Source: Irpex lacteus (lineage: Eukaryota > Basidiomycota > Agaricomycetes > Polyporales > Irpicaceae). From it: a DNA stretch of 64,000 nt. Made by a program: the position numbers and the translations under genes. Positions 1 through 64,000 of this stretch are shown piece by piece; the stretch's first letter is position 1; the number at the start of each line of letters is the position of its first letter. The notes beneath the pieces were generated by a model that made no database searches, was not told where the DNA came from, and was given only the letters and a program-made list of their open reading frames with translations. The stretch is taken from contig MQVO02000059.1 in assembly GCA_001986395.2 (NCBI GenBank), positions 39,985 through 103,984 on the forward strand. The letters are read 5' to 3'.

Positions 1-638
1 ACGAGTGTAACGGACAGTAGCATCCGCCCCAGGATAGAGCGCAAATACCTGGGTCTTCCAGGCGTCGTAGGTTCCGTTCGCGTACCCGGACAGCGTGTCC
101 CATTGGTCTGAGACTTCTATCGGAACGTAACGGGTGGCGTAAGACTTTTTGTCCGCGTCCGCTGCAACAGCGGCACGGGTGAAGAGCTCTTCTAGGTTCT
201 GGAAGTAACGGGACAAGGTACGGGGCTGCGCCGGATCGAAGGTAGGGGCATGACGGTCGCTGGAGAGGGGCATAGGAGTGGTGGCCATGGCTAGTTGCTG
301 TTGTAGGTGAGAGACTTGGGCGTCGTACTGGTCGATGACTTCGAAGAGGCGATTGGTATGGGATTCGCGGGCAAGGAGGTATTGGATTGGTTGGGGTTCT
401 GAGGGTTCCGCAGACAAGGATGGATCAAAAGAAACGGGTGGAGTATTGGGTTCCTCGTCCGGAACGAGTTGGTTTTCTACTTCTTGGAATTCGTCCGCGG
501 ACGCGTAAGGGGATTCTTCCGCGGGCACGGAACGCTTCCTGGGTTTGCGAGGCTTGTGTAGGAGAGTGTCGGGATCGGGTAGTGGTTCGAACTCTGAAGT
601 TCCGCGACTACGGGTATGCTTCGAGGAACTCACCGCGG
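1..638 (-). pseudogene. Gag N-terminal part of outer Ty3 element B, interrupted
   Basis: Read on the minus strand this stretch stays open and aligns along its length with the Gag N-terminus of element A. Shared landmarks are a Thr-Arg-Ser-Arg-Gly block, an Ala-Arg-Glu-Ser-His block, the Met-Pro-Leu start region and the His-Ala-Pro-Thr-Phe-Asp-Pro block. The two copies are clearly diverged, so this is a related element and not a duplicate. The window edge cuts it on the left. On the right it is broken at 638 by insertion of element A, and its upstream leader resumes at 12,517. It cannot make a normal Gag as it stands. Confidence 0.85.
635..638. repeat. Left target-site duplication of element A (GCGG)
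   Basis: GCGG directly abuts the TG end of the left LTR, and the same four bases follow the CA end of the right LTR. Joining the flanks through one copy gives sequence that aligns with the equivalent gag leader of element A. This confirms the insertion point. Confidence 0.8.
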
Positions 639-1958
639 TGAGACACCAAGCCGCGCTCAGACAAAGGACAAACCTACCAAACCACCTAACCCCAATAGAG
701 GAGCGGTAACGTGGTTCGGCCGAGAGCGAGGGGGTGTACGAGAAATGCGAGGGCCTCTGAGTCCCAAGCCTGACCGACGACGCCGCAACACTAGGTATAG
801 ATATCCGTCCGACCCTAAGACAAGCTTAAGGGAAGTGCAACACTGAGTGAGCCGAGGCCGAGCAACTGGACGATCAACAGCAGGGCCGAGCAGCAAGAGC
901 TACTCGTATACGTCCTACTAATACTCGTGCAACACCGCCTGCAACGCAGCAAGACCTTGGCCGAACCTCTCGGGCAACTAATCCCGGGGTCTAAGGTAGG
1001 CCCGAGCCGAGCAAGAACGCTGTGGAAGAGGGGTAAATGGGTACGGACGCAAAGGAACGATGATAACGCAAAGAACGCAACGCAGACGCAGGATATTCGC
1101 AAGGAACGCGGAGGGACGCTGAGGGAAGTCGGACGCAGTGAAGTCAAGCTGAGAGCGCGAAGTTTGAGGGTGAACTGTGCGGGGTAGATTGCTTGTCGCT
1201 ACTCTACGCATACATGCTCTATTTATACGTGTCCGAGGCCCATGTCCATATAGGTGAGCTCATAAGTCAAACGAAACGAGAAAATGGCAAAGGTAGTGCT
1301 TCGGCCGAGAAAGGAGAATGAGTCAGATGAAGGGCCGAGCAGGTAACGAGAAATATGTCAAGGAGAGACCGATGAAACATGTTAAGGGAGGGCCGAGACA
1401 GCGGCCAGCGAGGGAGGTGACTAAGGAAACGTCCTAAGGGCGCGATAGAGTCGGGCAGGAGGAAAGAAGGGACGAATCGGATGAGGGATGAAGGGAGGTG
1501 AGAATAATAATGAACACGAAGAGAGGGAATAACGAAACTCAGCGACGTCGGGGATGCGAGCCTCAAGGCTACCAGCGCATGGGCGCAGTGCACCCGAGGA
1601 CTTGTCCGAAGGAACGCAAGGCCGAGGGGGCCGAGCAACCAATACCCAAGGTTGACGATGGGTGAGTCATGGCCGAGTGAACGGACGGGCCCTCGTGCAG
1701 GAGTCGACGCGTCGATGGACCAGGAAGGAAGGCGCGAGGGCGGGGAGTATAGGCGGGATGGATCAAAATGGTAAGGGAGTCGGGCGACCGGGTGCTGAAA
1801 GAGACGGCATTGGCCGAGGTTCGATGATGGGACCGAGGCTTCGATTACGGGCGCTCGGACGTGTCCGAGTCCACATAGGGCTGCACCCGAGGCTCCTGAG
1901 AAGTCGAAAAGAAGCTGTTAGAGTTCTGGGGGATGTGTGGCGTGTGCCCAGCGTGTCA
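639..1958 (-). repeat. 3' LTR of element A
   Basis: A 1,320-bp terminal repeat starting TGAGACACC and ending GTGTCA. It differs from the other LTR only at 1,873 (A here, G at 12,431) as far as can be read by eye. In element orientation U3 begins at 1,958 and U5 ends at 639. All open frames inside it are also present in the other copy and look non-coding. It is rich in the heptamer GGCCGAG. Confidence 0.95.
1219..1227 (-). promoter_or_regulatory. TATA box in 3' LTR of element A
   Basis: TATAAATAG on the minus strand, about 730 bp into the LTR. It is the best core-promoter candidate and implies a long U3 with R/U5 starting some 30 bp further left. Confidence 0.55.
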
Positions 1959-1974
1959 TCCTCCTCCCTACTGA
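1959..1974 (-). other. Polypurine tract of element A
   Basis: The minus strand reads AGTAGGGAGGAGGA ending flush with the 3' LTR. This is the expected place and composition for the plus-strand primer of an LTR element. A 17-bp copy of this region recurs at 4,615-4,631. Confidence 0.75.
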
Positions 1975-1976
1975 AA
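1960..1976. repeat. 17-bp direct repeat, copy next to 3' LTR
   Basis: Perfect match to 4,615-4,631. The pair brackets the antisense gene at 2,109-4,285, and the copies are 2,655 bp apart. Confidence 0.85.
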
Positions 1977-2108
1977 TCCTAAGTCGTCCCCGACTTGCCA
2001 AATGCGGCGCGGCCTTTATGCAGTGACTCGGCCTTGAGGCTGACGCATGTCGGCGCCAATACGTCTTCATCAACTCGTCCCACAACCTGCTGCGCCCCCA
2101 ACCACACC

Positions 2109-4285
2109 ATGTCGTCCACCACCATACCAACACCCAAGTCGATCACCCTGCGCAACGTTCGTGGCATCCTAGACCGCCTGAACAACGATGACGCGACCTC
2201 GGTCTTGACCGACGAGTTCGCCAGTGAGTTCCAATGGGCCATGGTAAGTAAAGCGGCCGTGGTAACCTCCACAGGACTAACGTGCGTGAACACCATAGGA
2301 GACGCTGCTAGAGGACAAGTCCGTCCTCACAGAGAACACTGCGCTCAACAGCCAGGTGATCGAGGCGATGATGTCCCTGGCCGAGCTCTTCGACGACCAC
2401 CCCAAGGACGCCACCGCTCGGCTTCGCCAGGCGTTTGAGAAGTCTGGTGCCAGCACCGAGTTCGGTCTGCCCGTGCTGGCTCCTCGAAACGACGGTGAGG
2501 AAGACGCAGAGTCGCGGAATGAAGAGGGTGAAGATGAAGGGGACGAGGAAGGCGACGAGGAGGCGGGTGAAAAGGGTAAGAGCGATGACGAAGAAGACGA
2601 GGACGAGGATGAAGACCAGGAGGGTGAAGAAGGACCAGTCGACGCCCCTGCCGAGGAGTCTTCTGACGAGTCGGTCGACGAGCAGGAGGCCAAAAAGAAG
2701 TCGTCGTCGTCTTCGTCGGCCGAGGAGTCCTCTGACGAGTCTGTCAAGATTACGGGCTCGAAGAAGGGCAAGGAGAGAGCCGAAGACAGTGAGTATGAGG
2801 ATAGCGACGAGGATGACGAGAAGATCATCAAGAAGGAGCCTGGCACCGAGACCGCCCCTGGCTCGGACGAGATGGACGTCGACGAGGAGCCCGTTGTTCC
2901 TGCAAGCCAGCCCGGGCCTGCTGCTACGACCAGGCCTCGTCCTCGGCCAGTCCCTCACCAGGTCGAACCGGCCAAGCCTGCGCCCGTGGCTGCGACCCCA
3001 GAGGTCCAGACGGCCGCGCCCGCCACCGCAGCAGTTCCTCGTCGTCGTCGTAAGCTGTACAAGTTCGTCGCAGTGGAACGCAATCTTCGGGTACGTGATG
3101 GTGCTCGTAATGGCCGAGGTCTTATGCTGACAGGTTTTGGCGTAGTGTGGTACATGCGTCGAGCACAAGATCGACGTTTGCCGCGTTCGACTCGACCACG
3201 GCGGCCAAGTCATGAGCTGCGTGACCTGCAGCCGGCGAAAGGTCCACTGCACCTACAAGCAGAACGAGGTTGACGAGAGAAGCAAGGCGGTGCTGGCCTG
3301 GATGAAGAAGAGGAAGATCGAGCTAGAGGACTTGGCGGTCGAGTCGGACCCCGAGAAGAAGAAGCCGGCCTCGAAGAAGGGTGTCAAGGGGGGCCCGAAG
3401 ACTCCTACGAAGGGGAAACGTGTGGCGAAGGCTGAGCCCGTGTCTAGTGGTGAGGAAGATACGCCCAAGGCTAAGAAGACGTTGGCCCAGCCTACTCGGT
3501 CCTCGGCCAAGGCTGCGGGCAAGGCCGCACTGCCTGCCCCTCCGCCTCGTCGGTCCACGCGTCAGAGTACCGGTACGTATTGCAGTAGCTGTGGATCATT
3601 AGCGAGCTGACAATAGTGTCCAGCGGCGAAGGCGGTCGCCCAGACCGAGGAGAAACCGGCCGCTCCTGTTACCACTCGGTCGAAGGCTCGACCCTCCATG
3701 CCTCCACCTCCTCCTCGGTCGCCCTCTCAGGCACCCGCAGACCTCTCTCCTATGGCTCCAATGCTCTCGCTGCCGTCGTATAGTCCTGCGATGGGCACCT
3801 ATCGTAGTAAGTCCAACCCACTCGTCCTACCCTGCTCGCATCGCTGACCGAGCGCAGGCCAGCTGCCTTTCGAGTCCCCGGCCATGTCCGGGCGCACTCT
3901 ATCTGGTGCCTCGTCGTTCTCTATCGGTACGTCCGCCTCGTCGGGGCTCGAGGACTTCCACCGCCTGCGGATCCAGCAAGCCGAGGGCGAGCTCCAGCAA
4001 GAGCAGCTCGGCCTTCGTGCGGCGGAGCGCCGTGTTAAGGCGGCCGAGGCCCACCTCGCTGCCTGTCGTCTCGAGTACGAAGAATGGCGAAGGGACCAGC
4101 CTGTTGTCGCGTCGTCGTCCCAGGACCCCGTCCTCGCAGCTGCCACCTCTCGCGGCCTCGCCCTCGACGACCAACCTCCACCTACGAAGCGGCTGCGTGT
4201 TGAAGTACCCAAGTCCGAGGTCGTAGATGCGAGCAAGACGAAGAGCTCGGGAATGTCGAAGAAGAAGGGAAAGGGAAAGGCGTAG
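2109..4285 (+). CDS. Antisense cargo gene in element A: acidic protein with Zn2Cys6-like cluster
   Basis: Five exons: 2109-2243, 2299-3090, 3146-3572, 3624-3806 and 3858-4285. The GT-AG introns are 51-55 nt and the product is 654 residues. Seen in order: a short N-terminal segment, a long Asp/Glu/Ser-rich tract (about residues 100-210), a six-cysteine cluster CX2CX7CX12CX2CX6C near residues 310-345, a Lys/Pro-rich stretch, and a C-terminal coiled coil rich in Leu/Glu/Arg followed by a basic tail. The cysteine pattern resembles fungal Zn2Cys6 DNA-binding clusters, but with longer spacing than Gal4. It lies inside an LTR element, opposite to gag-pol, starting 150 bp from the LTR U3 edge. Function is unknown; a nuclear DNA- or chromatin-binding role is inference. 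Frame continuity across four introns makes the gene model strong. Confidence 0.82.
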
Positions 4286-4407
4286 TGTCCGTTAGTTGTC
4301 GTCTCGGCCGAGCTCCTCTTGTACTAGTATTCCTGTGTGTCCGTTTGTTTGCCTTGTTCTGTCCTCTTGCGCGTTGTACCATAGGACGTAGACGTCCTCG
4401 CTGCTGT

Positions 4408-4413
4408 AATAAA
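4408..4413 (+). terminator. Poly(A) signal for the antisense cargo gene
   Basis: AATAAA lies 123 bp after the stop codon on the gene's strand. It suggests the cargo gene makes its own mRNA independent of the retrotransposon transcript. Confidence 0.5.
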
Positions 4414-4614
4414 TTCGCTGGTTGATGGAAAATGGAAAGGAATGTGGGAAAGAGATGTAAACGGCTACGTGTGAAAGGTCAAATCTGGTGAGTTTCGATG
4501 GTTTTGTATGTGTCCGAGGGTGTAAACGTGGAATACGGGCGAAAAATGGGAAGATAGAAGGCTCCGGGTTCTGAGCTCTCTGCTTCTCTGGGTAAGGGCC
4601 GACGTTACCGTCTC

Positions 4615-4631
4615 CCTCCTCCCTACTGAAA
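4615..4631. repeat. 17-bp direct repeat, internal polypurine-tract copy
   Basis: Same 17 bases as 1,960-1,976. On the minus strand it reads TTTCAGTAGGGAGGAGG. It sits 226 bp downstream of the pol stop, where the polypurine tract would be if the antisense gene were absent. Confidence 0.85.
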
Positions 4632-4856
4632 CAAAGAAGCCCTGTCCCCAGGGCAAGAGGTAAAAGGGTTGGCAGCCTCAGAGACGAGCTCATCATAGAC
4701 CGAAGAGGCAACCGCCTTTAAAGGCGAGTTGCGTGCGAAAAAAATAGGGTGTTGTCCGTGCGTGAGGGGAAGAATAAGAAAACAAAGTGAGAAATGCGGA
4801 AAAGATGATAAGGAGTGGAATGGCGCGAGGAAAAGAGAGAGCACCGGTGGATGAGA

Positions 4857-7800
4857 TTAGGGTTGAGGAAGGTCTTCAGCGTCGTCGTCGTGTTCGTTAA
4901 CAACGCCCGGAGGTTCGTCGAGGTCATCGTCCCCTTGAGAAGTGCTCTCGGCCAGCTCGCGCAGACGTTCAGGAGTAATATCTGCAAAGCCATCAGGTAA
5001 CGGGATAGAGCGACGGGCGAGATAAGGAACCACGCGAAAGGCGGCCACAGGTCGGTCTAGGACCGAGCCGTCGAGTTCGCAGAGTACGTAGGCACCTCCG
5101 CGGTTACGAGTGATAACGATGAGTGGGCCGAGGTAGCGAGGGCGCATTTTACGATTGAGAGCCTTCTCGATAGCGGTGTTCCGGATCAGGACCAGGGATC
5201 CTCGAGCGAAGTTGAAGTCCTTAATGGTATGAGCGTTGTCCTGCTCAAACCGTCGTGCAGCTTGTTTCCTGGACTCGACGACGTCATCGCGTAGCTTCTG
5301 CAGGTCCGACCGACGCTTCTGGAGAGCTAGGGCGCGGCGCGAGATGAGGTCGGTAGTGGTGAGAATGGAGTCGGGAGGGGGCTGCAAGTAGGTAGCTTCG
5401 ATGATGTCGAGCGGGATGATCGGATGGGTACCAGTTACTGCAAAGTACGGTGAGCAGCCCATGCGTTTGCGGACAGTGATACGCTCGGACCAGAAGACCG
5501 AGGCTGAGACCGAGGCCCACTTAGATGCGTCGCCGTCGGCCGCTTTGAAGAGAGCTTGCCGGACGTCGTAGTGTGCCCGTTCGACCTGTCCGTTGGCTCG
5601 AGAGTTGTACCCGCTGATACGAATGTGAGTGATATGATAGCGCTTAGCAAGGTACTCGATGGCAGCGATAAAGGCTCCTCCATTGTCAGAGACAATCTCT
5701 GACAGACCGCCCCATCGACAAAGAATATCCTCGAATAGCCAGTCGCCGATGGTCTTGCCAGTCTCCGTCCTTAGTGCACGGAACTCAGGATAATGCGTGA
5801 GTGAGCAGCGACCTTGGACGATATACTTGAATCCGGCCGACTTGGGTAAGTGCATAGTGTCGACGTATATTTTGGCAAAGAGAGGGGCCGGCTGCGCGAC
5901 CGTGGGAGGGATGAGGATCTGACGCTTCTGGCGAGTTTGACAAATGTGGCAGGTCCGAACGTACCACGCCACGTCAGCAATGTGGAAGGGCCACCAGAAG
6001 CGTTCCGATATCATGACGGTGGTAGCATAGACACCTCGATGCGCTGCTCGGTCATGACACTCCCGTAGGATACGGATTCGGTCGGGAGGCATGACGACTA
6101 ACTTGTGGGCACCAGACGGATCACGCTTCCAGAGCCTCCCGCCGTCGACGAAGAACTGGGTAGCGAAGCGAACGAAGGCGTGTAAAGCTTTTTCGGACAG
6201 GCCCGAGGGCGGTAGGAATGTATCGAGAAATGCTGGAATCTCGGCCAACTTGTCGTCCGCGTCCGAGGCCTTCTTCGTACGAGGTACCTGCTGGTAGTCG
6301 ACGTCCAATGGCTCCTCGGCTACGGATTGTGAGAAGGAAGAGGAAAGAGAGGGGAGCCGAGGACGGAGCTGCGCCCATATATGCATAGTGAGGAAGCAGG
6401 GACCCAACGGGTTTTCGTCTTCGTCGTCTTCAGGAGGGTCAGGGTCCCCAGGCTGAGGAGGTCGACGAGAGAGACCATCTGGACCGTGTCTCTCACCAGG
6501 GACGTGGACTAGGGTGAAGTGGAAGGTAAGGATGGCAGCGATCCAACGGTTGATGGAGGCCGAAGGCGCGAGGTCGGGATTTTGGATCATGCCTTTGATA
6601 TGCTGAGCGTCCACCTCTACGACCAAATTACGTACCCCGATGATATACAGCTTTAAGGCTTTGAGCGAGCGATAGAGACCGTAGAGTTCGAGCTTCGGCT
6701 GAGAGAACCGAGATTCACGGTCGTTGAGTGTGATCGAGCCGAAGCGAGAGTAATAGCGAACTTTCGGGTTGGTAGAGTCGCACTGAGCCAGGAAGTGACC
6801 GATCGCCAGGTATGAGGTATCGACTGCGAGGATGACAGGGGCACCGGAAGTGTAGTCGATAGCACGCAGAGCAGGTGAATCCAGGAGAGCCTGCTTGAGG
6901 TCGGCTTGCGCTCGGTCCTGATCAGGGCCCCATTCGAAGGCTGCGTCCTTTCTGGTAAGCTTGACAAGGTGGTGTGCCCGGTGAGCGAAGTTCTTGATAA
7001 AAATGCGCACAACGCCAACAGTACCCAGGAATGCGCGGACCTCAGAGAGGCTCTTGCAGGGTCCCCAGTTCCGTATGGCGCGTACACGATCCTCCTCGGG
7101 TATGCGGCCCTCGGGCGTACAGCAGGAGCCTACGACCGAGTACTTGCGGGCAAGCAAAATCGACTTCGGCCCAGAGAACGTGCCACCAACGTACCGAACT
7201 CGAGCGACGACCCTGTTAAGATTGTCGAAGTGTTCTCGAACAAATCGTCGAATGCCCGGATTCTCGGGTATCCGTTCCCAGTCGCCATTAGGTAGCCGAT
7301 ACTCGTCCTTCGGTCCTCGGACGGGTACGTCGTCGATGTAGGGGATAGTGACATGAGGAATTTCGGGTTGCAGAATGTAGGTGACGTCGTCGTGAAAGAT
7401 GGGTACGCTGTTGGTCCAGCCCATAGGTAGAGTTGTAATGCGCATGGCGCCGAATGGTGTTTGGAAGGTGGTCATATCGCGAGACGACTCGGCCAATGGC
7501 CGGTTGTCGTACCCGACGAATAGATCAAGGATCCCTCCACAGGCGCGGCCGCCAAACGTTTCGGCCAAGTGTTCAGGAAGAGGAGGAATACCAGAGTGTT
7601 GGATGGTGACCCGGTTGAGCGGTTCGAGGGAGTGCACAATCCGAAGTTTGCCAGTCTTCTTCGCCACTGGAAACCAGCGACTCCGATAGGTAGCATTCGA
7701 CGGTTCGTACACCCCGGCCTTGATTTTCTCGAGGATGATTCGGCAGCATTCGTCGTAGATGCCCGGTGGGATTGGCATGTTCCGCTCCACCCAGGGCACA

Positions 7801-8513
7801 TGAGGGACGACTGGAAATTCTACAGGTGGAAAGAAGTCAGTACGAAAACTACCACGCTCATCGTCGGTCCAAGCAAAGGCCTGGTTGTGCAAAGAAACAA
7901 AGTAATGCAGAAGGCGTCGCTCCTCCGGAAGCCAAAACGCATCGCCGTGACGGCCGTCCAGCTCCGTCATGCGATCTTGCGTGTATCGCCCAGTAGGAAC
8001 AAAATTGGGAATGTGGGCATAATCGAGAAAGGGCATGGCCGAAAGCGGGTCGCCCGAAATATTGCGTACGATGCGGTACTCTTTGGGTAGCTCCGTTTTC
8101 ACGGGGCGAACCTTCAGATGCACCGGCTTGTACTTTTTCTTCGCGCCAACGAAAATATGGCGAAGGGTATCGGGTGTGGCACCGAGGGCATGCCACATAG
8201 AAGCAGAAAAAGAGGAGACGAGGTCGAGGAGAGGAAGGGAAGATATGTGGTTTTGAAGGTTATCGTCAGAAAAGGCAGAGAGACAGAAAGAAAGAAACTG
8301 AGAGTTGATCGAGGAGAGAGGAATAGAGGGTGATTCGAAGAGAGAAAGCGAAAGGGAGACAGAGTCAATGTCCGAGACAATAGCTAGTGTGGAAGGAGAG
8401 ACAGAGTCCGTTTGTGAAGCAAGGGTCGGAGAAGAGGAATCGTCGATCGAGGAGAGTGAAAAGGTGTGGTATAAAGGATCTCCTCGAGGGGTGCTCGACT
8501 CCTCGATCCTCAA
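4857..8513 (-). CDS. Pol of element A: RT, RNase H, integrase
   Basis: 1,218 codons in one open frame. The reverse transcriptase has its first Asp near residue 330 and the box Tyr-Ile-Asp-Asp at 392-395. RNase H carboxylates are near 565, 609, 635 and 679. The integrase HHCC finger is near 820-858, and its Asp, Asp, Glu triad is near 885, 943 and 979. A long C-terminal tail is seen but no chromodomain could be recognised. There is no ATG at the start: the frame opens at TTG one base ahead of the gag stop, which fits production as a Gag-Pol fusion by -1 frameshifting. All key residues are present, so it looks functional. Confidence 0.93.
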   Translation of the reverse strand: MRIEESSTPRGDPLYHTFSLSSIDDSSSPTLASQTDSVSPSTLAIVSDIDSVSLSLSLFESPSIPLSSINSQFLSFCLSAFSDDNLQNHISSLPLLDLVSSFSASMWHALGATPDTLRHIFVGAKKKYKPVHLKVRPVKTELPKEYRIVRNISGDPLSAMPFLDYAHIPNFVPTGRYTQDRMTELDGRHGDAFWLPEERRLLHYFVSLHNQAFAWTDDERGSFRTDFFPPVEFPVVPHVPWVERNMPIPPGIYDECCRIILEKIKAGVYEPSNATYRSRWFPVAKKTGKLRIVHSLEPLNRVTIQHSGIPPLPEHLAETFGGRACGGILDLFVGYDNRPLAESSRDMTTFQTPFGAMRITTLPMGWTNSVPIFHDDVTYILQPEIPHVTIPYIDDVPVRGPKDEYRLPNGDWERIPENPGIRRFVREHFDNLNRVVARVRYVGGTFSGPKSILLARKYSVVGSCCTPEGRIPEEDRVRAIRNWGPCKSLSEVRAFLGTVGVVRIFIKNFAHRAHHLVKLTRKDAAFEWGPDQDRAQADLKQALLDSPALRAIDYTSGAPVILAVDTSYLAIGHFLAQCDSTNPKVRYYSRFGSITLNDRESRFSQPKLELYGLYRSLKALKLYIIGVRNLVVEVDAQHIKGMIQNPDLAPSASINRWIAAILTFHFTLVHVPGERHGPDGLSRRPPQPGDPDPPEDDEDENPLGPCFLTMHIWAQLRPRLPSLSSSFSQSVAEEPLDVDYQQVPRTKKASDADDKLAEIPAFLDTFLPPSGLSEKALHAFVRFATQFFVDGGRLWKRDPSGAHKLVVMPPDRIRILRECHDRAAHRGVYATTVMISERFWWPFHIADVAWYVRTCHICQTRQKRQILIPPTVAQPAPLFAKIYVDTMHLPKSAGFKYIVQGRCSLTHYPEFRALRTETGKTIGDWLFEDILCRWGGLSEIVSDNGGAFIAAIEYLAKRYHITHIRISGYNSRANGQVERAHYDVRQALFKAADGDASKWASVSASVFWSERITVRKRMGCSPYFAVTGTHPIIPLDIIEATYLQPPPDSILTTTDLISRRALALQKRRSDLQKLRDDVVESRKQAARRFEQDNAHTIKDFNFARGSLVLIRNTAIEKALNRKMRPRYLGPLIVITRNRGGAYVLCELDGSVLDRPVAAFRVVPYLARRSIPLPDGFADITPERLRELAESTSQGDDDLDEPPGVVNEHDDDAEDLPQP

Positions 8514-10774
8514 AAACCCCGTTCGGGCATCCTGAACCGAGGTCGGCCGCGGGGCAACGTAGGGATGGTGATGCTGCGACCTGTGTTCGGGCAGTGGAGT
8601 TCGATAGTCTGGTCCTCGTTCTTGTAGTTGCGGACGACCGACGCGGCCAGAACGTCGAAAGGGCGTCCAAGCAGGATATCGTATGCAGCTTCGCGAATGA
8701 CGTGGACTTGGAGGTAGAAGATCATCCCTCCAATCGCGAAAGGAACGTTTCGGGCCAGGCCGAGAGAACGGTCAACGCCTCCATTTGCGCTCTGCATGTG
8801 CAAGACTACGCTGGGGTCGTAGGACAGCCCTAACTCATGACAGACTGCCTCGGAGCAAGCTACGATTTGGCACCCCGGGTCGAGGATGCAGTCGACCTCC
8901 TCTTGCTCGGCCACAAGAGCTCGGACGGTGCGCAATGAGCTCGACTCGCTTGCAACCTTCACCGGCCGAGGTTCTTCGCCTGGGGCTAGTGAGCGAAGAT
9001 AGGCCTCGTAAGGGTCGGTAATTCGATAGACTCCCCGTGGTAAGTCACCCTGCTGCGTGAGCACCTCAGGACTCGGTAGGCGCACCTCGTCGGCATCGTT
9101 GTAGAAGGCGGCCGACGGCAACGAGCTTGGTTGGGCAGGGGTGCGTTTGGGGGTGACGAGGGATCGAAGGTTCGTGCGGACGTCAGGAGAGATAGCGAGG
9201 AGTTCTTCGGCGGTGATGAGGAAGCTGTTCTGCTTGAGAGCTCGGTCCAACACTACTTCGGCCGTCTTTGCGTTTTCGACGGGAGCAGCAGTACGAAAGG
9301 CTGGTTCACGAGTGGTTGGCTTAGGCGGTGCCGCAACGTTACGGGAGGACGGAGGAAGGTATGTGGCATCCTTCACACTCGCCAATGGGTGCTCAGGCTG
9401 ACCTTGCGATGGCTCTACTCGGTCCTCGGATTGTACGGGTTGTGGTACTGTACGTGTGGTGGCCGAGGGTTGTGATGGCTCGGCCGAGGAGTCGGAAGGC
9501 GCAGGCGGGGCTGGAGTTCGTGATGTGGGCGCTGGGGTAGTAGGGCGACGGCGATATTTGTTGGATAAAGGAGGAACGTCGACTTCGACCCGGCCCCGCT
9601 TCAGTGCGTAGATTTCCTGCTCCAGAGCAAGAATACGCTCTTCCTGGTCCCGTTGGTAAACGTAAGAAGACGCCTGGCCGTCGTAAGTGGTACCCCCGAC
9701 GAGCTCAACTAGCATAGACTCGGTTGGCTCAAAGTCTGGGGTTACATCGCTATACGACAGTGTCCCGGCTGCACGCTGGCCGGGGTTACGACGATGCCAC
9801 TCATTGACTCGGTCGCGCATGTTCTCACCAGGTATGCTCCGAGGGACGAATATCCCAGTAGGCAAGACTACCTTGTTCTCGGCATTCCTCCGAATTAACC
9901 CGGCCGCTATATCGGCAGCAACCTTTTCGCAGTTGTTGACGCGACAGTCAGGGCCACCGCAATAGTGACACTTGGCTGATGCCTGCGAGGAAGGTCCACT
10001 GGAAGGTGGCCGAGGGACGGAAGGAGGTGCTGCACCAGGGTTAAGACGTCCGAGATACTCGAGTAGTTTAGCGAAGTCTTCGACCTTGATGCTCGGAGAG
10101 GCGGCGGAAGGCGATGATGTAGAGGAAGAAGTGGATGCAGAGGGCTCGAGCGGGACTGTGGCCGAGGTGGGGGCCGACAAGGCGGTCGACGTCCCTTGTA
10201 GATGGAACCTCATGGCCTCGTCCAACGCAGCCATGCTGTAGCCGTCTCCGGGGTGAACATCAGGGTTCTTGACCTGCAGGCGAGTTGCAAGCGAAGAGAA
10301 CTGGGGGCCTATAGCGTCCTGGCACCAGTGGTCTTGGTCGATGACCGAGATCTTCTTCTTAGTTATCAGCCAGGCGGACTGGGTACGGTAGTTACGGAAG
10401 AATTCGGCCCAGTCACCGATCGTCTTGAAACCATTGGTACGCCACTGACGGACGTAGTCGAGTAGACCCTGACGAGAGTACTTGACCGAGGCATCTGCCC
10501 CAGGGTAGAGCTGAAACACCTCGTCTTTCCAGTCATCGAAGGTCTTTCTTGCCTCGTCATAACTGGGGAGTGCTGCCCATTGATCCTCAATCTCGACAGG
10601 AACGTACCGAACGCCATAAGCCTTCTTTTCGGCCTCGTCGACGATTTGTGCGCGATGAAGGAGATCGCCGAGTTCCTGGAAATAACGGGCGAGCATCCGA
10701 GGCTTACGAGGATCGAATGTGGGCGCATGGTTGTCCCGGTTGAGGGGCATGGGGACTGCGTGTTGTTGTGCCAT
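8510..10774 (-). CDS. Gag-protease of element A
   Basis: 754 residues from the ATG at 10,774. The N-terminal half is a capsid-like helical region. A zinc knuckle at about 269-282 has the spacing CX2CX4CX4C, that is, Cys where His is usual. A Pro/Ser-rich linker leads to a retropepsin-like domain with Asp-Pro-Gly at about 632-634 and the later Ile-Leu-Leu-Gly-Arg-Pro motif near 700. The ORF ends at a -1 slip site leading into pol. The same reading frame is open and conserved with element B for about 120 codons upstream of this ATG, so the true N-terminus may be longer. Confidence 0.9.
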   Translation of the reverse strand: MAQQHAVPMPLNRDNHAPTFDPRKPRMLARYFQELGDLLHRAQIVDEAEKKAYGVRYVPVEIEDQWAALPSYDEARKTFDDWKDEVFQLYPGADASVKYSRQGLLDYVRQWRTNGFKTIGDWAEFFRNYRTQSAWLITKKKISVIDQDHWCQDAIGPQFSSLATRLQVKNPDVHPGDGYSMAALDEAMRFHLQGTSTALSAPTSATVPLEPSASTSSSTSSPSAASPSIKVEDFAKLLEYLGRLNPGAAPPSVPRPPSSGPSSQASAKCHYCGGPDCRVNNCEKVAADIAAGLIRRNAENKVVLPTGIFVPRSIPGENMRDRVNEWHRRNPGQRAAGTLSYSDVTPDFEPTESMLVELVGGTTYDGQASSYVYQRDQEERILALEQEIYALKRGRVEVDVPPLSNKYRRRPTTPAPTSRTPAPPAPSDSSAEPSQPSATTRTVPQPVQSEDRVEPSQGQPEHPLASVKDATYLPPSSRNVAAPPKPTTREPAFRTAAPVENAKTAEVVLDRALKQNSFLITAEELLAISPDVRTNLRSLVTPKRTPAQPSSLPSAAFYNDADEVRLPSPEVLTQQGDLPRGVYRITDPYEAYLRSLAPGEEPRPVKVASESSSLRTVRALVAEQEEVDCILDPGCQIVACSEAVCHELGLSYDPSVVLHMQSANGGVDRSLGLARNVPFAIGGMIFYLQVHVIREAAYDILLGRPFDVLAASVVRNYKNEDQTIELHCPNTGRSITIPTLPRGRPRFRMPERGF
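8513..8519 (-). promoter_or_regulatory. -1 ribosomal frameshift site between gag-pro and pol
   Basis: The minus strand reads CGG GGT TTT TGA at the end of gag. The heptamer G GGT TTT matches the canonical X XXY YYZ form in the gag frame, and a one-base backward slip enters the pol frame exactly. The gag stop follows immediately. A downstream pseudoknot was not tested. Confidence 0.7.
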
Positions 10775-11166
10775 TTGTGTTCGAAGATGTTGGTTCTCGG
10801 CTTCGTAGATGTCGACGATTTCGAGAAGTCGTTGAGTGTGGGATTCGCGGGCAAGGATATAATCAAGAGGAATGGGTTCAGGGGGTGGCTGTGATTCGTT
10901 GTCCGACTGGTCGGATGGGTTTGATAAGGATGAGGATTTTTCGGTCGGCTCCGAGAATTCTTCGGCCGATAGGTACGCTGATTCTTCTGCGCCTACGCTA
11001 GGTGTACGGTGACGTGTGTTCCTTGGTTTGCGCCAAAGAGTGTCGGGATCGGTGAGCGGAGCAGCAACTGGGGCACCTCGACTCCGAGTGTGCCTAGAAG
11101 ATCCTGCCGTGGAACTCGTGATTGGAAGTGGTATTGTTGTAACAGAGGTCAGAACCCGGTGATATC
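10775..11166 (-). other. Conserved open extension upstream of gag ATG, no ATG of its own
   Basis: In frame with gag, this stretch is open back to a TGA at about 11,167 yet contains no in-frame ATG. Its translation matches element B (bases 1-638) at several blocks, including Thr-Arg-Ser-Arg-Gly and Asp-Pro-Asp-Thr-Leu followed by a basic run. Conservation of protein sequence in two diverged elements argues it is translated. That could be from a non-AUG codon or after leader splicing. Confidence 0.55.
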
Positions 11167-11176
11167 AAGAGAGACC

Positions 11177-11193
11177 CCTCGCGGTGGGCTCCA
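11177..11193 (-). other. Primer-binding-site candidate of element A
   Basis: Three bases inside the 5' LTR the minus strand reads TGGAGCCCACCGCGAGG, beginning with the TGG expected to pair with tRNA CCA. It is identical in element B at 12,583-12,599. The matching tRNA was not identified. Confidence 0.5.
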
Positions 11194-11196
11194 AAA

Positions 11197-12516
11197 TGAG
11201 ACACCAAGCCGCGCTCAGACAAAGGACAAACCTACCAAACCACCTAACCCCAATAGAGGAGCGGTAACGTGGTTCGGCCGAGAGCGAGGGGGTGTACGAG
11301 AAATGCGAGGGCCTCTGAGTCCCAAGCCTGACCGACGACGCCGCAACACTAGGTATAGATATCCGTCCGACCCTAAGACAAGCTTAAGGGAAGTGCAACA
11401 CTGAGTGAGCCGAGGCCGAGCAACTGGACGATCAACAGCAGGGCCGAGCAGCAAGAGCTACTCGTATACGTCCTACTAATACTCGTGCAACACCGCCTGC
11501 AACGCAGCAAGACCTTGGCCGAACCTCTCGGGCAACTAATCCCGGGGTCTAAGGTAGGCCCGAGCCGAGCAAGAACGCTGTGGAAGAGGGGTAAATGGGT
11601 ACGGACGCAAAGGAACGATGATAACGCAAAGAACGCAACGCAGACGCAGGATATTCGCAAGGAACGCGGAGGGACGCTGAGGGAAGTCGGACGCAGTGAA
11701 GTCAAGCTGAGAGCGCGAAGTTTGAGGGTGAACTGTGCGGGGTAGATTGCTTGTCGCTACTCTACGCATACATGCTCTATTTATACGTGTCCGAGGCCCA
11801 TGTCCATATAGGTGAGCTCATAAGTCAAACGAAACGAGAAAATGGCAAAGGTAGTGCTTCGGCCGAGAAAGGAGAATGAGTCAGATGAAGGGCCGAGCAG
11901 GTAACGAGAAATATGTCAAGGAGAGACCGATGAAACATGTTAAGGGAGGGCCGAGACAGCGGCCAGCGAGGGAGGTGACTAAGGAAACGTCCTAAGGGCG
12001 CGATAGAGTCGGGCAGGAGGAAAGAAGGGACGAATCGGATGAGGGATGAAGGGAGGTGAGAATAATAATGAACACGAAGAGAGGGAATAACGAAACTCAG
12101 CGACGTCGGGGATGCGAGCCTCAAGGCTACCAGCGCATGGGCGCAGTGCACCCGAGGACTTGTCCGAAGGAACGCAAGGCCGAGGGGGCCGAGCAACCAA
12201 TACCCAAGGTTGACGATGGGTGAGTCATGGCCGAGTGAACGGACGGGCCCTCGTGCAGGAGTCGACGCGTCGATGGACCAGGAAGGAAGGCGCGAGGGCG
12301 GGGAGTATAGGCGGGATGGATCAAAATGGTAAGGGAGTCGGGCGACCGGGTGCTGAAAGAGACGGCATTGGCCGAGGTTCGATGATGGGACCGAGGCTTC
12401 GATTACGGGCGCTCGGACGTGTCCGAGTCCGCATAGGGCTGCACCCGAGGCTCCTGAGAAGTCGAAAAGAAGCTGTTAGAGTTCTGGGGGATGTGTGGCG
12501 TGTGCCCAGCGTGTCA
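11197..12516 (-). repeat. 5' LTR of element A
   Basis: Second copy of the 1,320-bp repeat. It carries the TATAAATAG box at 11,777-11,785 and drives gag-pol leftwards. Confidence 0.95.
11777..11785 (-). promoter_or_regulatory. TATA box of 5' LTR, element A
   Basis: TATAAATAG on the minus strand, about 1.0 kb upstream of the gag ATG. It is the likely core promoter for the genomic RNA. Confidence 0.55.
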
Positions 12517-12520
12517 GCGG
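12517..12520. repeat. Right target-site duplication of element A (GCGG)
   Basis: Partner of the duplication at 635-638. The fifth base differs on each side, so the duplication is 4 bp rather than 5. Confidence 0.8.
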
Positions 12521-12602
12521 AACTCGATGATTGGCGTGGAATTTTTAACGAAAGTCAGATCTCGGAGATGTCAAGAGAGACCCCTCGCGGTGGGCTCCAA
12601 AA
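12521..12602 (-). other. Gag leader of element B, continuation after the insertion
   Basis: Aligns with 11,115-11,196 of element A: the upstream gag frame, then a nearly identical leader with the primer-binding-site candidate at 12,583-12,599. Together with 1-638 it reconstructs the pre-insertion site. Confidence 0.8.
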
Positions 12603-13929
12603 TGAGACACCAAGCCGCGCTCGGATAAGAGACAAGAACCTACAGACCACCTAACCCCGGAACGGAGCGATAACGTGGCCTGCGATGAGCGAGGGAGTGT
12701 GTAGTGGTGCGAGGGTCTCTGAGTCCCAAGACTGACTAACCAACAACCAACGCCGCAACGCCGAGGTAGTCAATCCGAACTCAACACTAGGTCAAGTGTG
12801 GTTGCTAGAGACGGAACCGGAACAACGATCGTGACACACACAGCAGGGCCTTCCGTCCGTAGACAGAAGTATACGTCCTACTAAGACTGGTCGCAACCAC
12901 GCACAAGCACCAAGAAACCACGGAAGACTCTAGCACAATCCGTTGGTACAACGGAACTACAGGATCCGGGGAGAAGGGGGAACGGAACGCAGACCGTACG
13001 CACGGATCGGACGCACGGGAACGGAACACGCAAAGTCGCAGAGGAAACGCAGTAACGCAGTCGCAGTCGCAGTCGCAAACGCAGTATAACGCAGTCGTAG
13101 TGAACGCAGAGTCGCAAAGTCGCAATAAGGGAGTTTTTGGTAGGGAGAGTTTTAGAGGTTGTGAAGGAGTTCCGGACGCGAGTTTGAGGGGTAAACTGTA
13201 GCGAGTGGATTTCTTGTCTCTATCCTACGAGTACAGGCCTCTTTATATACGGTAGAGCGTCCATAAGCAAAATCGAACTTAGAGAAATATTGTCCGTGGG
13301 TGACTAAGCGAGTGTAAAGAGAAATGACACGATCCGTGCCAAGAAACGAGTCAGAGGATAAAATATAGCATGAAACAGGTACGTCGGGGAGAGACGGAAA
13401 GGATAGTGCAGCGCGGAACGCGGGCATGGACGAATGGGAAGCGGGGAAAATAAAGAATCAGGCGAGGAAGAGGGTAACAGCGAATGGGAGGACAAGAGTA
13501 GCGGGCGCCAAGACAGGAGGTGGAGCAGTGGTCATATGGTCCAAAGGGGCAGTCGTCGGGAGTTGCGAACACGAGGCTGGGGGCGCTAGCAACCAATTTG
13601 ACAGGCAGCTATTCTGGTCCGTCCGATAACGCCGAAGAGAGTCGTCCGTCGATCAAACGGGGGCGAGGCGTCGGTCGTCCGAGAGGAAAGCACATGGTCG
13701 TCCGTGGTTGCCAGGGTCCCGTCGTTAATTTGAAGATCCGCGACGAGTAGAGCGATCCGAGGGGTCACGAGGAAGGGATGAGGGTACAGACAGACGTTCC
13801 GTGACGACAGAGTTCCGTGGTTCGAAGGGTTCCGCGACGGACGTATGCGAGGTTCCGTGATGACGACGGATCGAGCGGAAAATGCCGATTTCAGGAGTCT
13901 GGAACGTGCAGCCGTTCAGCCACGTGTCA
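12603..13929 (-). repeat. 5' LTR of outer Ty3 element B
   Basis: About 1,327 bp, starting TGAGACACC and ending GTGTCA like the LTRs of element A. Internal sequence is similar but diverged, with indels. A TATATAAAG box lies on the minus strand near 13,242. Beyond 13,929 the DIRS recombinase coding sequence starts abruptly, so this is the outer boundary of element B. The other LTR is outside the window. Confidence 0.88.
13038..13122. repeat. Degenerate CGCAGT / AACGCAGTCG tandem repeat in LTR B
   Basis: Short units such as gcagtc and aacgcagt recur about ten times. Element A's LTR has only a faint counterpart (gcaaagaacgcaacgcag), so the array expanded in this lineage. Confidence 0.6.
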
Positions 13930-14935
13930 CCGGTTGCGGGGCGTTCACGCGCAAGTGATTCTGCAGGGCGGCTTCGGGGTCTGAAGGACCATGCTGTTTG
14001 GCCCAGCAGAGACGTTGACCCTCTACGGTCACCTTCGTCTTGGGTATCCACAGAGTGGTAACTTCGTTCCAGAAACGGTCGTGGTCGTGCCCTAAATTGC
14101 TGACCGTTACGTGCGACTTTACGTCGAAAGCCTTGAGATCTTTTAGCACTACCTCACCTGAACGCCCCAGGCTGTAGAACAAAATTGTGGCGGCGGCGGC
14201 GACGGCGGCGTCGCGAGGCGACGATAGGTCTAGCACCGCGATTATCGCTTCCAGTAGGTCTACTGTATAGGGTTGCTTCTTGGGCTTCTTGGAGGAATCT
14301 GGTACTGCGGCCTTGGCGGCGTGAGATAGCGTGGTGAACACCGGGGCGTCGTAGGTCCATCTAAACCGGTGGATAATGTGCCACGCCCGAATGCCCGCAA
14401 AATAGTTCTTTGCGGCGCTAGCTGAGTATGCGCCTACCAACTGCGCGACAAACAGCGTGATGAGATCCTGACTGGCTGGGATGCGAGCACGATCTGGGAT
14501 TCCCTTGGCGTCGCACATGTCTAGGTACAGCTTAAGTCCCGCTGCATAAGTTACCTTTGTGCCTTCTCTAAACGCCTCCCACATAGCGAGGGATATCTTC
14601 GCCGCGTCGTCTGCCGTCAAGGCACCGTCGATGTTTGCGGGCTGGGACGGTCTCCATTTCAACAGCCGGTCCTTTGCTGCGCAGTCTGGCTTGAGGATGT
14701 GGAACTCGCCTGGTACAGCGTGGAGATCGTGTGCTACGGGGCCCGCATTGACGACGGTGTTGCGCTGCGCCGCGGGTTGCACGCGAGCTGCGACCCGCGC
14801 GGGAGCACCATCGTCGTTCCGGGCAGCGCTGAGCTGGAGGGAGGGTTGTTGCGGTGCGTGATTCTCTGTGGTGTGTAGGGAAGTCTGTAGAGTGGGCGAA
14901 GGGAGCACGACCGGCGTGGGCTCTATGTGATTCAC
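13930..14935 (-). pseudogene. Tyrosine recombinase of DIRS element, truncated
   Basis: The frame encodes an N-terminal core-binding domain and the start of the catalytic domain, including Leu-Gly-Arg-Ser-Gly-Glu-Val (about 14,150-14,172), whose Arg is the first catalytic residue. The later His-x-x-Arg and the nucleophilic Tyr are missing. Homology stops at the LTR of element B, and a few foreign codons lead to a stop at 13,916. The frame is open upstream of 14,935 to about 15,095 without an ATG. There it carries two similar acidic Leu-Asp-Glu-Leu-Phe-type motifs. Confidence 0.8.
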
Positions 14936-15095
14936 CTCGAGGTCAAATAGCTCGTCGATGAAACTGTCGTATGCGGAGGAGGCGACGTTGTGTGATGTGT
15001 GATGGGTGTTGGTTGATGTGTGGGTTGGCTGTTGCTGTAATACGTCGAGCTCGAATAGCTCGTCTAGCCAGTCGTCGTCGGTCGTCGAGGGCTGG

Positions 15096-16889
15096 TTAGC
15101 GTTTTGGCTCGACGCACCGCAGGAGTGGTTCGACGTCGGGGGGTAGTTCGATGGGGGGTAGGAGGAGGTTCCATGGAGGGTACTGCCCTCTGGAAGGGCC
15201 GTCTGCCGGGTTGTTCGCGCTGGGTACGTACTCGCAGTATACGTGGAGACCGACCCGCTCGAGTAACTCGTGTACCCGCTTGAAGACCTCGTTGGTGCGT
15301 GGGTTGCGACTTCGTCCGTTTCGCCACGCTGCGACCACGCCCTGATTGTCCCCGAAGATACGCACGTGCGGATGTGGCGGGTTAGACTGAACGACCGCTC
15401 GTACTAGTAGTTCGAAACCTACCGCTTCTGCCCAACCAATGTCGCGCCGCTCGCAGTCCCAACCTGCTCGGAGCTTCCAAGCCCTCCATCTGCCTCCCAT
15501 GACAATTCCAACTCCCACTCTGGAGCTTGCATCGGAGTACGCGTCGAGACCTAGTACGACGACAGGACCGGGGATGGTGATGGGGGAGTGAGGACGAGAG
15601 AGACGATCTACCCACCAGGAGAGATCATGATCGGTTCCTCGTGGCGGGCGTCTGGGCATTTTCGGGCTATCCCCGAAGACGCCTAGGAAGCTCTCCAGGC
15701 ACGTGAGGTACGCACGTCCACTGGGCGCTACCTGCGAGGCATGTAGCAACTTGCCTAGCAGCTTCTGCGTTTCCTCGAGCGTGTGCAGTGGCTTCGCTCG
15801 CCATTCCTTTATAGCGCATAAATATTTAACTCGTTTGCTCTCTGTCAGTTGGACCGTTTGCCCGTCTAAGTCCCACAGTAGACCCGTAAATGTCACCGCT
15901 GGCGCAAAATCTTGGTCCTTCGATAGTTCCCAAACAATGCCTAGCGGGTCTGTGATCGCATTGATGGACTCGAGAGTGTACGGGTATTCGCCTGTGGTAA
16001 GGACTTGGAGAGGAAACACCATGTCTTCTGCGAATTCTTCGATTCGTTCGTCTGCGAGAACCCGGCCTCCGTACCATAATCGGCCGCCCGAATGGTGTTG
16101 TCCGCCGCACTCATCTATGATGCGCCGCCATTCTCGTCTTTTCTGATTGTATGCAGATATCAGATGAGACTTGATTCTTACGAAAACGTGGTCGTCGACC
16201 CATTTTACTATCGGGCCAATACCTTCGGCACGTAGGATATCACAAGCTGCATCGGCACATGCACCAAACACCCCGCAATTCGCAGCTCCTCCGAAACTTG
16301 CGGAGGTGTCAATGCAGAACTCGCCAGAGTTCGATGTCCGTACTACCGCGCCTGGCCACTGTGAATGGTGTAATGGGATGGAACGATAGGCCTCGGAGAC
16401 ATCGCGCACTGCTGCCTGCGAGCCTTTAGGAAGCTGGCTGAATAGAAGGGCCACTGTCACGAACGTTCCCCAAGTGCATGGGTACTGATCTGACTCGATA
16501 CCTGCGTTCATAGAAGACACGCCGTCGACAGGTGTATAAGGGAAGGAAAAGTTTTGAATTATTCTGAAACTATTAGGCTTGTGGGGCTTTGGGATAATGG
16601 AAAGCGGTGATGTATGGAACGGACCAATTAAATCCTCCACTTCGGACTGGGTAAAAGGGCCTAAGTATCTCCCTGTGACCAGTTCACGAGAGATTGAGGC
16701 GGCGAAAGCGGAAGCGTGTACAAGGAGTGAATGATGATTAAGAGGAGTGTAGGTATGGTGTATAGAAGGGAAACCGACTGAAAAACCCTGGGCGATATTT
16801 TGCACTAGAGACGGGTATCGACTCATTAGACCCGCTCTGACCAACGCGTCTTTCCAACCTGACGCTCGTAGAGGCGTGAAAGCCTCAGT
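15096..16889 (-). CDS. DIRS-type reverse transcriptase-RNase H
   Basis: Open to the stop at 15,096. Recognisable blocks are a Gly-Arg-Tyr-Leu-Gly-Pro segment, the Ile-Gly-Pro-Phe block, Thr-Trp-Gly-Thr-Phe, the palm motif Val-Asp-Asp-His at about 16,189-16,200, and an RNase H-like domain beginning with a Leu-Asp-Ala-Tyr-Ser-Asp-Ala block near 15,540. The order and motifs are those of fungal DIRS elements. The frame overlaps the end of gag in another register (shifted by one base) and is open further upstream, so the start is undefined. Frameshifting or internal initiation are possible. No internal stop is present. Confidence 0.85.
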   Translation of the reverse strand, partial: TEAFTPLRASGWKDALVRAGLMSRYPSLVQNIAQGFSVGFPSIHHTYTPLNHHSLLVHASAFAASISRELVTGRYLGPFTQSEVEDLIGPFHTSPLSIIPKPHKPNSFRIIQNFSFPYTPVDGVSSMNAGIESDQYPCTWGTFVTVALLFSQLPKGSQAAVRDVSEAYRSIPLHHSQWPGAVVRTSNSGEFCIDTSASFGGAANCGVFGACADAACDILRAEGIGPIVKWVDDHVFVRIKSHLISAYNQKRREWRRIIDECGGQHHSGGRLWYGGRVLADERIEEFAEDMVFPLQVLTTGEYPYTLESINAITDPLGIVWELSKDQDFAPAVTFTGLLWDLDGQTVQLTESKRVKYLCAIKEWRAKPLHTLEETQKLLGKLLHASQVAPSGRAYLTCLESFLGVFGDSPKMPRRPPRGTDHDLSWWVDRLSRPHSPITIPGPVVVLGLDAYSDASSRVGVGIVMGGRWRAWKLRAGWDCERRDIGWAEAVGFELLVRAVVQSNPPHPHVRIFGDNQGVVAAWRNGRSRNPRTNEVFKRVHELLERVGLHVYCEYVPSANNPADGPSRGQYPPWNLLLPPIELPPDVEPLLRCVEPKR

Positions 16890-18791
16890 TCTTCTGCGCG
16901 AGAGGGCACTGTAGAGCGCCGTGCGACTTGTCTCCGCATCCTGAGCATTCGTGAACGTGCTTGGATCCTCTGTACGAGCAGGTTCCTGTTCGCTGGAAGT
17001 CGGTGCACAGGTTGCGTCCCGCCTTGGTGATGAGGTGGCCGTCGCTGGCGCGTGTGGAGTGGGCTGGTCTTCCCGACCAGAGGGTCTCTTTGGTGCACCG
17101 TCTAAACCCCTTGTGATAGGCGAGGCACACCGTACATAAGGCGACTTCGTCCTCTCGAAAGGACTTGGTTTTGCCTGACGACGAAGACGACGGTGTGGAC
17201 GATCCCGTAGATGAAGATCCTCCCTCCCGTTTCCCGCGACGGTACGGTGGGGGGCTAGGAGAACGGCGCGTCTGCCTCGTGGACCGTTGAGGCCCCCCGT
17301 CGGTACGCCCGTTGTTGCCTGACGAGCGGGGTTCGCGCACCAGGCTCGTGCTGCAAAGTACACCCCCCGTTAAACGAGCGAGGTTACGAGTTTCGCACCA
17401 ACCGTCCCATGACCGAAACGCACATGGTCCAGGAGACGAAGGCGGGGGGGTAGCAACATAAGTTGCGCCGGCCGAAAGGCACAGGCCGATACCCCGAATG
17501 CGACCGTCGTGCCGAAACGCGCGTGGCCACGACGTGCATGCGGTCGAATGGTCGAAACGCACGTGACCATCCACTGGGATTAACGCATACAACGAAAAGA
17601 GGCCGAAACGCACATGGCCAGTCGTGTATCGAAAACGAGAGGGAACGTAGGGGAGGGGGAAAGGAAAATGTAGATGGGTTAAAAGGAAACTCGTCAGTTA
17701 TTTTGACTCTCTTGGCAGGTCTGCGAACCGACTCACAGGTTAGCCAGCTGCAACTTCTGCCGGTAGCTCTCGAGGGTCGCTTCGTTGATGACGCTTAGAC
17801 GGAACGGTTGAGGTCCCCCTTGTCCGACGTTCAAGAAGCAAGAATGCCAATGCTGCCTTGTCACCGCGGCGTACAGGAGGATCGCCTCGGGACCGTAGGG
17901 TTCAGATCGGCTGCCGTGAGCCATGAGCTTATGGAAGAAGAGATATACGTCTTTGATGACCTCCGGCGAATACCGTTGAGTACACTCTTTCATCTTGGCG
18001 ATGAGACCTGCGAATGCGAGCTCGAACTCCTCGAAGGACAGCTCGCTGTCCTTTCGCACGCCTTTCTGAGGAAGGCCCCCTTCGCGCACGAAGCTTACCG
18101 AGTCCCCTTCGACTTGAAGCGCGATGGTGTCGTTCATTCGGATGCTCTGGCTGTCGAAGGCTGCGCGACACATGGCAGGATGGAAATTGTGGAGGGGAAC
18201 GAAATGGCCTCGCCTCAGCGACGCCATGGCCGCCGCACTAGGTTCGAACGGGATGGCTCCTGTTATGGTCCTAGTTTGGTTCGAATACTGGAAGATGGGA
18301 ACCGTGCCGATCGTGCCTGCGCCGTCTAGTGCTGGTGCCTGCACGGGCGGTCCTTGTGGCGGCTGGCCTGCTTGTACGCCTAAACCTCCAGCCCCGTGTG
18401 GGTGCACTGCTCCCGCCTGACCCTGCCCGCCACCCCCTGGGAGCGGATTGATCTCACCCGGCTGCCCATTGGGAGGGAGAGGCTGAGCTCCGTTGGGAGG
18501 GGGAGGCTGAGCTCCGTTAGGAGGTGGAGGCTGAGCTCCGTTAGGAGGTGGAGGCTGATTTCCGTTGGGAGGGGGAGGCTGGGCTCCGTTGGGAGGGGGA
18601 GGTTGAAGACCTCCTCCGTTCGCGTTACCATTCTGTTGCTGCTGCTGCTGTCTTAGACGCTGCCGTTCCCAGACCTGTCGAGCGAATTGACGTGCTTGTT
18701 CGAGAGAGGCCCCTTCCTGCAGTCGCGTCGTGACGATGAAATTGAGGATGTCGTCATTCTCGAAATCTGGTTGCGCTCCTGGTTCGGCCAT
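16885..18791 (-). CDS. DIRS Gag, two exons
   Basis: Exon 1 is 18,791-17,737 and exon 2 is 17,350-16,885; spliced they give 506 residues. Exon 1 has a Gln run and about seven Pro-Pro-Pro-Pro-Asn-Gly repeats followed by a globular region. Exon 2 is Ser/Pro/Arg-rich and ends in a cysteine-rich segment (CX2C...C...C, then CX2CX4HX4C) typical of Gag-like proteins next to fungal DIRS polymerases. The donor is GTGAGT, the acceptor is TTTGCAG, and the frames match across the junction. Without splicing the protein ends at the donor itself (CTG TGA) and lacks the zinc motifs. Confidence 0.78.
17351..17736 (-). other. 386-nt intron in DIRS gag with five hairpin repeats
   Basis: GTGAGT to CAG, much longer than the 51-65 nt introns common here. 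It contains five short stem-loops at 17,411-17,429, 17,470-17,487, 17,506-17,533, 17,548-17,570 and 17,601-17,619. On the sense strand most have a loop close to ATGTGCGTTTC, closed by stems that differ between copies but still pair. Confidence 0.7.
18445..18615. repeat. About 24-bp coding minisatellite in DIRS gag
   Basis: Tandem units of about 24 bp on the plus strand, containing gggaggnggaggctgagctc, encode repeated Pro-Pro-Pro-Pro-Asn-Gly-Ala-Gln on the minus strand. Unit number probably varies between copies. Confidence 0.8.
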
Positions 18792-19679
18792 GATGCGGGC
18801 GGCAACTCTATCACTGATGCTGTCAAACTCGCAGGCTGCGACTCCGGAACGCGGTTTCCTGAAAAGTCAAAAGAAGAAACGAAGCCTGTGAGTATGTTGC
18901 GACGCGGGGATACTCACTGGCAGCCGTTGAGGTGGCAGTTCTAGACAGAGGAGCGCTAGGTTAGACGCCTAACCGACTGAGCGTGACATAGACCTCACTC
19001 TGGGCGCCTCATGCTTCGGCAGCCCAGACTCTCATCATGGTGGACGAGTTGATGATGTTTGCCTCGACTTGTTAACGCGACGAGATTCAGATCGGCATTT
19101 CCACGCGTAGACTTTATTTATGGGCGCTTTGAAGGATAATGCTCTCAACTTTTTCTTCGTTCTTTCTCTCACTACCCGAGGCTCATCGAGGTGTTTGTTA
19201 CGAGCGTCGTTCTCTACAGCTGTCTTTGGAAGGTATTGGAAGCACAGGCGTAGTTCCCTGCTTCGAACAGGTCGTCATTTGGCCGGGCAGGCGGACAAGC
19301 GGACACGTCTCTTAACTAGTAAGTACGCTATGTTCCCCTCGCAATGAACGGCGTGTTCTTCGAAAGATGAAACCAAGGATATATTTGCACGTCAGTCTGA
19401 GTGCACTAGCTGCACGTTGGATGACAATTCCGCATCCTCTGACCCATTTCCATCCATCGTTATACCCAGAGTACTAACTCCTGCTTTTCCCTAAAGGTAG
19501 ACTGACAAAGTCGTCTCGGGGCCTCATACAAGCGCATGATTCAATAGGAAGGACATAATTTAGATACCCTGTACGCTACTAGTAATAACCAAGTATGTCG
19601 TATCTTATGTATGGTACGTCGGAGCACGAATAACAACGTTGTGAATGCCTACGTAGCTTTACCTTGCACGTACACTGTG
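18792..19679. other. DIRS leader and intergenic DNA up to ALG7
   Basis: On the minus strand the DIRS leader has a likely 5' UTR intron (GTGAGTATCC to TTTTCAG, about 18,858-18,920). It also has a perfect 6-bp hairpin GGTTAG-GCGT-CTAACC at 18,959-18,974. Beyond about 19,120 nothing recognisable is seen before the ALG7 start. Confidence 0.45.
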
Positions 19680-21727
19680 ATGGCGCAACAGGCCACAAGC
19701 CTCTCTCCACGCCCTTTACCCTCTGTTCTGTTACTCTCCTTAATACCCGTCGGCGCATGGCTCTTAATACGCCCACTGCTTGACCCTCTGCCGCCATTAC
19801 CTGCTTTCCACGCTGCCTTAGGGTTCGCCATCTTCGCGTTCGTAACGACCATTTACCTAGTCCCAGCGCTGGGTCCTACCTTCGTAAAGGCGCGCCTGAG
19901 TGGAAGAGACCTGCTGAAGACTTATGATACGCCGATGTGAGTATAAACAAGTCGCCGACTTTGAATCCACCTGATCCTTTTGCAGACCGGAGAGTTTGGG
20001 CCTTGTATGCGCCTCGATATACATCCTCCTCCTCATACTCTTCATCCCCTTTGCGTTCTCGGATGTGTTCTTGAACGAATACGAGGCTAGGTCACGCCAT
20101 GGTATCGTCGTCGCCGAGTTCCCCTCCCAGAAGGTGCGTTATATGCCAAGGGTGCTGTGAATCGGTCTGAGCATATGGCTGACCTAGTTAATAGCTTGCC
20201 GTGTACCTATCATCCCTCCTCTCTCTAATGATAGCCACTCTTCTCGGCTTCCTCGATGATGTCTTCGATATCCGATGGAGGCACAAGCTCCCGGTGCCCA
20301 TCATTGCATCTATCCCGCTGTTGATGGTATATTACGCAGAGCGCGGCAACACGAATGTCGTAGTCCCTATTCCTCTCCGATGGCTATTCGGTGTGCTGGT
20401 CAATCTTGGTGAGTAGCTCTCCAACGCACTATACAAACATCAGCTGAAGCTCCCGTCGCTAGGCCCGTTATACTACCTCTACATGTCACTCTTGTCAACC
20501 TTTGCCACAAACAGCATCAACATCCTAGCAGGCATAAACGGCTCCGAAACCTCCCAAGCACTCATTATAGCTCTCTCCGTCATCATCAACGACCTCCTGT
20601 ACTTGCCCTGGCCTTTCGGTTTCAGAGTACCCTTACACCTTCTCGGCGGGCAGGCTGAATTAGACGTCGGCGGGCCATGGAGTGCAGGAATGGCATACGG
20701 TAGCAGGGAGCTGGTCGAACGTCATCTCTTCAGCCTCTATTTCATGCTCCCCCTCGTCGGCGTATGCGCCGGATTCCTCTATCACAACTGGTACGTACAA
20801 CCCCATCAGACCCCTGATTTTGAAATTCACATGCCCTCCCCGCCTCTCACGCAATCATTCCAATTCAATCCAATTCATCCCCCGCCTTCCCTGTGGCCTC
20901 CTGTTCCGCCCCCACCTGACTTTCGAAATCAAAACGCGAATTTGATGATGCTGATCATATTCCACTTCATTTCGATTTCGGTGATCGAACCTTGGCTTGG
21001 TTTGGTCTAGGTACCCCGCACGCGCCTTCCCCGGGGACACGCTCTGCTATGTGACAGGAATGGCTTTCGCTGTCGTGGGCATCCAAGCCCATTTCTCCAA
21101 GACGCTCTTGTTGTTCTTCATCCCGCAGATATTCAACTTCGTACTTTCGTGCCCGCAGTTGTTTGGACTGGTCCCTTGCCCGCGGCATCGCGTGCCAAGG
21201 TGAGTCTAATGTAACTCTCACACCCCGTCCGGGGTTCCCCGTCTCGTGTCCACGCCACACTTGATTAGTGTCTTTCTCGTGCATCATGTCTCTTCTGCTT
21301 TTAACCCTTCTGAGCCAGCCGATCGTTCACGTACGCTAAAACTACTCCTATAGATTCGAGAAGGAGTCCGGCCTGCTCTATCCCTCCACTGCGGAATTCA
21401 AGAAAGCTCCTTCGGCGTTGACAACGCTCATCCTCAAGGTGTTCAGCGCATTAGGATTTATTCGGGTTACAACAAACAAAGAGACGGGACTACCTGAGAC
21501 GACCAACTTGACGATTTTGAACGTATTTTTGGTTCGACTAGGGCCGATGAGAGAAGACTCGCTGGTGAAGGTGTTGATCTCGTCGCAGGTGAGCACATCT
21601 CGCCTTGCAGTACATCTCGAGGACTGACAGTAGTGCGACCCTGAAAACGCAGATTGCTGGTAGCGTTCTCGCATTTGCTGTGCGCTATGGCATGGCATGG
21701 CTCCTCTATGACGGTAATCGGAGATAG
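19680..21727 (+). CDS. ALG7: UDP-GlcNAc:dolichyl-phosphate GlcNAc-1-phosphotransferase
   Basis: Seven exons: 19680-19936, 19986-20133, 20195-20408, 20463-20790, 21011-21199, 21354-21588 and 21653-21727, giving 481 residues. It transfers GlcNAc-1-phosphate to dolichyl phosphate in the ER membrane, the first step of N-glycan precursor synthesis and the tunicamycin target. Many hydrophobic segments are seen, with the family blocks Leu-Gly-Phe-Leu-Asp-Asp-Val-Phe-Asp (exon 3), [11 protein letters not shown] (exon 4) and Asp-Thr-Leu-Cys-Tyr-Val-Thr-Gly-Met (exon 5). Length suits the family. Intron 4 is unusually long (220 nt) and partly open, but the motif resumes only after 21,011. No neighbour shares its pathway. 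Confidence 0.93.
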
Positions 21728-22495
21728 ATTCAGTTACGGACAGCACGTTATTATTGGACAGTTGTTCTCGTTATGTTCATCGCAGATTCTGAATAAATTA
21801 TTGCAACAGCTTCTTTTCGACGGGGGTGAGTATATGAATAAGCTATTTGCTCTCAGGCCCCTAATGCGCCTGAGTTATGGCCGAGTAGCGGACTTACGAA
21901 GAGCGTGTCGCTCGTTCGTCGTACAGTAAACGCCGTTCAAACACCTGTCATCAACAGCGTTCGCCGCACAGACGGCTGTTCAGTGACACGATTTACCGCA
22001 TTGAGCTACGTTTCGAGCTTGACCTGCGCACGAAGGGGGTTAAGGCGAAGGTGTAGTATAAAACCCCAGCTTCGAGACCGATGTTGTGCGGACCTGGTGA
22101 CACGCCCACCCGGGGCTTCGTGGACTCTGTTGGTGGCCACGAGCCGGGTGAGTCTTTTAAGTGGACAACATGTACGGTCGGCCGAAAAGCGGGAATGTGA
22201 ATGTCCGCGTCGAAGGAGGAGCACCGACGGTGGAATGTGAATACAACCCCTCAAGCGCCCTTGCCCGATCGCCCAGGTCCCGCCGGACTGTACCCCGCAG
22301 ACGCCAATCACATGTCCCCCCTTTCGCCTTCCCCTCCCTCTTGACTCCGCTTCGCATCTGGATTCTGGATCTGGGAGGGCATCCAGACAACATACATAAT
22401 GACTTGGGAGGCCCTCGCAGGCACTCCCCGTAAATCCCTCCCCCTCCCTCCCCTATCCACCACGCTCCTCGTCCTCGACTCCTTGCATTATCATC
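21728..22495. other. Intergenic; upstream region of ICL1
   Basis: No gene recognised. A TATAAAA lies at about 22,057-22,063, some 430 bp before the ICL1 ATG, and CT-rich tracts lie just before the start codon. Carbon-source control sites were not established. Confidence 0.5.
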
Positions 22496-24410
22496 ATGTC
22501 CGCTGAACGTGCCGCTTTCCAAGCAGAGGTCGAGAAGGTTAAGAAGTGGTGGGCGGTATGTACCTAGTCGTGTACGCTGTTGCTGTCTTTCGGTTTACTC
22601 ATGTACTGCACAGGAACCACGATGGAGGAAGACCAAGCGTCCATACACCGCTGAGCAGGTCGTCTCCAAGCGAGGCACTCTCCCTATCGCCTACCCCGCA
22701 GGCGTCCTCGGAAAGAAACTCTATGCCCTCCTCGAGGAGCGCTGGGCCAAGCGTGAGCCCTCTCACACCTATGGCGCGTGAGTAGCAATTGCCTTGTTCG
22801 AGTTGTGATGATACTGACTCTTGTTGCAGTCTGGACCCCGTACAAGTGACTCAAATGGCCAAATACCTCGAGACTGTCTACGTCTCCGGCTGGCAGTCAT
22901 CCAGCACCGCTTCCAGCTCAAACGAGCCCGGCCCCGATCTCGCAGGTAAGTGTGACTCTAAAGAGAATACAGCAGAAACTCACGGAACATTATTCTAGAC
23001 TACCCCTCCAACACCGTCCCCAACAAGGTCGAGCACCTCTTCTATGCCCAGCTCTTCCATGACCGGAAACAGCAGGAAGCGCGCTCAAATCTCTCAGAAG
23101 CCGAGCTCGCAAAGACTCCCGTCATCGACTACCTCCGACCCATCATCGCCGATGCCGATACCGGACATGGTGGTATCACCGCCACCTTGAAGCTCGCAAA
23201 GATGTTCATCGAGAAGGGTGCCGCTGGTATTCACATTGAGGACCAGGCGCCCGGAACGAAGAAGTGCGGACACATGGCCGGAAAGGTGCTCGTCCCCATC
23301 TCTGAGCACATCAACCGTCTCGTGGCCATCCGTCTTCAATTCGATATCATGGGCGTCGACAACCTCGTCATTGCCCGAACAGACTCTGAGGCTGCCACTC
23401 TTATCACCACCAACGTCGACGAGCGTGATCACGCGTTCATCCTTGGTTCCACGAACCCCAACCTCCGCCCCTTGGTTACCATACTGAACGAGGCTGAGGC
23501 TGCTGGAAAGACCGGCACGGCTTTGGAAGCCGCTGAGGAGGAGTGGACGAGCCAAGCTGGAATCGAACTGTTCTCTGTTACCCTCTCGAAAGCCCTCAAA
23601 GCTCAAACTGGCGCTTCCGATGCGAAGATCCAGCAGTTCCAAGCTCGCATCGCACACGCCTCATGGCCCGGTGCCGTCGAGATCGCCAAGAAGGAGTTCG
23701 GCCTGAAGACAGTGCCATTCTGGGACTGGGACGCACCCCGTACTCGTGAGGGCTTCTACCGCTACCAAGGTGGCACCCAGTGCGCGATCAACCGTGCTAT
23801 CGCATACGCCCCTCACGCCGATGCCTTGTGGATGGAGACCAAGAAGCCCATCTACTCGCAAGCGAAGGAGTTCGCTGATGGTGTGCACGCTGTCTACCCT
23901 GAGCAGTGGCTTGCGTACAACTTGAGCCCGTCGTTCAACTGGGAGGCTGCCGGTCTCTCGCCTCAGCAGACGAAGGACTTTGTCTGGGACCTCGGCAAGC
24001 TCGGATTCGTCTGGCAATTCATCACGGTAAGTATACTCGCTCCAATGTGTATGTAGATAGAATGACTGACTCAGTTGGTATGTAGCTCGCCGGTCTCCAC
24101 TCGAACGCCTACATCAGCGACCTCTTCGCCAAGTCCTTCAAGACGGAGGGCATGAAAGCCTACGTCGAGCTGATCCAAACGCGCGAGCGTGAAATCGGCT
24201 GTGACGTGCTCACCCACCAGAAGGTGCGTTCCACTTCATACTCTACCAGTACGGAGCAGTACGCTTACGCGACTTTCCCTTTCTTTTAATCTATAGTGGT
24301 CTGGTGCCGACTATATGGACAACTTGATGAAGACCGTCACGGGTGGCGTGTCGTCGACGGCTGCTATGGGTAAGGGTGTGACGGAGGACCAGTTCAAGTC
24401 TAAGTTGTAG
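22496..24410 (+). CDS. ICL1: Isocitrate lyase
   Basis: Six exons: 22496-22555, 22614-22777, 22830-22945, 22999-24026, 24086-24223 and 24297-24410, giving 539 residues. It cleaves isocitrate to glyoxylate and succinate in the glyoxylate cycle, needed for growth on acetate, ethanol or fatty acids. The signature Lys-Lys-Cys-Gly-His-Met is near residue 200. The Asp-Ala-Asp-Thr-Gly-His-Gly metal/substrate loop and the Asn-Leu-Ser-Pro-Ser-Phe-Asn-Trp block are present. The last three residues are Ser-Lys-Leu, a peroxisomal targeting signal, so glyoxysomal location is likely. Length is normal and every intron keeps frame. Confidence 0.96.
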
Positions 24411-24765
24411 GGTTTGGGATTGGGATAAAAGTGGGAGCCGTTTGTGTCCCATCGCCTTCGTTGCACGGACTTGTTCGCTGTAGACTTCTTGTACATATAC
24501 GTATCCTTTCAGGCGTTGGTCACTTGTAATTTTATCTGGATTCCATTGCGATATCCTCATGAGAATGAACTACTCTGAAATATGCGTGCACAGTCTCGAG
24601 TTTGATGGTACTTGATGGAAGTCCAGACGAGAGATGTATTTGGGCGGTTAGATGGTTAGCTGCTGCAGACTACAACCTATCTTCCGCGTTTTGTTCGCTA
24701 CCATTATCCTCCCTGCTCGCATACCAAACTCTAACCACTGAAGCACCAAATAAACTACTTTAACG

Positions 24766-26135
24766 ATGTCCGCAGAAGACCGTATCCAAGCAGCATCTAA
24801 ATTCCTCCTCCAATCACCTCCAGGAGAGATCAACGACGTCCTGAACGGTGGGCTCATTACCATGTATACTCTCCCTAGACCTCCCCGGGACTCAACAAAC
24901 TCGATCCATCTCTTTATTGCTAGACGTACGAAATATCATATCAGACGATGACACCCTCCAGGCTGGCATACAACCTGCCTTGCAAGAGTACAATCTCGCG
25001 CAGTTCATCACTGCCAGTGTTCCCGGACGACAACACCAGGTGCATACCTCACTGTTCTGGCCATACGACGCGTAGGCTGATAGCGAAGTCTCTTGATCGT
25101 GTGATAATAGTCGATCGTGAGCGAGGCAGCTCGCGTACCTCCTGGTGTGGAGGATGAGGAAGCAGATGGGGAGGATAGGTTTTGGGACCCGAGGTCGAGG
25201 ACGAGCTTCAAGTTTGATCATTTGACTCTGGTGCGTCCCTCTCATTGTACATGTATGATTTCTGTTTTGACCCTTTTTGGTTTGGTAGGAAGCCAAAGAG
25301 CCGCAGCATTATGAGCCAGAGACCGAGTCTGAACCCTTCCGGTATGTCACTCCGCAATGTTGCTTATGTGCAAGGGGAGGATTTGTATCTGATCCCGCGT
25401 CTCAATCTCCAGAACCGCATTGGAGACCTCCGCCCTGTCATACATATCATCTCACTTTCACGATGGCGTGGTGTCAGTCTTCCCTACACATGGAAACGTG
25501 AACAAGTACGTGATCCAGGTGGTAGCGAACAAGTACAACCCTTCGAATTTCTGGTGAGTTTCTTGCGCGTATTGGCCGGCCCTACGAAGGATTGTTCATT
25601 ATTTCTCGTTGTATAGGTCTGGCCGATGGCGATCGGAATACATCGTTGACCTTGAAGCTCGCACACTCACAGGTAAAATCCTCGTCAACGTACATTACTA
25701 TGAGCAAGGAAATGTACGTAGGACACATCCCTATTCGATATATCTACCCCCTTTGAACTCACAACACTGGCATTTGCCTCGTCGTAGGTCCAACTATCTA
25801 CAAACCACACCATCTCCCTCGATCTCCCATCCGGCATCACATCCTCACCTGAGGTCTCCTCCGCCTCGAAGATACTGGCCATCATCAGCGACGAAGAGAC
25901 CAAGTACCAGACAACGCTGAATGAGTCGTATCAGGATTTGGGGGATAATACGTTCAAGACTTTGAGGAGGGCGTTGCCCATAACCCGGGCGAAGTTGGAT
26001 TGGGACAAGGTATATTCGGATCTTTGGGTTGTTGTAGGAGATGGCTGACGGAGGCGATTGGTACTTTAGGTTCTTGGATACAAGTTGGGACAAGAGCTGT
26101 CTGGGAGCAAAGGTGGATTCGGTGGCTCGTCGTGA
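24766..26135 (+). CDS. CAP1: F-actin capping protein alpha subunit
   Basis: Eight exons: 24766-24847, 24924-25039, 25111-25230, 25289-25341, 25413-25553, 25617-25713, 25788-26009 and 26070-26135, giving 298 residues. With the beta subunit it caps actin barbed ends. Family blocks seen are the N-terminal Ala-Ser-Lys-Phe-Leu-Leu-Gln-Ser-Pro-Pro-Gly-Glu, a Tyr-Asn-Pro-Ser-Asn-Phe-Trp-Ser-Gly-Arg-Trp-Arg-Ser block, then Val-Asn-Val-His-Tyr-Tyr-Glu and the C-terminal Arg-Arg-Ala-Leu-Pro segment before the tail. The Trp of the Phe-Trp-Ser block is split across a splice junction. The C-terminal Gly/Ser tail is short. Confidence 0.92.
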
Positions 26136-26582
26136 TTAACTTAGTTATTCATGTGCAGTGACTGGATGGTCGGTAACTCAAAGAGTAAATGTACAATTGG
26201 ATTGTCATCTAAAGGCGGTTTTCTGAGAGGGAAACATGCCTAAACCGGTAGAATGCTTGGAAACATGCGCATGCGTATACTTGCTCCTACTAGGAGTGCT
26301 CACATAGTCTGACCGACAACACGAAGTATTCGCAATGCGTGCATTGAGCGTGAGATCAACTTTACTAAGGTTCCAAGATAAGATAAGATCTGCTGAAAGC
26401 CGCACTTAGACGCGGCTATTGCCGACATCTCATTCAGACCAGCCACGATGTTCTTAACTTACCGTCAGATAGAACAGCATCGTCATAGGACTAAAGTGGT
26501 CAGTTCAAGGGCCAAACCCGCATTTTAGTACTTTGAAATCGAACTGACAACCTGCATTTCAATAGTTGCAGGTTCTTGAGCC
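26136..26582. other. Intergenic, CAP1 to PHD gene
   Basis: No coding or RNA feature recognised. It holds the 3' end of CAP1 and the promoter of the next gene. Confidence 0.5.
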
Positions 26583-28677
26583 ATGTCTCAGGCTATCGAA
26601 TGTCGTATCTGCCATAAAGGTGACACACTCGGTCCTCGCGGTGTCATGCTCACCTGTGGCCAGTGTAAACGCCACACCCACCATTGTAAGTTCATCATAC
26701 ACAATTTTCACAACTCGCCCTCCTTCTCAAAGACACTTGCAAAATCAGCTTGTTTAGTGCCCAGAATGACGAACCAACACCTCGTCGCACTCCTCGACAC
26801 TCTCAAAAATCCAGGTACACCCCAGTTTGGTCATCCCGAAGTGTGGATGTGCCCGCGATGTATTGGGAGGAACCCCGAGGCGGCCATGAAAACGATCCTT
26901 GGGAGACGGTTCTTTAAGCCTACTAATAGTAGTGTCGGATCGTCGTCTGTACAGCAAGCTGAGGATGGCCCGTCACGTCCACGACCGCCAGAACCAGTGC
27001 CTGTAGCTTATGCACCTCGGAACTCTGTTCGTTCAACGTCTGAGCAAGGTTCGTCACTTCGACACTTTACTTGCAAGCAGAACGTTGCTGATATCGGAGT
27101 TCTCTATACTTACTTCAACCTATGCTGCAGCTTCTTCTGCTATCTCTCTCGACGATGACGATGATCTTGAAATCATCGATTCACCGGCTACCACACCCCA
27201 ACGCTCGGTAACACTCTCCACTGGAAGATCTTCTTCCAGAGCCAGTATGGCGATGGACGTAGATGACGACGAGATACAGATCGTCGAAGGTCCCCCACCG
27301 AGTCGCTCAGCATCAGTGAGCTCCCGACAGACTTCCCGTGCACCCTCACAGACGAACATGCCTCCGCCTTCGCGCTCACAGTCTATAATCTCTCGAGCAG
27401 AGTCTATGTCGGGAATGTACACCTCACAAAGCCCCGCACCGCTACCTCGGCCGGGAGGATCTTCGTTTTCCAGATCGACTTCCGTGTCAACGTTCAGTGG
27501 AACTCCCGTACCGCGCCAGACTGTGAATGGGTCGGTTAGGCCTCACCACCCTCTTCCCTCACGACCTACTTTCTCCATGGGTATGGAACCTCCGATCTCT
27601 CAACGACCTATAGCGTCGTCTTCGCGGCATGGATTGTGGACGGACCTGCTGGGGCGCAAAAACGCAAACACTTCGAGTACAAAGAACAGCTTACCGATAC
27701 CGCGGAAGCGAAGGCAGCCCAGTAATTCCCGCGCACGCTCAGAGAGCTCTGAAGGACCATCCGACGACCCTGACTTCCCGGAGAAGAGACCCAGAACCGA
27801 CAGCCAGAGCCGAGACACATCTGAATCCGATCGACGACTCGCACCGACTGTGACGACGGAGGACATTCGAAGGATACAGGCGGAGTTGAGGGCGCAGGGG
27901 AAGTTGGCGCCTCCTCCTACGAACTATTATACGAATCGGTCGGAGAACAGGCAGTGGTGGTCTACCAGTGCTGGTGCGAGCTCGGGGTCTAGGTCCGCGG
28001 CTGTCTCGCGTGAGAGGCCCGCAACTTCTACTTGGCAGAGTGGACCGAAGGATGGCATACCGAGGCCTGCAAGCGATGATAGCGACTTGGAGGTAACGGA
28101 TGGTCCTCGGAAGTTGAGCTCCGCGGACCGTCCCATCCAGGGACAAGGTCGTGCGGGGGCCCCGCTGTTCATGCCTGACTCGGAGGAGTCGGGGAATGAG
28201 AGTCAACGTTCTCGGTCTCATACTCCGCCGAAGGGGAGAGTAGATGTCAAAGGGAAGGGGAAGGCACGTGCAAGCTCGATTGAGGACGATATAAAGGAGG
28301 AAGAGCAGGTCGAAGTCAAGCTCGAGGCTCTCGACAACCTCAGTCTGGGTGGTAATCATCCTGCGGCGTCGCGAAACAAGTCGAGGAAGCGCTCGCCGGA
28401 TATCTCAGAGAGACTTCCACTGCATCAGTGGAAGGCGAATCAGAAGACTATGGATGGAGAGGACGAGCCTGAGGATTTGAAGATGCTTTCGAATGACAAG
28501 TTTCGGATTGTGGAGAAGCAGGAGAGCGGGAGGATGGGTCCTAGGAAGGTTCAGCATACGCAGATGCTGGGGCTGTCCAACAGGAGAGAGGGCGTGAATA
28601 TTGTCAACTACAAGACTCGAGCGTTTTCGGAGAGGGTAGGAGTGCGCAGGCGGGAGATACCTGCTTGGATGTTATGA
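26583..28677 (+). CDS. PHD-finger protein, Ser-rich
   Basis: Three exons (26583-26685, 26758-27048, 27131-28677), 646 residues. A split PHD-type zinc finger lies at the N-terminus: two CX2C pairs and His residues in exon 1, and the closing Trp-Met-Cys-Pro-Arg-Cys in exon 2. The rest is low complexity: acidic patches, Ser/Pro/Arg-rich stretches and basic clusters that could be nuclear signals. A more ordered C-terminal end contains an Asp-Lys-Phe-Arg-Ile-Val motif. PHD fingers read histone tails, so a chromatin role is expected. The specific complex could not be named. Confidence 0.82.
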
Positions 28678-29399
28678 ATATTTTGATTATCTTGTATATA
28701 CACGCTTGATATACTCATTATCTACCCGTTCGGGGTCGGAGGCCATCCGGTGACTGGAAAACGATGGATGTCGGGATGTCTCCATAACAGGCAAATCCCG
28801 ACGATGCGTTCAGTATCGTGTGTCGGGAGCAGCGGGCCGATTGCATAATGTGGGGTAGACTTGCGATTTGTGGTGTACCAGTATAGTCTGTGCTATTTAT
28901 ATTTATCTATTCCTGTCATCGACCTAGTAAGCGTCGTATTCGACTAAAAATGCGCTGGGATCCAGCTTGGAAGGTCCATGTTCGCCGAGAGGGCCTAAGC
29001 GGTGGTCAAGCTGACTGAGTTCGCTTGGCCTGAAGTTGCCGAGGTCACACTTGAAGAGTTGCAGAGTTCAGGATCCGTTGGATGGGTTGAAAGTGGCTAG
29101 AGCAGTGCTAGAACTGTGGGTCTTTTTCCTCTTCAATGAATTCGTATCACGGCATTACGCCGCGGCCAAGCAGTTCATAAGCCAAAATGACGTCGATTGG
29201 CGCCCGTAGTTAGCGCAAGCGCACCTTGGCTCTAATTGACCGTCCAACTTCCTTTGCTCTCTACCACCATTTACAACGACCCCCGCAGCGCAACTGGGCA
29301 ACTCCTCTCTTGCTCTCAACCACGTATGAGAGTAGAAAGGTGTGTGGTTTATTTAAACTACGTAGGGCAGCTGTCGAATTAGAATTCTCTCTAGTCGTT
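28678..29399. other. Intergenic, PHD gene to PLD1
   Basis: No gene recognised. The PLD1 frame is open back to 29,226 but no ATG upstream of 29,400 is in frame. Confidence 0.5.
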
Positions 29400-32300
29400 A
29401 TGGCTTCAGTCGCTCAACCGCCTCATGGTCTGTTTGAGACCGCAAAGGCTCTTCTGCAAGAGGGAAAACGGACGCCGCCTCTCGAGGATGACCATCCACA
29501 AGAACCTCCCCTTGGCTTAAACCTCGCCGACGGGCATCCCCAAACTTCGCAAGAATCATCTCCGTCCACAAGACACCATTCTCCCCGTCTAGCTTCCGCT
29601 GCCCCCAACAGACGGTCTATAGGCACGCCGTCTGGACGCACCGGTCCCCCACGTTCTATCTCCTATAACTTTTCCTCTGGGTCGCATCCTGCATCTCGTG
29701 CTAATTCTCATGATGACCATGGTATGGAATCCATTCTTGAGCAACCGAAGCTGCGATTGTCGGAGGCCGACATGGGCAACTTCGATCCTGAAAAAGAGTT
29801 CAATCCTGTAACTACCCCATTCCGAGGAGCGCTGGAATATCAGGATCCAGAGCAGAGGGAGAGAGAAAGAGAGGCAGCGGACAAGAGGCAGAAGAAGAAG
29901 GAGCGAGAGGGCTACTTCCAGGACGTATGGGATCCGCGTCGGTGGATCTCAGACTCTCCCAGGTCGGACCATATATCATTCTTTCCGCACCACCAGGAGA
30001 GCACCAGCGATGGCGAGGCTTCTCATAGCGAACGACGGAAAGGCAGCGAACCTCAGGTTCTATCCGAAGAGCCCGAGGAGATGCAACCTAAATCGCACCA
30101 GTCCTCGCGTACTCCGACGATGGCTACAGCGAAGCCGTCCATAATGCCCCGTATCGCTCGGAGGACAAGGTCCTTACCTCAGATAAAGAAGGACAGCAAG
30201 GACGGAGAGGAGAATGGCGGGGAGGTAAACACGGCACCGAAATGGGGTCGCTTGCGGTCACTCATCCCACATCTTGCGCAACAACGCAGAGAGCAAAGCA
30301 ACAAAGGACCTTCAGCCGTCGTCTCACAGTCTGTGAACATCACGGATGAACTCATGGTCGGCGGTCTCTCGACGCTGATGATGAGGCTCTGGTTCGAGCG
30401 GGACGAGAAAGGCCACCGACGTGTGCCTCTTCTTTTCCACCGACTGCGTATCCGGGTGAGCGACAGTCTGCACCCTCTACATGGGAACAAGGCTGTCTTC
30501 CGTATCGAGTGCGAGTACGCGAACGGCGCTGCTCGTTGGGTGGTCTATCGACAGTTGAAGGAATTCCTCTCGCTGCATACGCACTACACTATCTCGAACG
30601 CGTATAATCGTAATCTGGACACTCTACCTGACTTCCCTAGAGCGGGTCTGCCGTACTTTAACTTTTTGAAAGAGCGGGGAAACGATTTCTCGCGACAAGA
30701 ATTTGCACGGCTGCAGAGGGAGAGTCTGGAGAACTATCTCATCGGGTTGATACGTGCTGTCGTAAGTCCCTTTCTTTCACTACTCTCAAGAAATAAGTGA
30801 CTGAGGTTAGCAATAGATGTTTCATCCCGCGGCGAACCGACTGGCGGGTTTCCTTGAGATCAGCGCTATGTCTATAGCTCTTGCTCAGTCTGGTGGCGCT
30901 CAGTATAAAGCTGGGTTGCTTCGTATTGAAGCTGTAGGCAACAAGGGCCCGTGGGGGAAACGAGGATCCAGCTGGAAGGAGAAGAAGAAGCAGAAATGGT
31001 GTGCCGTGCGCGAGAGTTACCTCGTCGTCTTAGAGGAAATGGGAGAGGTTTGTCCTTCAATCTACCACACGTCTTCGGCCTTGCTAATGGCGTTTCATAG
31101 CTCTCTGTATACGACGTCTTCATGATCGACTCAGACTTCCGCATCGAGCGACCCAAGCGATACTACCGCCAAGGCCTCAACCTCCTCACGCACCCCGACG
31201 AAGTCTTCGAAGAGGAAAAAGGCAAATACAAGTCCGACCCCAACCACGACACCCGCTCTCAATCCGGCACCTCCGTCAAATCGCGCATCTCCAGGATCTT
31301 CGGACACCACCACACCAACAAATCCCGCAGCACCCACCACCAGCGCGCGAGCTCCGACGGAGCACGTACGGGGACGATCAACTCCCGTCCGTCTCACGCG
31401 CGCAGTTCGTCTGTGTCATACAACCCCACGTCAGACTCTGATGATGATACGGGTGAAGAGGAGGAGGAAGACGAGGGACGGAGGCTGCAGAGGCAGATCA
31501 CGCCGATGTTGGATCCGTCGACTAATACGAACCCGCTTGAGGGGCCGGATGAGAAGGCTGCGGGGGAGAAGGATAGGAAGAAGAAGAGGGGGGATGTGTC
31601 GAAGCATACTTTCTATATTGAGAATTCGCAGATGCGGTTGAAGTGTTATGCGAAGAATGAGGTGGGTTTTGGCTCTTCGTCACTGGATCGGTTCAACGGC
31701 GAGACGTGGTTGGAGGTTGACTGACGTTTTATTGCGTTGTGCGGCGTGTAGCGGCAGATGTTGCAGTGGATCGCAGCGCTGGAGAAGGTCTCGAGGGAGT
31801 CGCATTATACGGGACGCAACCGGTTCGATAGCTTTGCGCCGATCAGGTTGAACGTAGCTGCTCAGTGGCTTGTGGATGGTGTGGGTGTCCTTTATTATTT
31901 ATCTCCAACTCGTTGCTGAGTAAAAGGTTTTAGCGAGATTACTTTTGGAACTTGTCCCGGGCTATTCTGCTTGCGAAGGAGTGTATCTATATACACGATT
32001 GGTGGTTATCTCCAGGTGAGAGGTAGTTTGTTCGTTACCTGAGCGTTCCTGATGACTCTATTCTAGAGCTTCAGCTGCGTAGGCCGCACATGGAGAAGTA
32101 TAGGTTAGATCGACTCCTCGAGCGTAAAGCGAAGGAGGGAGTGAAGATTTACGTTATTCTCTAGTAAGTTGGATGTTTGAGTTTGAACTGCCTCGCGCTG
32201 AATCGCTATGCTAGTCAAGAGGTGTCGAGTCGGACTACTCCTACAGATAGCAAGTACGTGCTTGTTACACAAACAGATGCGCGCGAAAGACTGAAGTTTC

Positions 32301-35300
32301 TGTAGCTACGCAAAGCAGCGCCTGAGCAACTTGCACCCGAATATCATGGTGCAGCGCTCGCCGTCGCATTTCCAGACGGGTACTTTCTACTGGGCACATG
32401 TACGTTGTCAAAGTCTCTACTAGGAGCGATAGTATTGAACGATCTATGTAGCACGAGAAGCTCTGCGTCATCGACCAGGTCATAGCTTTCATGGGTGGAC
32501 TGGACGCATGTTTCGGACGGTAAGTCCACTAGTGTATATCTCAGCTATCAGTACGCCAGTTGACAGTGCACTAGATGGGACACACCCCAGCACGTCCTAA
32601 CAGACGACCCAGAAAGCGGTGACTTGGCAGATGCCATCTGGCCGGGCAAAGACTACAGCAACCCTCGTGTACTAGACTTTCACACTCTGAACAAACCACT
32701 CGAGGACATGTACGATCGCTCGAAGGTACCTCGTATGCCATGGCATGACGTCTCGATGCAAATCGTCGGACAGCCTGCTCGTGATCTGGCGAGACATTTC
32801 GTGCAGAGGTGGAATTATCTTTTGCGTATCAAGGTGTGTTCGCTTCTATTTAAATATCTTGCAAAGGATAGGTTTGTTCATAATGAGGTGTAGAACCATA
32901 CAAAGCCAATGCCGACTCTGCTTCCTCCTCCTGACTTCAAGCCGGGTGAACTAGAACAACTTGGGCTTACGGGCACGTGCGAACTGCAGATCTGTAGGTC
33001 TGCGGGACCTTGGTCGCTTGGTACACCGGAGAGGATTGAGTTTTCCATCCAGAATGCCTATTTGAAGGGTGCGTCAGAGGTGAACTCGGTTGCTTCAGAA
33101 ATCTAATCGTGTTTGTGCGTTATAGCCATCCAGATGTCTGAGCATTTCGTGTACATTGAAAACCAGTTCTTCATCTCTTCGTACGTATGACTTATTTCTA
33201 CTCTATGTCGGATGTCTCATTCTATTTTCATACAGGACTGTGGTGAACGAGGTCAAGATCGAGAACAGGATTGGCGACGCGATCGTTCATAGGATCATCC
33301 GAGCTCACCGCGAAGGGACGCCCTTCAAGTGTTGCATCGTCATTCCGCTGCTTCCTGGGTTTACCTACCCTGTGGACCATAGCGATGCCAGCGCCGTGAG
33401 TACTGATACTACTATCTTGCGGAAGAGCTGAAATTTTGACCTATGGCCTGGATAGATTCGCATCATTTTAGAGTGCCAGAACCGTACCATCTGTAGAGGG
33501 CCGAACTCGATCTATGCTAGGTTGCGCAAGGAAGGGATTGAGGTATGACATGCACCCTGATTATTCGACAGGGTTGACTGAATTCGGTCGTTTGATAGCC
33601 TGACAACTATATTACGGTCTTTTCCTTGAGGAACTGGGCAAAGCTTCGAGGTGATGTTCTCACAACGGAGCAGGTGAGTTAACTCTGCTATCGATGTATA
33701 TTCCCCCAGCTGACGTCCGTTTAGGTATACATTCATGCCAAGGTATAGTGATACACTATTCGCGCACGATGTCGGTATTAACCACACTGCAGACTATGAT
33801 TGTCGATGATCGTTTGGCTATCATCGGTAGCGCCAATATCAACGAGCGATCCCAGCGGGGCGACCGTGACTCCGAAATTGCAGCTGTAATCAGGGACACC
33901 GACATGATTGACGGGTACTTACCTCTGTTGATCCGCAACGAAGATATCACTGATGATTGTATAGCACAATGGCAGGTAAACCCTTCAAAGTTGGGCGATT
34001 TGCACATACGCTGCGTGTCAGACTCATGCGCGAACATCTCGGAGTGGATGTTGATGCCATGTATGAGGAGGATCTGATGGCCAATGACCCTGTAAAGCCT
34101 GCTCATGAGCAAGAGGAATGGGACCCTGATGTTGAACAGGAGTACGGGCAAGAGCACGGTGTCACGCATGTTGGCCATGGCCATCGGCGAAACGCAAAGA
34201 GTAACTTGATGCACGATGTTGTCGATGGAATTGAGCAAGGTACGTTGATTCATCGAATGAAACAGTTCCGTGATCTCATCTGTACCGTAGCTATCCACGG
34301 AACTGGGGACGTAGAGGCCAACGATGTCTCCAAGTTGATGCGCAAGACTGGCCTCAAGACGAAGGGTGTCGACGCTACAGCCGCCGATAAGTCGCTCGAG
34401 GAGGAGCGCAAGACGTTCAATACTGACGGCAAGAAAGAGCATGGGTTCACGAGCTCTGTCGTTCCCACTCTAGAGGAGAAACTCATCGCAGAAACTCAGC
34501 TAGATCACATTCACGAGGCCCACACAAACGGAGACGCTAATCCGGCAGAGAACGGACATGCTGACCCTACGGAGGCTAAGGCGGACGACGAGTTGATGGG
34601 TGCTCCCGCAAACAGTGACCCTAAGCACGACGACCATGTGCCTGGCACTCGTCGCGAGAGTCATTCTGAGATAGAAGAGAAAGCGGTGGAAGCTCGTGGA
34701 GTTCTTAGAAAGCAGTTGGGCTCGAAGTTCTCGACAAAGACGTGGGCAGTGCCTACACCTACTCCTCATGTTGATCCGCATGGGTTTGAAGATCCGGTGT
34801 GCGAGGAATTCTGGAAGAGAACATGGGTTGCTTGTGCTGTGCATAATGTGAGTTGTTGTACAGTCCACTTACTGGTGTACATCTACTCACTCATTGCTAC
34901 AGACGGAGATTTATCGCAAGGTCTTCCACGCCATTCCAGATGACATAGTGACAACCTGGAAGCAGTACAAAGAATTCATCGCCCATCATGAGCGACTGAA
35001 TAAACCGGTAAGTTCAGTCTTACTACTCACGTCGTATATTCATTTGACGAATCCGCTCTAGGCGAAGGACCAGCCCAACCCCGAGCCCGTCGCTAGAGTA
35101 CCATCGGAGACCGGTGATGGTGTTGTACCAGGTCCTGTAGATGAGAAGATAGCAGCGCAAGATGCGGAAGATAAGGGAAAAGCACCGGCTGAGGCCGGAG
35201 AGGCCAACGACCATGGCCCTACGTCTCCTCCTCCCAACGCTCCGAACGAGAAGGAGGCTCGCCCTCGGAAACCTTCTAAGAGTGGTGTTGAACCATTTGA

Positions 35301-35554
35301 CCAAAGCGAAAGAGAGGAGATGGAACGTCTACTGGAGGAACTCCGCGGTCACCTCGGTATGTAAGGTATTGTCATTGTGAACGAATTTGCTGACATAGTC
35401 GCAGTTATCTACCCTACACGTTTCTTGGAAGGAGAGGATATATCAAACAACTTCCTCTTCAATGCTGACAGGTACTTTGTCTTGCGCATCTTGTCAACCA
35501 TAGTGACTTACATCCAGCATTTTCAGGTTGATGCCCCTACCTATTTATGATTGA
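29400..35554 (+). CDS. PLD1: Phospholipase D with PX and PH domains
   Basis: Twenty-two exons, 1,663 residues. It hydrolyses phosphatidylcholine to phosphatidic acid and choline at membranes. A disordered N-terminus (about 1-330) precedes a PX-like domain (about 360-460), a PH-like region interrupted by a long Ser/acidic insert, then the catalytic halves. HKD motif 1 is His-Glu-Lys-Leu-Cys-Val-Ile-Asp (about 866-873). HKD motif 2 is His-Ala-Lys-Thr-Met-Ile-Val-Asp (about 1162-1169), followed by Gly-Ser-Ala-Asn-Ile-Asn-Glu-Arg-Ser. The second motif is split by an intron after an 18-nt exon (33,725-33,742). A long acidic insert follows at exons 18-20. The final exon (35,527-35,554) gives the usual Pro-Leu-Pro-Ile-Tyr-Asp-type end. 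All 21 junctions keep frame. Confidence 0.93.
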
Positions 35555-36610
35555 GCGAACTCTCCTTTCTCTTTCCGCTTCTATACCCTTAAGGTTCACT
35601 TTAATGCCTCATGGACTTACACCCTCTCGGACAGACATGTATATTCTTGGACTATACCCCTCGTTTTCGCTTAATTGATAGCTGTTTCATGCTTTTGCAG
35701 GTGTCGTCGCCGACAGGCCCGCTACGGTTCACGATCTACTTGGTGCGTGTGTCTAGCTTGCCTCTCTGACTCTGACATTCTGTTAGGTGAACGAGGCCAT
35801 CCGGACAGCGTTCTTCGAGGCAGGGCGCTGGCAGAGGTTGTACGGCTTAGTACCTCGACATACGTACTTCCGATCAACTCTCACGCATGGTCCGTCCACC
35901 ACCGCGGCGAGAACATGTCTGTCCAAGCCAGGCCAGAGTGATCAGAACATGGTTTTACTCAGGAACAAGTATGTGCACTGTGCATATTCTATCTACGTAT
36001 GCTTGCGTTATTACTGCTATCGTGACGAATACTGGCCTCACCCGTTACAGCCGGAGGCGCACGAAGCGACCGTGTAACTACATGTACGTGAAATCACATT
36101 CTCTGGCCCCACACGTCTTTGTTCCATCTGAACATACACCACAGAAACTTGACAACACACACTAGCCGCCCAAGTAGGCGCAAGTGTATCAATGCACAGT
36201 TGGGGTTAGGACATGCCATATTACGCCATTCGCTCCTCCTCTCGCGTACACTCCCATCCTGAGAAGTTTCCATCCTCTATCAGTCTGTCTGCATCGCTCT
36301 CATAGGCTCGGAAAGCTCTATGGAATGTCATCATCATGTCTTGCGTGTAAGTTATCAATGCTGGTTTGATAAAGTCGTACCTGGTGGTACATCTATTTGT
36401 ATGGCGAGCAAAAGGGAAAGATGATACCCACCGCCCTTGCTCTCAGCTTCTCGCGAGCTCTGAGAACTGGAACTTGGACGTCCCTCGGTTACGTTACTTG
36501 CGCTTCCAGCCTTCCAAGCTTCAAGCTTCAAGCTCAAATCCGCAAGATTTCTCGGCGCCATAACCCACTGGGCGAGAGACCTACGAGACGACCACCGGGA
36601 GAAGTGAACG
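35555..36610. other. Intergenic, PLD1 to MFS transporter
   Basis: Only short open frames. One stretch (35,701-36,000) has splice-like boundaries but no recognisable protein; it may be 3' UTR or a relic. A CT-rich promoter lies before 36,611. Confidence 0.45.
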
Positions 36611-38984
36611 ATGCCTTCCAATCCTACGATCCCTGATAATTCCGCAACTGTCGCCGTCGACTTGAACGAGAAACGGTCCTATGCGGGATCGGCCTCCGAG
36701 GAGAACTCTGCATCGCTTACTGGACGGTGGGCGGACAAGAAGTATGACGAGTATGGGACGGAGGAAGACAAAGCACTGTTGAGGAAGGTCGACTGGAAGT
36801 GAGTTGCTTTTGAACTCTACTAGGCCTCGAAGCTAGAGTATACTGATTACGCTCATAGCGTGTTGCCAGTACTTACTTTACTATATCTACTGAGTTTCTT
36901 AGATCGGTGAGTTTGATGACTTCAGTCGACACATTCTGTTTTAGTCGCTGAATTTGTATGTTTCCGATATAGGTCAAACATCGGAAACGCAAAGTACGTT
37001 TATTGCACTCCACCGGTCGCGTAACTGAACCTGTTGGCACCGCACGTAGGATAGACGGTCTCACGACGGTATGTGTACTACCTTTCCGTCACTTGCATTG
37101 AACGCCCAATCCATGTTGGATGCAGGATATACATGTCTCAGGGCCAGCATACAATACAGCACTCGCCATATACTTCATCGCATACGTAACTTTCGAGATA
37201 CCCGCTAACGTATGTCTAAATGTGGTTCTTCACGGTCTTATGGTGCACTAACTAACGTTGCCGCTTCAGATCATGTAAGGCACAAAATCCTTGTCTTTAT
37301 ACGCAAGCAACGGGCTCCGTACTCATCGACATGCTGACTTCTTAGCCTGAAGCGATTCGACCCACAGTTCTGGCTTCCGACCCTGACCCTTCTTTGGGGC
37401 ATTGCGTCCATCTTCCAAGGCTTTGTGACCAACCGAGCCAGTTTGTTTGGTATACGATGGGGTATGACCGATTCATGTTGGGCGACGTGCAATTACATCT
37501 AGTACTGACATCTACTCATCACGTAGTGCTCGGCGCAACGGAAGCTGGTTTGTTCCCTGGAGTAGTATATCTCTTCTCAGTCTACTACCTACGGTATGTG
37601 AACGGGAATTTGAGGAGGTGGCGTCGACTTTACTTACGAGCACATGCATACGCAGACGTGAACGACACTGGCGTGTGGCGGTGTTCTTTGGCGGTGCGGC
37701 ATTAGCTGGCGCTTTTGGAGGTTCGTCGTTTCCCAAGACTTTGAGCTAATGTTCCTAAATACCGTCCTTAGGCGTTCTTGCGTATGCTATTGGCAAGATG
37801 GAAGGTATCGGCGGCAAGCGCGGCTGGCAATGGTGCGTGCTTTCCTCTCGTGTCCTTTGCCCTATCGTGCTCAGGTTGCTGATTGCTCTGCCCTCATGTA
37901 GGATCTTCATTCTCGAAGGCCTGATTACTGTGGTGTTCTCCGTGATTGCGTATTGGCTGGTACCCACCTGGTCCCACAAAGCCCGCTGGCTCACCGAGGA
38001 TGAACGCGCGCGACTTCTCGCCCGACTTGCAGCAGACTCAGACGCAGCGAACAAGGAGAAGTTCTCTTGGGTATACGTCCGCCAGGCTCTCACAGACCAC
38101 CTCGTGTGGGGATACGCGTTCCTATTTCATGGATTCGCGTTTGTACTTTACACACTCAGTTTGTTCTTGGTGAGTTTCTCGGACATTTGAAAGTAATCGT
38201 AGGCTCGTGTTTGCTGATGGAATCGCGGGTGTCGGGATATTTCTGGGTAGCCAACGATTATCGCTGAACTGGGCTTTGCGACGTGGAAAGCCCAGTTGAT
38301 GACAGTACCTCCGAATGCGCTCGCGGCTGCTGGGATCGCTCTCGGCGCGTGGCTGGCTGCGAGGACGGGAAGGCGGGCACCGTTGATTATCGGCTCAGCT
38401 GTGATAGGCATCATCGGTAAGTCCCCTCGTCTTGTTCAAAGGAAACATTAAAAGTACTCACTGGAACTGATTTGCTGTGGACAGGATACATCATCTTGGC
38501 CTCATCCAAGACGGGTATGCCTTTATACATATACGCCACCGAATACGATTCACTTACTGCTGTCACTCTCTCTTCAGCTGGTGCACAATATGTCGGTGTC
38601 CACTTCGCCTCTCTAGGCGTCTACACAGGGAACGCCTTGCTCCTCAGCTGGCCGTCCGAGAATGTATCCAATCAGACGAAACGGGCTATCTCTGTCGCCA
38701 TGCAGATTACTATAGGTGACCTCGGCGCCGTTACGGGAGTGCTCATTTACAGACCTGAGTGGGCAAAGGATCATTATCGCAAGCCCCATATCATAGCCAT
38801 CGGGTATCTGGTCCTGGCGATTGTTGTGGCGAGCGCACTTTGGTGGTGGATGGCCAAGGAGAACCGCAGGAGGGATGAAGTGTTGGCGAGTAGAGGTGAA
38901 GAGGGAGGGAAGAGTGTGGAGGAAGACCACGAGGAGAAGATCAGGCTGGGTGATAGACATCTTGAGTGGAGATATCAAGTTTGA
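36611..38984 (+). CDS. MFS transporter, anion:cation symporter (Dal5-like) type
   Basis: Fourteen exons, 510 residues, about 12 membrane segments. Blocks of the allantoate/nicotinate/tartrate permease family are present: Leu-Ser-Phe-Leu-Asp-Arg-Ser-Asn-Ile-Gly-Asn-Ala in helix 1, Glu-Ile-Pro-Ala-Asn-Ile-Ile-Leu-Lys-Arg, Gly-Ala-Thr-Glu-Ala-Gly-Leu-Phe-Pro-Gly, and the Asn-Val-Ser-Asn-Gln-Thr-Lys-Arg-Ala loop. It should import an organic anion with protons at the plasma membrane; the substrate is unknown. Small exons occur: 21 nt (36,973-36,993), 19 nt (37,050-37,068) and 5 nt (37,270-37,274). The 5-nt exon is needed to keep frame and the invariant Pro-Ala-Asn-Ile-Ile-Leu-Lys motif. Confidence 0.88.
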
Positions 38985-39433
38985 AGCTTGAAGCCTTGGT
39001 ACAAAGGGAACCTGGCGGGAGTCTGGTATATAAATTACTAGGTGCGATCAATATGAGACTTGGATGAATCATCGAATGTTAACCTTCTGCACAAACGCAA
39101 CAGGATTGTACATAAGGTATCGGTGAACTCAAATGAGAACATCGCCGGGTTGAGAATTGAACGCATGCAATTTGCTGGTCGGACCGCGCTTATGCCAATC
39201 ATACGACGTCATACTCTGGTACTTGGATTAAGCTTTCTCTATGTACAAGTTGACGGCAAATCGACGGCAACAACACCCTGGCTCACGCCAGCTCCAACGC
39301 GAGAATTGAACTCTAGCAAGCCGTGTATATTAGGTTGCAGCGCAGTCGAGCAACTGCAATTTAACATCATTCCGTTTCCTCTTTCTCCCAGTCACGTCCA
39401 AGACACTGAAGAGTGCAATTCCTAATCTTAAGG
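38985..39433. other. Intergenic, MFS to SnoaL-like gene
   Basis: Nothing recognised beyond UTR and promoter DNA. Confidence 0.5.
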
Positions 39434-40192
39434 ATGCCCGCTATCAAGCTATCTGCTGACGAGACCGCTCAACGCTTCGGCGTACACAAGGAGATTGCCA
39501 ATGTTCCGTCTCAGCTCACAAAGCAGGAAGAAAACGCCGTGAAAGTTGTATTGGAGTATATGGAGGTCCGTCCTCGTTCTTGCGTCTCCTCCCCATAGCC
39601 TTTAACCTGACCCTGGGAACGACATGCACGGCGACACTGTAGATTGCATACTCTCCTAGTCAAGCCGGCGCATCCTCCGTCGCCCACCTCTGCGTCCCGG
39701 GAAAGAACACCTTTCTCGCACCTTCTACCTTCCCAGATGCGCATACCGCCGAAGAGTATGCCGAGTCCCACGCAAAGGTCATGGGTGCCTTGAATGACCT
39801 GCACATCGTGAGATTCGACGTCGTGGTGGCGAAGGGTATGTTCTATTCATATCTCTGCCCAGGGAGAACTGTGTCGCCTTACGTGATTGTTCAATGCGTC
39901 AGAGAACTTTGTGTCCCTTCGATACACAGCCACAGGTTCCCACAACGGAGGGCCACACAACGACATTCAACCTACGGGGCGAAGGGCACAGTGGACCGCG
40001 GCAGGGAACTTCATAGTCGACGAGGAAACTGGCAAGATCAAGCATTGGTGGAAGGACTGGGACAAGATGCAAAGTGAGTTTGAATGCAGTGGTCTGTGGT
40101 TTCATCATTCTTGAGAGAACTGAGCGTGTATTTTAGTGTGGAAGCAGCTCGGATGGGTGAAGCCAGATAACGACAAGGTTGAATTCGCTTGA
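39434..40192 (+). CDS. SnoaL/NTF2-like fold small protein
   Basis: Four exons (39434-39565, 39643-39835, 39903-40073, 40137-40192), 183 residues. The profile suggests a polyketide-cyclase/SnoaL-type cone fold: an N-terminal helix pair, an Asn-Asp-Leu-His-Ile-Val-Arg-Phe-Asp strand, a Tyr-Thr-Ala-Thr-Gly-Ser-His-Asn-Gly core and a C-terminal Lys-Ile-Lys-His-Trp-Trp-Lys-Asp-Trp-Asp. Such proteins are often ester cyclases or of unknown function. No biosynthetic cluster surrounds it, so a secondary-metabolite role is unsupported. The first donor (GTCCGT) is weak. Confidence 0.7.
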
Positions 40193-40828
40193 GAGTTCAA
40201 GTTGAGTGTCGATGAAACGAGAACTTACTTATCGTGAATGTCTGTACTAGTACGAGTAGGAAGTTGGATGCAATGTTGGAGAGATTGTATAAGAAACAGT
40301 AATATCAGAGCTAGGCATAAACCAGCCTCGTACCTCTGAATAGATGTCAGAGCTAGACCATTGTGAGGATGGGCAACTTCAAACATGATGACTAGGCGGA
40401 TTGCGGCTCTTATTTACATGTATTTGTGGCAGGACTTTGTGGCGTGGGACATCTTCGACTCGGACGGGGGAGTTTCTCGGAGGGCCCCGCCACCGCTGGC
40501 CACACTGTAAGTTTCATACTTGCTTGCAATCACGGGCGATAATGCACAGGAATAAATCCACACTTGACGTAAACACCACAACGTGGGCTGACTAATGCTA
40601 GTACCAGACAGTGATGGCTCGTTTTATTCCAAGTGTGCTATTCACCTTCAAGTTCACGGGAAAAGTATGTCTGTCCCTCGCATGCAGCTGGCTATTCATT
40701 GTTACTCATCTCCAAGTATAATCATACATACAGATGACGTACAGTCCACTACCTACTTCATCCCCAATAGCATGCCAGTGCAGGCCACACAGCTAAGAGC
40801 AAACCGACCGACTCTCGCTCGAATCATG
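40193..40828. other. Intergenic between convergent genes
   Basis: No gene recognised. It holds the 3' ends of the SnoaL-like (+) and MATH-BTB (-) genes. Confidence 0.45.
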
Positions 40829-43346
40829 TTACCTGGCAACCTCTACCTCCGCTCTATCTTTCGAACTCGGTGAATTCGGCTTGACTTCGAGGTTCAAGGC
40901 TATCAGTGGCCACACTATTGAAGATCGGTCATGGTCAGTCATTGCATGTTGTAGAAGAACCCTGTCACTTGTACTTGCCTTCTTCAAAGCCGGGGTGTCG
41001 CCCAAGTCTTATCTGCTGCCATACATTCCGCATCGCTTCGGACCCTCTGATCTCGCTCCAGTGGTGGAGGAAGAATGTCACTTCGATCTATTTCGTGATT
41101 ATTAGTATGAGCTGGTGTCATCATTGTGGATATGTCCGTCGTACCTTGCGTACATCCTCGAATGCGGCAGAGAAGTCTGAAAAGACCTCATATGCGATGT
41201 TATCCACGGTAAGGGACTTCACAATATGGTGGAATGCTCGTTCTTTCAGTTCCTGAAGATCAAGCTCTGTGGTGGGTCAGTGTAGCACGCTAGGATGCGG
41301 AGATGTTGAACTCACTGTCCGCTAGACGGTAGACCGCTTTCGCTGAACAAGGACGAGGTCGGCCAGGGTTATTCCTCTCCCATTCAGCTATCCACGCTTT
41401 CCGCGAAGGAAACCGGATAGCTGAGGAACTTGCGTCCATAGACAAAGAGGCCTTAGGTGCTGTCAACGGATACGTCTGTCCCTCACTGGCGGTAGCAGCT
41501 GGCGTTGACAGAGACAGGCTACCTCCGAGATGTCCGCGTAGCTTTGCATATGCTGGTGTGCTGGTCTCGGACTCCTCGGCTTGTAAGCGATGGATATGAA
41601 AGGTTGACGCTAAGGGGGCGAAAACTATGGTGTCCGTATACAGCTTGGAAACAGGAACAATCAGCTTTCTAACGGACGTCCTATCGGCTAAAGACTCACG
41701 TAGTTTAGCACTGCGCGGTAAGTTGAATATGCGACATCCTTGACTACCACCTTCACTTTCTTCGGTCCGGGGATTACAGGCTCTATGCTCTGAGCCACAA
41801 GCTCCTCCTCGAAGCGATTGGCCTCCTCAGGCTCTCGTGGGCTTGAAGGATGAGATATTTTAGCCTTCACGTTCCTACCATCGGATTCATCCTCGTCATT
41901 CGCTGCGCCTTGATCTGTAGATGCCCTTGAAGACGGTCTACTCGAGCGCGGGCGTTTGAATGTCTCCGGAAGTTGCAGCTCAATCTGGGACTCCGGAACA
42001 GGCTCGTCGTTATCATCTTCGTCGTCAGAGTCTTCGAATCTAGGGGAGTAAACGACGCTCTCGTTACCATCCTTCCAGCTCGTTGTGACGGAGCCGTTGG
42101 CGTCATCGGGCGAAGTATCTTCTTGGTCAGTGGAAAGCATATCTGTCTCTACGCCTTCCACAAACCCGGAACGAAACACTATTAACGAGACACTAGTGAG
42201 CATGGACGAGTGACTATATGCGTGAGTACCCTACTGGTGTCAAAATATTCGACTCTCTTCAGTAGTTTCCGTGCAGCATAGATCTTCCTCGTTCCGCTTT
42301 TCCCATGCCTTCGTGGGATTATGAACTCAACATCAGAGTAGTTAGGGCTGGGTACAGTACATTCAACGACAGATTCTACTTTAGATTCACTATCATGAAC
42401 TTACTCGTCCAATAGATCCCCCATGGACTCCAGCAGACCCTTTGGGACCAGTTGGCGTTGTATAGTAGGAGGCGGAGCGGGGGGAGCAGGCGAGGAGGTA
42501 ATGGTACATATGATGACAATAGCATCTTGCTGTCTGACAGAGCTAGATTGGTAGTAGACTGCGTCTCGTCTCGCAAACTGAGCCCTGTGAATTGAAGTTA
42601 GCATATACTCTCGATACATGCAGATGTTCTTACCATCCCCAGTTCACAGTCTGCAGAAAGAAAGTGAGTAATGTCGGTCACCATATTATCAAGTCCCTGC
42701 AACGAACATTGTATGAGAACGAATGATCAGTGGCCTCTTTTGCGTTGAAGAGCATCGTCTTTTGCAAGCTGGAATCGAGTTCAGACTAGGGAGAGATATA
42801 GCGATAGCAGCTTTCTTACTTGCGTAATTCGAGCCCAAACTTGTATACTCCTTCTCTCACCCACCTAAGAACAGTATCAGCATTCCAAGCACCTTAACAT
42901 GTACGCAATTAACTTACTTTCCATCGACAGCATTCTCCTTTTCGGCAGCAGTAGGCTAGAGGGTGGTGGTATTTTACAAGCTACTAAATTGATTGTGGAA
43001 TGACTCGTACCTCGCATGACAGGTACAGGCTAACATATCCCACACCTTCGGAGTTGACTGTCCCTGAATTAGCGTAGAACAACACCTGTTTAATTATTAC
43101 TTGATCTTTATACACAGAGGATATCAAATGCCATTGATTTACCTGCCATCTACCGCCTCCAAAGCGTGCAGATTTAGTGACCTTCGACTTCGTCTCTCCC
43201 TTACTATGTGCACGGTCACGGTCCAGCCACACGATCTCACTATTGTACTGTGGTGGCGCTCACCTGTTTTCGAATAATTCGGCTAGTCCGCGCAGGGTCC
43301 ACTCAAACCGAAGTGTAGTGCTTTCTGTGCAGACAGAGGGGTCCAT
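40829..43346 (-). CDS. MATH-BTB domain protein
   Basis: Fourteen exons from ATG 43,346 to TAA 40,829, roughly 550 residues. The N-terminal half is MATH-like: Leu-Arg-Phe-Glu-Trp-Thr-Leu-Arg-Gly-Leu, Gly-Gly-Gly-Arg-Trp-Gln and Tyr-Val-Ser-Leu-Tyr-Leu-Ser-Cys-Glu. The BTB domain begins at Asp-Pro-Asn-Tyr-Ser-Asp-Val-Glu-Phe and continues through a long acidic insert to Tyr-Arg-Ala-Val-Leu-Asn-Tyr-Leu-Tyr-Thr-Asp. The C-terminal helices end in Phe-Glu-Glu-Val-Trp-Pro-Leu-Ile-Ala. MATH-BTB proteins typically recruit substrates to cullin-3 ubiquitin ligases. The last intron (40,978-40,915) is GC-AG. Decayed copies of its 3' exons lie inverted at 48,150-49,800. Confidence 0.88.
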
Positions 43347-43540
43347 TGTATGACATAAAATAAGACACGACTGTCGAAATTGACGAAGCAGATGGTTAGA
43401 GTCGAGAAGAGAGAACAGTGGCCGCCGTACTACTGCGAGCGCCAACTCCTGCCCCACGGAAACATTCCCATCACGTGATAGATACTTAAGCCTCGCGACC
43501 GCGTTGTTCAGCTTGCCACGCGCAGGAACGGGAATCAAAA

Positions 43541-46500
43541 TCAAGCACCGCCCAACATCTTTCTGAAGTCATCCTGACCCTTCGCAGAACCAGCCGTGGC
43601 ACTGGCTGAAGCAGCACCAGATCCACCACTCACTGCGGACGTAGCTGACACGGTTGTTGTTGTCCGCGTCCTCTTACTGCCCAAGCCGGCTCGCGGGCGA
43701 GATACTGCCGTGCGAGGAATAAAGAGACCTCCAGGCGTACTTGTACTTGCAGATGAACCAGATCCAGATGTTCCAGCGCGAGGAGCTGGTGGCGCCTTTT
43801 CCAAGCTCTCTTCAGATAGCTGGAGCGTCTTTTCGTTGAATATTATCGGCTCAACTAGAAGCAGCAGTTTACCAGCCTCCTGTTATAACGGTCAACAAAA
43901 GCGAGAGCATTAGAAGCATAAAAACGCACAGCAGGATTTTCCAGTTCTGCAATAGCCTCGTTCGAGTCCTGGAACACCTCCACTCGTTTCACCTGCGCAT
44001 GTTTGCTGAGAACTTGCTGCAAGAGCCCCTCTTGTGTGCCTGAGGGCAGCCCGCGAACACGAACGGAACGACTTCTGACTTCAGCGGATCGCTTGCCAGC
44101 GGGACTGCAGAACGAGGGGTTGGTTCAGACTCCATGAAATGAACTACGTAATAAAAAGATATACTCACTGGTTCTTTGCGGCTTTCACGCGTGTATCTGC
44201 CAACGTGACTGCTATCCTGCGCTTCTTCAGTTCATGGTTATTCGCTGACAGCGCTGCCAGTGCGTCCTTCTATTATCGTGTAACCAGCTCAGCTCTATAA
44301 ATAGCACAGACAATAGAACAACATACCTCCTGCGTATACTCAACAAAGGCGAACCCTTTACTCTGGCCTTTATCGTCCAGCACCATGCGCACTTCTTTGA
44401 CGGTACCATACTGGAGAATGCTCAATGTGGAATAGAGAAAGAGGAGAAAAGATTACGCACAGTCGCAAACAACTTCTCAAGGTCTCCCTTCGTGACAGAT
44501 CTAGCCAAACCAGCGACGTAGATCTCACGATCATTAGCGTCGCTGTCAGTTCTGTCTTTCTTCCGTTCAGGATTGGAAACCAGCACGCTTAGATTGAACC
44601 CAGGTTCGATTTCGGTGTTGTGTAGTTCGAGAGCGGCTTTGGCGTCATTCTACGTTTGACGTCAGTTCTCGGCATCCAAACTCAAACTAGTAGAAGAACA
44701 CACCGGTGATGTGAATTGCACGTAGCAGAACCGTCTTGAATTTTTGAACTTCTTGCTCGGCCATCGGACGTCGAAGAGCACACCGTACTAAAGACACCAT
44801 GTTCAACGGCTGTGCTTCGGAAATGAGTTAAGAAGTAGGCCCTAACCTTCCCAAACAACGTTCGAATAAACGCATCGTCCGCACTTTCAGGGAAGTTGGT
44901 GACATAAAGCGTCGACTGCCAAGCCAGATGAACCGAAATCTCCTCATCGTGTATTCGCTTCTTGTCTTTCGTGAGAGCAGCTGGGACGCTATCGCGCTCC
45001 ATGAATTCCACGGTGGCCACAAGATTATTCGGCAATGGGGTGATCTTGACTTCCCGAACGACACCGCACTATATGGATAGACGTTAGTACATGCAAACAC
45101 TCAGGAAGGAAGGGGGCAACGAACGTCTTTGAACAAAGCCTTTAAGTCATCTTCGGAAGTGGTCGAGGGTAAATCAGCAACAAAGACGGTGCAATTTTCC
45201 CGATCCCTGTTTGTCCAAATATATCGTCGATGAGCGAAAAGCCTACACATCACTCAAATAACTCACCGCTTCAACGATGACGGAGCCGGCTCTGCAACAG
45301 CACAGTGGAGGTCAACATACGCCCCCTTCTGAAGTGTTATCACCACGGCACGACACTCACCAAATCTCGCCTTCTTGGATCCTTCAGCAGGAGCTTCCTC
45401 CTCGGCCTTTCTCTTCGAATGGACCTCCATAGGAGGATGGTCATCTTCCATACCAACGTCATTCTCTTTCTGTTCGGACGGCGCTGATACTGTAGCTGAA
45501 GCCCCCGCCTCTGCAATCAAAGCACTTGCCTGCTGCTCAGCGTGAGCTTGTGCTGCCTTCTGCGCGTCCTAGTTGGGAGTAAATTGCATTTAGTACACGA
45601 TTCTTCTGACGAAATTGAAGTAGTTACCTTCGCCCGTTTCGTATTGACATACCTCTGCGCCCTCTCAATGCGATCCAAGCAGTCTTCAAGGTCCTCCACA
45701 GACCCGTGTACATGCTCGAAAGCGACCCAGGCTTCCCACACCGCTTCAGGCCAGTCGAGGTTCTTGTTGGCGACGTCTCGGAAGACTTTGCGCGCTTCAT
45801 CGTACATATTCAGGCGGCTAGTGTGATACATCAGGGATGAAACACGAATGCCCGCGACGAAAGTGAGAATATAGACGCGGCAAAAAATTGGAAGGCTTAC
45901 ATCAATAGGTCCGTGTAAGCTATCCAAGCCACGTAACTCGTTTTATAGTGTCGAACAGTTGCAGACCACATATTGACGGCCTCTTCTGAGAGGTTCGCAG
46001 AATCGAGACACTGATAGAAATCAGAAGCGTCAGCAATAGAACGTCAGCTAGTGACAGATCAATCCTCGAACAAAATAAAGCAATACATACTATAGAAGAG
46101 AAATACTTTTCGAGACGAAGTCGTGGGTCTCCGGTCTTGATATCTGTAGTGTGATTTAGCAATCAGTGAGAGTTGGCATGCAATCTAAATAAACAGACAT
46201 ACTTTCGCGCATGAGAGATTGGGCTTCGAGCAGCGGCAACAAAACGCCCTCATAGCCTTCGTTATCTACAAACGCAATTCAGCCCGTCAAGTCACATCAC
46301 CAAACGACACAGACTCTCTTACCGATATCCTCTCGTTCAACCTTTCTTCGTTCGAAACCCGCCTTGGCCAGTACGACAGGCACCAACTGGTCGGCGTCGA
46401 GAGTGATAGGCTTGACCGCAAGTGCATTGCTATACGCCGCTGAAGGGTTCCATTATCTCTTTACTGGTGGTGCACGCACGGGGATGACTTACCATTAACT

Positions 46501-47897
46501 TCTTCCGCACGCCCTGATGTTTCCTACCATCCCTCGGTTAGCTATGACTCTCAGATTTTCGGATATAAATAATGTCTACACATACCAAGAAACGGATATA
46601 CCTGGCCCACACCTCACCCGAAGTGGGAACACTCCTCGTCGCGCGTTTATATATCTTCGCCCGTACACCCTCGTCACCATCGGCAAACTCATTGGCATTG
46701 GCACGAATGAAATCGAGGTACCCCGTCCAGAAGACCACAAGCGCAGCATTGGCATTCGGGTCGCCTGCGAATCTCCGTTTGTCGGCTTCTGCGATGGCGC
46801 GCTCGTACAGGGCTGGTAGGAGGAAGAGATCGGGTTTCTTGCTCTTCTTTTCGAAGTCGAGGTAGTAGGCGTAGCCCTCGAGGGAGAATCCTGCTTGTGC
46901 CTGAAGGTATGTCAGTATCAGAGGATTGGCTGGTGTGAGAGTGACGTTCGCACCAAGGAGCTCTCGTAGGATTCCCGTCTTTGATACGCTTTCACTGCCT
47001 GATTACGCGACTTGGATGCTTGGACTAGCAGACTTTCGTATTCGTCGGCGGGTTTGTAGTTCGTCGTGAATGATGAGTATGTTTGGAATGTTTCGTCGTG
47101 GTCTGCGAATGATAGTGTTCAGTAAAGTGGCATATGGAAGGAGTTCGAAGCGTACTTGAGTGAGGTTGGGTCAATCGTTCTAGGAGCATGGTTTCAATAT
47201 ACTGTACAAGAGCGGCTCTACAAGATAATTCGTTGAGCCACCAAGGTGAGAGGTGATGTGCCGTTACTTACTTCTCATTTGCTGGTGCCTGCTCCAGCTG
47301 TTCCAGTTCCCAGTCGCGCTTCAGGTCCCACAACTCATGGCTCTAAGAGCCTAAGATCAGATTTAAACGAGTTTATGTGTATGTCGACGTACTCGTGTTA
47401 AATGCGCAATACCCTGAGAGACTATGCCGTCAATGTGAACACGCATCCATGCGGGAGTAAACAAGTCTCCAAGGCCATCTGGTCTGGTCTCCAGTCCTTG
47501 AAAGTGAGTAAACCTCTCGAGCAGAAACTCAAGGTGCCTTTTCAAGATGTTTATTGCTAAAAAACACGCGACAGTGAGAAGTACATCCTCTCAACATAAT
47601 TAAGCACGTACACAAGTAATCTTCTTCTGCCTTTTCGAACAACTCCAATACAGACTGTATACCCTCCGCACTTTCCAGGTCCGAACCTTTCATCCTGAGG
47701 CCAATGAGCGGCGTCCAAACTTCTTCTCCTGCGGCCCAGTAGGTTATGACCATGTCCAGTGCTGCCTCCGCCTGGTCCTCCATACCCGTTTCGCGGCCAA
47801 GTCGGACATTTTGGATGTGTAGTGAGAGGTCGTAGGGGTTTTCGGTGATGAGTGCAAGGTTGTTTGCCAGAGCCTCGAGAGCAGCAACTTCATCCAT
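43541..47897 (-). CDS. PRP24: Prp24/SART3-like U4/U6 splicing factor
   Basis: Multi-exon, roughly 1,000 residues. The N-terminal part is a chain of HAT helical repeats; a clear one lies at 45,650-45,830 with Tyr-Asp-Glu-Ala-Arg-Lys-Val-Phe and Glu-Ala-Trp-Val-Ala-Phe-Glu. A basic nuclear-signal region follows near 45,370-45,430, then four RRMs (about 45,270-43,850). Two of these show Thr-Val-Phe-Val-Ala-Asp-Leu and Leu-Tyr-Val-Thr-Asn-Phe RNP2-type strands. A Ser/Thr-rich tail ends in Asp-Asp-Phe-Arg-Lys-Met-Leu, the Lsm-interaction motif. The protein anneals U4 and U6 snRNA during snRNP recycling. The ATG at 47,897 is chosen; the frame is open a little further with an acceptor-like TTTCTAG, so a short upstream exon is possible. 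Not every intron was modelled. Confidence 0.88.
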
Positions 47898-48149
47898 CCT
47901 TTTGGGAGATGAGGTCGGTGGCAAGTCCCAATCCTAGAAAGAACACGACCAATCGTGGTGCCGTAATATGATGGCCACGTGCTAGGTAAAGTTCGACGCG
48001 TCGATACGCCTTAGATTTAACCGCGTCCACGATTACGACCCTCACAAAACCATGAAATGGAGAGTCGTTTATTAAAAAAACTGGGTATGCTAGATGGTTT
48101 ATTGTTCACATAGGACTCATGTACTATTACTGCTCAGCCCGAAACATGT

Positions 48150-49800
48150 TGAAATGGCACTCTTCCTCCAACCATGACTCAGATCAGAGGCTCTGAGCGG
48201 GACGTGCGAGTCTGGCAACTTGAACATGCTGGCTTTGAAGAAGGTGTGGATCATGGAATTGTGACACTGGTTCAAGTATGGGACCTCTACCGAATTAACG
48301 AAAGGCTCTTCGAAGTGTCAACACGTACCATGGACGCAAATGGACATGTCATGCAAGAGATACGGAAGTTCAGATTTGACGTACATAGGTACTATGGTAT
48401 GTAGTCTGCGAAGAGCTCAGAAGCATGGTTTGAGATTCACTGACCATTCTATCATTGACTGGCAGAATACGCCAGGCGGTATAGTCGACATGACGATTGT
48501 ACTGTCGCCAAGAAAGCTCGATACTACCTGTTCGATCTATTCCAGTCGCGCGGCCATCCTATGCGCACCATATTCTTTTGAGCCCCATCTGGACGACCCC
48601 TCCCAATTTTGACTTCATCTCCGGCCGTCCTAGAGTCGCCTTGCTCAGTTCCGTTGGGTTTGAGCCATCGATCAGGGCCTCTTTGCGGACGGTGTGGGTT
48701 TTAATCACATTCGGGCAAAAGGAAAAACAAGGATATCATCTTGGTTTGGTAAAGTTATCCGACTACAAAAGGGAGCTTAATCCTTGGACGGGTGAATATC
48801 GTGCCCTTCATACTATGCTAATCATGGAGCAGCTGTGGTCGATTGCTGCTCCACGGCCGCAACACCAAATAGTGGACGGTGGCAGAAGTACTGTGGCCTC
48901 TTAGTTACGGGTTGGGAATACAGCCATTCCAGCCATTCCACAAAAGGAGAAGGATGGTCGACTTATGTACAGTGTGGACGACTTATCTGCGAGATTCATC
49001 GAGCATACGCTTGGGAGTATTAGCGACGAAGTCAGCACTGCGAAAGTCTCGCTGTACACCCTTGAAGGCGATGCTTATCGAATATCATGTATTCAGCCAC
49101 ATAACTACACTCGGGAGCACATCAAACCGTTTTAACAACTCGAATAGACACCACTTGTAAGTACTTTCACTGGTATTTCTAGTATTTTTCGCTCATAGGG
49201 CACGATCACTTCCACTCTGCCGAATTCACCGGAGTCGGTAGCAAGACAGAACGGAGGTAGAGGTTGTCAGGTAAGAGTTGGCCGGTTTGTTCATTGGATG
49301 GCCACTCGTTGCGTAGAAGTTGTTTCAAGTCACAGGAGACGATATCAAGTACGAGGCCTTCTCGGGCTTTCCTGCTGCGCTTGAGGATGCTTGACGTTCG
49401 TAAGGTACATCTCAGGCTGACTGATATCATACATCATACACATATCTGCAACTTACATTGCCAACTCTGCTATTCATCACGAAACAGATCGGAATGGCAT
49501 TCTGCCTCTAACACACGAGATCAGAGGGAAACATCCTTCCTTTGAGCAAGGTATGTAATTGCAAAAGTGGCTGCGTACCTTTCCTTTTTTTTATTCAGCA
49601 ATGTCACGATGCAATGACCGGCAACCCTAATTGATCTCGATACAGTTCTTCGATAGTGTGGCCACTGATTGCGTTGAACATCGAGTTGTAAGCCGAATAC
49701 ACCGGGATCGAAGTCTCGAAGGATAGGGCGGAGGTACAGAGGTTGCCAAGTAACGTGAAGTTGAGCGAGAGTCGGCTAGCTTTCTCATTGGCCATCTGCA
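48150..49800 (+). pseudogene. Decayed MATH-BTB 3' exons, at least three partial copies
   Basis: Plus-strand sequence matches the last exons of the minus-strand MATH-BTB gene. At 48,150-48,255 is the penultimate exon, with Gln-Ile-Arg-Gly-Ser-Glu and Gly-Phe-Glu-Glu. At 49,215-49,275 is a last-exon relic. At 49,325-49,410 is an earlier exon with an extra five bases and a stop. At 49,487-49,545 is the penultimate exon with an internal deletion, and at 49,655-49,700 a last exon that reads Trp-Pro-Leu-Ile-Ala-Leu-Asn then a stop. No full gene can be built. The open stretch 48,600-48,903 between them is unassigned. Confidence 0.7.
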
Positions 49801-50499
49801 CGCGTTGTCAACGAACTGCGTACAACATCTGTATGATTAGAGGTGATTAGCCATTGCTTGTACCATAGGTGTCCCATCACTTGTCAGTACATGTCAGTAC
49901 TTGAACCCGAGATGTGATCTCGTCCTGATGAGTATTCTCGCTCCTTTCATGATCGCTTTGAGTACTACGCTTGTTCCTGGTAGCTACGAGCACCATTGCA
50001 ACCTCAGGGTAACACGAAAATAAGGTCGTCCGGGGCGGAATCCCTGTCGGACGGGCCTTGGCAGACATGTTCCTGTACATCCCATCATATCAATAACTCC
50101 CGTACATAGTAATTTAGACAATTGAATAGATATCGTGGACTTTACGTTGTCGGCTACACATCCTCATTATGACCGCAGGGTAATCTAGTCACGTTGTCAA
50201 AGAGGCACATATGTGACGTGCAGCAGAAGACGAAAGAAGAACTCGCTGAGTTGTATCATATACAAACCGCTCATTCAGGGTGTGGCACCAGACGTTTCTT
50301 GTCATATGCATATGCTTTTTCGGGTGCAGAAGAGTTCGAGAACACTCACCCATGGGCCGCCGCTCGCCGCGTAATGCTCAAAGGGTGACACGCGGATGCA
50401 CTTTTTCATCAAGCGTGAGATGAAATGTGAGTTAGAACTTGGCGAAGAGTTGGGAGACTCCAACGCCGCAGGTCGCGGGACCCAGTCATGATCATGAAA
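49801..50499. other. Intergenic, MATH-BTB relics to GRASP gene
   Basis: A 64-codon plus-strand open stretch at 50,194-50,388 has no recognisable family. Nothing else seen. Confidence 0.4.
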
Positions 50500-52125
50500 T
50501 TAATCAACGCTTGTCAGACTACCTTGGGATGTGATTGTGACCTCGCTGGTAGCTGTTGCGTCTGTATCGGCGACGCTGGCAGAAGCATCTTTATCATCGT
50601 CATCAGGTGAGTCAGAGCTTGAGGATATGATATCCCTATGCCCCATATCAAACATACGAACGTCCCACGATGGTGTACGAGGACGAATTCCAACACCTTT
50701 TGGAACATAAAAATCTCAGAAGGGTTCTGGAACCTGAACAGTAACGTGATTTCGCGACTCACCATTCACATGGTATCCAAGGGACCGGTTCTGTGTTGGC
50801 GTCGAGGCACGAGGAGAGGAGAACAGTGGTGTATGGACAGGAGTGCTCGAGCGGGAGGAGAGTTTGACAGGTAATACTGGCTCCGGTTGTTGTCGACCGC
50901 TACGGGCCGAGGGGGAACGTTGTGAAAGGGTACCTGACGAGGCCGCCTCAGACAAATTCACGGTGTTGCGCTCAGACGCAGGGTCAGTCCCATGATATGA
51001 GGCCAAGTGCTCAGAATCCAACGAGAGGTCATAAGCAGAAGGAGAAGTTTGATTAACTGCAGCAGCATAATTCCTGGCGTAAGCTTCACGTTCCCTTTCC
51101 TCCTGCTCCCATTGTAGTCTCTCTTCTGCTTGTTCTGGGGTTTCGGTCTCTCCAGTAAGATCCGCGGGGACGAACAGTTGTTGCTCTTCGTATTCTTCTT
51201 GTTCCGCAAGTTCTGGAGGCAATGCACCCGGCTCGCGGTTTTCTGGGATCGGAGGTATTCGGTGTAGTAATCCAAATCTAGGCACAAAGAACGCATTAGC
51301 AGGAGTAGGGACATGAAATAGGAACTTACCCGAATACGCATCCAAGAAGACCCTCTCCACCCCAATGACGATTTGGAACCAAAACCACTTCGCGGATATT
51401 GCTATCAGGAGTGTTCAGGGATGCATCGCTGGATCAATATGAGCGCGACTCACTCGAAATCGTAGGAATAGACGTAAACGCGAAGGGGCTTGTCTATGTG
51501 CTGGAATAATAAAGCGATTAATTTCGTAGAGTTGTGCCGTACGACTTGCAGGGTACGTACTGATTCCACCACTTCGTAGAAGTCACTCTCCGCGCTCAAC
51601 ACTCCCCCTGACCAACCAATTATCCAGTCACCGTATGGAACCAGCCCTGCACTTTCGGCTGGGCTCCCTTCGAGCACGTCCAGAACGTGCCACACATTTT
51701 CAACCGCTAACTCTGGTTCGCACATCCGCATGCTAAGCCCCAGCAATGATGGCTTGCGGTCGTCTTCTGGCTCCTTGACGTCGGACTGAGTGTACGGTAA
51801 TGACCATTCCGAGAAGGTGCTATCGGCACGACTGTATATGCTGTTAGCAAGACAAATGCAAGAAGTGTTAAGACTCGCCTCTTGTGGTCTCGCTCTTACT
51901 GTTCCATACGAGGAGGTCAAGGGTGCGACCTTCGTGATTCTCCACGATTTTCTCCAGTTCTGGCGCGTTAATCCCATCTGAGGTGAGATGTTCGTCTTTA
52001 AACCCTACAATGAAGTCGAAATAGGGCTCTATGCTTGTCTGGGATGCAGGTGATGATGGCGTAACTCGCAGAACGTGCAGGGCTCGTGGCGGAGCCTTAG
52101 AAGTTGTCGATTGACCAGCACCCAT
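50500..52125 (-). CDS. GRH1: GRASP-type Golgi protein
   Basis: Starts Met-Gly-Ala-Gly-Gln-Ser, a likely N-myristoylation signal (Gly2), followed by the two PDZ-like halves of the GRASP domain. The first covers His-Val-Leu-Arg-Val-Thr-Pro-Ser-Ser-Pro-Ala. The second covers Trp-His-Val-Leu-Asp-Val-Leu-Glu-Gly-Ser-Pro-Ala-Glu-Ser-Ala-Gly-Leu, then Gly-Asp-Trp-Ile-Ile-Gly-Trp and a Tyr-Asp-Phe-Glu strand. A conserved Trp-Gly-Gly-Glu-Gly-Leu-Leu-Gly segment and a Pro-rich, acidic tail follow. GRASPs act in Golgi organisation and unconventional secretion. The 3' end is uncertain: the frame stops at 50,716. An acidic tail that looks native, ending at 50,500, lies in a frame that no simple splice reaches. 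Confidence 0.8.
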
Positions 52126-52858
52126 GGAGTTGTAGTATCAAGTGAGTTGTTCTCAAGCTCCAAAGAAGTCTTGCAAGATATTCTGTGGCCCAACGACGAC
52201 CAAGAGGAAAGGCGAAGACGAGAACTACGATTCAGCAGCCGCGGCGCGATTGGCTGTGGGCGCTTGAAACACCGCATCCTTGTTTTGGTAATTCTGGTTG
52301 AAGGTATGTCCAGCCGCTCAGCCCGCTGATACTGCCCTAAACCGTGATCACATTGTTGCAGTGACAGCTCATTTCTGGAAGAGATGGAAATTGACTACAT
52401 GCGGCTTTTTCTTCCCAAATCAACATAAGGCGTTGTGTGGACACTGCGAACGTCGGCACTTTTTATCCTGCACACCCCAAGTCTCGGTCTCGGTCCATCG
52501 CAAAGCCATATCATGTCCAGCGATGGTACGGTACCGTAATACTCTAACAATCCTTCCTAAGGCTGTGTTAATACCTCCGTCTTCCTTTGACTCTATGTGC
52601 CGGAGATTTCTACCGTAACTTCAAGCTTGACGGTCCGCGGAAGCTTGGGAAACCTACTGGGTAAGCCCAATCCAAACTGGCTGTTTATTATTCAAGGCGT
52701 AAGCTGCGCCCAGCAGATCTTGGGCACAACTAAGCTCTGTACCTGGAGCAGAGACCAGCTGGGCGTAAAGAAGCGCAGAGACTGGAAACCTACGCGGATC
52801 CATTTTTCCGTGACAGGGATAGGTTTGATTTTATCTTGCCATAGGCCCACTTAACGCT
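52126..52858. other. Intergenic upstream of GRASP
   Basis: No gene recognised; GRASP promoter and unassigned DNA. Confidence 0.4.
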
Positions 52859-53770
52859 TCACCCCAGATCAAAGTCGCTCCGTAAAGAACGCGATGGGCT
52901 CTGTCTGTGGCAATGTAACCCACACCTTAATCCACCTTGTGGTCGGCCTCGCCCCGCGGCCGAGTCGGGAACAAGACGCAAATCCATCATAGACGAGGTG
53001 CGCTGGCTATTGAGATCATGCTCGATCTGAGCAACAGTACTGGTCCTACGTTGTAGCAAATAGCAACGACATCATCTCTTGCATAGGTAGCTACTCACGT
53101 ATTGCTTCGCATGTGCTTTGCCCGGATAAACTGAGCGCTTCTGCTCATTGTCACCACGTCGCCCCAGATGCCGGACGGGTGTCCGAGTCTCCTGGATGCG
53201 GAGGCGAATGTAAAGATCGTCATAGAGATCTTCAGATCCAATCTCTGTGCTTGGGAATTCAAAGTAAAAGCAAGTTGACAAAAGAACGTTGGCATCACAG
53301 CTCTATACGAACTGCGAAGCTGATGGATGAGCGAGTTTACCTGTTAGGTAAGTCCATCGAACAGATGCCGTAGGGAGACTCCTGTTCCGTGAAGAATCCA
53401 AGAAGAATCCGAGCATCATCCGGTCACAGAGCCCTAACCCCGAGAGAGCCTGAGCACGGTATCAACATTTAATAAAACGGTACTTGACGGATGATGTGAG
53501 GGATCAGGTAAACTGCCTGTACATCAGAATTCTGTAAAGAGCCTGTCTGTTTTGGTCAGCGGTCGACGAAAATTAGAGAATAAGTATCTACTGTCCTAGA
53601 CTCACATTACAGGTCTCGCGTATATGACCTCCTTTTGGGTGGAGGAAGCTAGATTCCTGGGACTGAGCTTGTCTTTGCTGGCCAGATGCCAGAGGAATCG
53701 AATATTGCAGACTAGAAACCCGATTCAAATTTAGTATGGATTGAGGATCGCTTACAGAGTGATGAGTCAT
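52859..53770 (-). CDS. Possible small multi-exon gene, unknown
   Basis: Fragments on the minus strand look like exons. A start at 53,770 gives about 55 codons ending at a GTGAGT. A middle open stretch (53,281-53,099) ends at another GTGAGT, and a last open stretch (53,059-52,859) stops at 52,859. No domain was recognised and the joins were not resolved. It could equally be chance open frames or a relic. Confidence 0.25.
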
Positions 53771-54206
53771 ATTCTAGCATATAACGACGTAGTTATACTT
53801 TTACGTCAGATTCAGAGAATAAGAAAGAAGGAGTCGCATTGCTGCTGTTTATAGTAGTGCGCAGTAGGAGTTATGTGGTCGAAGTACGGGGGTTGCCTTT
53901 TCGAGACGGCGGGTGCGACGCCTCAAAACGTCACGTCACACAGTCACAGTCACAACCAATCACGTACACGCCGTTTGCGGGTGTCACTGCTCACGCTCGT
54001 CGGCTTTGACGCGACCTCGGTCTAAAAAGTTCATTCCGTCGCTGTTGTTTGCTGCATTCAGGTCTACTGGCGGAAACCTGGCTGCTTCAGAGATTACTGA
54101 GAAGAAGGTAGAAACGTTACGGGATGCGGTGAGCAAAGCCCTTTTAACAATTCTTACTATGTTCTGACGTTGCATGTCCTTTCCGGTTCAACCGAATAGC
54201 TAACTT
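53771..54206. other. Intergenic upstream of PPR gene
   Basis: Nothing recognised except the start region of the next gene. Confidence 0.45.
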
Positions 54207-56798
54207 ATGTTCATTTGTCGGCAACAATTGCTGCGAGCTTTCAAACCAAGACAGACTCTCCACCATAATGCTTCATTGCGATATGTCAGGACCCTCGCAC
54301 CTACTCTACCTACCCACACCGATGTACGACCTGGAGGACCCTCGTCGGATACTCCCGCAACCGCCAGCCGAGCCGAAACAGACATCACCTCCCCTAAATC
54401 ACCACAGCCCACAGTCACTTCGTGTTCTCGAGAGAAGACATCGAAGCTCTCTAACCCGTCCTCTAGGCAGACGAAGACCGACTCAGACAAGGTTGGCGAT
54501 GCAACTTCCTTGGTCGTGGCACACGACAGTCCGAATACCACAGCTGCAACACCATCGAGCAACGTCCTGGATAGACTCAGGAAGAGGTTGGCGAGGGGAG
54601 ACAGAAAGAGAGTTGACAAGATTGTGGATTCTGTCTTAACAATGGCAGTCGACCATCCTGCGGACCGAAACGCGTTATTGCAGCAAACACTCCAAGTTCT
54701 CGCTGATTCGTCGCCATTCACCCATAGACCAGCAATGCTACGCATTCTGCAAGCCCTCCAGGCTGAAGACCCTTCTCTTAATCTTCCCCTTGTTTTGCTC
54801 GCTCAAATGACCGACCGCTTCACGACTCCTCATTCCGAACCGTCCGCCGATGCTCCTGCTCTCACCATTCTTGCCCCTATCATTACCGACTATGTCCTGC
54901 GGATTCACGCTGACCATGGACTAATTCTCGAGCCGTACACACACTCGCGGGCCCTATGGCTCCAATTCAAGCTGCTAGTGAAACTGGTCGAAACTAAACA
55001 GCACAAGACAGCCCTCCAGGCATTACGTCAACTGGTTCAGTACCACGTCATCCCTTCCAGCGCATTGGCCGACGTAGAACTTGTTGGGCACGACTTTGAT
55101 ACTATCGTCCGCACTATTCTTGTGCGGTGTTGCGTATCCTTCGGCTGGCCCAACAGGGCAGCTTTCCTGCTCAATACTAGTCCGCCATGGGGCGAACATA
55201 CACCTTCGTCATTTGCATCGGCTGTCACGGCGGCCATCGACTCACTCGTGCAAGACGATGTCAGTTTCTCCAGTATGAAGCACGCGACCGGCTTGATCGC
55301 TCGCTATTACTCCTTTCTCCGCTTCCCATTCCCGCGTTACATCTTGCAGCGGTTCTACGACAGGGCTAAGCGAGATCGCCACGACGTGCTGGCTCTGGCT
55401 GTGTACCGACTAACGAGGGAGCCTGCCGCGCTTGCGAATCACGGTGGCTCAAGTCCGAACGGTACTATACTTATGTGGCTGCTTACCCGTAGTCATGCAA
55501 GGCACGATGTGCATACCCTACGAACCCTGGTCGATCACGTGGTGAGGGACAACATAGACGTCTCTGAAGTCGCTCTCGGCAGCTTTGTACGGTTCGCCGC
55601 TGAGTGTGGTATGTTGTCACCGGCCAGAAGATTGTGGGAAAGGGCGGTTACCTCTGGATTTGACCTCGTACTTCGCGATCCTAGCATTCTGACTCGTCTG
55701 GTCAGTTTAGCGGAAGCTCGAATTCGTAGTCGGTCACAATACTTGCCAGAACCTCAAGAGGACGAGCTCCACTCTCGAGACGCAATCCCCAGTGGTGAAG
55801 TCCTGACTTCTCTGCTGACGGGTGATATACAAGATCCCAGCGCACTGTCTACTTCTGATGGTCCTCTTACTGGCGACTCCGCCGATGGTGAGGACGAAAG
55901 CGACCATGGTGCTTCCTTCAACCAGGAGGAAATAGACGAGTACCGAGCATTCGCCGATAGCGTCATTACCACCTTCATCCAACATAATCTTCCACTCCGC
56001 AACGCCACACACGAGCAGCTGAACGCATTAGCGCGAGCCTATGTCATTCAAGGGAGATACGAGCAAGGCATGCGAGTACTGCAGACTGTCTTGGACCGTG
56101 GAGAGACTCATGACATCTACGACGCCAATGTGGCACTGTCTGCGGTGTCAGTGACAGATGCCGCCGCAGGAGCCAAAGTCATTGAAGAGATGACTTCGCG
56201 AGGACTACGGCCTGATGCGGTCTCGTTTGGAACTGTGATCAATCACGCGGGCCTCCAAGGCGACATGGACCTCGTTAACAAGCTCATCGACCGTGCGCGT
56301 CATTTCGGTATCACGCAGCTCGATTACAAGACGACCGGGAAGCTCATTCGATTATACGTGGATCCTCCCGCACATGGCGGACTAACGCGCCGGGAACGTC
56401 TGCAGCGGGTGAAGAAGTTGATCGAGTCGCTGCTGGATGCGAGGTTCCTGCCTTCTTCGAACATGGGACTGGACTGTGTGGATATAGCGCTTCGCGCTGG
56501 TGATCCCGTGATAGCGTATGACTTCTGGACGCTACTGGTCAAGTCGAAGGTGCAGTGGAACGACGCAACTCAGACAAAGTACCGATTGCGGATCGCTGAA
56601 AGTATATGGAGGCACTTGAAGAGGGGTTCACTCGAACCTACGGCGGCAAGGGAAATGCTTCAGGATCTCGGGTATATCTCGTATGCTTCCCAGATCCCCC
56701 GCGCTTCTGTGGGCGAGCCTGCTGCTACTCAGGAGGTGGCGGACAGGACCGCTCAGCACAGTCGACGCGCAACACACTCTAAAGGCACCGAGCAGTGA
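54207..56798 (+). CDS. Mitochondrial pentatricopeptide-repeat protein
   Basis: Intronless, 863 residues. The N-terminus is rich in Arg, Gln, His and Ser with few acids, as expected of a mitochondrial presequence. The body is helical. A clear PPR pair lies near residues 630-700: a Tyr-Asp-Ala-Asn-Val-Ala-Leu unit, then Arg-Gly-Leu-Arg-Pro-Asp-Ala-Val-Ser-Phe-Gly-Thr-Val-Ile-Asn. Upstream helical pairs are weaker. Such proteins bind organellar RNA for expression or processing; the target is unknown. Lack of introns contrasts with neighbours but is common for PPR genes. Confidence 0.82.
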   Translation: MFICRQQLLRAFKPRQTLHHNASLRYVRTLAPTLPTHTDVRPGGPSSDTPATASRAETDITSPKSPQPTVTSCSREKTSKLSNPSSRQTKTDSDKVGDATSLVVAHDSPNTTAATPSSNVLDRLRKRLARGDRKRVDKIVDSVLTMAVDHPADRNALLQQTLQVLADSSPFTHRPAMLRILQALQAEDPSLNLPLVLLAQMTDRFTTPHSEPSADAPALTILAPIITDYVLRIHADHGLILEPYTHSRALWLQFKLLVKLVETKQHKTALQALRQLVQYHVIPSSALADVELVGHDFDTIVRTILVRCCVSFGWPNRAAFLLNTSPPWGEHTPSSFASAVTAAIDSLVQDDVSFSSMKHATGLIARYYSFLRFPFPRYILQRFYDRAKRDRHDVLALAVYRLTREPAALANHGGSSPNGTILMWLLTRSHARHDVHTLRTLVDHVVRDNIDVSEVALGSFVRFAAECGMLSPARRLWERAVTSGFDLVLRDPSILTRLVSLAEARIRSRSQYLPEPQEDELHSRDAIPSGEVLTSLLTGDIQDPSALSTSDGPLTGDSADGEDESDHGASFNQEEIDEYRAFADSVITTFIQHNLPLRNATHEQLNALARAYVIQGRYEQGMRVLQTVLDRGETHDIYDANVALSAVSVTDAAAGAKVIEEMTSRGLRPDAVSFGTVINHAGLQGDMDLVNKLIDRARHFGITQLDYKTTGKLIRLYVDPPAHGGLTRRERLQRVKKLIESLLDARFLPSSNMGLDCVDIALRAGDPVIAYDFWTLLVKSKVQWNDATQTKYRLRIAESIWRHLKRGSLEPTAAREMLQDLGYISYASQIPRASVGEPAATQEVADRTAQHSRRATHSKGTEQ

Positions 56799-58008
56799 TC
56801 ATCACCGATTTGGCTTCTATTGGAAACAGGAAGATGGAGGCAGCGTGCTATGTCCATCGCACGGGACATTGACCTCTTGATTTCTGCGGTTGAGCCTTGC
56901 GGTCATGAGGTGGGCCTCCCCGTCTTGAGTCCAGCCAACGACACCATAAATCGCGGCAGGGTCGGGCACTATCCTGTTGTTGATCTGCTCGGAATCAATA
57001 GTCGGTCGACGAAGGGTCCTGAATATCGAAAAAGATTTCGCGCATTTCGGGAGCGCGAAGATTGGGTCGCTTTATTCGCGCTCACGTGGACGGTCGTTAC
57101 GGTTTTCGAGGCAGCCTCGGTGACCCCCGCCGAAGGAGGGTGGATGAGCTTGGCGGAGGAGGGATAGATGACGGAGGGACAAGGCATAACGGACGAGGGC
57201 CGGAGTATCTCGAGGGAGAGGAAAACTAAGTTACGGTACTGTAATTGGGTGCCTCAGGGCTGAGGTGACTCTGTTAATTGAAAAGCTATCTGCCCATATT
57301 CCCAGCTCACAGCTATTTTTCCTGCGGTGCGAGAGTGAGTGTGACAACGGTGACGGTGACGAAGAGGTGATGGAGATCTCATGGCCACGGTGGCCTGGAA
57401 TAACCTTCGAGAACTAAGTTGTTTCTAAACTATCTGGGCAGTTGATCTGAGTCCGAGCGAACCAGTAAAGGCGTGTGCTACCCACGAGGATGGTAGAGAG
57501 AGACGAGGGGGTAAGTCCGGCAATGAACCGCGTGGATTGGGCCGGCGGCCTTGAGGGACACTCGTGACGGACGTGAGGGTCAGAAGCTGGTTGTGCAGCT
57601 GTGACCGACCACGCGCAGATTGTGTTTTCGAACAATGTCATGAAGATTAGATGCCGTTTGCGGTAGATTGCTGGAACCTCAGAACGCGAGATTGCTTAAA
57701 GGACCCGCCCAAACAACAAACAGAGCTGATCCGTCAAAAGTCAACTGCAACGCGGGCGAGCGGAGGGATATACCCCGCATTTGCTGTCTCTACCCCACAT
57801 CCTCTCTTTCTGCTATTCTACGCTCGTCGCTGCTCGAGACGGTGCCGACCCCGACAAGTCCGTCGACGGAGGCTGAGACCCCTCTGCAGCGCCTGCCTCT
57901 GATTTTGAATTCGCTGATCGCTGTCGACCCAAACCCGGCCGCATTTTCCCTGCCCTCCCCTGCCGTCGACCTCCTCGAAACAAAGCCCATACTCCCACCA
58001 CCGTCCAG
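56799..58008. other. Intergenic, PPR to transcription-factor gene
   Basis: No gene recognised. It is long for this region and may hold an extended promoter or 5' UTR of the transcription factor. CT-rich sequence lies at 57,790-58,000. Confidence 0.45.
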
Positions 58009-60893
58009 ATGGCTCCTGCGCGTGCTAAAAAAGAGCCTGCTTCTCCCACACCGCCCTCTGACGACCCCGCAAGCAAGGATGGGTCCGAAAATGGCAACAA
58101 GATCAAGAGAAAGTCAGTCGCCCGACATTTCCCCGTCCGTTTCAGACCCCTTAGTCTCTCTCCCTCTCCCGCCTCGTGCTCCCCGCACTCATCCTCCCCG
58201 CATTTTCTTCGTCATTTCGTCCTCATTTGCTTTCGCTTTTCACGCTGTGCCGTCCGCACCCATGTCCTCGCGTTCTGCTCGCACGTTGAACAACCAAGCT
58301 AACCTTGACCCTTTGCAAACCAGGCGGCAATCGCAGAGTGCGCATCCTGTCTGTTCCTGAGTGCCAGAATACCCCACTGACCGCCCCAAAGGCTGCGATG
58401 CCTGCAGAGCTCGCAAAGTAAGATGCGCCAGGGAGAACCCAGACGACCCCAAGCAGTCGTGCAAGCACTGTATCGCGCTGGGCATACCCTGCACTTATGA
58501 GTATCAGCCCAAAAAGCGCGGCCCCCCTAATTTGTGAGCACAAAGAGGGTTTCAACGCTCGAAAACCCATTCAACAACAATTTTGCTGGTTTGTAGGTAC
58601 CTGCGGCGACTGCAAGAGGCCCAAGCCGCAGCACAAGCAGCGGCGCAACAGCAGGAGAACGGCAACGGCGATGTCGTGCAGTCGCCGGTCACAACGACAC
58701 AGAAGAGCTCTAGTCCGTCACAGACCGCCATATCGACCAGTCCACAGGTCTCGTCACCCTTCCTGGAGGCCAGTCTGAACAGTGTCCCACCATCCTTACA
58801 TCCCGGATCTCTGCCACCTTCAAGATATCCAATTGCGGCAGACGGCTTCCACTCACAATATCCTGGTATGGCTTCAATATCCTCGCCTACGTTTGGTCCT
58901 CGCCCTAACGAGCCGACTACCATTTCCCGCTCCCCACGTACCGAAGAGCCCAACGGCTTTAACTCGGCCAATGAGCCATTTAGCACCTATCCTCTCTTTA
59001 ACTGGTCTTACAAGCAACACCAACAACTCTCGATACCCCCTCCGACCGCGATACCCCCACTCTCTTACTATTACAGGCCCCATCGGCTCGAGGACATTGC
59101 TCCTCGAGACACGATGCTCCTGATCATCGCACTCTTTTTCGATTTTGTTTATCCTTTAACGCCATGCGTGCACAAGCCGTCGTTCATGGCCGACGTTCAC
59201 TCACGGCGAGAAGAGCGAGACCCTCTCTTCTTTGCTCTCGTAATGTCGACAGTCGCGTCGACGCTGGTGCAAGTTCCCAGGTCTTATTTACCCATGGAGC
59301 GTCACGCAGTGCGCAAGCTTGCGCAGACGTGTCACGAGGCGAGTCGACACATCTCAGTTGCGTCCTACGACCCCCCAACGTCCATGCATGTCGTAATTCG
59401 CTACTTGTGAGTTGTTTCACCGTTCGATCATGATGGTTACTTTAATTCGGGGGTTTTCTGCGTAGTGATTGTGTCTACCACTTCTGTGAGGGCCACGACG
59501 CTACTCAACATGCAGCATTCGGTGAAGCTGCACACATCGCCGTGACTCTTCGCATGCATGAAGAATCATCCTACGAAGGCCTTGATCTCATTGAATGCGA
59601 GGTGCGTAGGCGCACATTCTGGTTGCTCTTCGGAGGTAAGCTATATTTTGTGGTTCGTCACTTTCTCTCACTCACGTCATGGGATAGCGGACAAGTCGAT
59701 GTCCATACTGCTAGGCCGACCGATCTGCTTACGAGACGAGGACACGACCTGCAATTTCCCACGGGAGCTCGACGACGAATAGTAAGTGGCGGCCGAAGTT
59801 TAACCACGCTATCTCCGGTTGTTTTTATTGACTGTATACTCCCCAGCATCACGCCAAGCGCATATCTTCCGCAACCCCACGGCAAGACCGCGCTAGTCTC
59901 CGGATTGAATTATATCTCACGGATTTCGCCCTGTTGGGTGAGATTCTCGTGCGCATTCGAGTGGATAAACGTTCCCCGCCTCAAGGACAGTTCCTCACCG
60001 CTCGTCTGGAAGAGGTACAGGCACTGCATTCGAGGATCATCGCTGCGCTTGCGCATGCGCCGGAACCGCTCCGACTGAAGCAGCAGCACAATCAGCAGTT
60101 CCCTCCCGAGTACGGCGGCGCAGGCTTCAGGCAGGCAACGTTCGCGGAAGTGAAAGACTTCTTCGACAACCCGAATGCCTCGAGAGCGAATGCCCTCAAC
60201 CCATTCCTCGTGATGCAGGCCAACTTGTATGTCACGCAGGTATGTCACCATGTTCTACACCACACAGGCGAAGCGTCTCATTTCCAACAGCAACTCGTTC
60301 GGTTTGTCATTGAGCAATACCGGGACGAGCTGGTGACCTCGTTGCAAGGAAGTGTTGACGAGAGCCGCGTTGCTGAAGACAGGGAAGCAGTTGCGAGTGA
60401 CCTGCTGAACATCCTGCACAGGTAATGAAAGCCTTCTCACCGGTGGCTGTAGCCAGTAATTGAAATGTTTGCCTTTCAGCATCCCAATCCAATCCATCGC
60501 GACCAATGGTCCGTCATTGGTGAGCAGAGCGCAGCCGACTCGGGTGTTTTCTCATGTGTTGATGTCGCGTAATGTATAGGTTCACAAGGTCCGCTTTGTC
60601 GCGTCAACGTTGCTCGACGCCGTACGCAAGGCTGAGACGGCGCCAGCCTCCGCTGCACGCGCACATGCATATCTCTGTAAGTTCTCCCGGACTCCCTCAG
60701 CGTGACTGACACTGACGGTCCTTATCTGACAGGGGACTTCCTGTCCATCTTGTCAGAAATTGAGAGGAATTATCTGTGAGTGACTCGGTGCCGAGTGTCC
60801 TGAACCCTCATTTGCTGACCCAAGCTTCCTCAGTTTGGATGATGAGCGCGACGCGGCCTCAGCAGACGGAATGCCGCTGGTTGGCAGCAGTTA
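58009..60893 (+). CDS. Zn2Cys6 fungal-specific transcription factor
   Basis: Exon 1 (58009-58112) is basic. After an intron comes the binuclear cluster: Cys-Asp-Ala-Cys-Arg-Ala-Arg-Lys-Val-Arg-Cys, a loop, then Ser-Cys-Lys-His-Cys-Ile-Ala-Leu-Gly-Ile-Pro-Cys. A coiled linker and a long Ser/Pro region follow. The fungal_trans-type middle homology domain covers roughly 59,060-60,150, with Leu-Ile-Ile-Ala-Leu-Phe-Phe-Asp-Phe-Val-Tyr-Pro, and Glu-Val-Arg-Arg-Arg-Thr-Phe-Trp-Leu-Leu-Phe followed by Leu-Gly-Arg-Pro. Several introns; stop at 60,891. The layout suits regulators of sugar or cell-wall polysaccharide use, but the target is unknown. The link between exon 1 and the cluster needs a 14-nt exon and a 30-nt intron, so that join is doubtful. 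Confidence 0.82.
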
Positions 60894-61478
60894 AGTTTGA
60901 GTTACGGATCCATAGACACTGTTCTCGGACGTCCCATATACCACCGATGGCGGCTACGTTTAACGCCACTATGCATCTCTTGCTGACCTGGGCTCAGTAT
61001 GCCTTTAACGTTTCCCCCACCCCCCTCTTCTCTTCTATCTATCCTTATTCCTGAGAGTACTCGCGCGGTTTTCGTCTGGTCTTCTGAAATTCAAACACCC
61101 CCTTGTATTTTACCTGTCACAGTGCTATCAGCTCCTCACCCACTTATGTCGCGTTATAATTGGTCTTCTAGTCTCTTTGTACCACATGTGTCCTGGAATG
61201 TGAAAGAATCGCAGAACTTTATGTGCGTCAGACCCTGTGGCCGAGCGACGCTACGAGCACCTTCGACCGTCAAACCTTGTTCAATTTACGGCACCGGCTT
61301 CCAGGCTGTGGCCAGGCGTGGGACTTTTATAGGCACCGGCAAAGTCCGTGATTGCATAGTCGCATCCCGAATATGGGCAACACGAACTTTGGTCTTTGGC
61401 CACAAACTCCGTTCGAACTTCTCCACTTTCGTTCTTCCTCAAAGGTTATCGTCCACATAAGAGACGGAAGGCGCAAAG
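60894..61478. other. Intergenic, transcription factor to AOS1-like
   Basis: No gene recognised. Confidence 0.45.
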
Positions 61479-63363
61479 ATGGCACAATTGAACACGACAG
61501 CTGCCACGACTGACATCGGTGACCAGAAGCCGCAGACGGGTGAAGCAATCACAGAAGGTGAGTTGTAGTGGCCACCTAGTACAGAACTTACTGGTCAGCC
61601 ATGTGCAGCGCTGAACGACTTACGCTGACCATATGACTTCTATTAGATGAAGCTGCTTGTACGACAGACAGATTCGACTCTGGGGCCTGGAAGCACAACA
61701 ACGGTGAGTTTGTACCCCCAGAACTTACCTTACGTTCGTTTTGCTCTCAGCACACATGTGAACTATAGTATGAGTATGAGAATTTGTTATAATCATTTGT
61801 ATTGTGCGTTATGAGAGTGATATCAGTTATTAACATTCGTCTTCTCTTTGTAATGTAGGATGCGAAATGCAACTGTCCTTGTGCTACGGCTGAAGGGTGT
61901 TGCAACTGAGACCATCAAAAACATTGTCCTTGCGGGAATAGGCACGCTCATTGTGGTAGACAGTGAGGACGTGTCTGCAGAAGATCTCGCCACAGGCTTC
62001 TTTCTCAGAGACGAGGACGTTGGCCGAAAGGTGAGTACCATATCCGTCAATGGTCCCTACGCATGGTTGGCCGATTGTACCTCAAACTTTGGGACATGGA
62101 CTGCTTTTTGCGTCAGCTCACGGCATACCGTGGCTATCCATGCTCAACTAAGTATTCAATATTATAAATAGCCATTGTGGAGCTGAAGGCTGTGCTTGCG
62201 TTATGGACGCGTCCCCGATTTCTCCTCAGAGAGAACGGAATGAATTGAGCTCACACGATTGTCTGACCGCTACGCCGTGCTGCTTTCCCCTCACACAGCT
62301 ATTTTCATTCACTGATATCATACCCCATAGAGAGTAGATGCTGCCAAAGCAAGAATAGAAGCCCTGAATCCATTGGTCAAAGTAGAGACATATCATGACG
62401 AGTCTGTACTACAAGACAAAGCGCTAGATGATCTAATCTCAGGCGTGAACCTCGTGTGTGCCACAGACTGGGACCGTGAAGGTCTGGTGAGGCATTTAAC
62501 AGTCAATTTCTGTGACCTAACTCTGCTGACAAGTCTCGTGAGCCTATCAGATAAGGATAAATAGTGTTTGCAGACGATTCTCCAAGCCGTTCTACTCTGG
62601 AGGGTCATATGGCCTCCTGGGATACATCTTCTGCGATCTACTCAAACATGATTATATTTCTCCGTATGTTCCCCACACTACTCACTCGCGTGGGTTCTAG
62701 GCAAGATTTTAGACTAACTGTTCGATTGATTGCCGTACTATCGCCCTCTAGTGACCGTGCGGGCCCAACAAACAAAGATTCAGGAGCCTCAAAGAACGTG
62801 AAATTGACAGCAAGCTATGTGCCACTTGAAATATGTCTACGCGACCATCGCTGGTCGGGTTTAACACGGAAGCAAACCAAGGAGCTCAACCCCGCAGCCG
62901 TGTTCTCCATCCTCGGTACGTTCGGATAATTCGCGAGTGAACCTCGATGATGACACCGCGTCGATTGCTACTTTGTAGCATTGTGGGAATACCAGGTTCG
63001 CCATGAAGGCAATCTACCCTCTGACGTCGATTCGGCTGGAGAGATCGAAGCAATTGCGGCCGATCTGGTGACCAAGGCTCAAGTGAATAGACAGGCCTCC
63101 CCCATGTTCCCAAGGAGCTCGTAGAGTGCGTGTGGTCGTCTTGACACTCCATTTCTCTTTCTCTCCTGTATTGACAAAGACTTGCTTAGGAGTGTGGCCG
63201 TTACGGCTTCACATGAGATCTCTCCTGTTTGCGCAGTCGTTGGGGGGATGTTGGCTCAAGATATTCTCAAAACACTAGGAGCTCGTGAAGCTCCGATCGC
63301 GAACTTTTTCGTGTTTGACGGCAACACCGGGCAGGGACGGTGGTCAAGATGTCGATGCAGTAG
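61479..63363 (+). pseudogene. AOS1: SUMO-activating enzyme subunit 1 (AOS1/SAE1)-like, frame broken
   Basis: Exon order matches AOS1: an N-terminal Asp-Glu-Ala-Ala, Tyr-Asp-Arg-Gln-Ile-Arg-Leu-Trp-Gly-Leu-Glu-Ala-Gln, the adenylation-fold strand ending Asn-Ile-Val-Leu-Ala-Gly-Ile-Gly, Glu-Asp-Val-Gly-Arg-Lys, Arg-Ile-Glu-Ala-Leu-Asn-Pro, and a C-terminal Val-Gly-Gly-Met-Leu-Ala-Gln-Asp-Ile-Leu-Lys. AOS1 pairs with UBA2 to activate SUMO. At three places the conserved protein is in the next frame, each time as if one base were lost in a short run: about 61,657, 63,095-63,103 and 63,328-63,331. The junction near 62,487-62,573 is also unresolved and one intron (about 62,032-62,331) is long. It is either a decaying gene or a stretch with consensus errors. 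Confidence 0.7.
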
Positions 63364-63437
63364 CCGTTGGCGATTTCTCGACATTCTACTATGCTGGGTG
63401 TGTACTTCCGTGCTCACCGCTATAGCTGCTTCATCGT

Positions 63438-64000
63438 TTAAATGTTACGAATAAAAAACCATTCATCCGTGACCAACCAAACTTCACGTCGTGATATCAT
63501 TAGATTGCGATGCAGTACTTTAACGAGGATAATCCACAGTGCGCCGCAGCGTGAGTAGTTCAAGCTTGTTCCCCTGCTCTGTAATAGTCTGTAAAAATCC
63601 GCCACAAGATAGAGGCTACCGGCGATGACGATCAGCCCCTCGCTGCCTTTACCATGCTGATCCCTCGTTACCCAGTTCAGAGCCCTCTTCAGGTCCTCCG
63701 CGGGCTCGGAGCCGGCGTCGGGGCGACCCAAAACTCGCCTCAACTAAGAGCGGAAAGCCACCGCCTTGAGTTTCGAAGGGGGCTCCGGACGTACCCAGGG
63801 CATACCATCAGGAGGCGTGAACCTAACAAACGCGATACGCACGCGGATGTTGAAGTGGTTAGATAGCTGTGTGGTCTGGAGTAGGGAACTAGGCAGGATA
63901 AACAGGGGAGCCAATGTATCTTCTGCCTTCTTGGGAGGTGAATGAGACAGAGCAAGTATGTAGCTGATTGTGATACTAGGGCCTCCTGTGGTCGGTGGCG
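63438..64000 (-). CDS. C-terminal end of folylpolyglutamate/dihydrofolate synthase-like protein, partial
   Basis: Runs off the right edge. On the minus strand the visible end shows a Thr-Pro-Pro-Asp-Gly-Met-Pro-Trp segment, then an acidic Glu-Asp-Leu-Lys-Arg-Ala-Leu-Asn-Trp-Val helix and Val-Ile-Ala-Gly-Ser-Leu-Tyr-Leu-Val-Ala-Asp-Phe-Tyr-Arg, the typical C-terminal block of this Mur-ligase-related family. An in-frame TAG at 63,741-63,743 is best read as the end of a 51-nt intron (GTACGT to CTTAG, about 63,791-63,741). The family adds glutamates to folates. The C-terminus past the Phe-Tyr-Arg block is longer than usual. Which of the two enzymes it is cannot be told here. Confidence 0.72.

Follow-up and report, generated by a model that had tools for sequence, protein, structure and literature searches.

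An intron-containing antisense gene in two families of fungal Ty3-type retrotransposons and its possible role as a nuclear regulator of the element

Introduction

Retrotransposition normally removes introns. The locus described here raises the question of how a gene with four introns can be carried inside a young LTR retrotransposon, and whether that gene serves the element or its host. We analyzed a window of 64,000 nucleotides from Irpex lacteus (G000:C155:39985-103984), together with the rest of the genome, which comprises 44.3 Mb in 317 contigs (designated C below). Our preferred reading, to which we assign a probability of roughly 0.6, is that the gene is a spliced antisense accessory gene of the element and that it would encode a nuclear, DNA-binding trans-regulator of the element's own transcription or chromatin.

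Results

Structure of Element A and Its Antisense Gene

Element A is a Ty3-type LTR retrotransposon on the minus strand of the window. Its 3' LTR (639-1958) and 5' LTR (11197-12516), both on the minus strand and with TG..CA ends, are 99.9% identical, with 1 mismatch in 1320, which marks the element as young, and the target-site duplication GCGG stands on both outer sides (635-638 and 12517-12520). Matching LTRs and a target duplication had been claimed in the initial annotation and were recovered here, with the end of the 3' LTR corrected to 1958. Between the LTRs, the minus strand carries a gag-protease reading frame (8510-11164, stop to stop), whose protease match falls just under the Pfam cut-off, and a pol reading frame (4857-8771), in which RNase H and the integrase zinc-binding domain score above the Pfam cut-offs and the RT match below; the stop-to-stop pol ORF overlaps gag. 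The LTRs, the duplication, a polypurine tract (PPT), gag-protease, and the order RT-RNase H-integrase identify the element as Ty3-type (Metaviridae). Pfam gave no chromodomain match in element A at E values up to 5. Element A sits within a related element of a second family, B, whose LTR resumes at 12603 (12517-12736, and to the left of 635); the antisense gene of this host element lies at C155:32205-33998, beyond the window.

Antisense to gag-pol, between pol and the 3' LTR, a five-exon gene occupies positions 2109-4285 of the plus strand and encodes 654 amino acids. Exon 1 (2109-2243) begins with the ATG at 2109, holds an open frame that is conserved across copies, and is followed by intron 1 (2244-2298; GTAAGT..TAG, phase 0). 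Exon 2 (2299-3090) encodes an acidic tract (residues 110-246, 45% D/E). Intron 2 (3091-3145; GTACGT..TAG, phase 0), which is 55 nt long in the window copy and 56 nt in the copies on C15 and C255, ends directly before the first cysteine of a cluster that exon 3 (3146-3572) encodes together with a basic region. Introns 3 (3573-3623) and 4 (3807-3857), both in phase 1, enclose exon 4 (3624-3806), which is likewise open, and exon 5 (3858-4285) encodes a predicted helix, two basic patches, and the stop codon. Removal of the four introns leaves a single open frame ending at 4285, in agreement with the five exons, good splice sites, and unbroken 654-residue frame proposed initially; the ATG and AATAAA then credited to the gene are also in place, the latter at 4408-4413 on the plus strand as a possible poly(A) signal.

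We scanned positions 1977-4614 for spliced ORFs under a fixed grammar (GTRNGT donor, CTRAY branch site, YAG acceptor, and introns of 45-70 nt). The longest measured 654 aa on the plus strand and 301 aa on the minus strand, compared with a maximum of 207 aa in dinucleotide shuffles (n = 40) and of 466 aa in 24 control stretches taken from both strands at 12 places in the window, some of which may contain real genes. Because the grammar was written after these introns had been seen, the scan is a plausibility test only. The test of selection described below is independent of the grammar, and the decisive evidence comes from other copies of the element.

Presence of the Gene in the Copies of Two Element Families

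A DNA search of the genome located element A at five places, on C155, C1, C15, C255, and C241, and the gene is present at all of them. The five places probably represent four copies, with C15 and C241 the likely contig ends of one insertion: their LTRs show 0 mismatches and have TCGT on both outer sides, their gene pieces show 0 mismatches and 14 gap positions, and their pol pieces show 4 mismatches and 16 gap positions in 4584. Alternatively, C15 and C241 may be two alleles. Gap-type differences, which are found in the overlap of the C15 end with the C241 start, are typical of unpolished contig ends. The gene is in full frame in C155, C1, C15, and C255, and its frame is broken by single-base indels in C241, at a contig edge. 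We considered C241 as a decayed copy and set this aside, since C241 and C15 look like the two ends of one insertion; C241 was excluded from the dN/dS count and C15, which is partial, from the pol count. Exon indels among the four full-frame copies were multiples of three (18 nt), and the sole intron indel was 1 nt.

A genome search found pol at 96% identity or more at the same five places as the gene, so that no full copy of element A without the gene was seen. The clean empty site that the initial annotation had named as the mark of a one-off insertion did not appear. The two LTRs differ at 1 of 1320 positions in C155, 0 of 1320 in C255, and 3 of 1315 in C1, and pol contains 0 stops in the three copies compared; by these measures, the A elements look autonomous and young. 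A solo LTR flanked on each side by CCGC lies on C213.

Family B consists of five related elements whose pol shows 74-76% DNA identity to that of A; in the C185 copy, pol lies in three separated pieces. All five carry, between pol and the 3' LTR, a spliced antisense gene diverged from that of A, with three introns and frames of 544, 544, 544, 546, and 546 aa. In B52, CTAAGT replaces GTAAGT at the intron-1 donor, and splicing at this intron may be impaired. The A and B proteins share one order of parts (an N-terminal part, an acidic tract, a six-cysteine cluster, a basic/proline-rich part, a helix or coiled-coil-like C-terminal part, and a basic tail), and in both genes intron 2, in phase 0, immediately precedes the first cysteine. 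Identity is ~32% overall in a poor full-length alignment that misaligns the first three cysteines; all six align in a short alignment of the region. Because divergence is so great that a search with either protein fails to retrieve the other, and because the full-length alignment misses these cysteines, the homology of A and B rests on position, architecture, and intron placement.

Purifying Selection on the Spliced Protein Frame

The dN/dS of the gene was 0.123-0.227 in the 6 pairs of A copies and 0.138-0.177 in the 10 pairs of B copies (Fisher p <=0.015), and variable sites at the first, second, and third codon positions numbered 22/20/98 in A and 55/43/197 in B. A ratio near 1 between copies, which had been put forward as evidence against a functional gene, was not observed. 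The two other plus-strand frames gave values of 0.94-2.37 in A and 1.03-2.76 in B and contained stops, and two of the three minus-strand frames gave 0.77-3.37; one or two of the A values in these frame comparisons are undefined. The third minus-strand frame, the mirror of the gene, had low values (0.15-0.25 in A and 0.22-0.29 in B) as a consequence of sharing its third codon positions with the gene; it contains 5 and 12 stops, respectively. Divergence was higher in intron interiors than in exons for all 6 A pairs and for 7 of the 10 B pairs. With the gene below 0.23 in all 16 pairs and pol at 0.047-0.054 (3 copies), the antisense gene is constrained, less so than pol. These comparisons between copies show purifying selection on the spliced protein frame in both families.

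This result bears on the idea that the antisense RNA itself matters, through dsRNA or interference with sense transcription, and that the frame is incidental. Such regulation is discussed for these regions in sections of one report (PMC7264820), yet selection on a spliced protein frame in two families makes it very improbable as the explanation here.

Search for a Host Counterpart

With its spliced structure, a leader of its own, and a poly(A) signal, the gene resembles a normal fungal gene, a resemblance that speaks for a captured host gene, in which case a fungal transcription-factor gene would be carried antisense as cargo and might still serve the host. A host paralogue had been suggested as a check, and we queried the genome with the DNA of the gene and with the A and B proteins; none was found outside the element copies. 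The leftover matches were weak: a host gene containing an acidic-codon repeat at C1:1178920 (E 4e-9, DNA) and matches on C313 (0.007), C135 (0.98), and C6 (1.2). In addition, the gene holds the same position between two PPTs in two diverged families. On these grounds, capture is unlikely, although an old, very diverged source gene in the host could still account for the gene's origin. Between service to the element and capture from the host, the two possibilities raised in the initial annotation, the former is favored by the failure to find a host paralogue. Found at every A place and in every B copy, and under purifying selection, the gene looks like a regular, working part of the element, not something carried along by accident.

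Architecture of the Predicted Protein

The cysteine cluster has the pattern CX2CX7CX12CX2CX6C in protein A (C310, C313, C321, C334, C337, and C344) and CX2CX7CX11CX2CX6C in protein B. Zn2Cys6 clusters have the spacing CX2CX6CX5-12CX2CX6-8C, from which both proteins depart by a first loop that is one residue too long. Pfam, whose model for Zn2Cys6 fungal transcription factors is PF00172, recognized no Zn2Cys6 cluster in A or B; protein A matched 0 Pfam families at E values up to 5, protein B gave weak non-zinc matches only, and the antisense protein had no bZIP match. The "Zn2Cys6-like cluster" described initially therefore stands as a six-cysteine pattern and no more.

A profile of the cysteine region compared with the PDB gave MDM2 RING chains as its best matches (E 2.6e-4; 14 MDM2 chains up to E 0.02), and no zinc-cluster activator was among the 23 matches listed. 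RING domains have further zinc ligands beyond those in the cluster. We took the MDM2 likeness as probably due to chance, given that it spans 30 residues and that the further RING ligands are absent. A structural model of the cysteine region was poor (mean pLDDT 51.5) and unfit for structural comparison. Near the C terminus, a 53-residue helix was predicted at about residues 539-591 (26-78 of the 141-aa modeled fragment), with blocks at pLDDT 91-97. Basic patches are present in both proteins (PPPTKRLR and KKKGKGKA, both encoded by exon 5, in A; PKPKRARK in B). Taken together, the acidic tract, cysteine cluster, basic patches, and long helix suggest the architecture of a DNA-binding regulator.

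An acidic tract combined with basic patches would also suit a chromatin-associated protein, for example an anti-silencing factor that maintains a permissive state in the element or the host cell and does not regulate the LTR directly. Pfam, however, shows no domain of known chromatin function in the protein, and we consider this role decidedly unlikely.

Comparison of whole protein A with 5.8 billion proteins scored 7991 candidates, of which none reached an E value of 1e-3 or lower; for the cysteine region there were 163 candidates, all with E values above 10. The same database does contain fungal relatives of pol (1594 matches, the best at 83% identity, with Rhodonia placenta and Mycena chlorophos among the names listed), so that the lack of matches to protein A points to fast divergence or missing gene models. 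Viral contigs searched with pol and exon 3 gave 16 and 229 pattern matches, respectively, and no relative.

Twin Polypurine Tracts Bracket the Gene

PPT1, the 3' polypurine tract adjoining the 3' LTR (1960-1976, minus strand), exactly matches CCTCCTCCCTACTGAAA, and an identical tract, PPT2, lies at 4615-4631 on the minus strand. At up to 2 mismatches, the window contains 2 such tracts, compared with 0.01 expected by chance. The location between pol and the 3' LTR given in the initial annotation is upheld, and the cassette of the gene is now bounded by these two tracts, which flank it at all four A places with full coverage and in the five B copies. Beside PPT1 lies a hairpin with a GGGA loop on the element's sense strand (1981-1996, minus strand) and a 6-bp stem in the 4 A copies, in place of which the 5 B copies have a different, also complementary 7-bp stem. 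The hairpin beside PPT2 (4639-4654, minus strand), again with a GGGA loop on the sense strand, has an identical stem in the 4 A and 5 B copies. On the sense strand, a hairpin precedes each PPT, and the stems differ among A-PPT1, B-PPT1, and PPT2 yet stay complementary, a comparison made without a shuffle control.

The 14-base core of the PPT has 27 matches in the genome, compared with 0 for a reversed control: 9 in A, 10 in B, 5 in C163, C171, and C170, 2 in C16 and C38, and 1 in C296. The last (C296:1688989) lies within an ordinary gene and was put down to chance. The PPT pairs of C163 and C171 had pointed to a third gene-bearing family, an idea set aside on the evidence of C171, which holds a tandem gag-only element without pol or the gene; its second PPT-like tract is ~55 bases from the first, with nothing genic between them, and its best fold is not a GGGA-loop hairpin. 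C170 holds another copy of this gag-only element, also without pol and the gene. In their LTR start, their PPT, and their choice of insertion sites, the gag-only elements (L072 on C171, an LTR-gag-LTR tandem array, and L074 on C170) match the rest of the lineage.

Informative sites between the ATG and PPT2 (2109-4614) place C155 with C1 at 129 positions and with C255 at 36, whereas in the 3' LTR the corresponding numbers are 29 and 122, and from PPT2 to the pol end 1 and 9. The grouping of C155 with C1 recurs in gag, and the signal over most of pol is mixed. Because the partner of C155 is not the same copy across its LTR, gene, and gag and pol is mixed, the elements appear to be mosaics generally, and these counts are suggestive only of recombination borders near both PPTs. 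A speculative and rather improbable extension is that PPT1 to PPT2 forms an exchangeable module, in which the twin PPT-hairpins would prime plus-strand synthesis to either side of the spliced gene and the regulator would direct transcription and CpG insertion. If this were true, the element could carry, swap, and evolve an intron-containing, antisense-protected regulator; the twin-PPT bracket offers a concrete hypothesis for the retention or exchange of such a cassette.

Lineage Limits and Insertion Sites

In a distant Ty3 family (~40-50% pol protein identity), checked at one place (C58:89946), pol ends near L073:2473 and the LTR lies at L073:1236-2304, and the ~170 bp between them leave no room for such a gene. 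Two plus-strand ORFs at this place (131 and 122 aa) were considered as the gene and rejected as lying outside the element, as repeat copies put the LTR beside the pol end. In the places examined, the gene appears to be restricted to this lineage, which fits an element-specific trans-acting protein.

The left flanks of 16 of 16 readable LTRs read NCGN, and CG makes up 7.1% of the dinucleotides in the window. Matching 4-bp duplications occur at 8 of these 16 LTRs (one across two contigs), and B155 is mismatched (TCGC/CCGG). The set was drawn from flanks L009-L015 and L020-L035 and the window; L029-L035 were read on the left side only, L036 gave no LTR-start match, and B40 was out of reach. Such uniform flanks would suit an integration-targeting or tethering factor, with the antisense protein guiding insertion, for example to CpG-containing sites. 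LTRs of related families (L029-L035), which may or may not carry the gene, follow NCGN too, however, CpG recognition may reside in the integrase, and nothing ties the protein to integration; a targeting role is therefore unlikely.

Discussion

We favor an accessory gene that serves the element through its protein. In the genomic RNA of the element, the introns would stand in reverse complement, where splicing cannot act, and would therefore survive retrotransposition. The gene itself would be transcribed and spliced, and the protein would enter the nucleus, bind DNA as a dimer, and act in trans on the transcription or chromatin of the element that encodes it, in the manner of HTLV-1 HBZ. Antisense placement would thus be a simple route for an RNA-copied parasite to own a host-style, separately regulated, intron-bearing gene.

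Plant elements carry antisense genes known as aORF-3R, among them maize Grande gene23, rice RIRE2, Retand TRP28, and PvRetro13; the Grande antisense protein is nuclear and has its own promoter, and Retand TRP28 is predicted to bind DNA, according to the parts consulted of two reports (PMC7264820; PMC11963269). Such genes are recognized by position, occurrence in most copies of a family, and conservation as protein. The gene described here lies in the interval from pol to the 3' LTR, on the other strand from gag-pol, is found at 5 of 5 A places and in 5 of 5 B copies, and has dN/dS <0.23 in 16 of 16 pairs. It differs from the plant genes in its protein and in its introns: no introns of antisense genes are described in the parts consulted of PMC7264820, and the word "intron" is absent from those of PMC11963269.

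In a fungus, the Ty3-type element Boty/BcGypsy1 of Botrytis cinerea carries brtn, an additional gene that is antisense as in element A (Zhao et al. 2011; in partial texts of PMC7264820 and PMC8365987); the likeness drawn here is one of orientation and element type. As brtn is a fungal antisense gene in the same position, the novelty claimed initially narrows to the spliced, zinc-cluster-like form, an antisense gene in a fungal element having already been reported. Term searches of the accessible text of two fungal element surveys (PMC3248453 and PMC3411680) gave no mention of an antisense gene, and no spliced antisense gene of a fungal element was among the matches listed from the open-access literature. 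As far as searched, the multi-intron structure, the zinc-cluster-like protein, and the twin-PPT bracket are new. Extra PPTs as such are described, in the part consulted of one report (PMC2829016), for Sireviruses, Athila4, Calypso, and Ty1, and one lies in the pol-LTR region of env-bearing Ty3-type elements; in A and B, by contrast, an antisense gene lies between the two PPTs, and a GGGA-loop hairpin stands beside each tract.

The closest functional comparison is with HBZ of HTLV-1, which, in the part consulted of PMC3185765, is encoded antisense near the 3' LTR, is spliced and nuclear, combines an activation domain with a dimerization helix, and regulates the provirus. The gene of element A resembles it in its antisense position near the 3' LTR and in having predicted introns. 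HBZ is a retroviral bZIP protein with exon 1 in the LTR, whereas the gene of element A encodes a six-cysteine cluster and has its ATG between PPT1 and the gene body. With two diverged families and several young copies, the function of antisense accessory genes, a question open since Grande and HBZ, becomes testable in a fungus.
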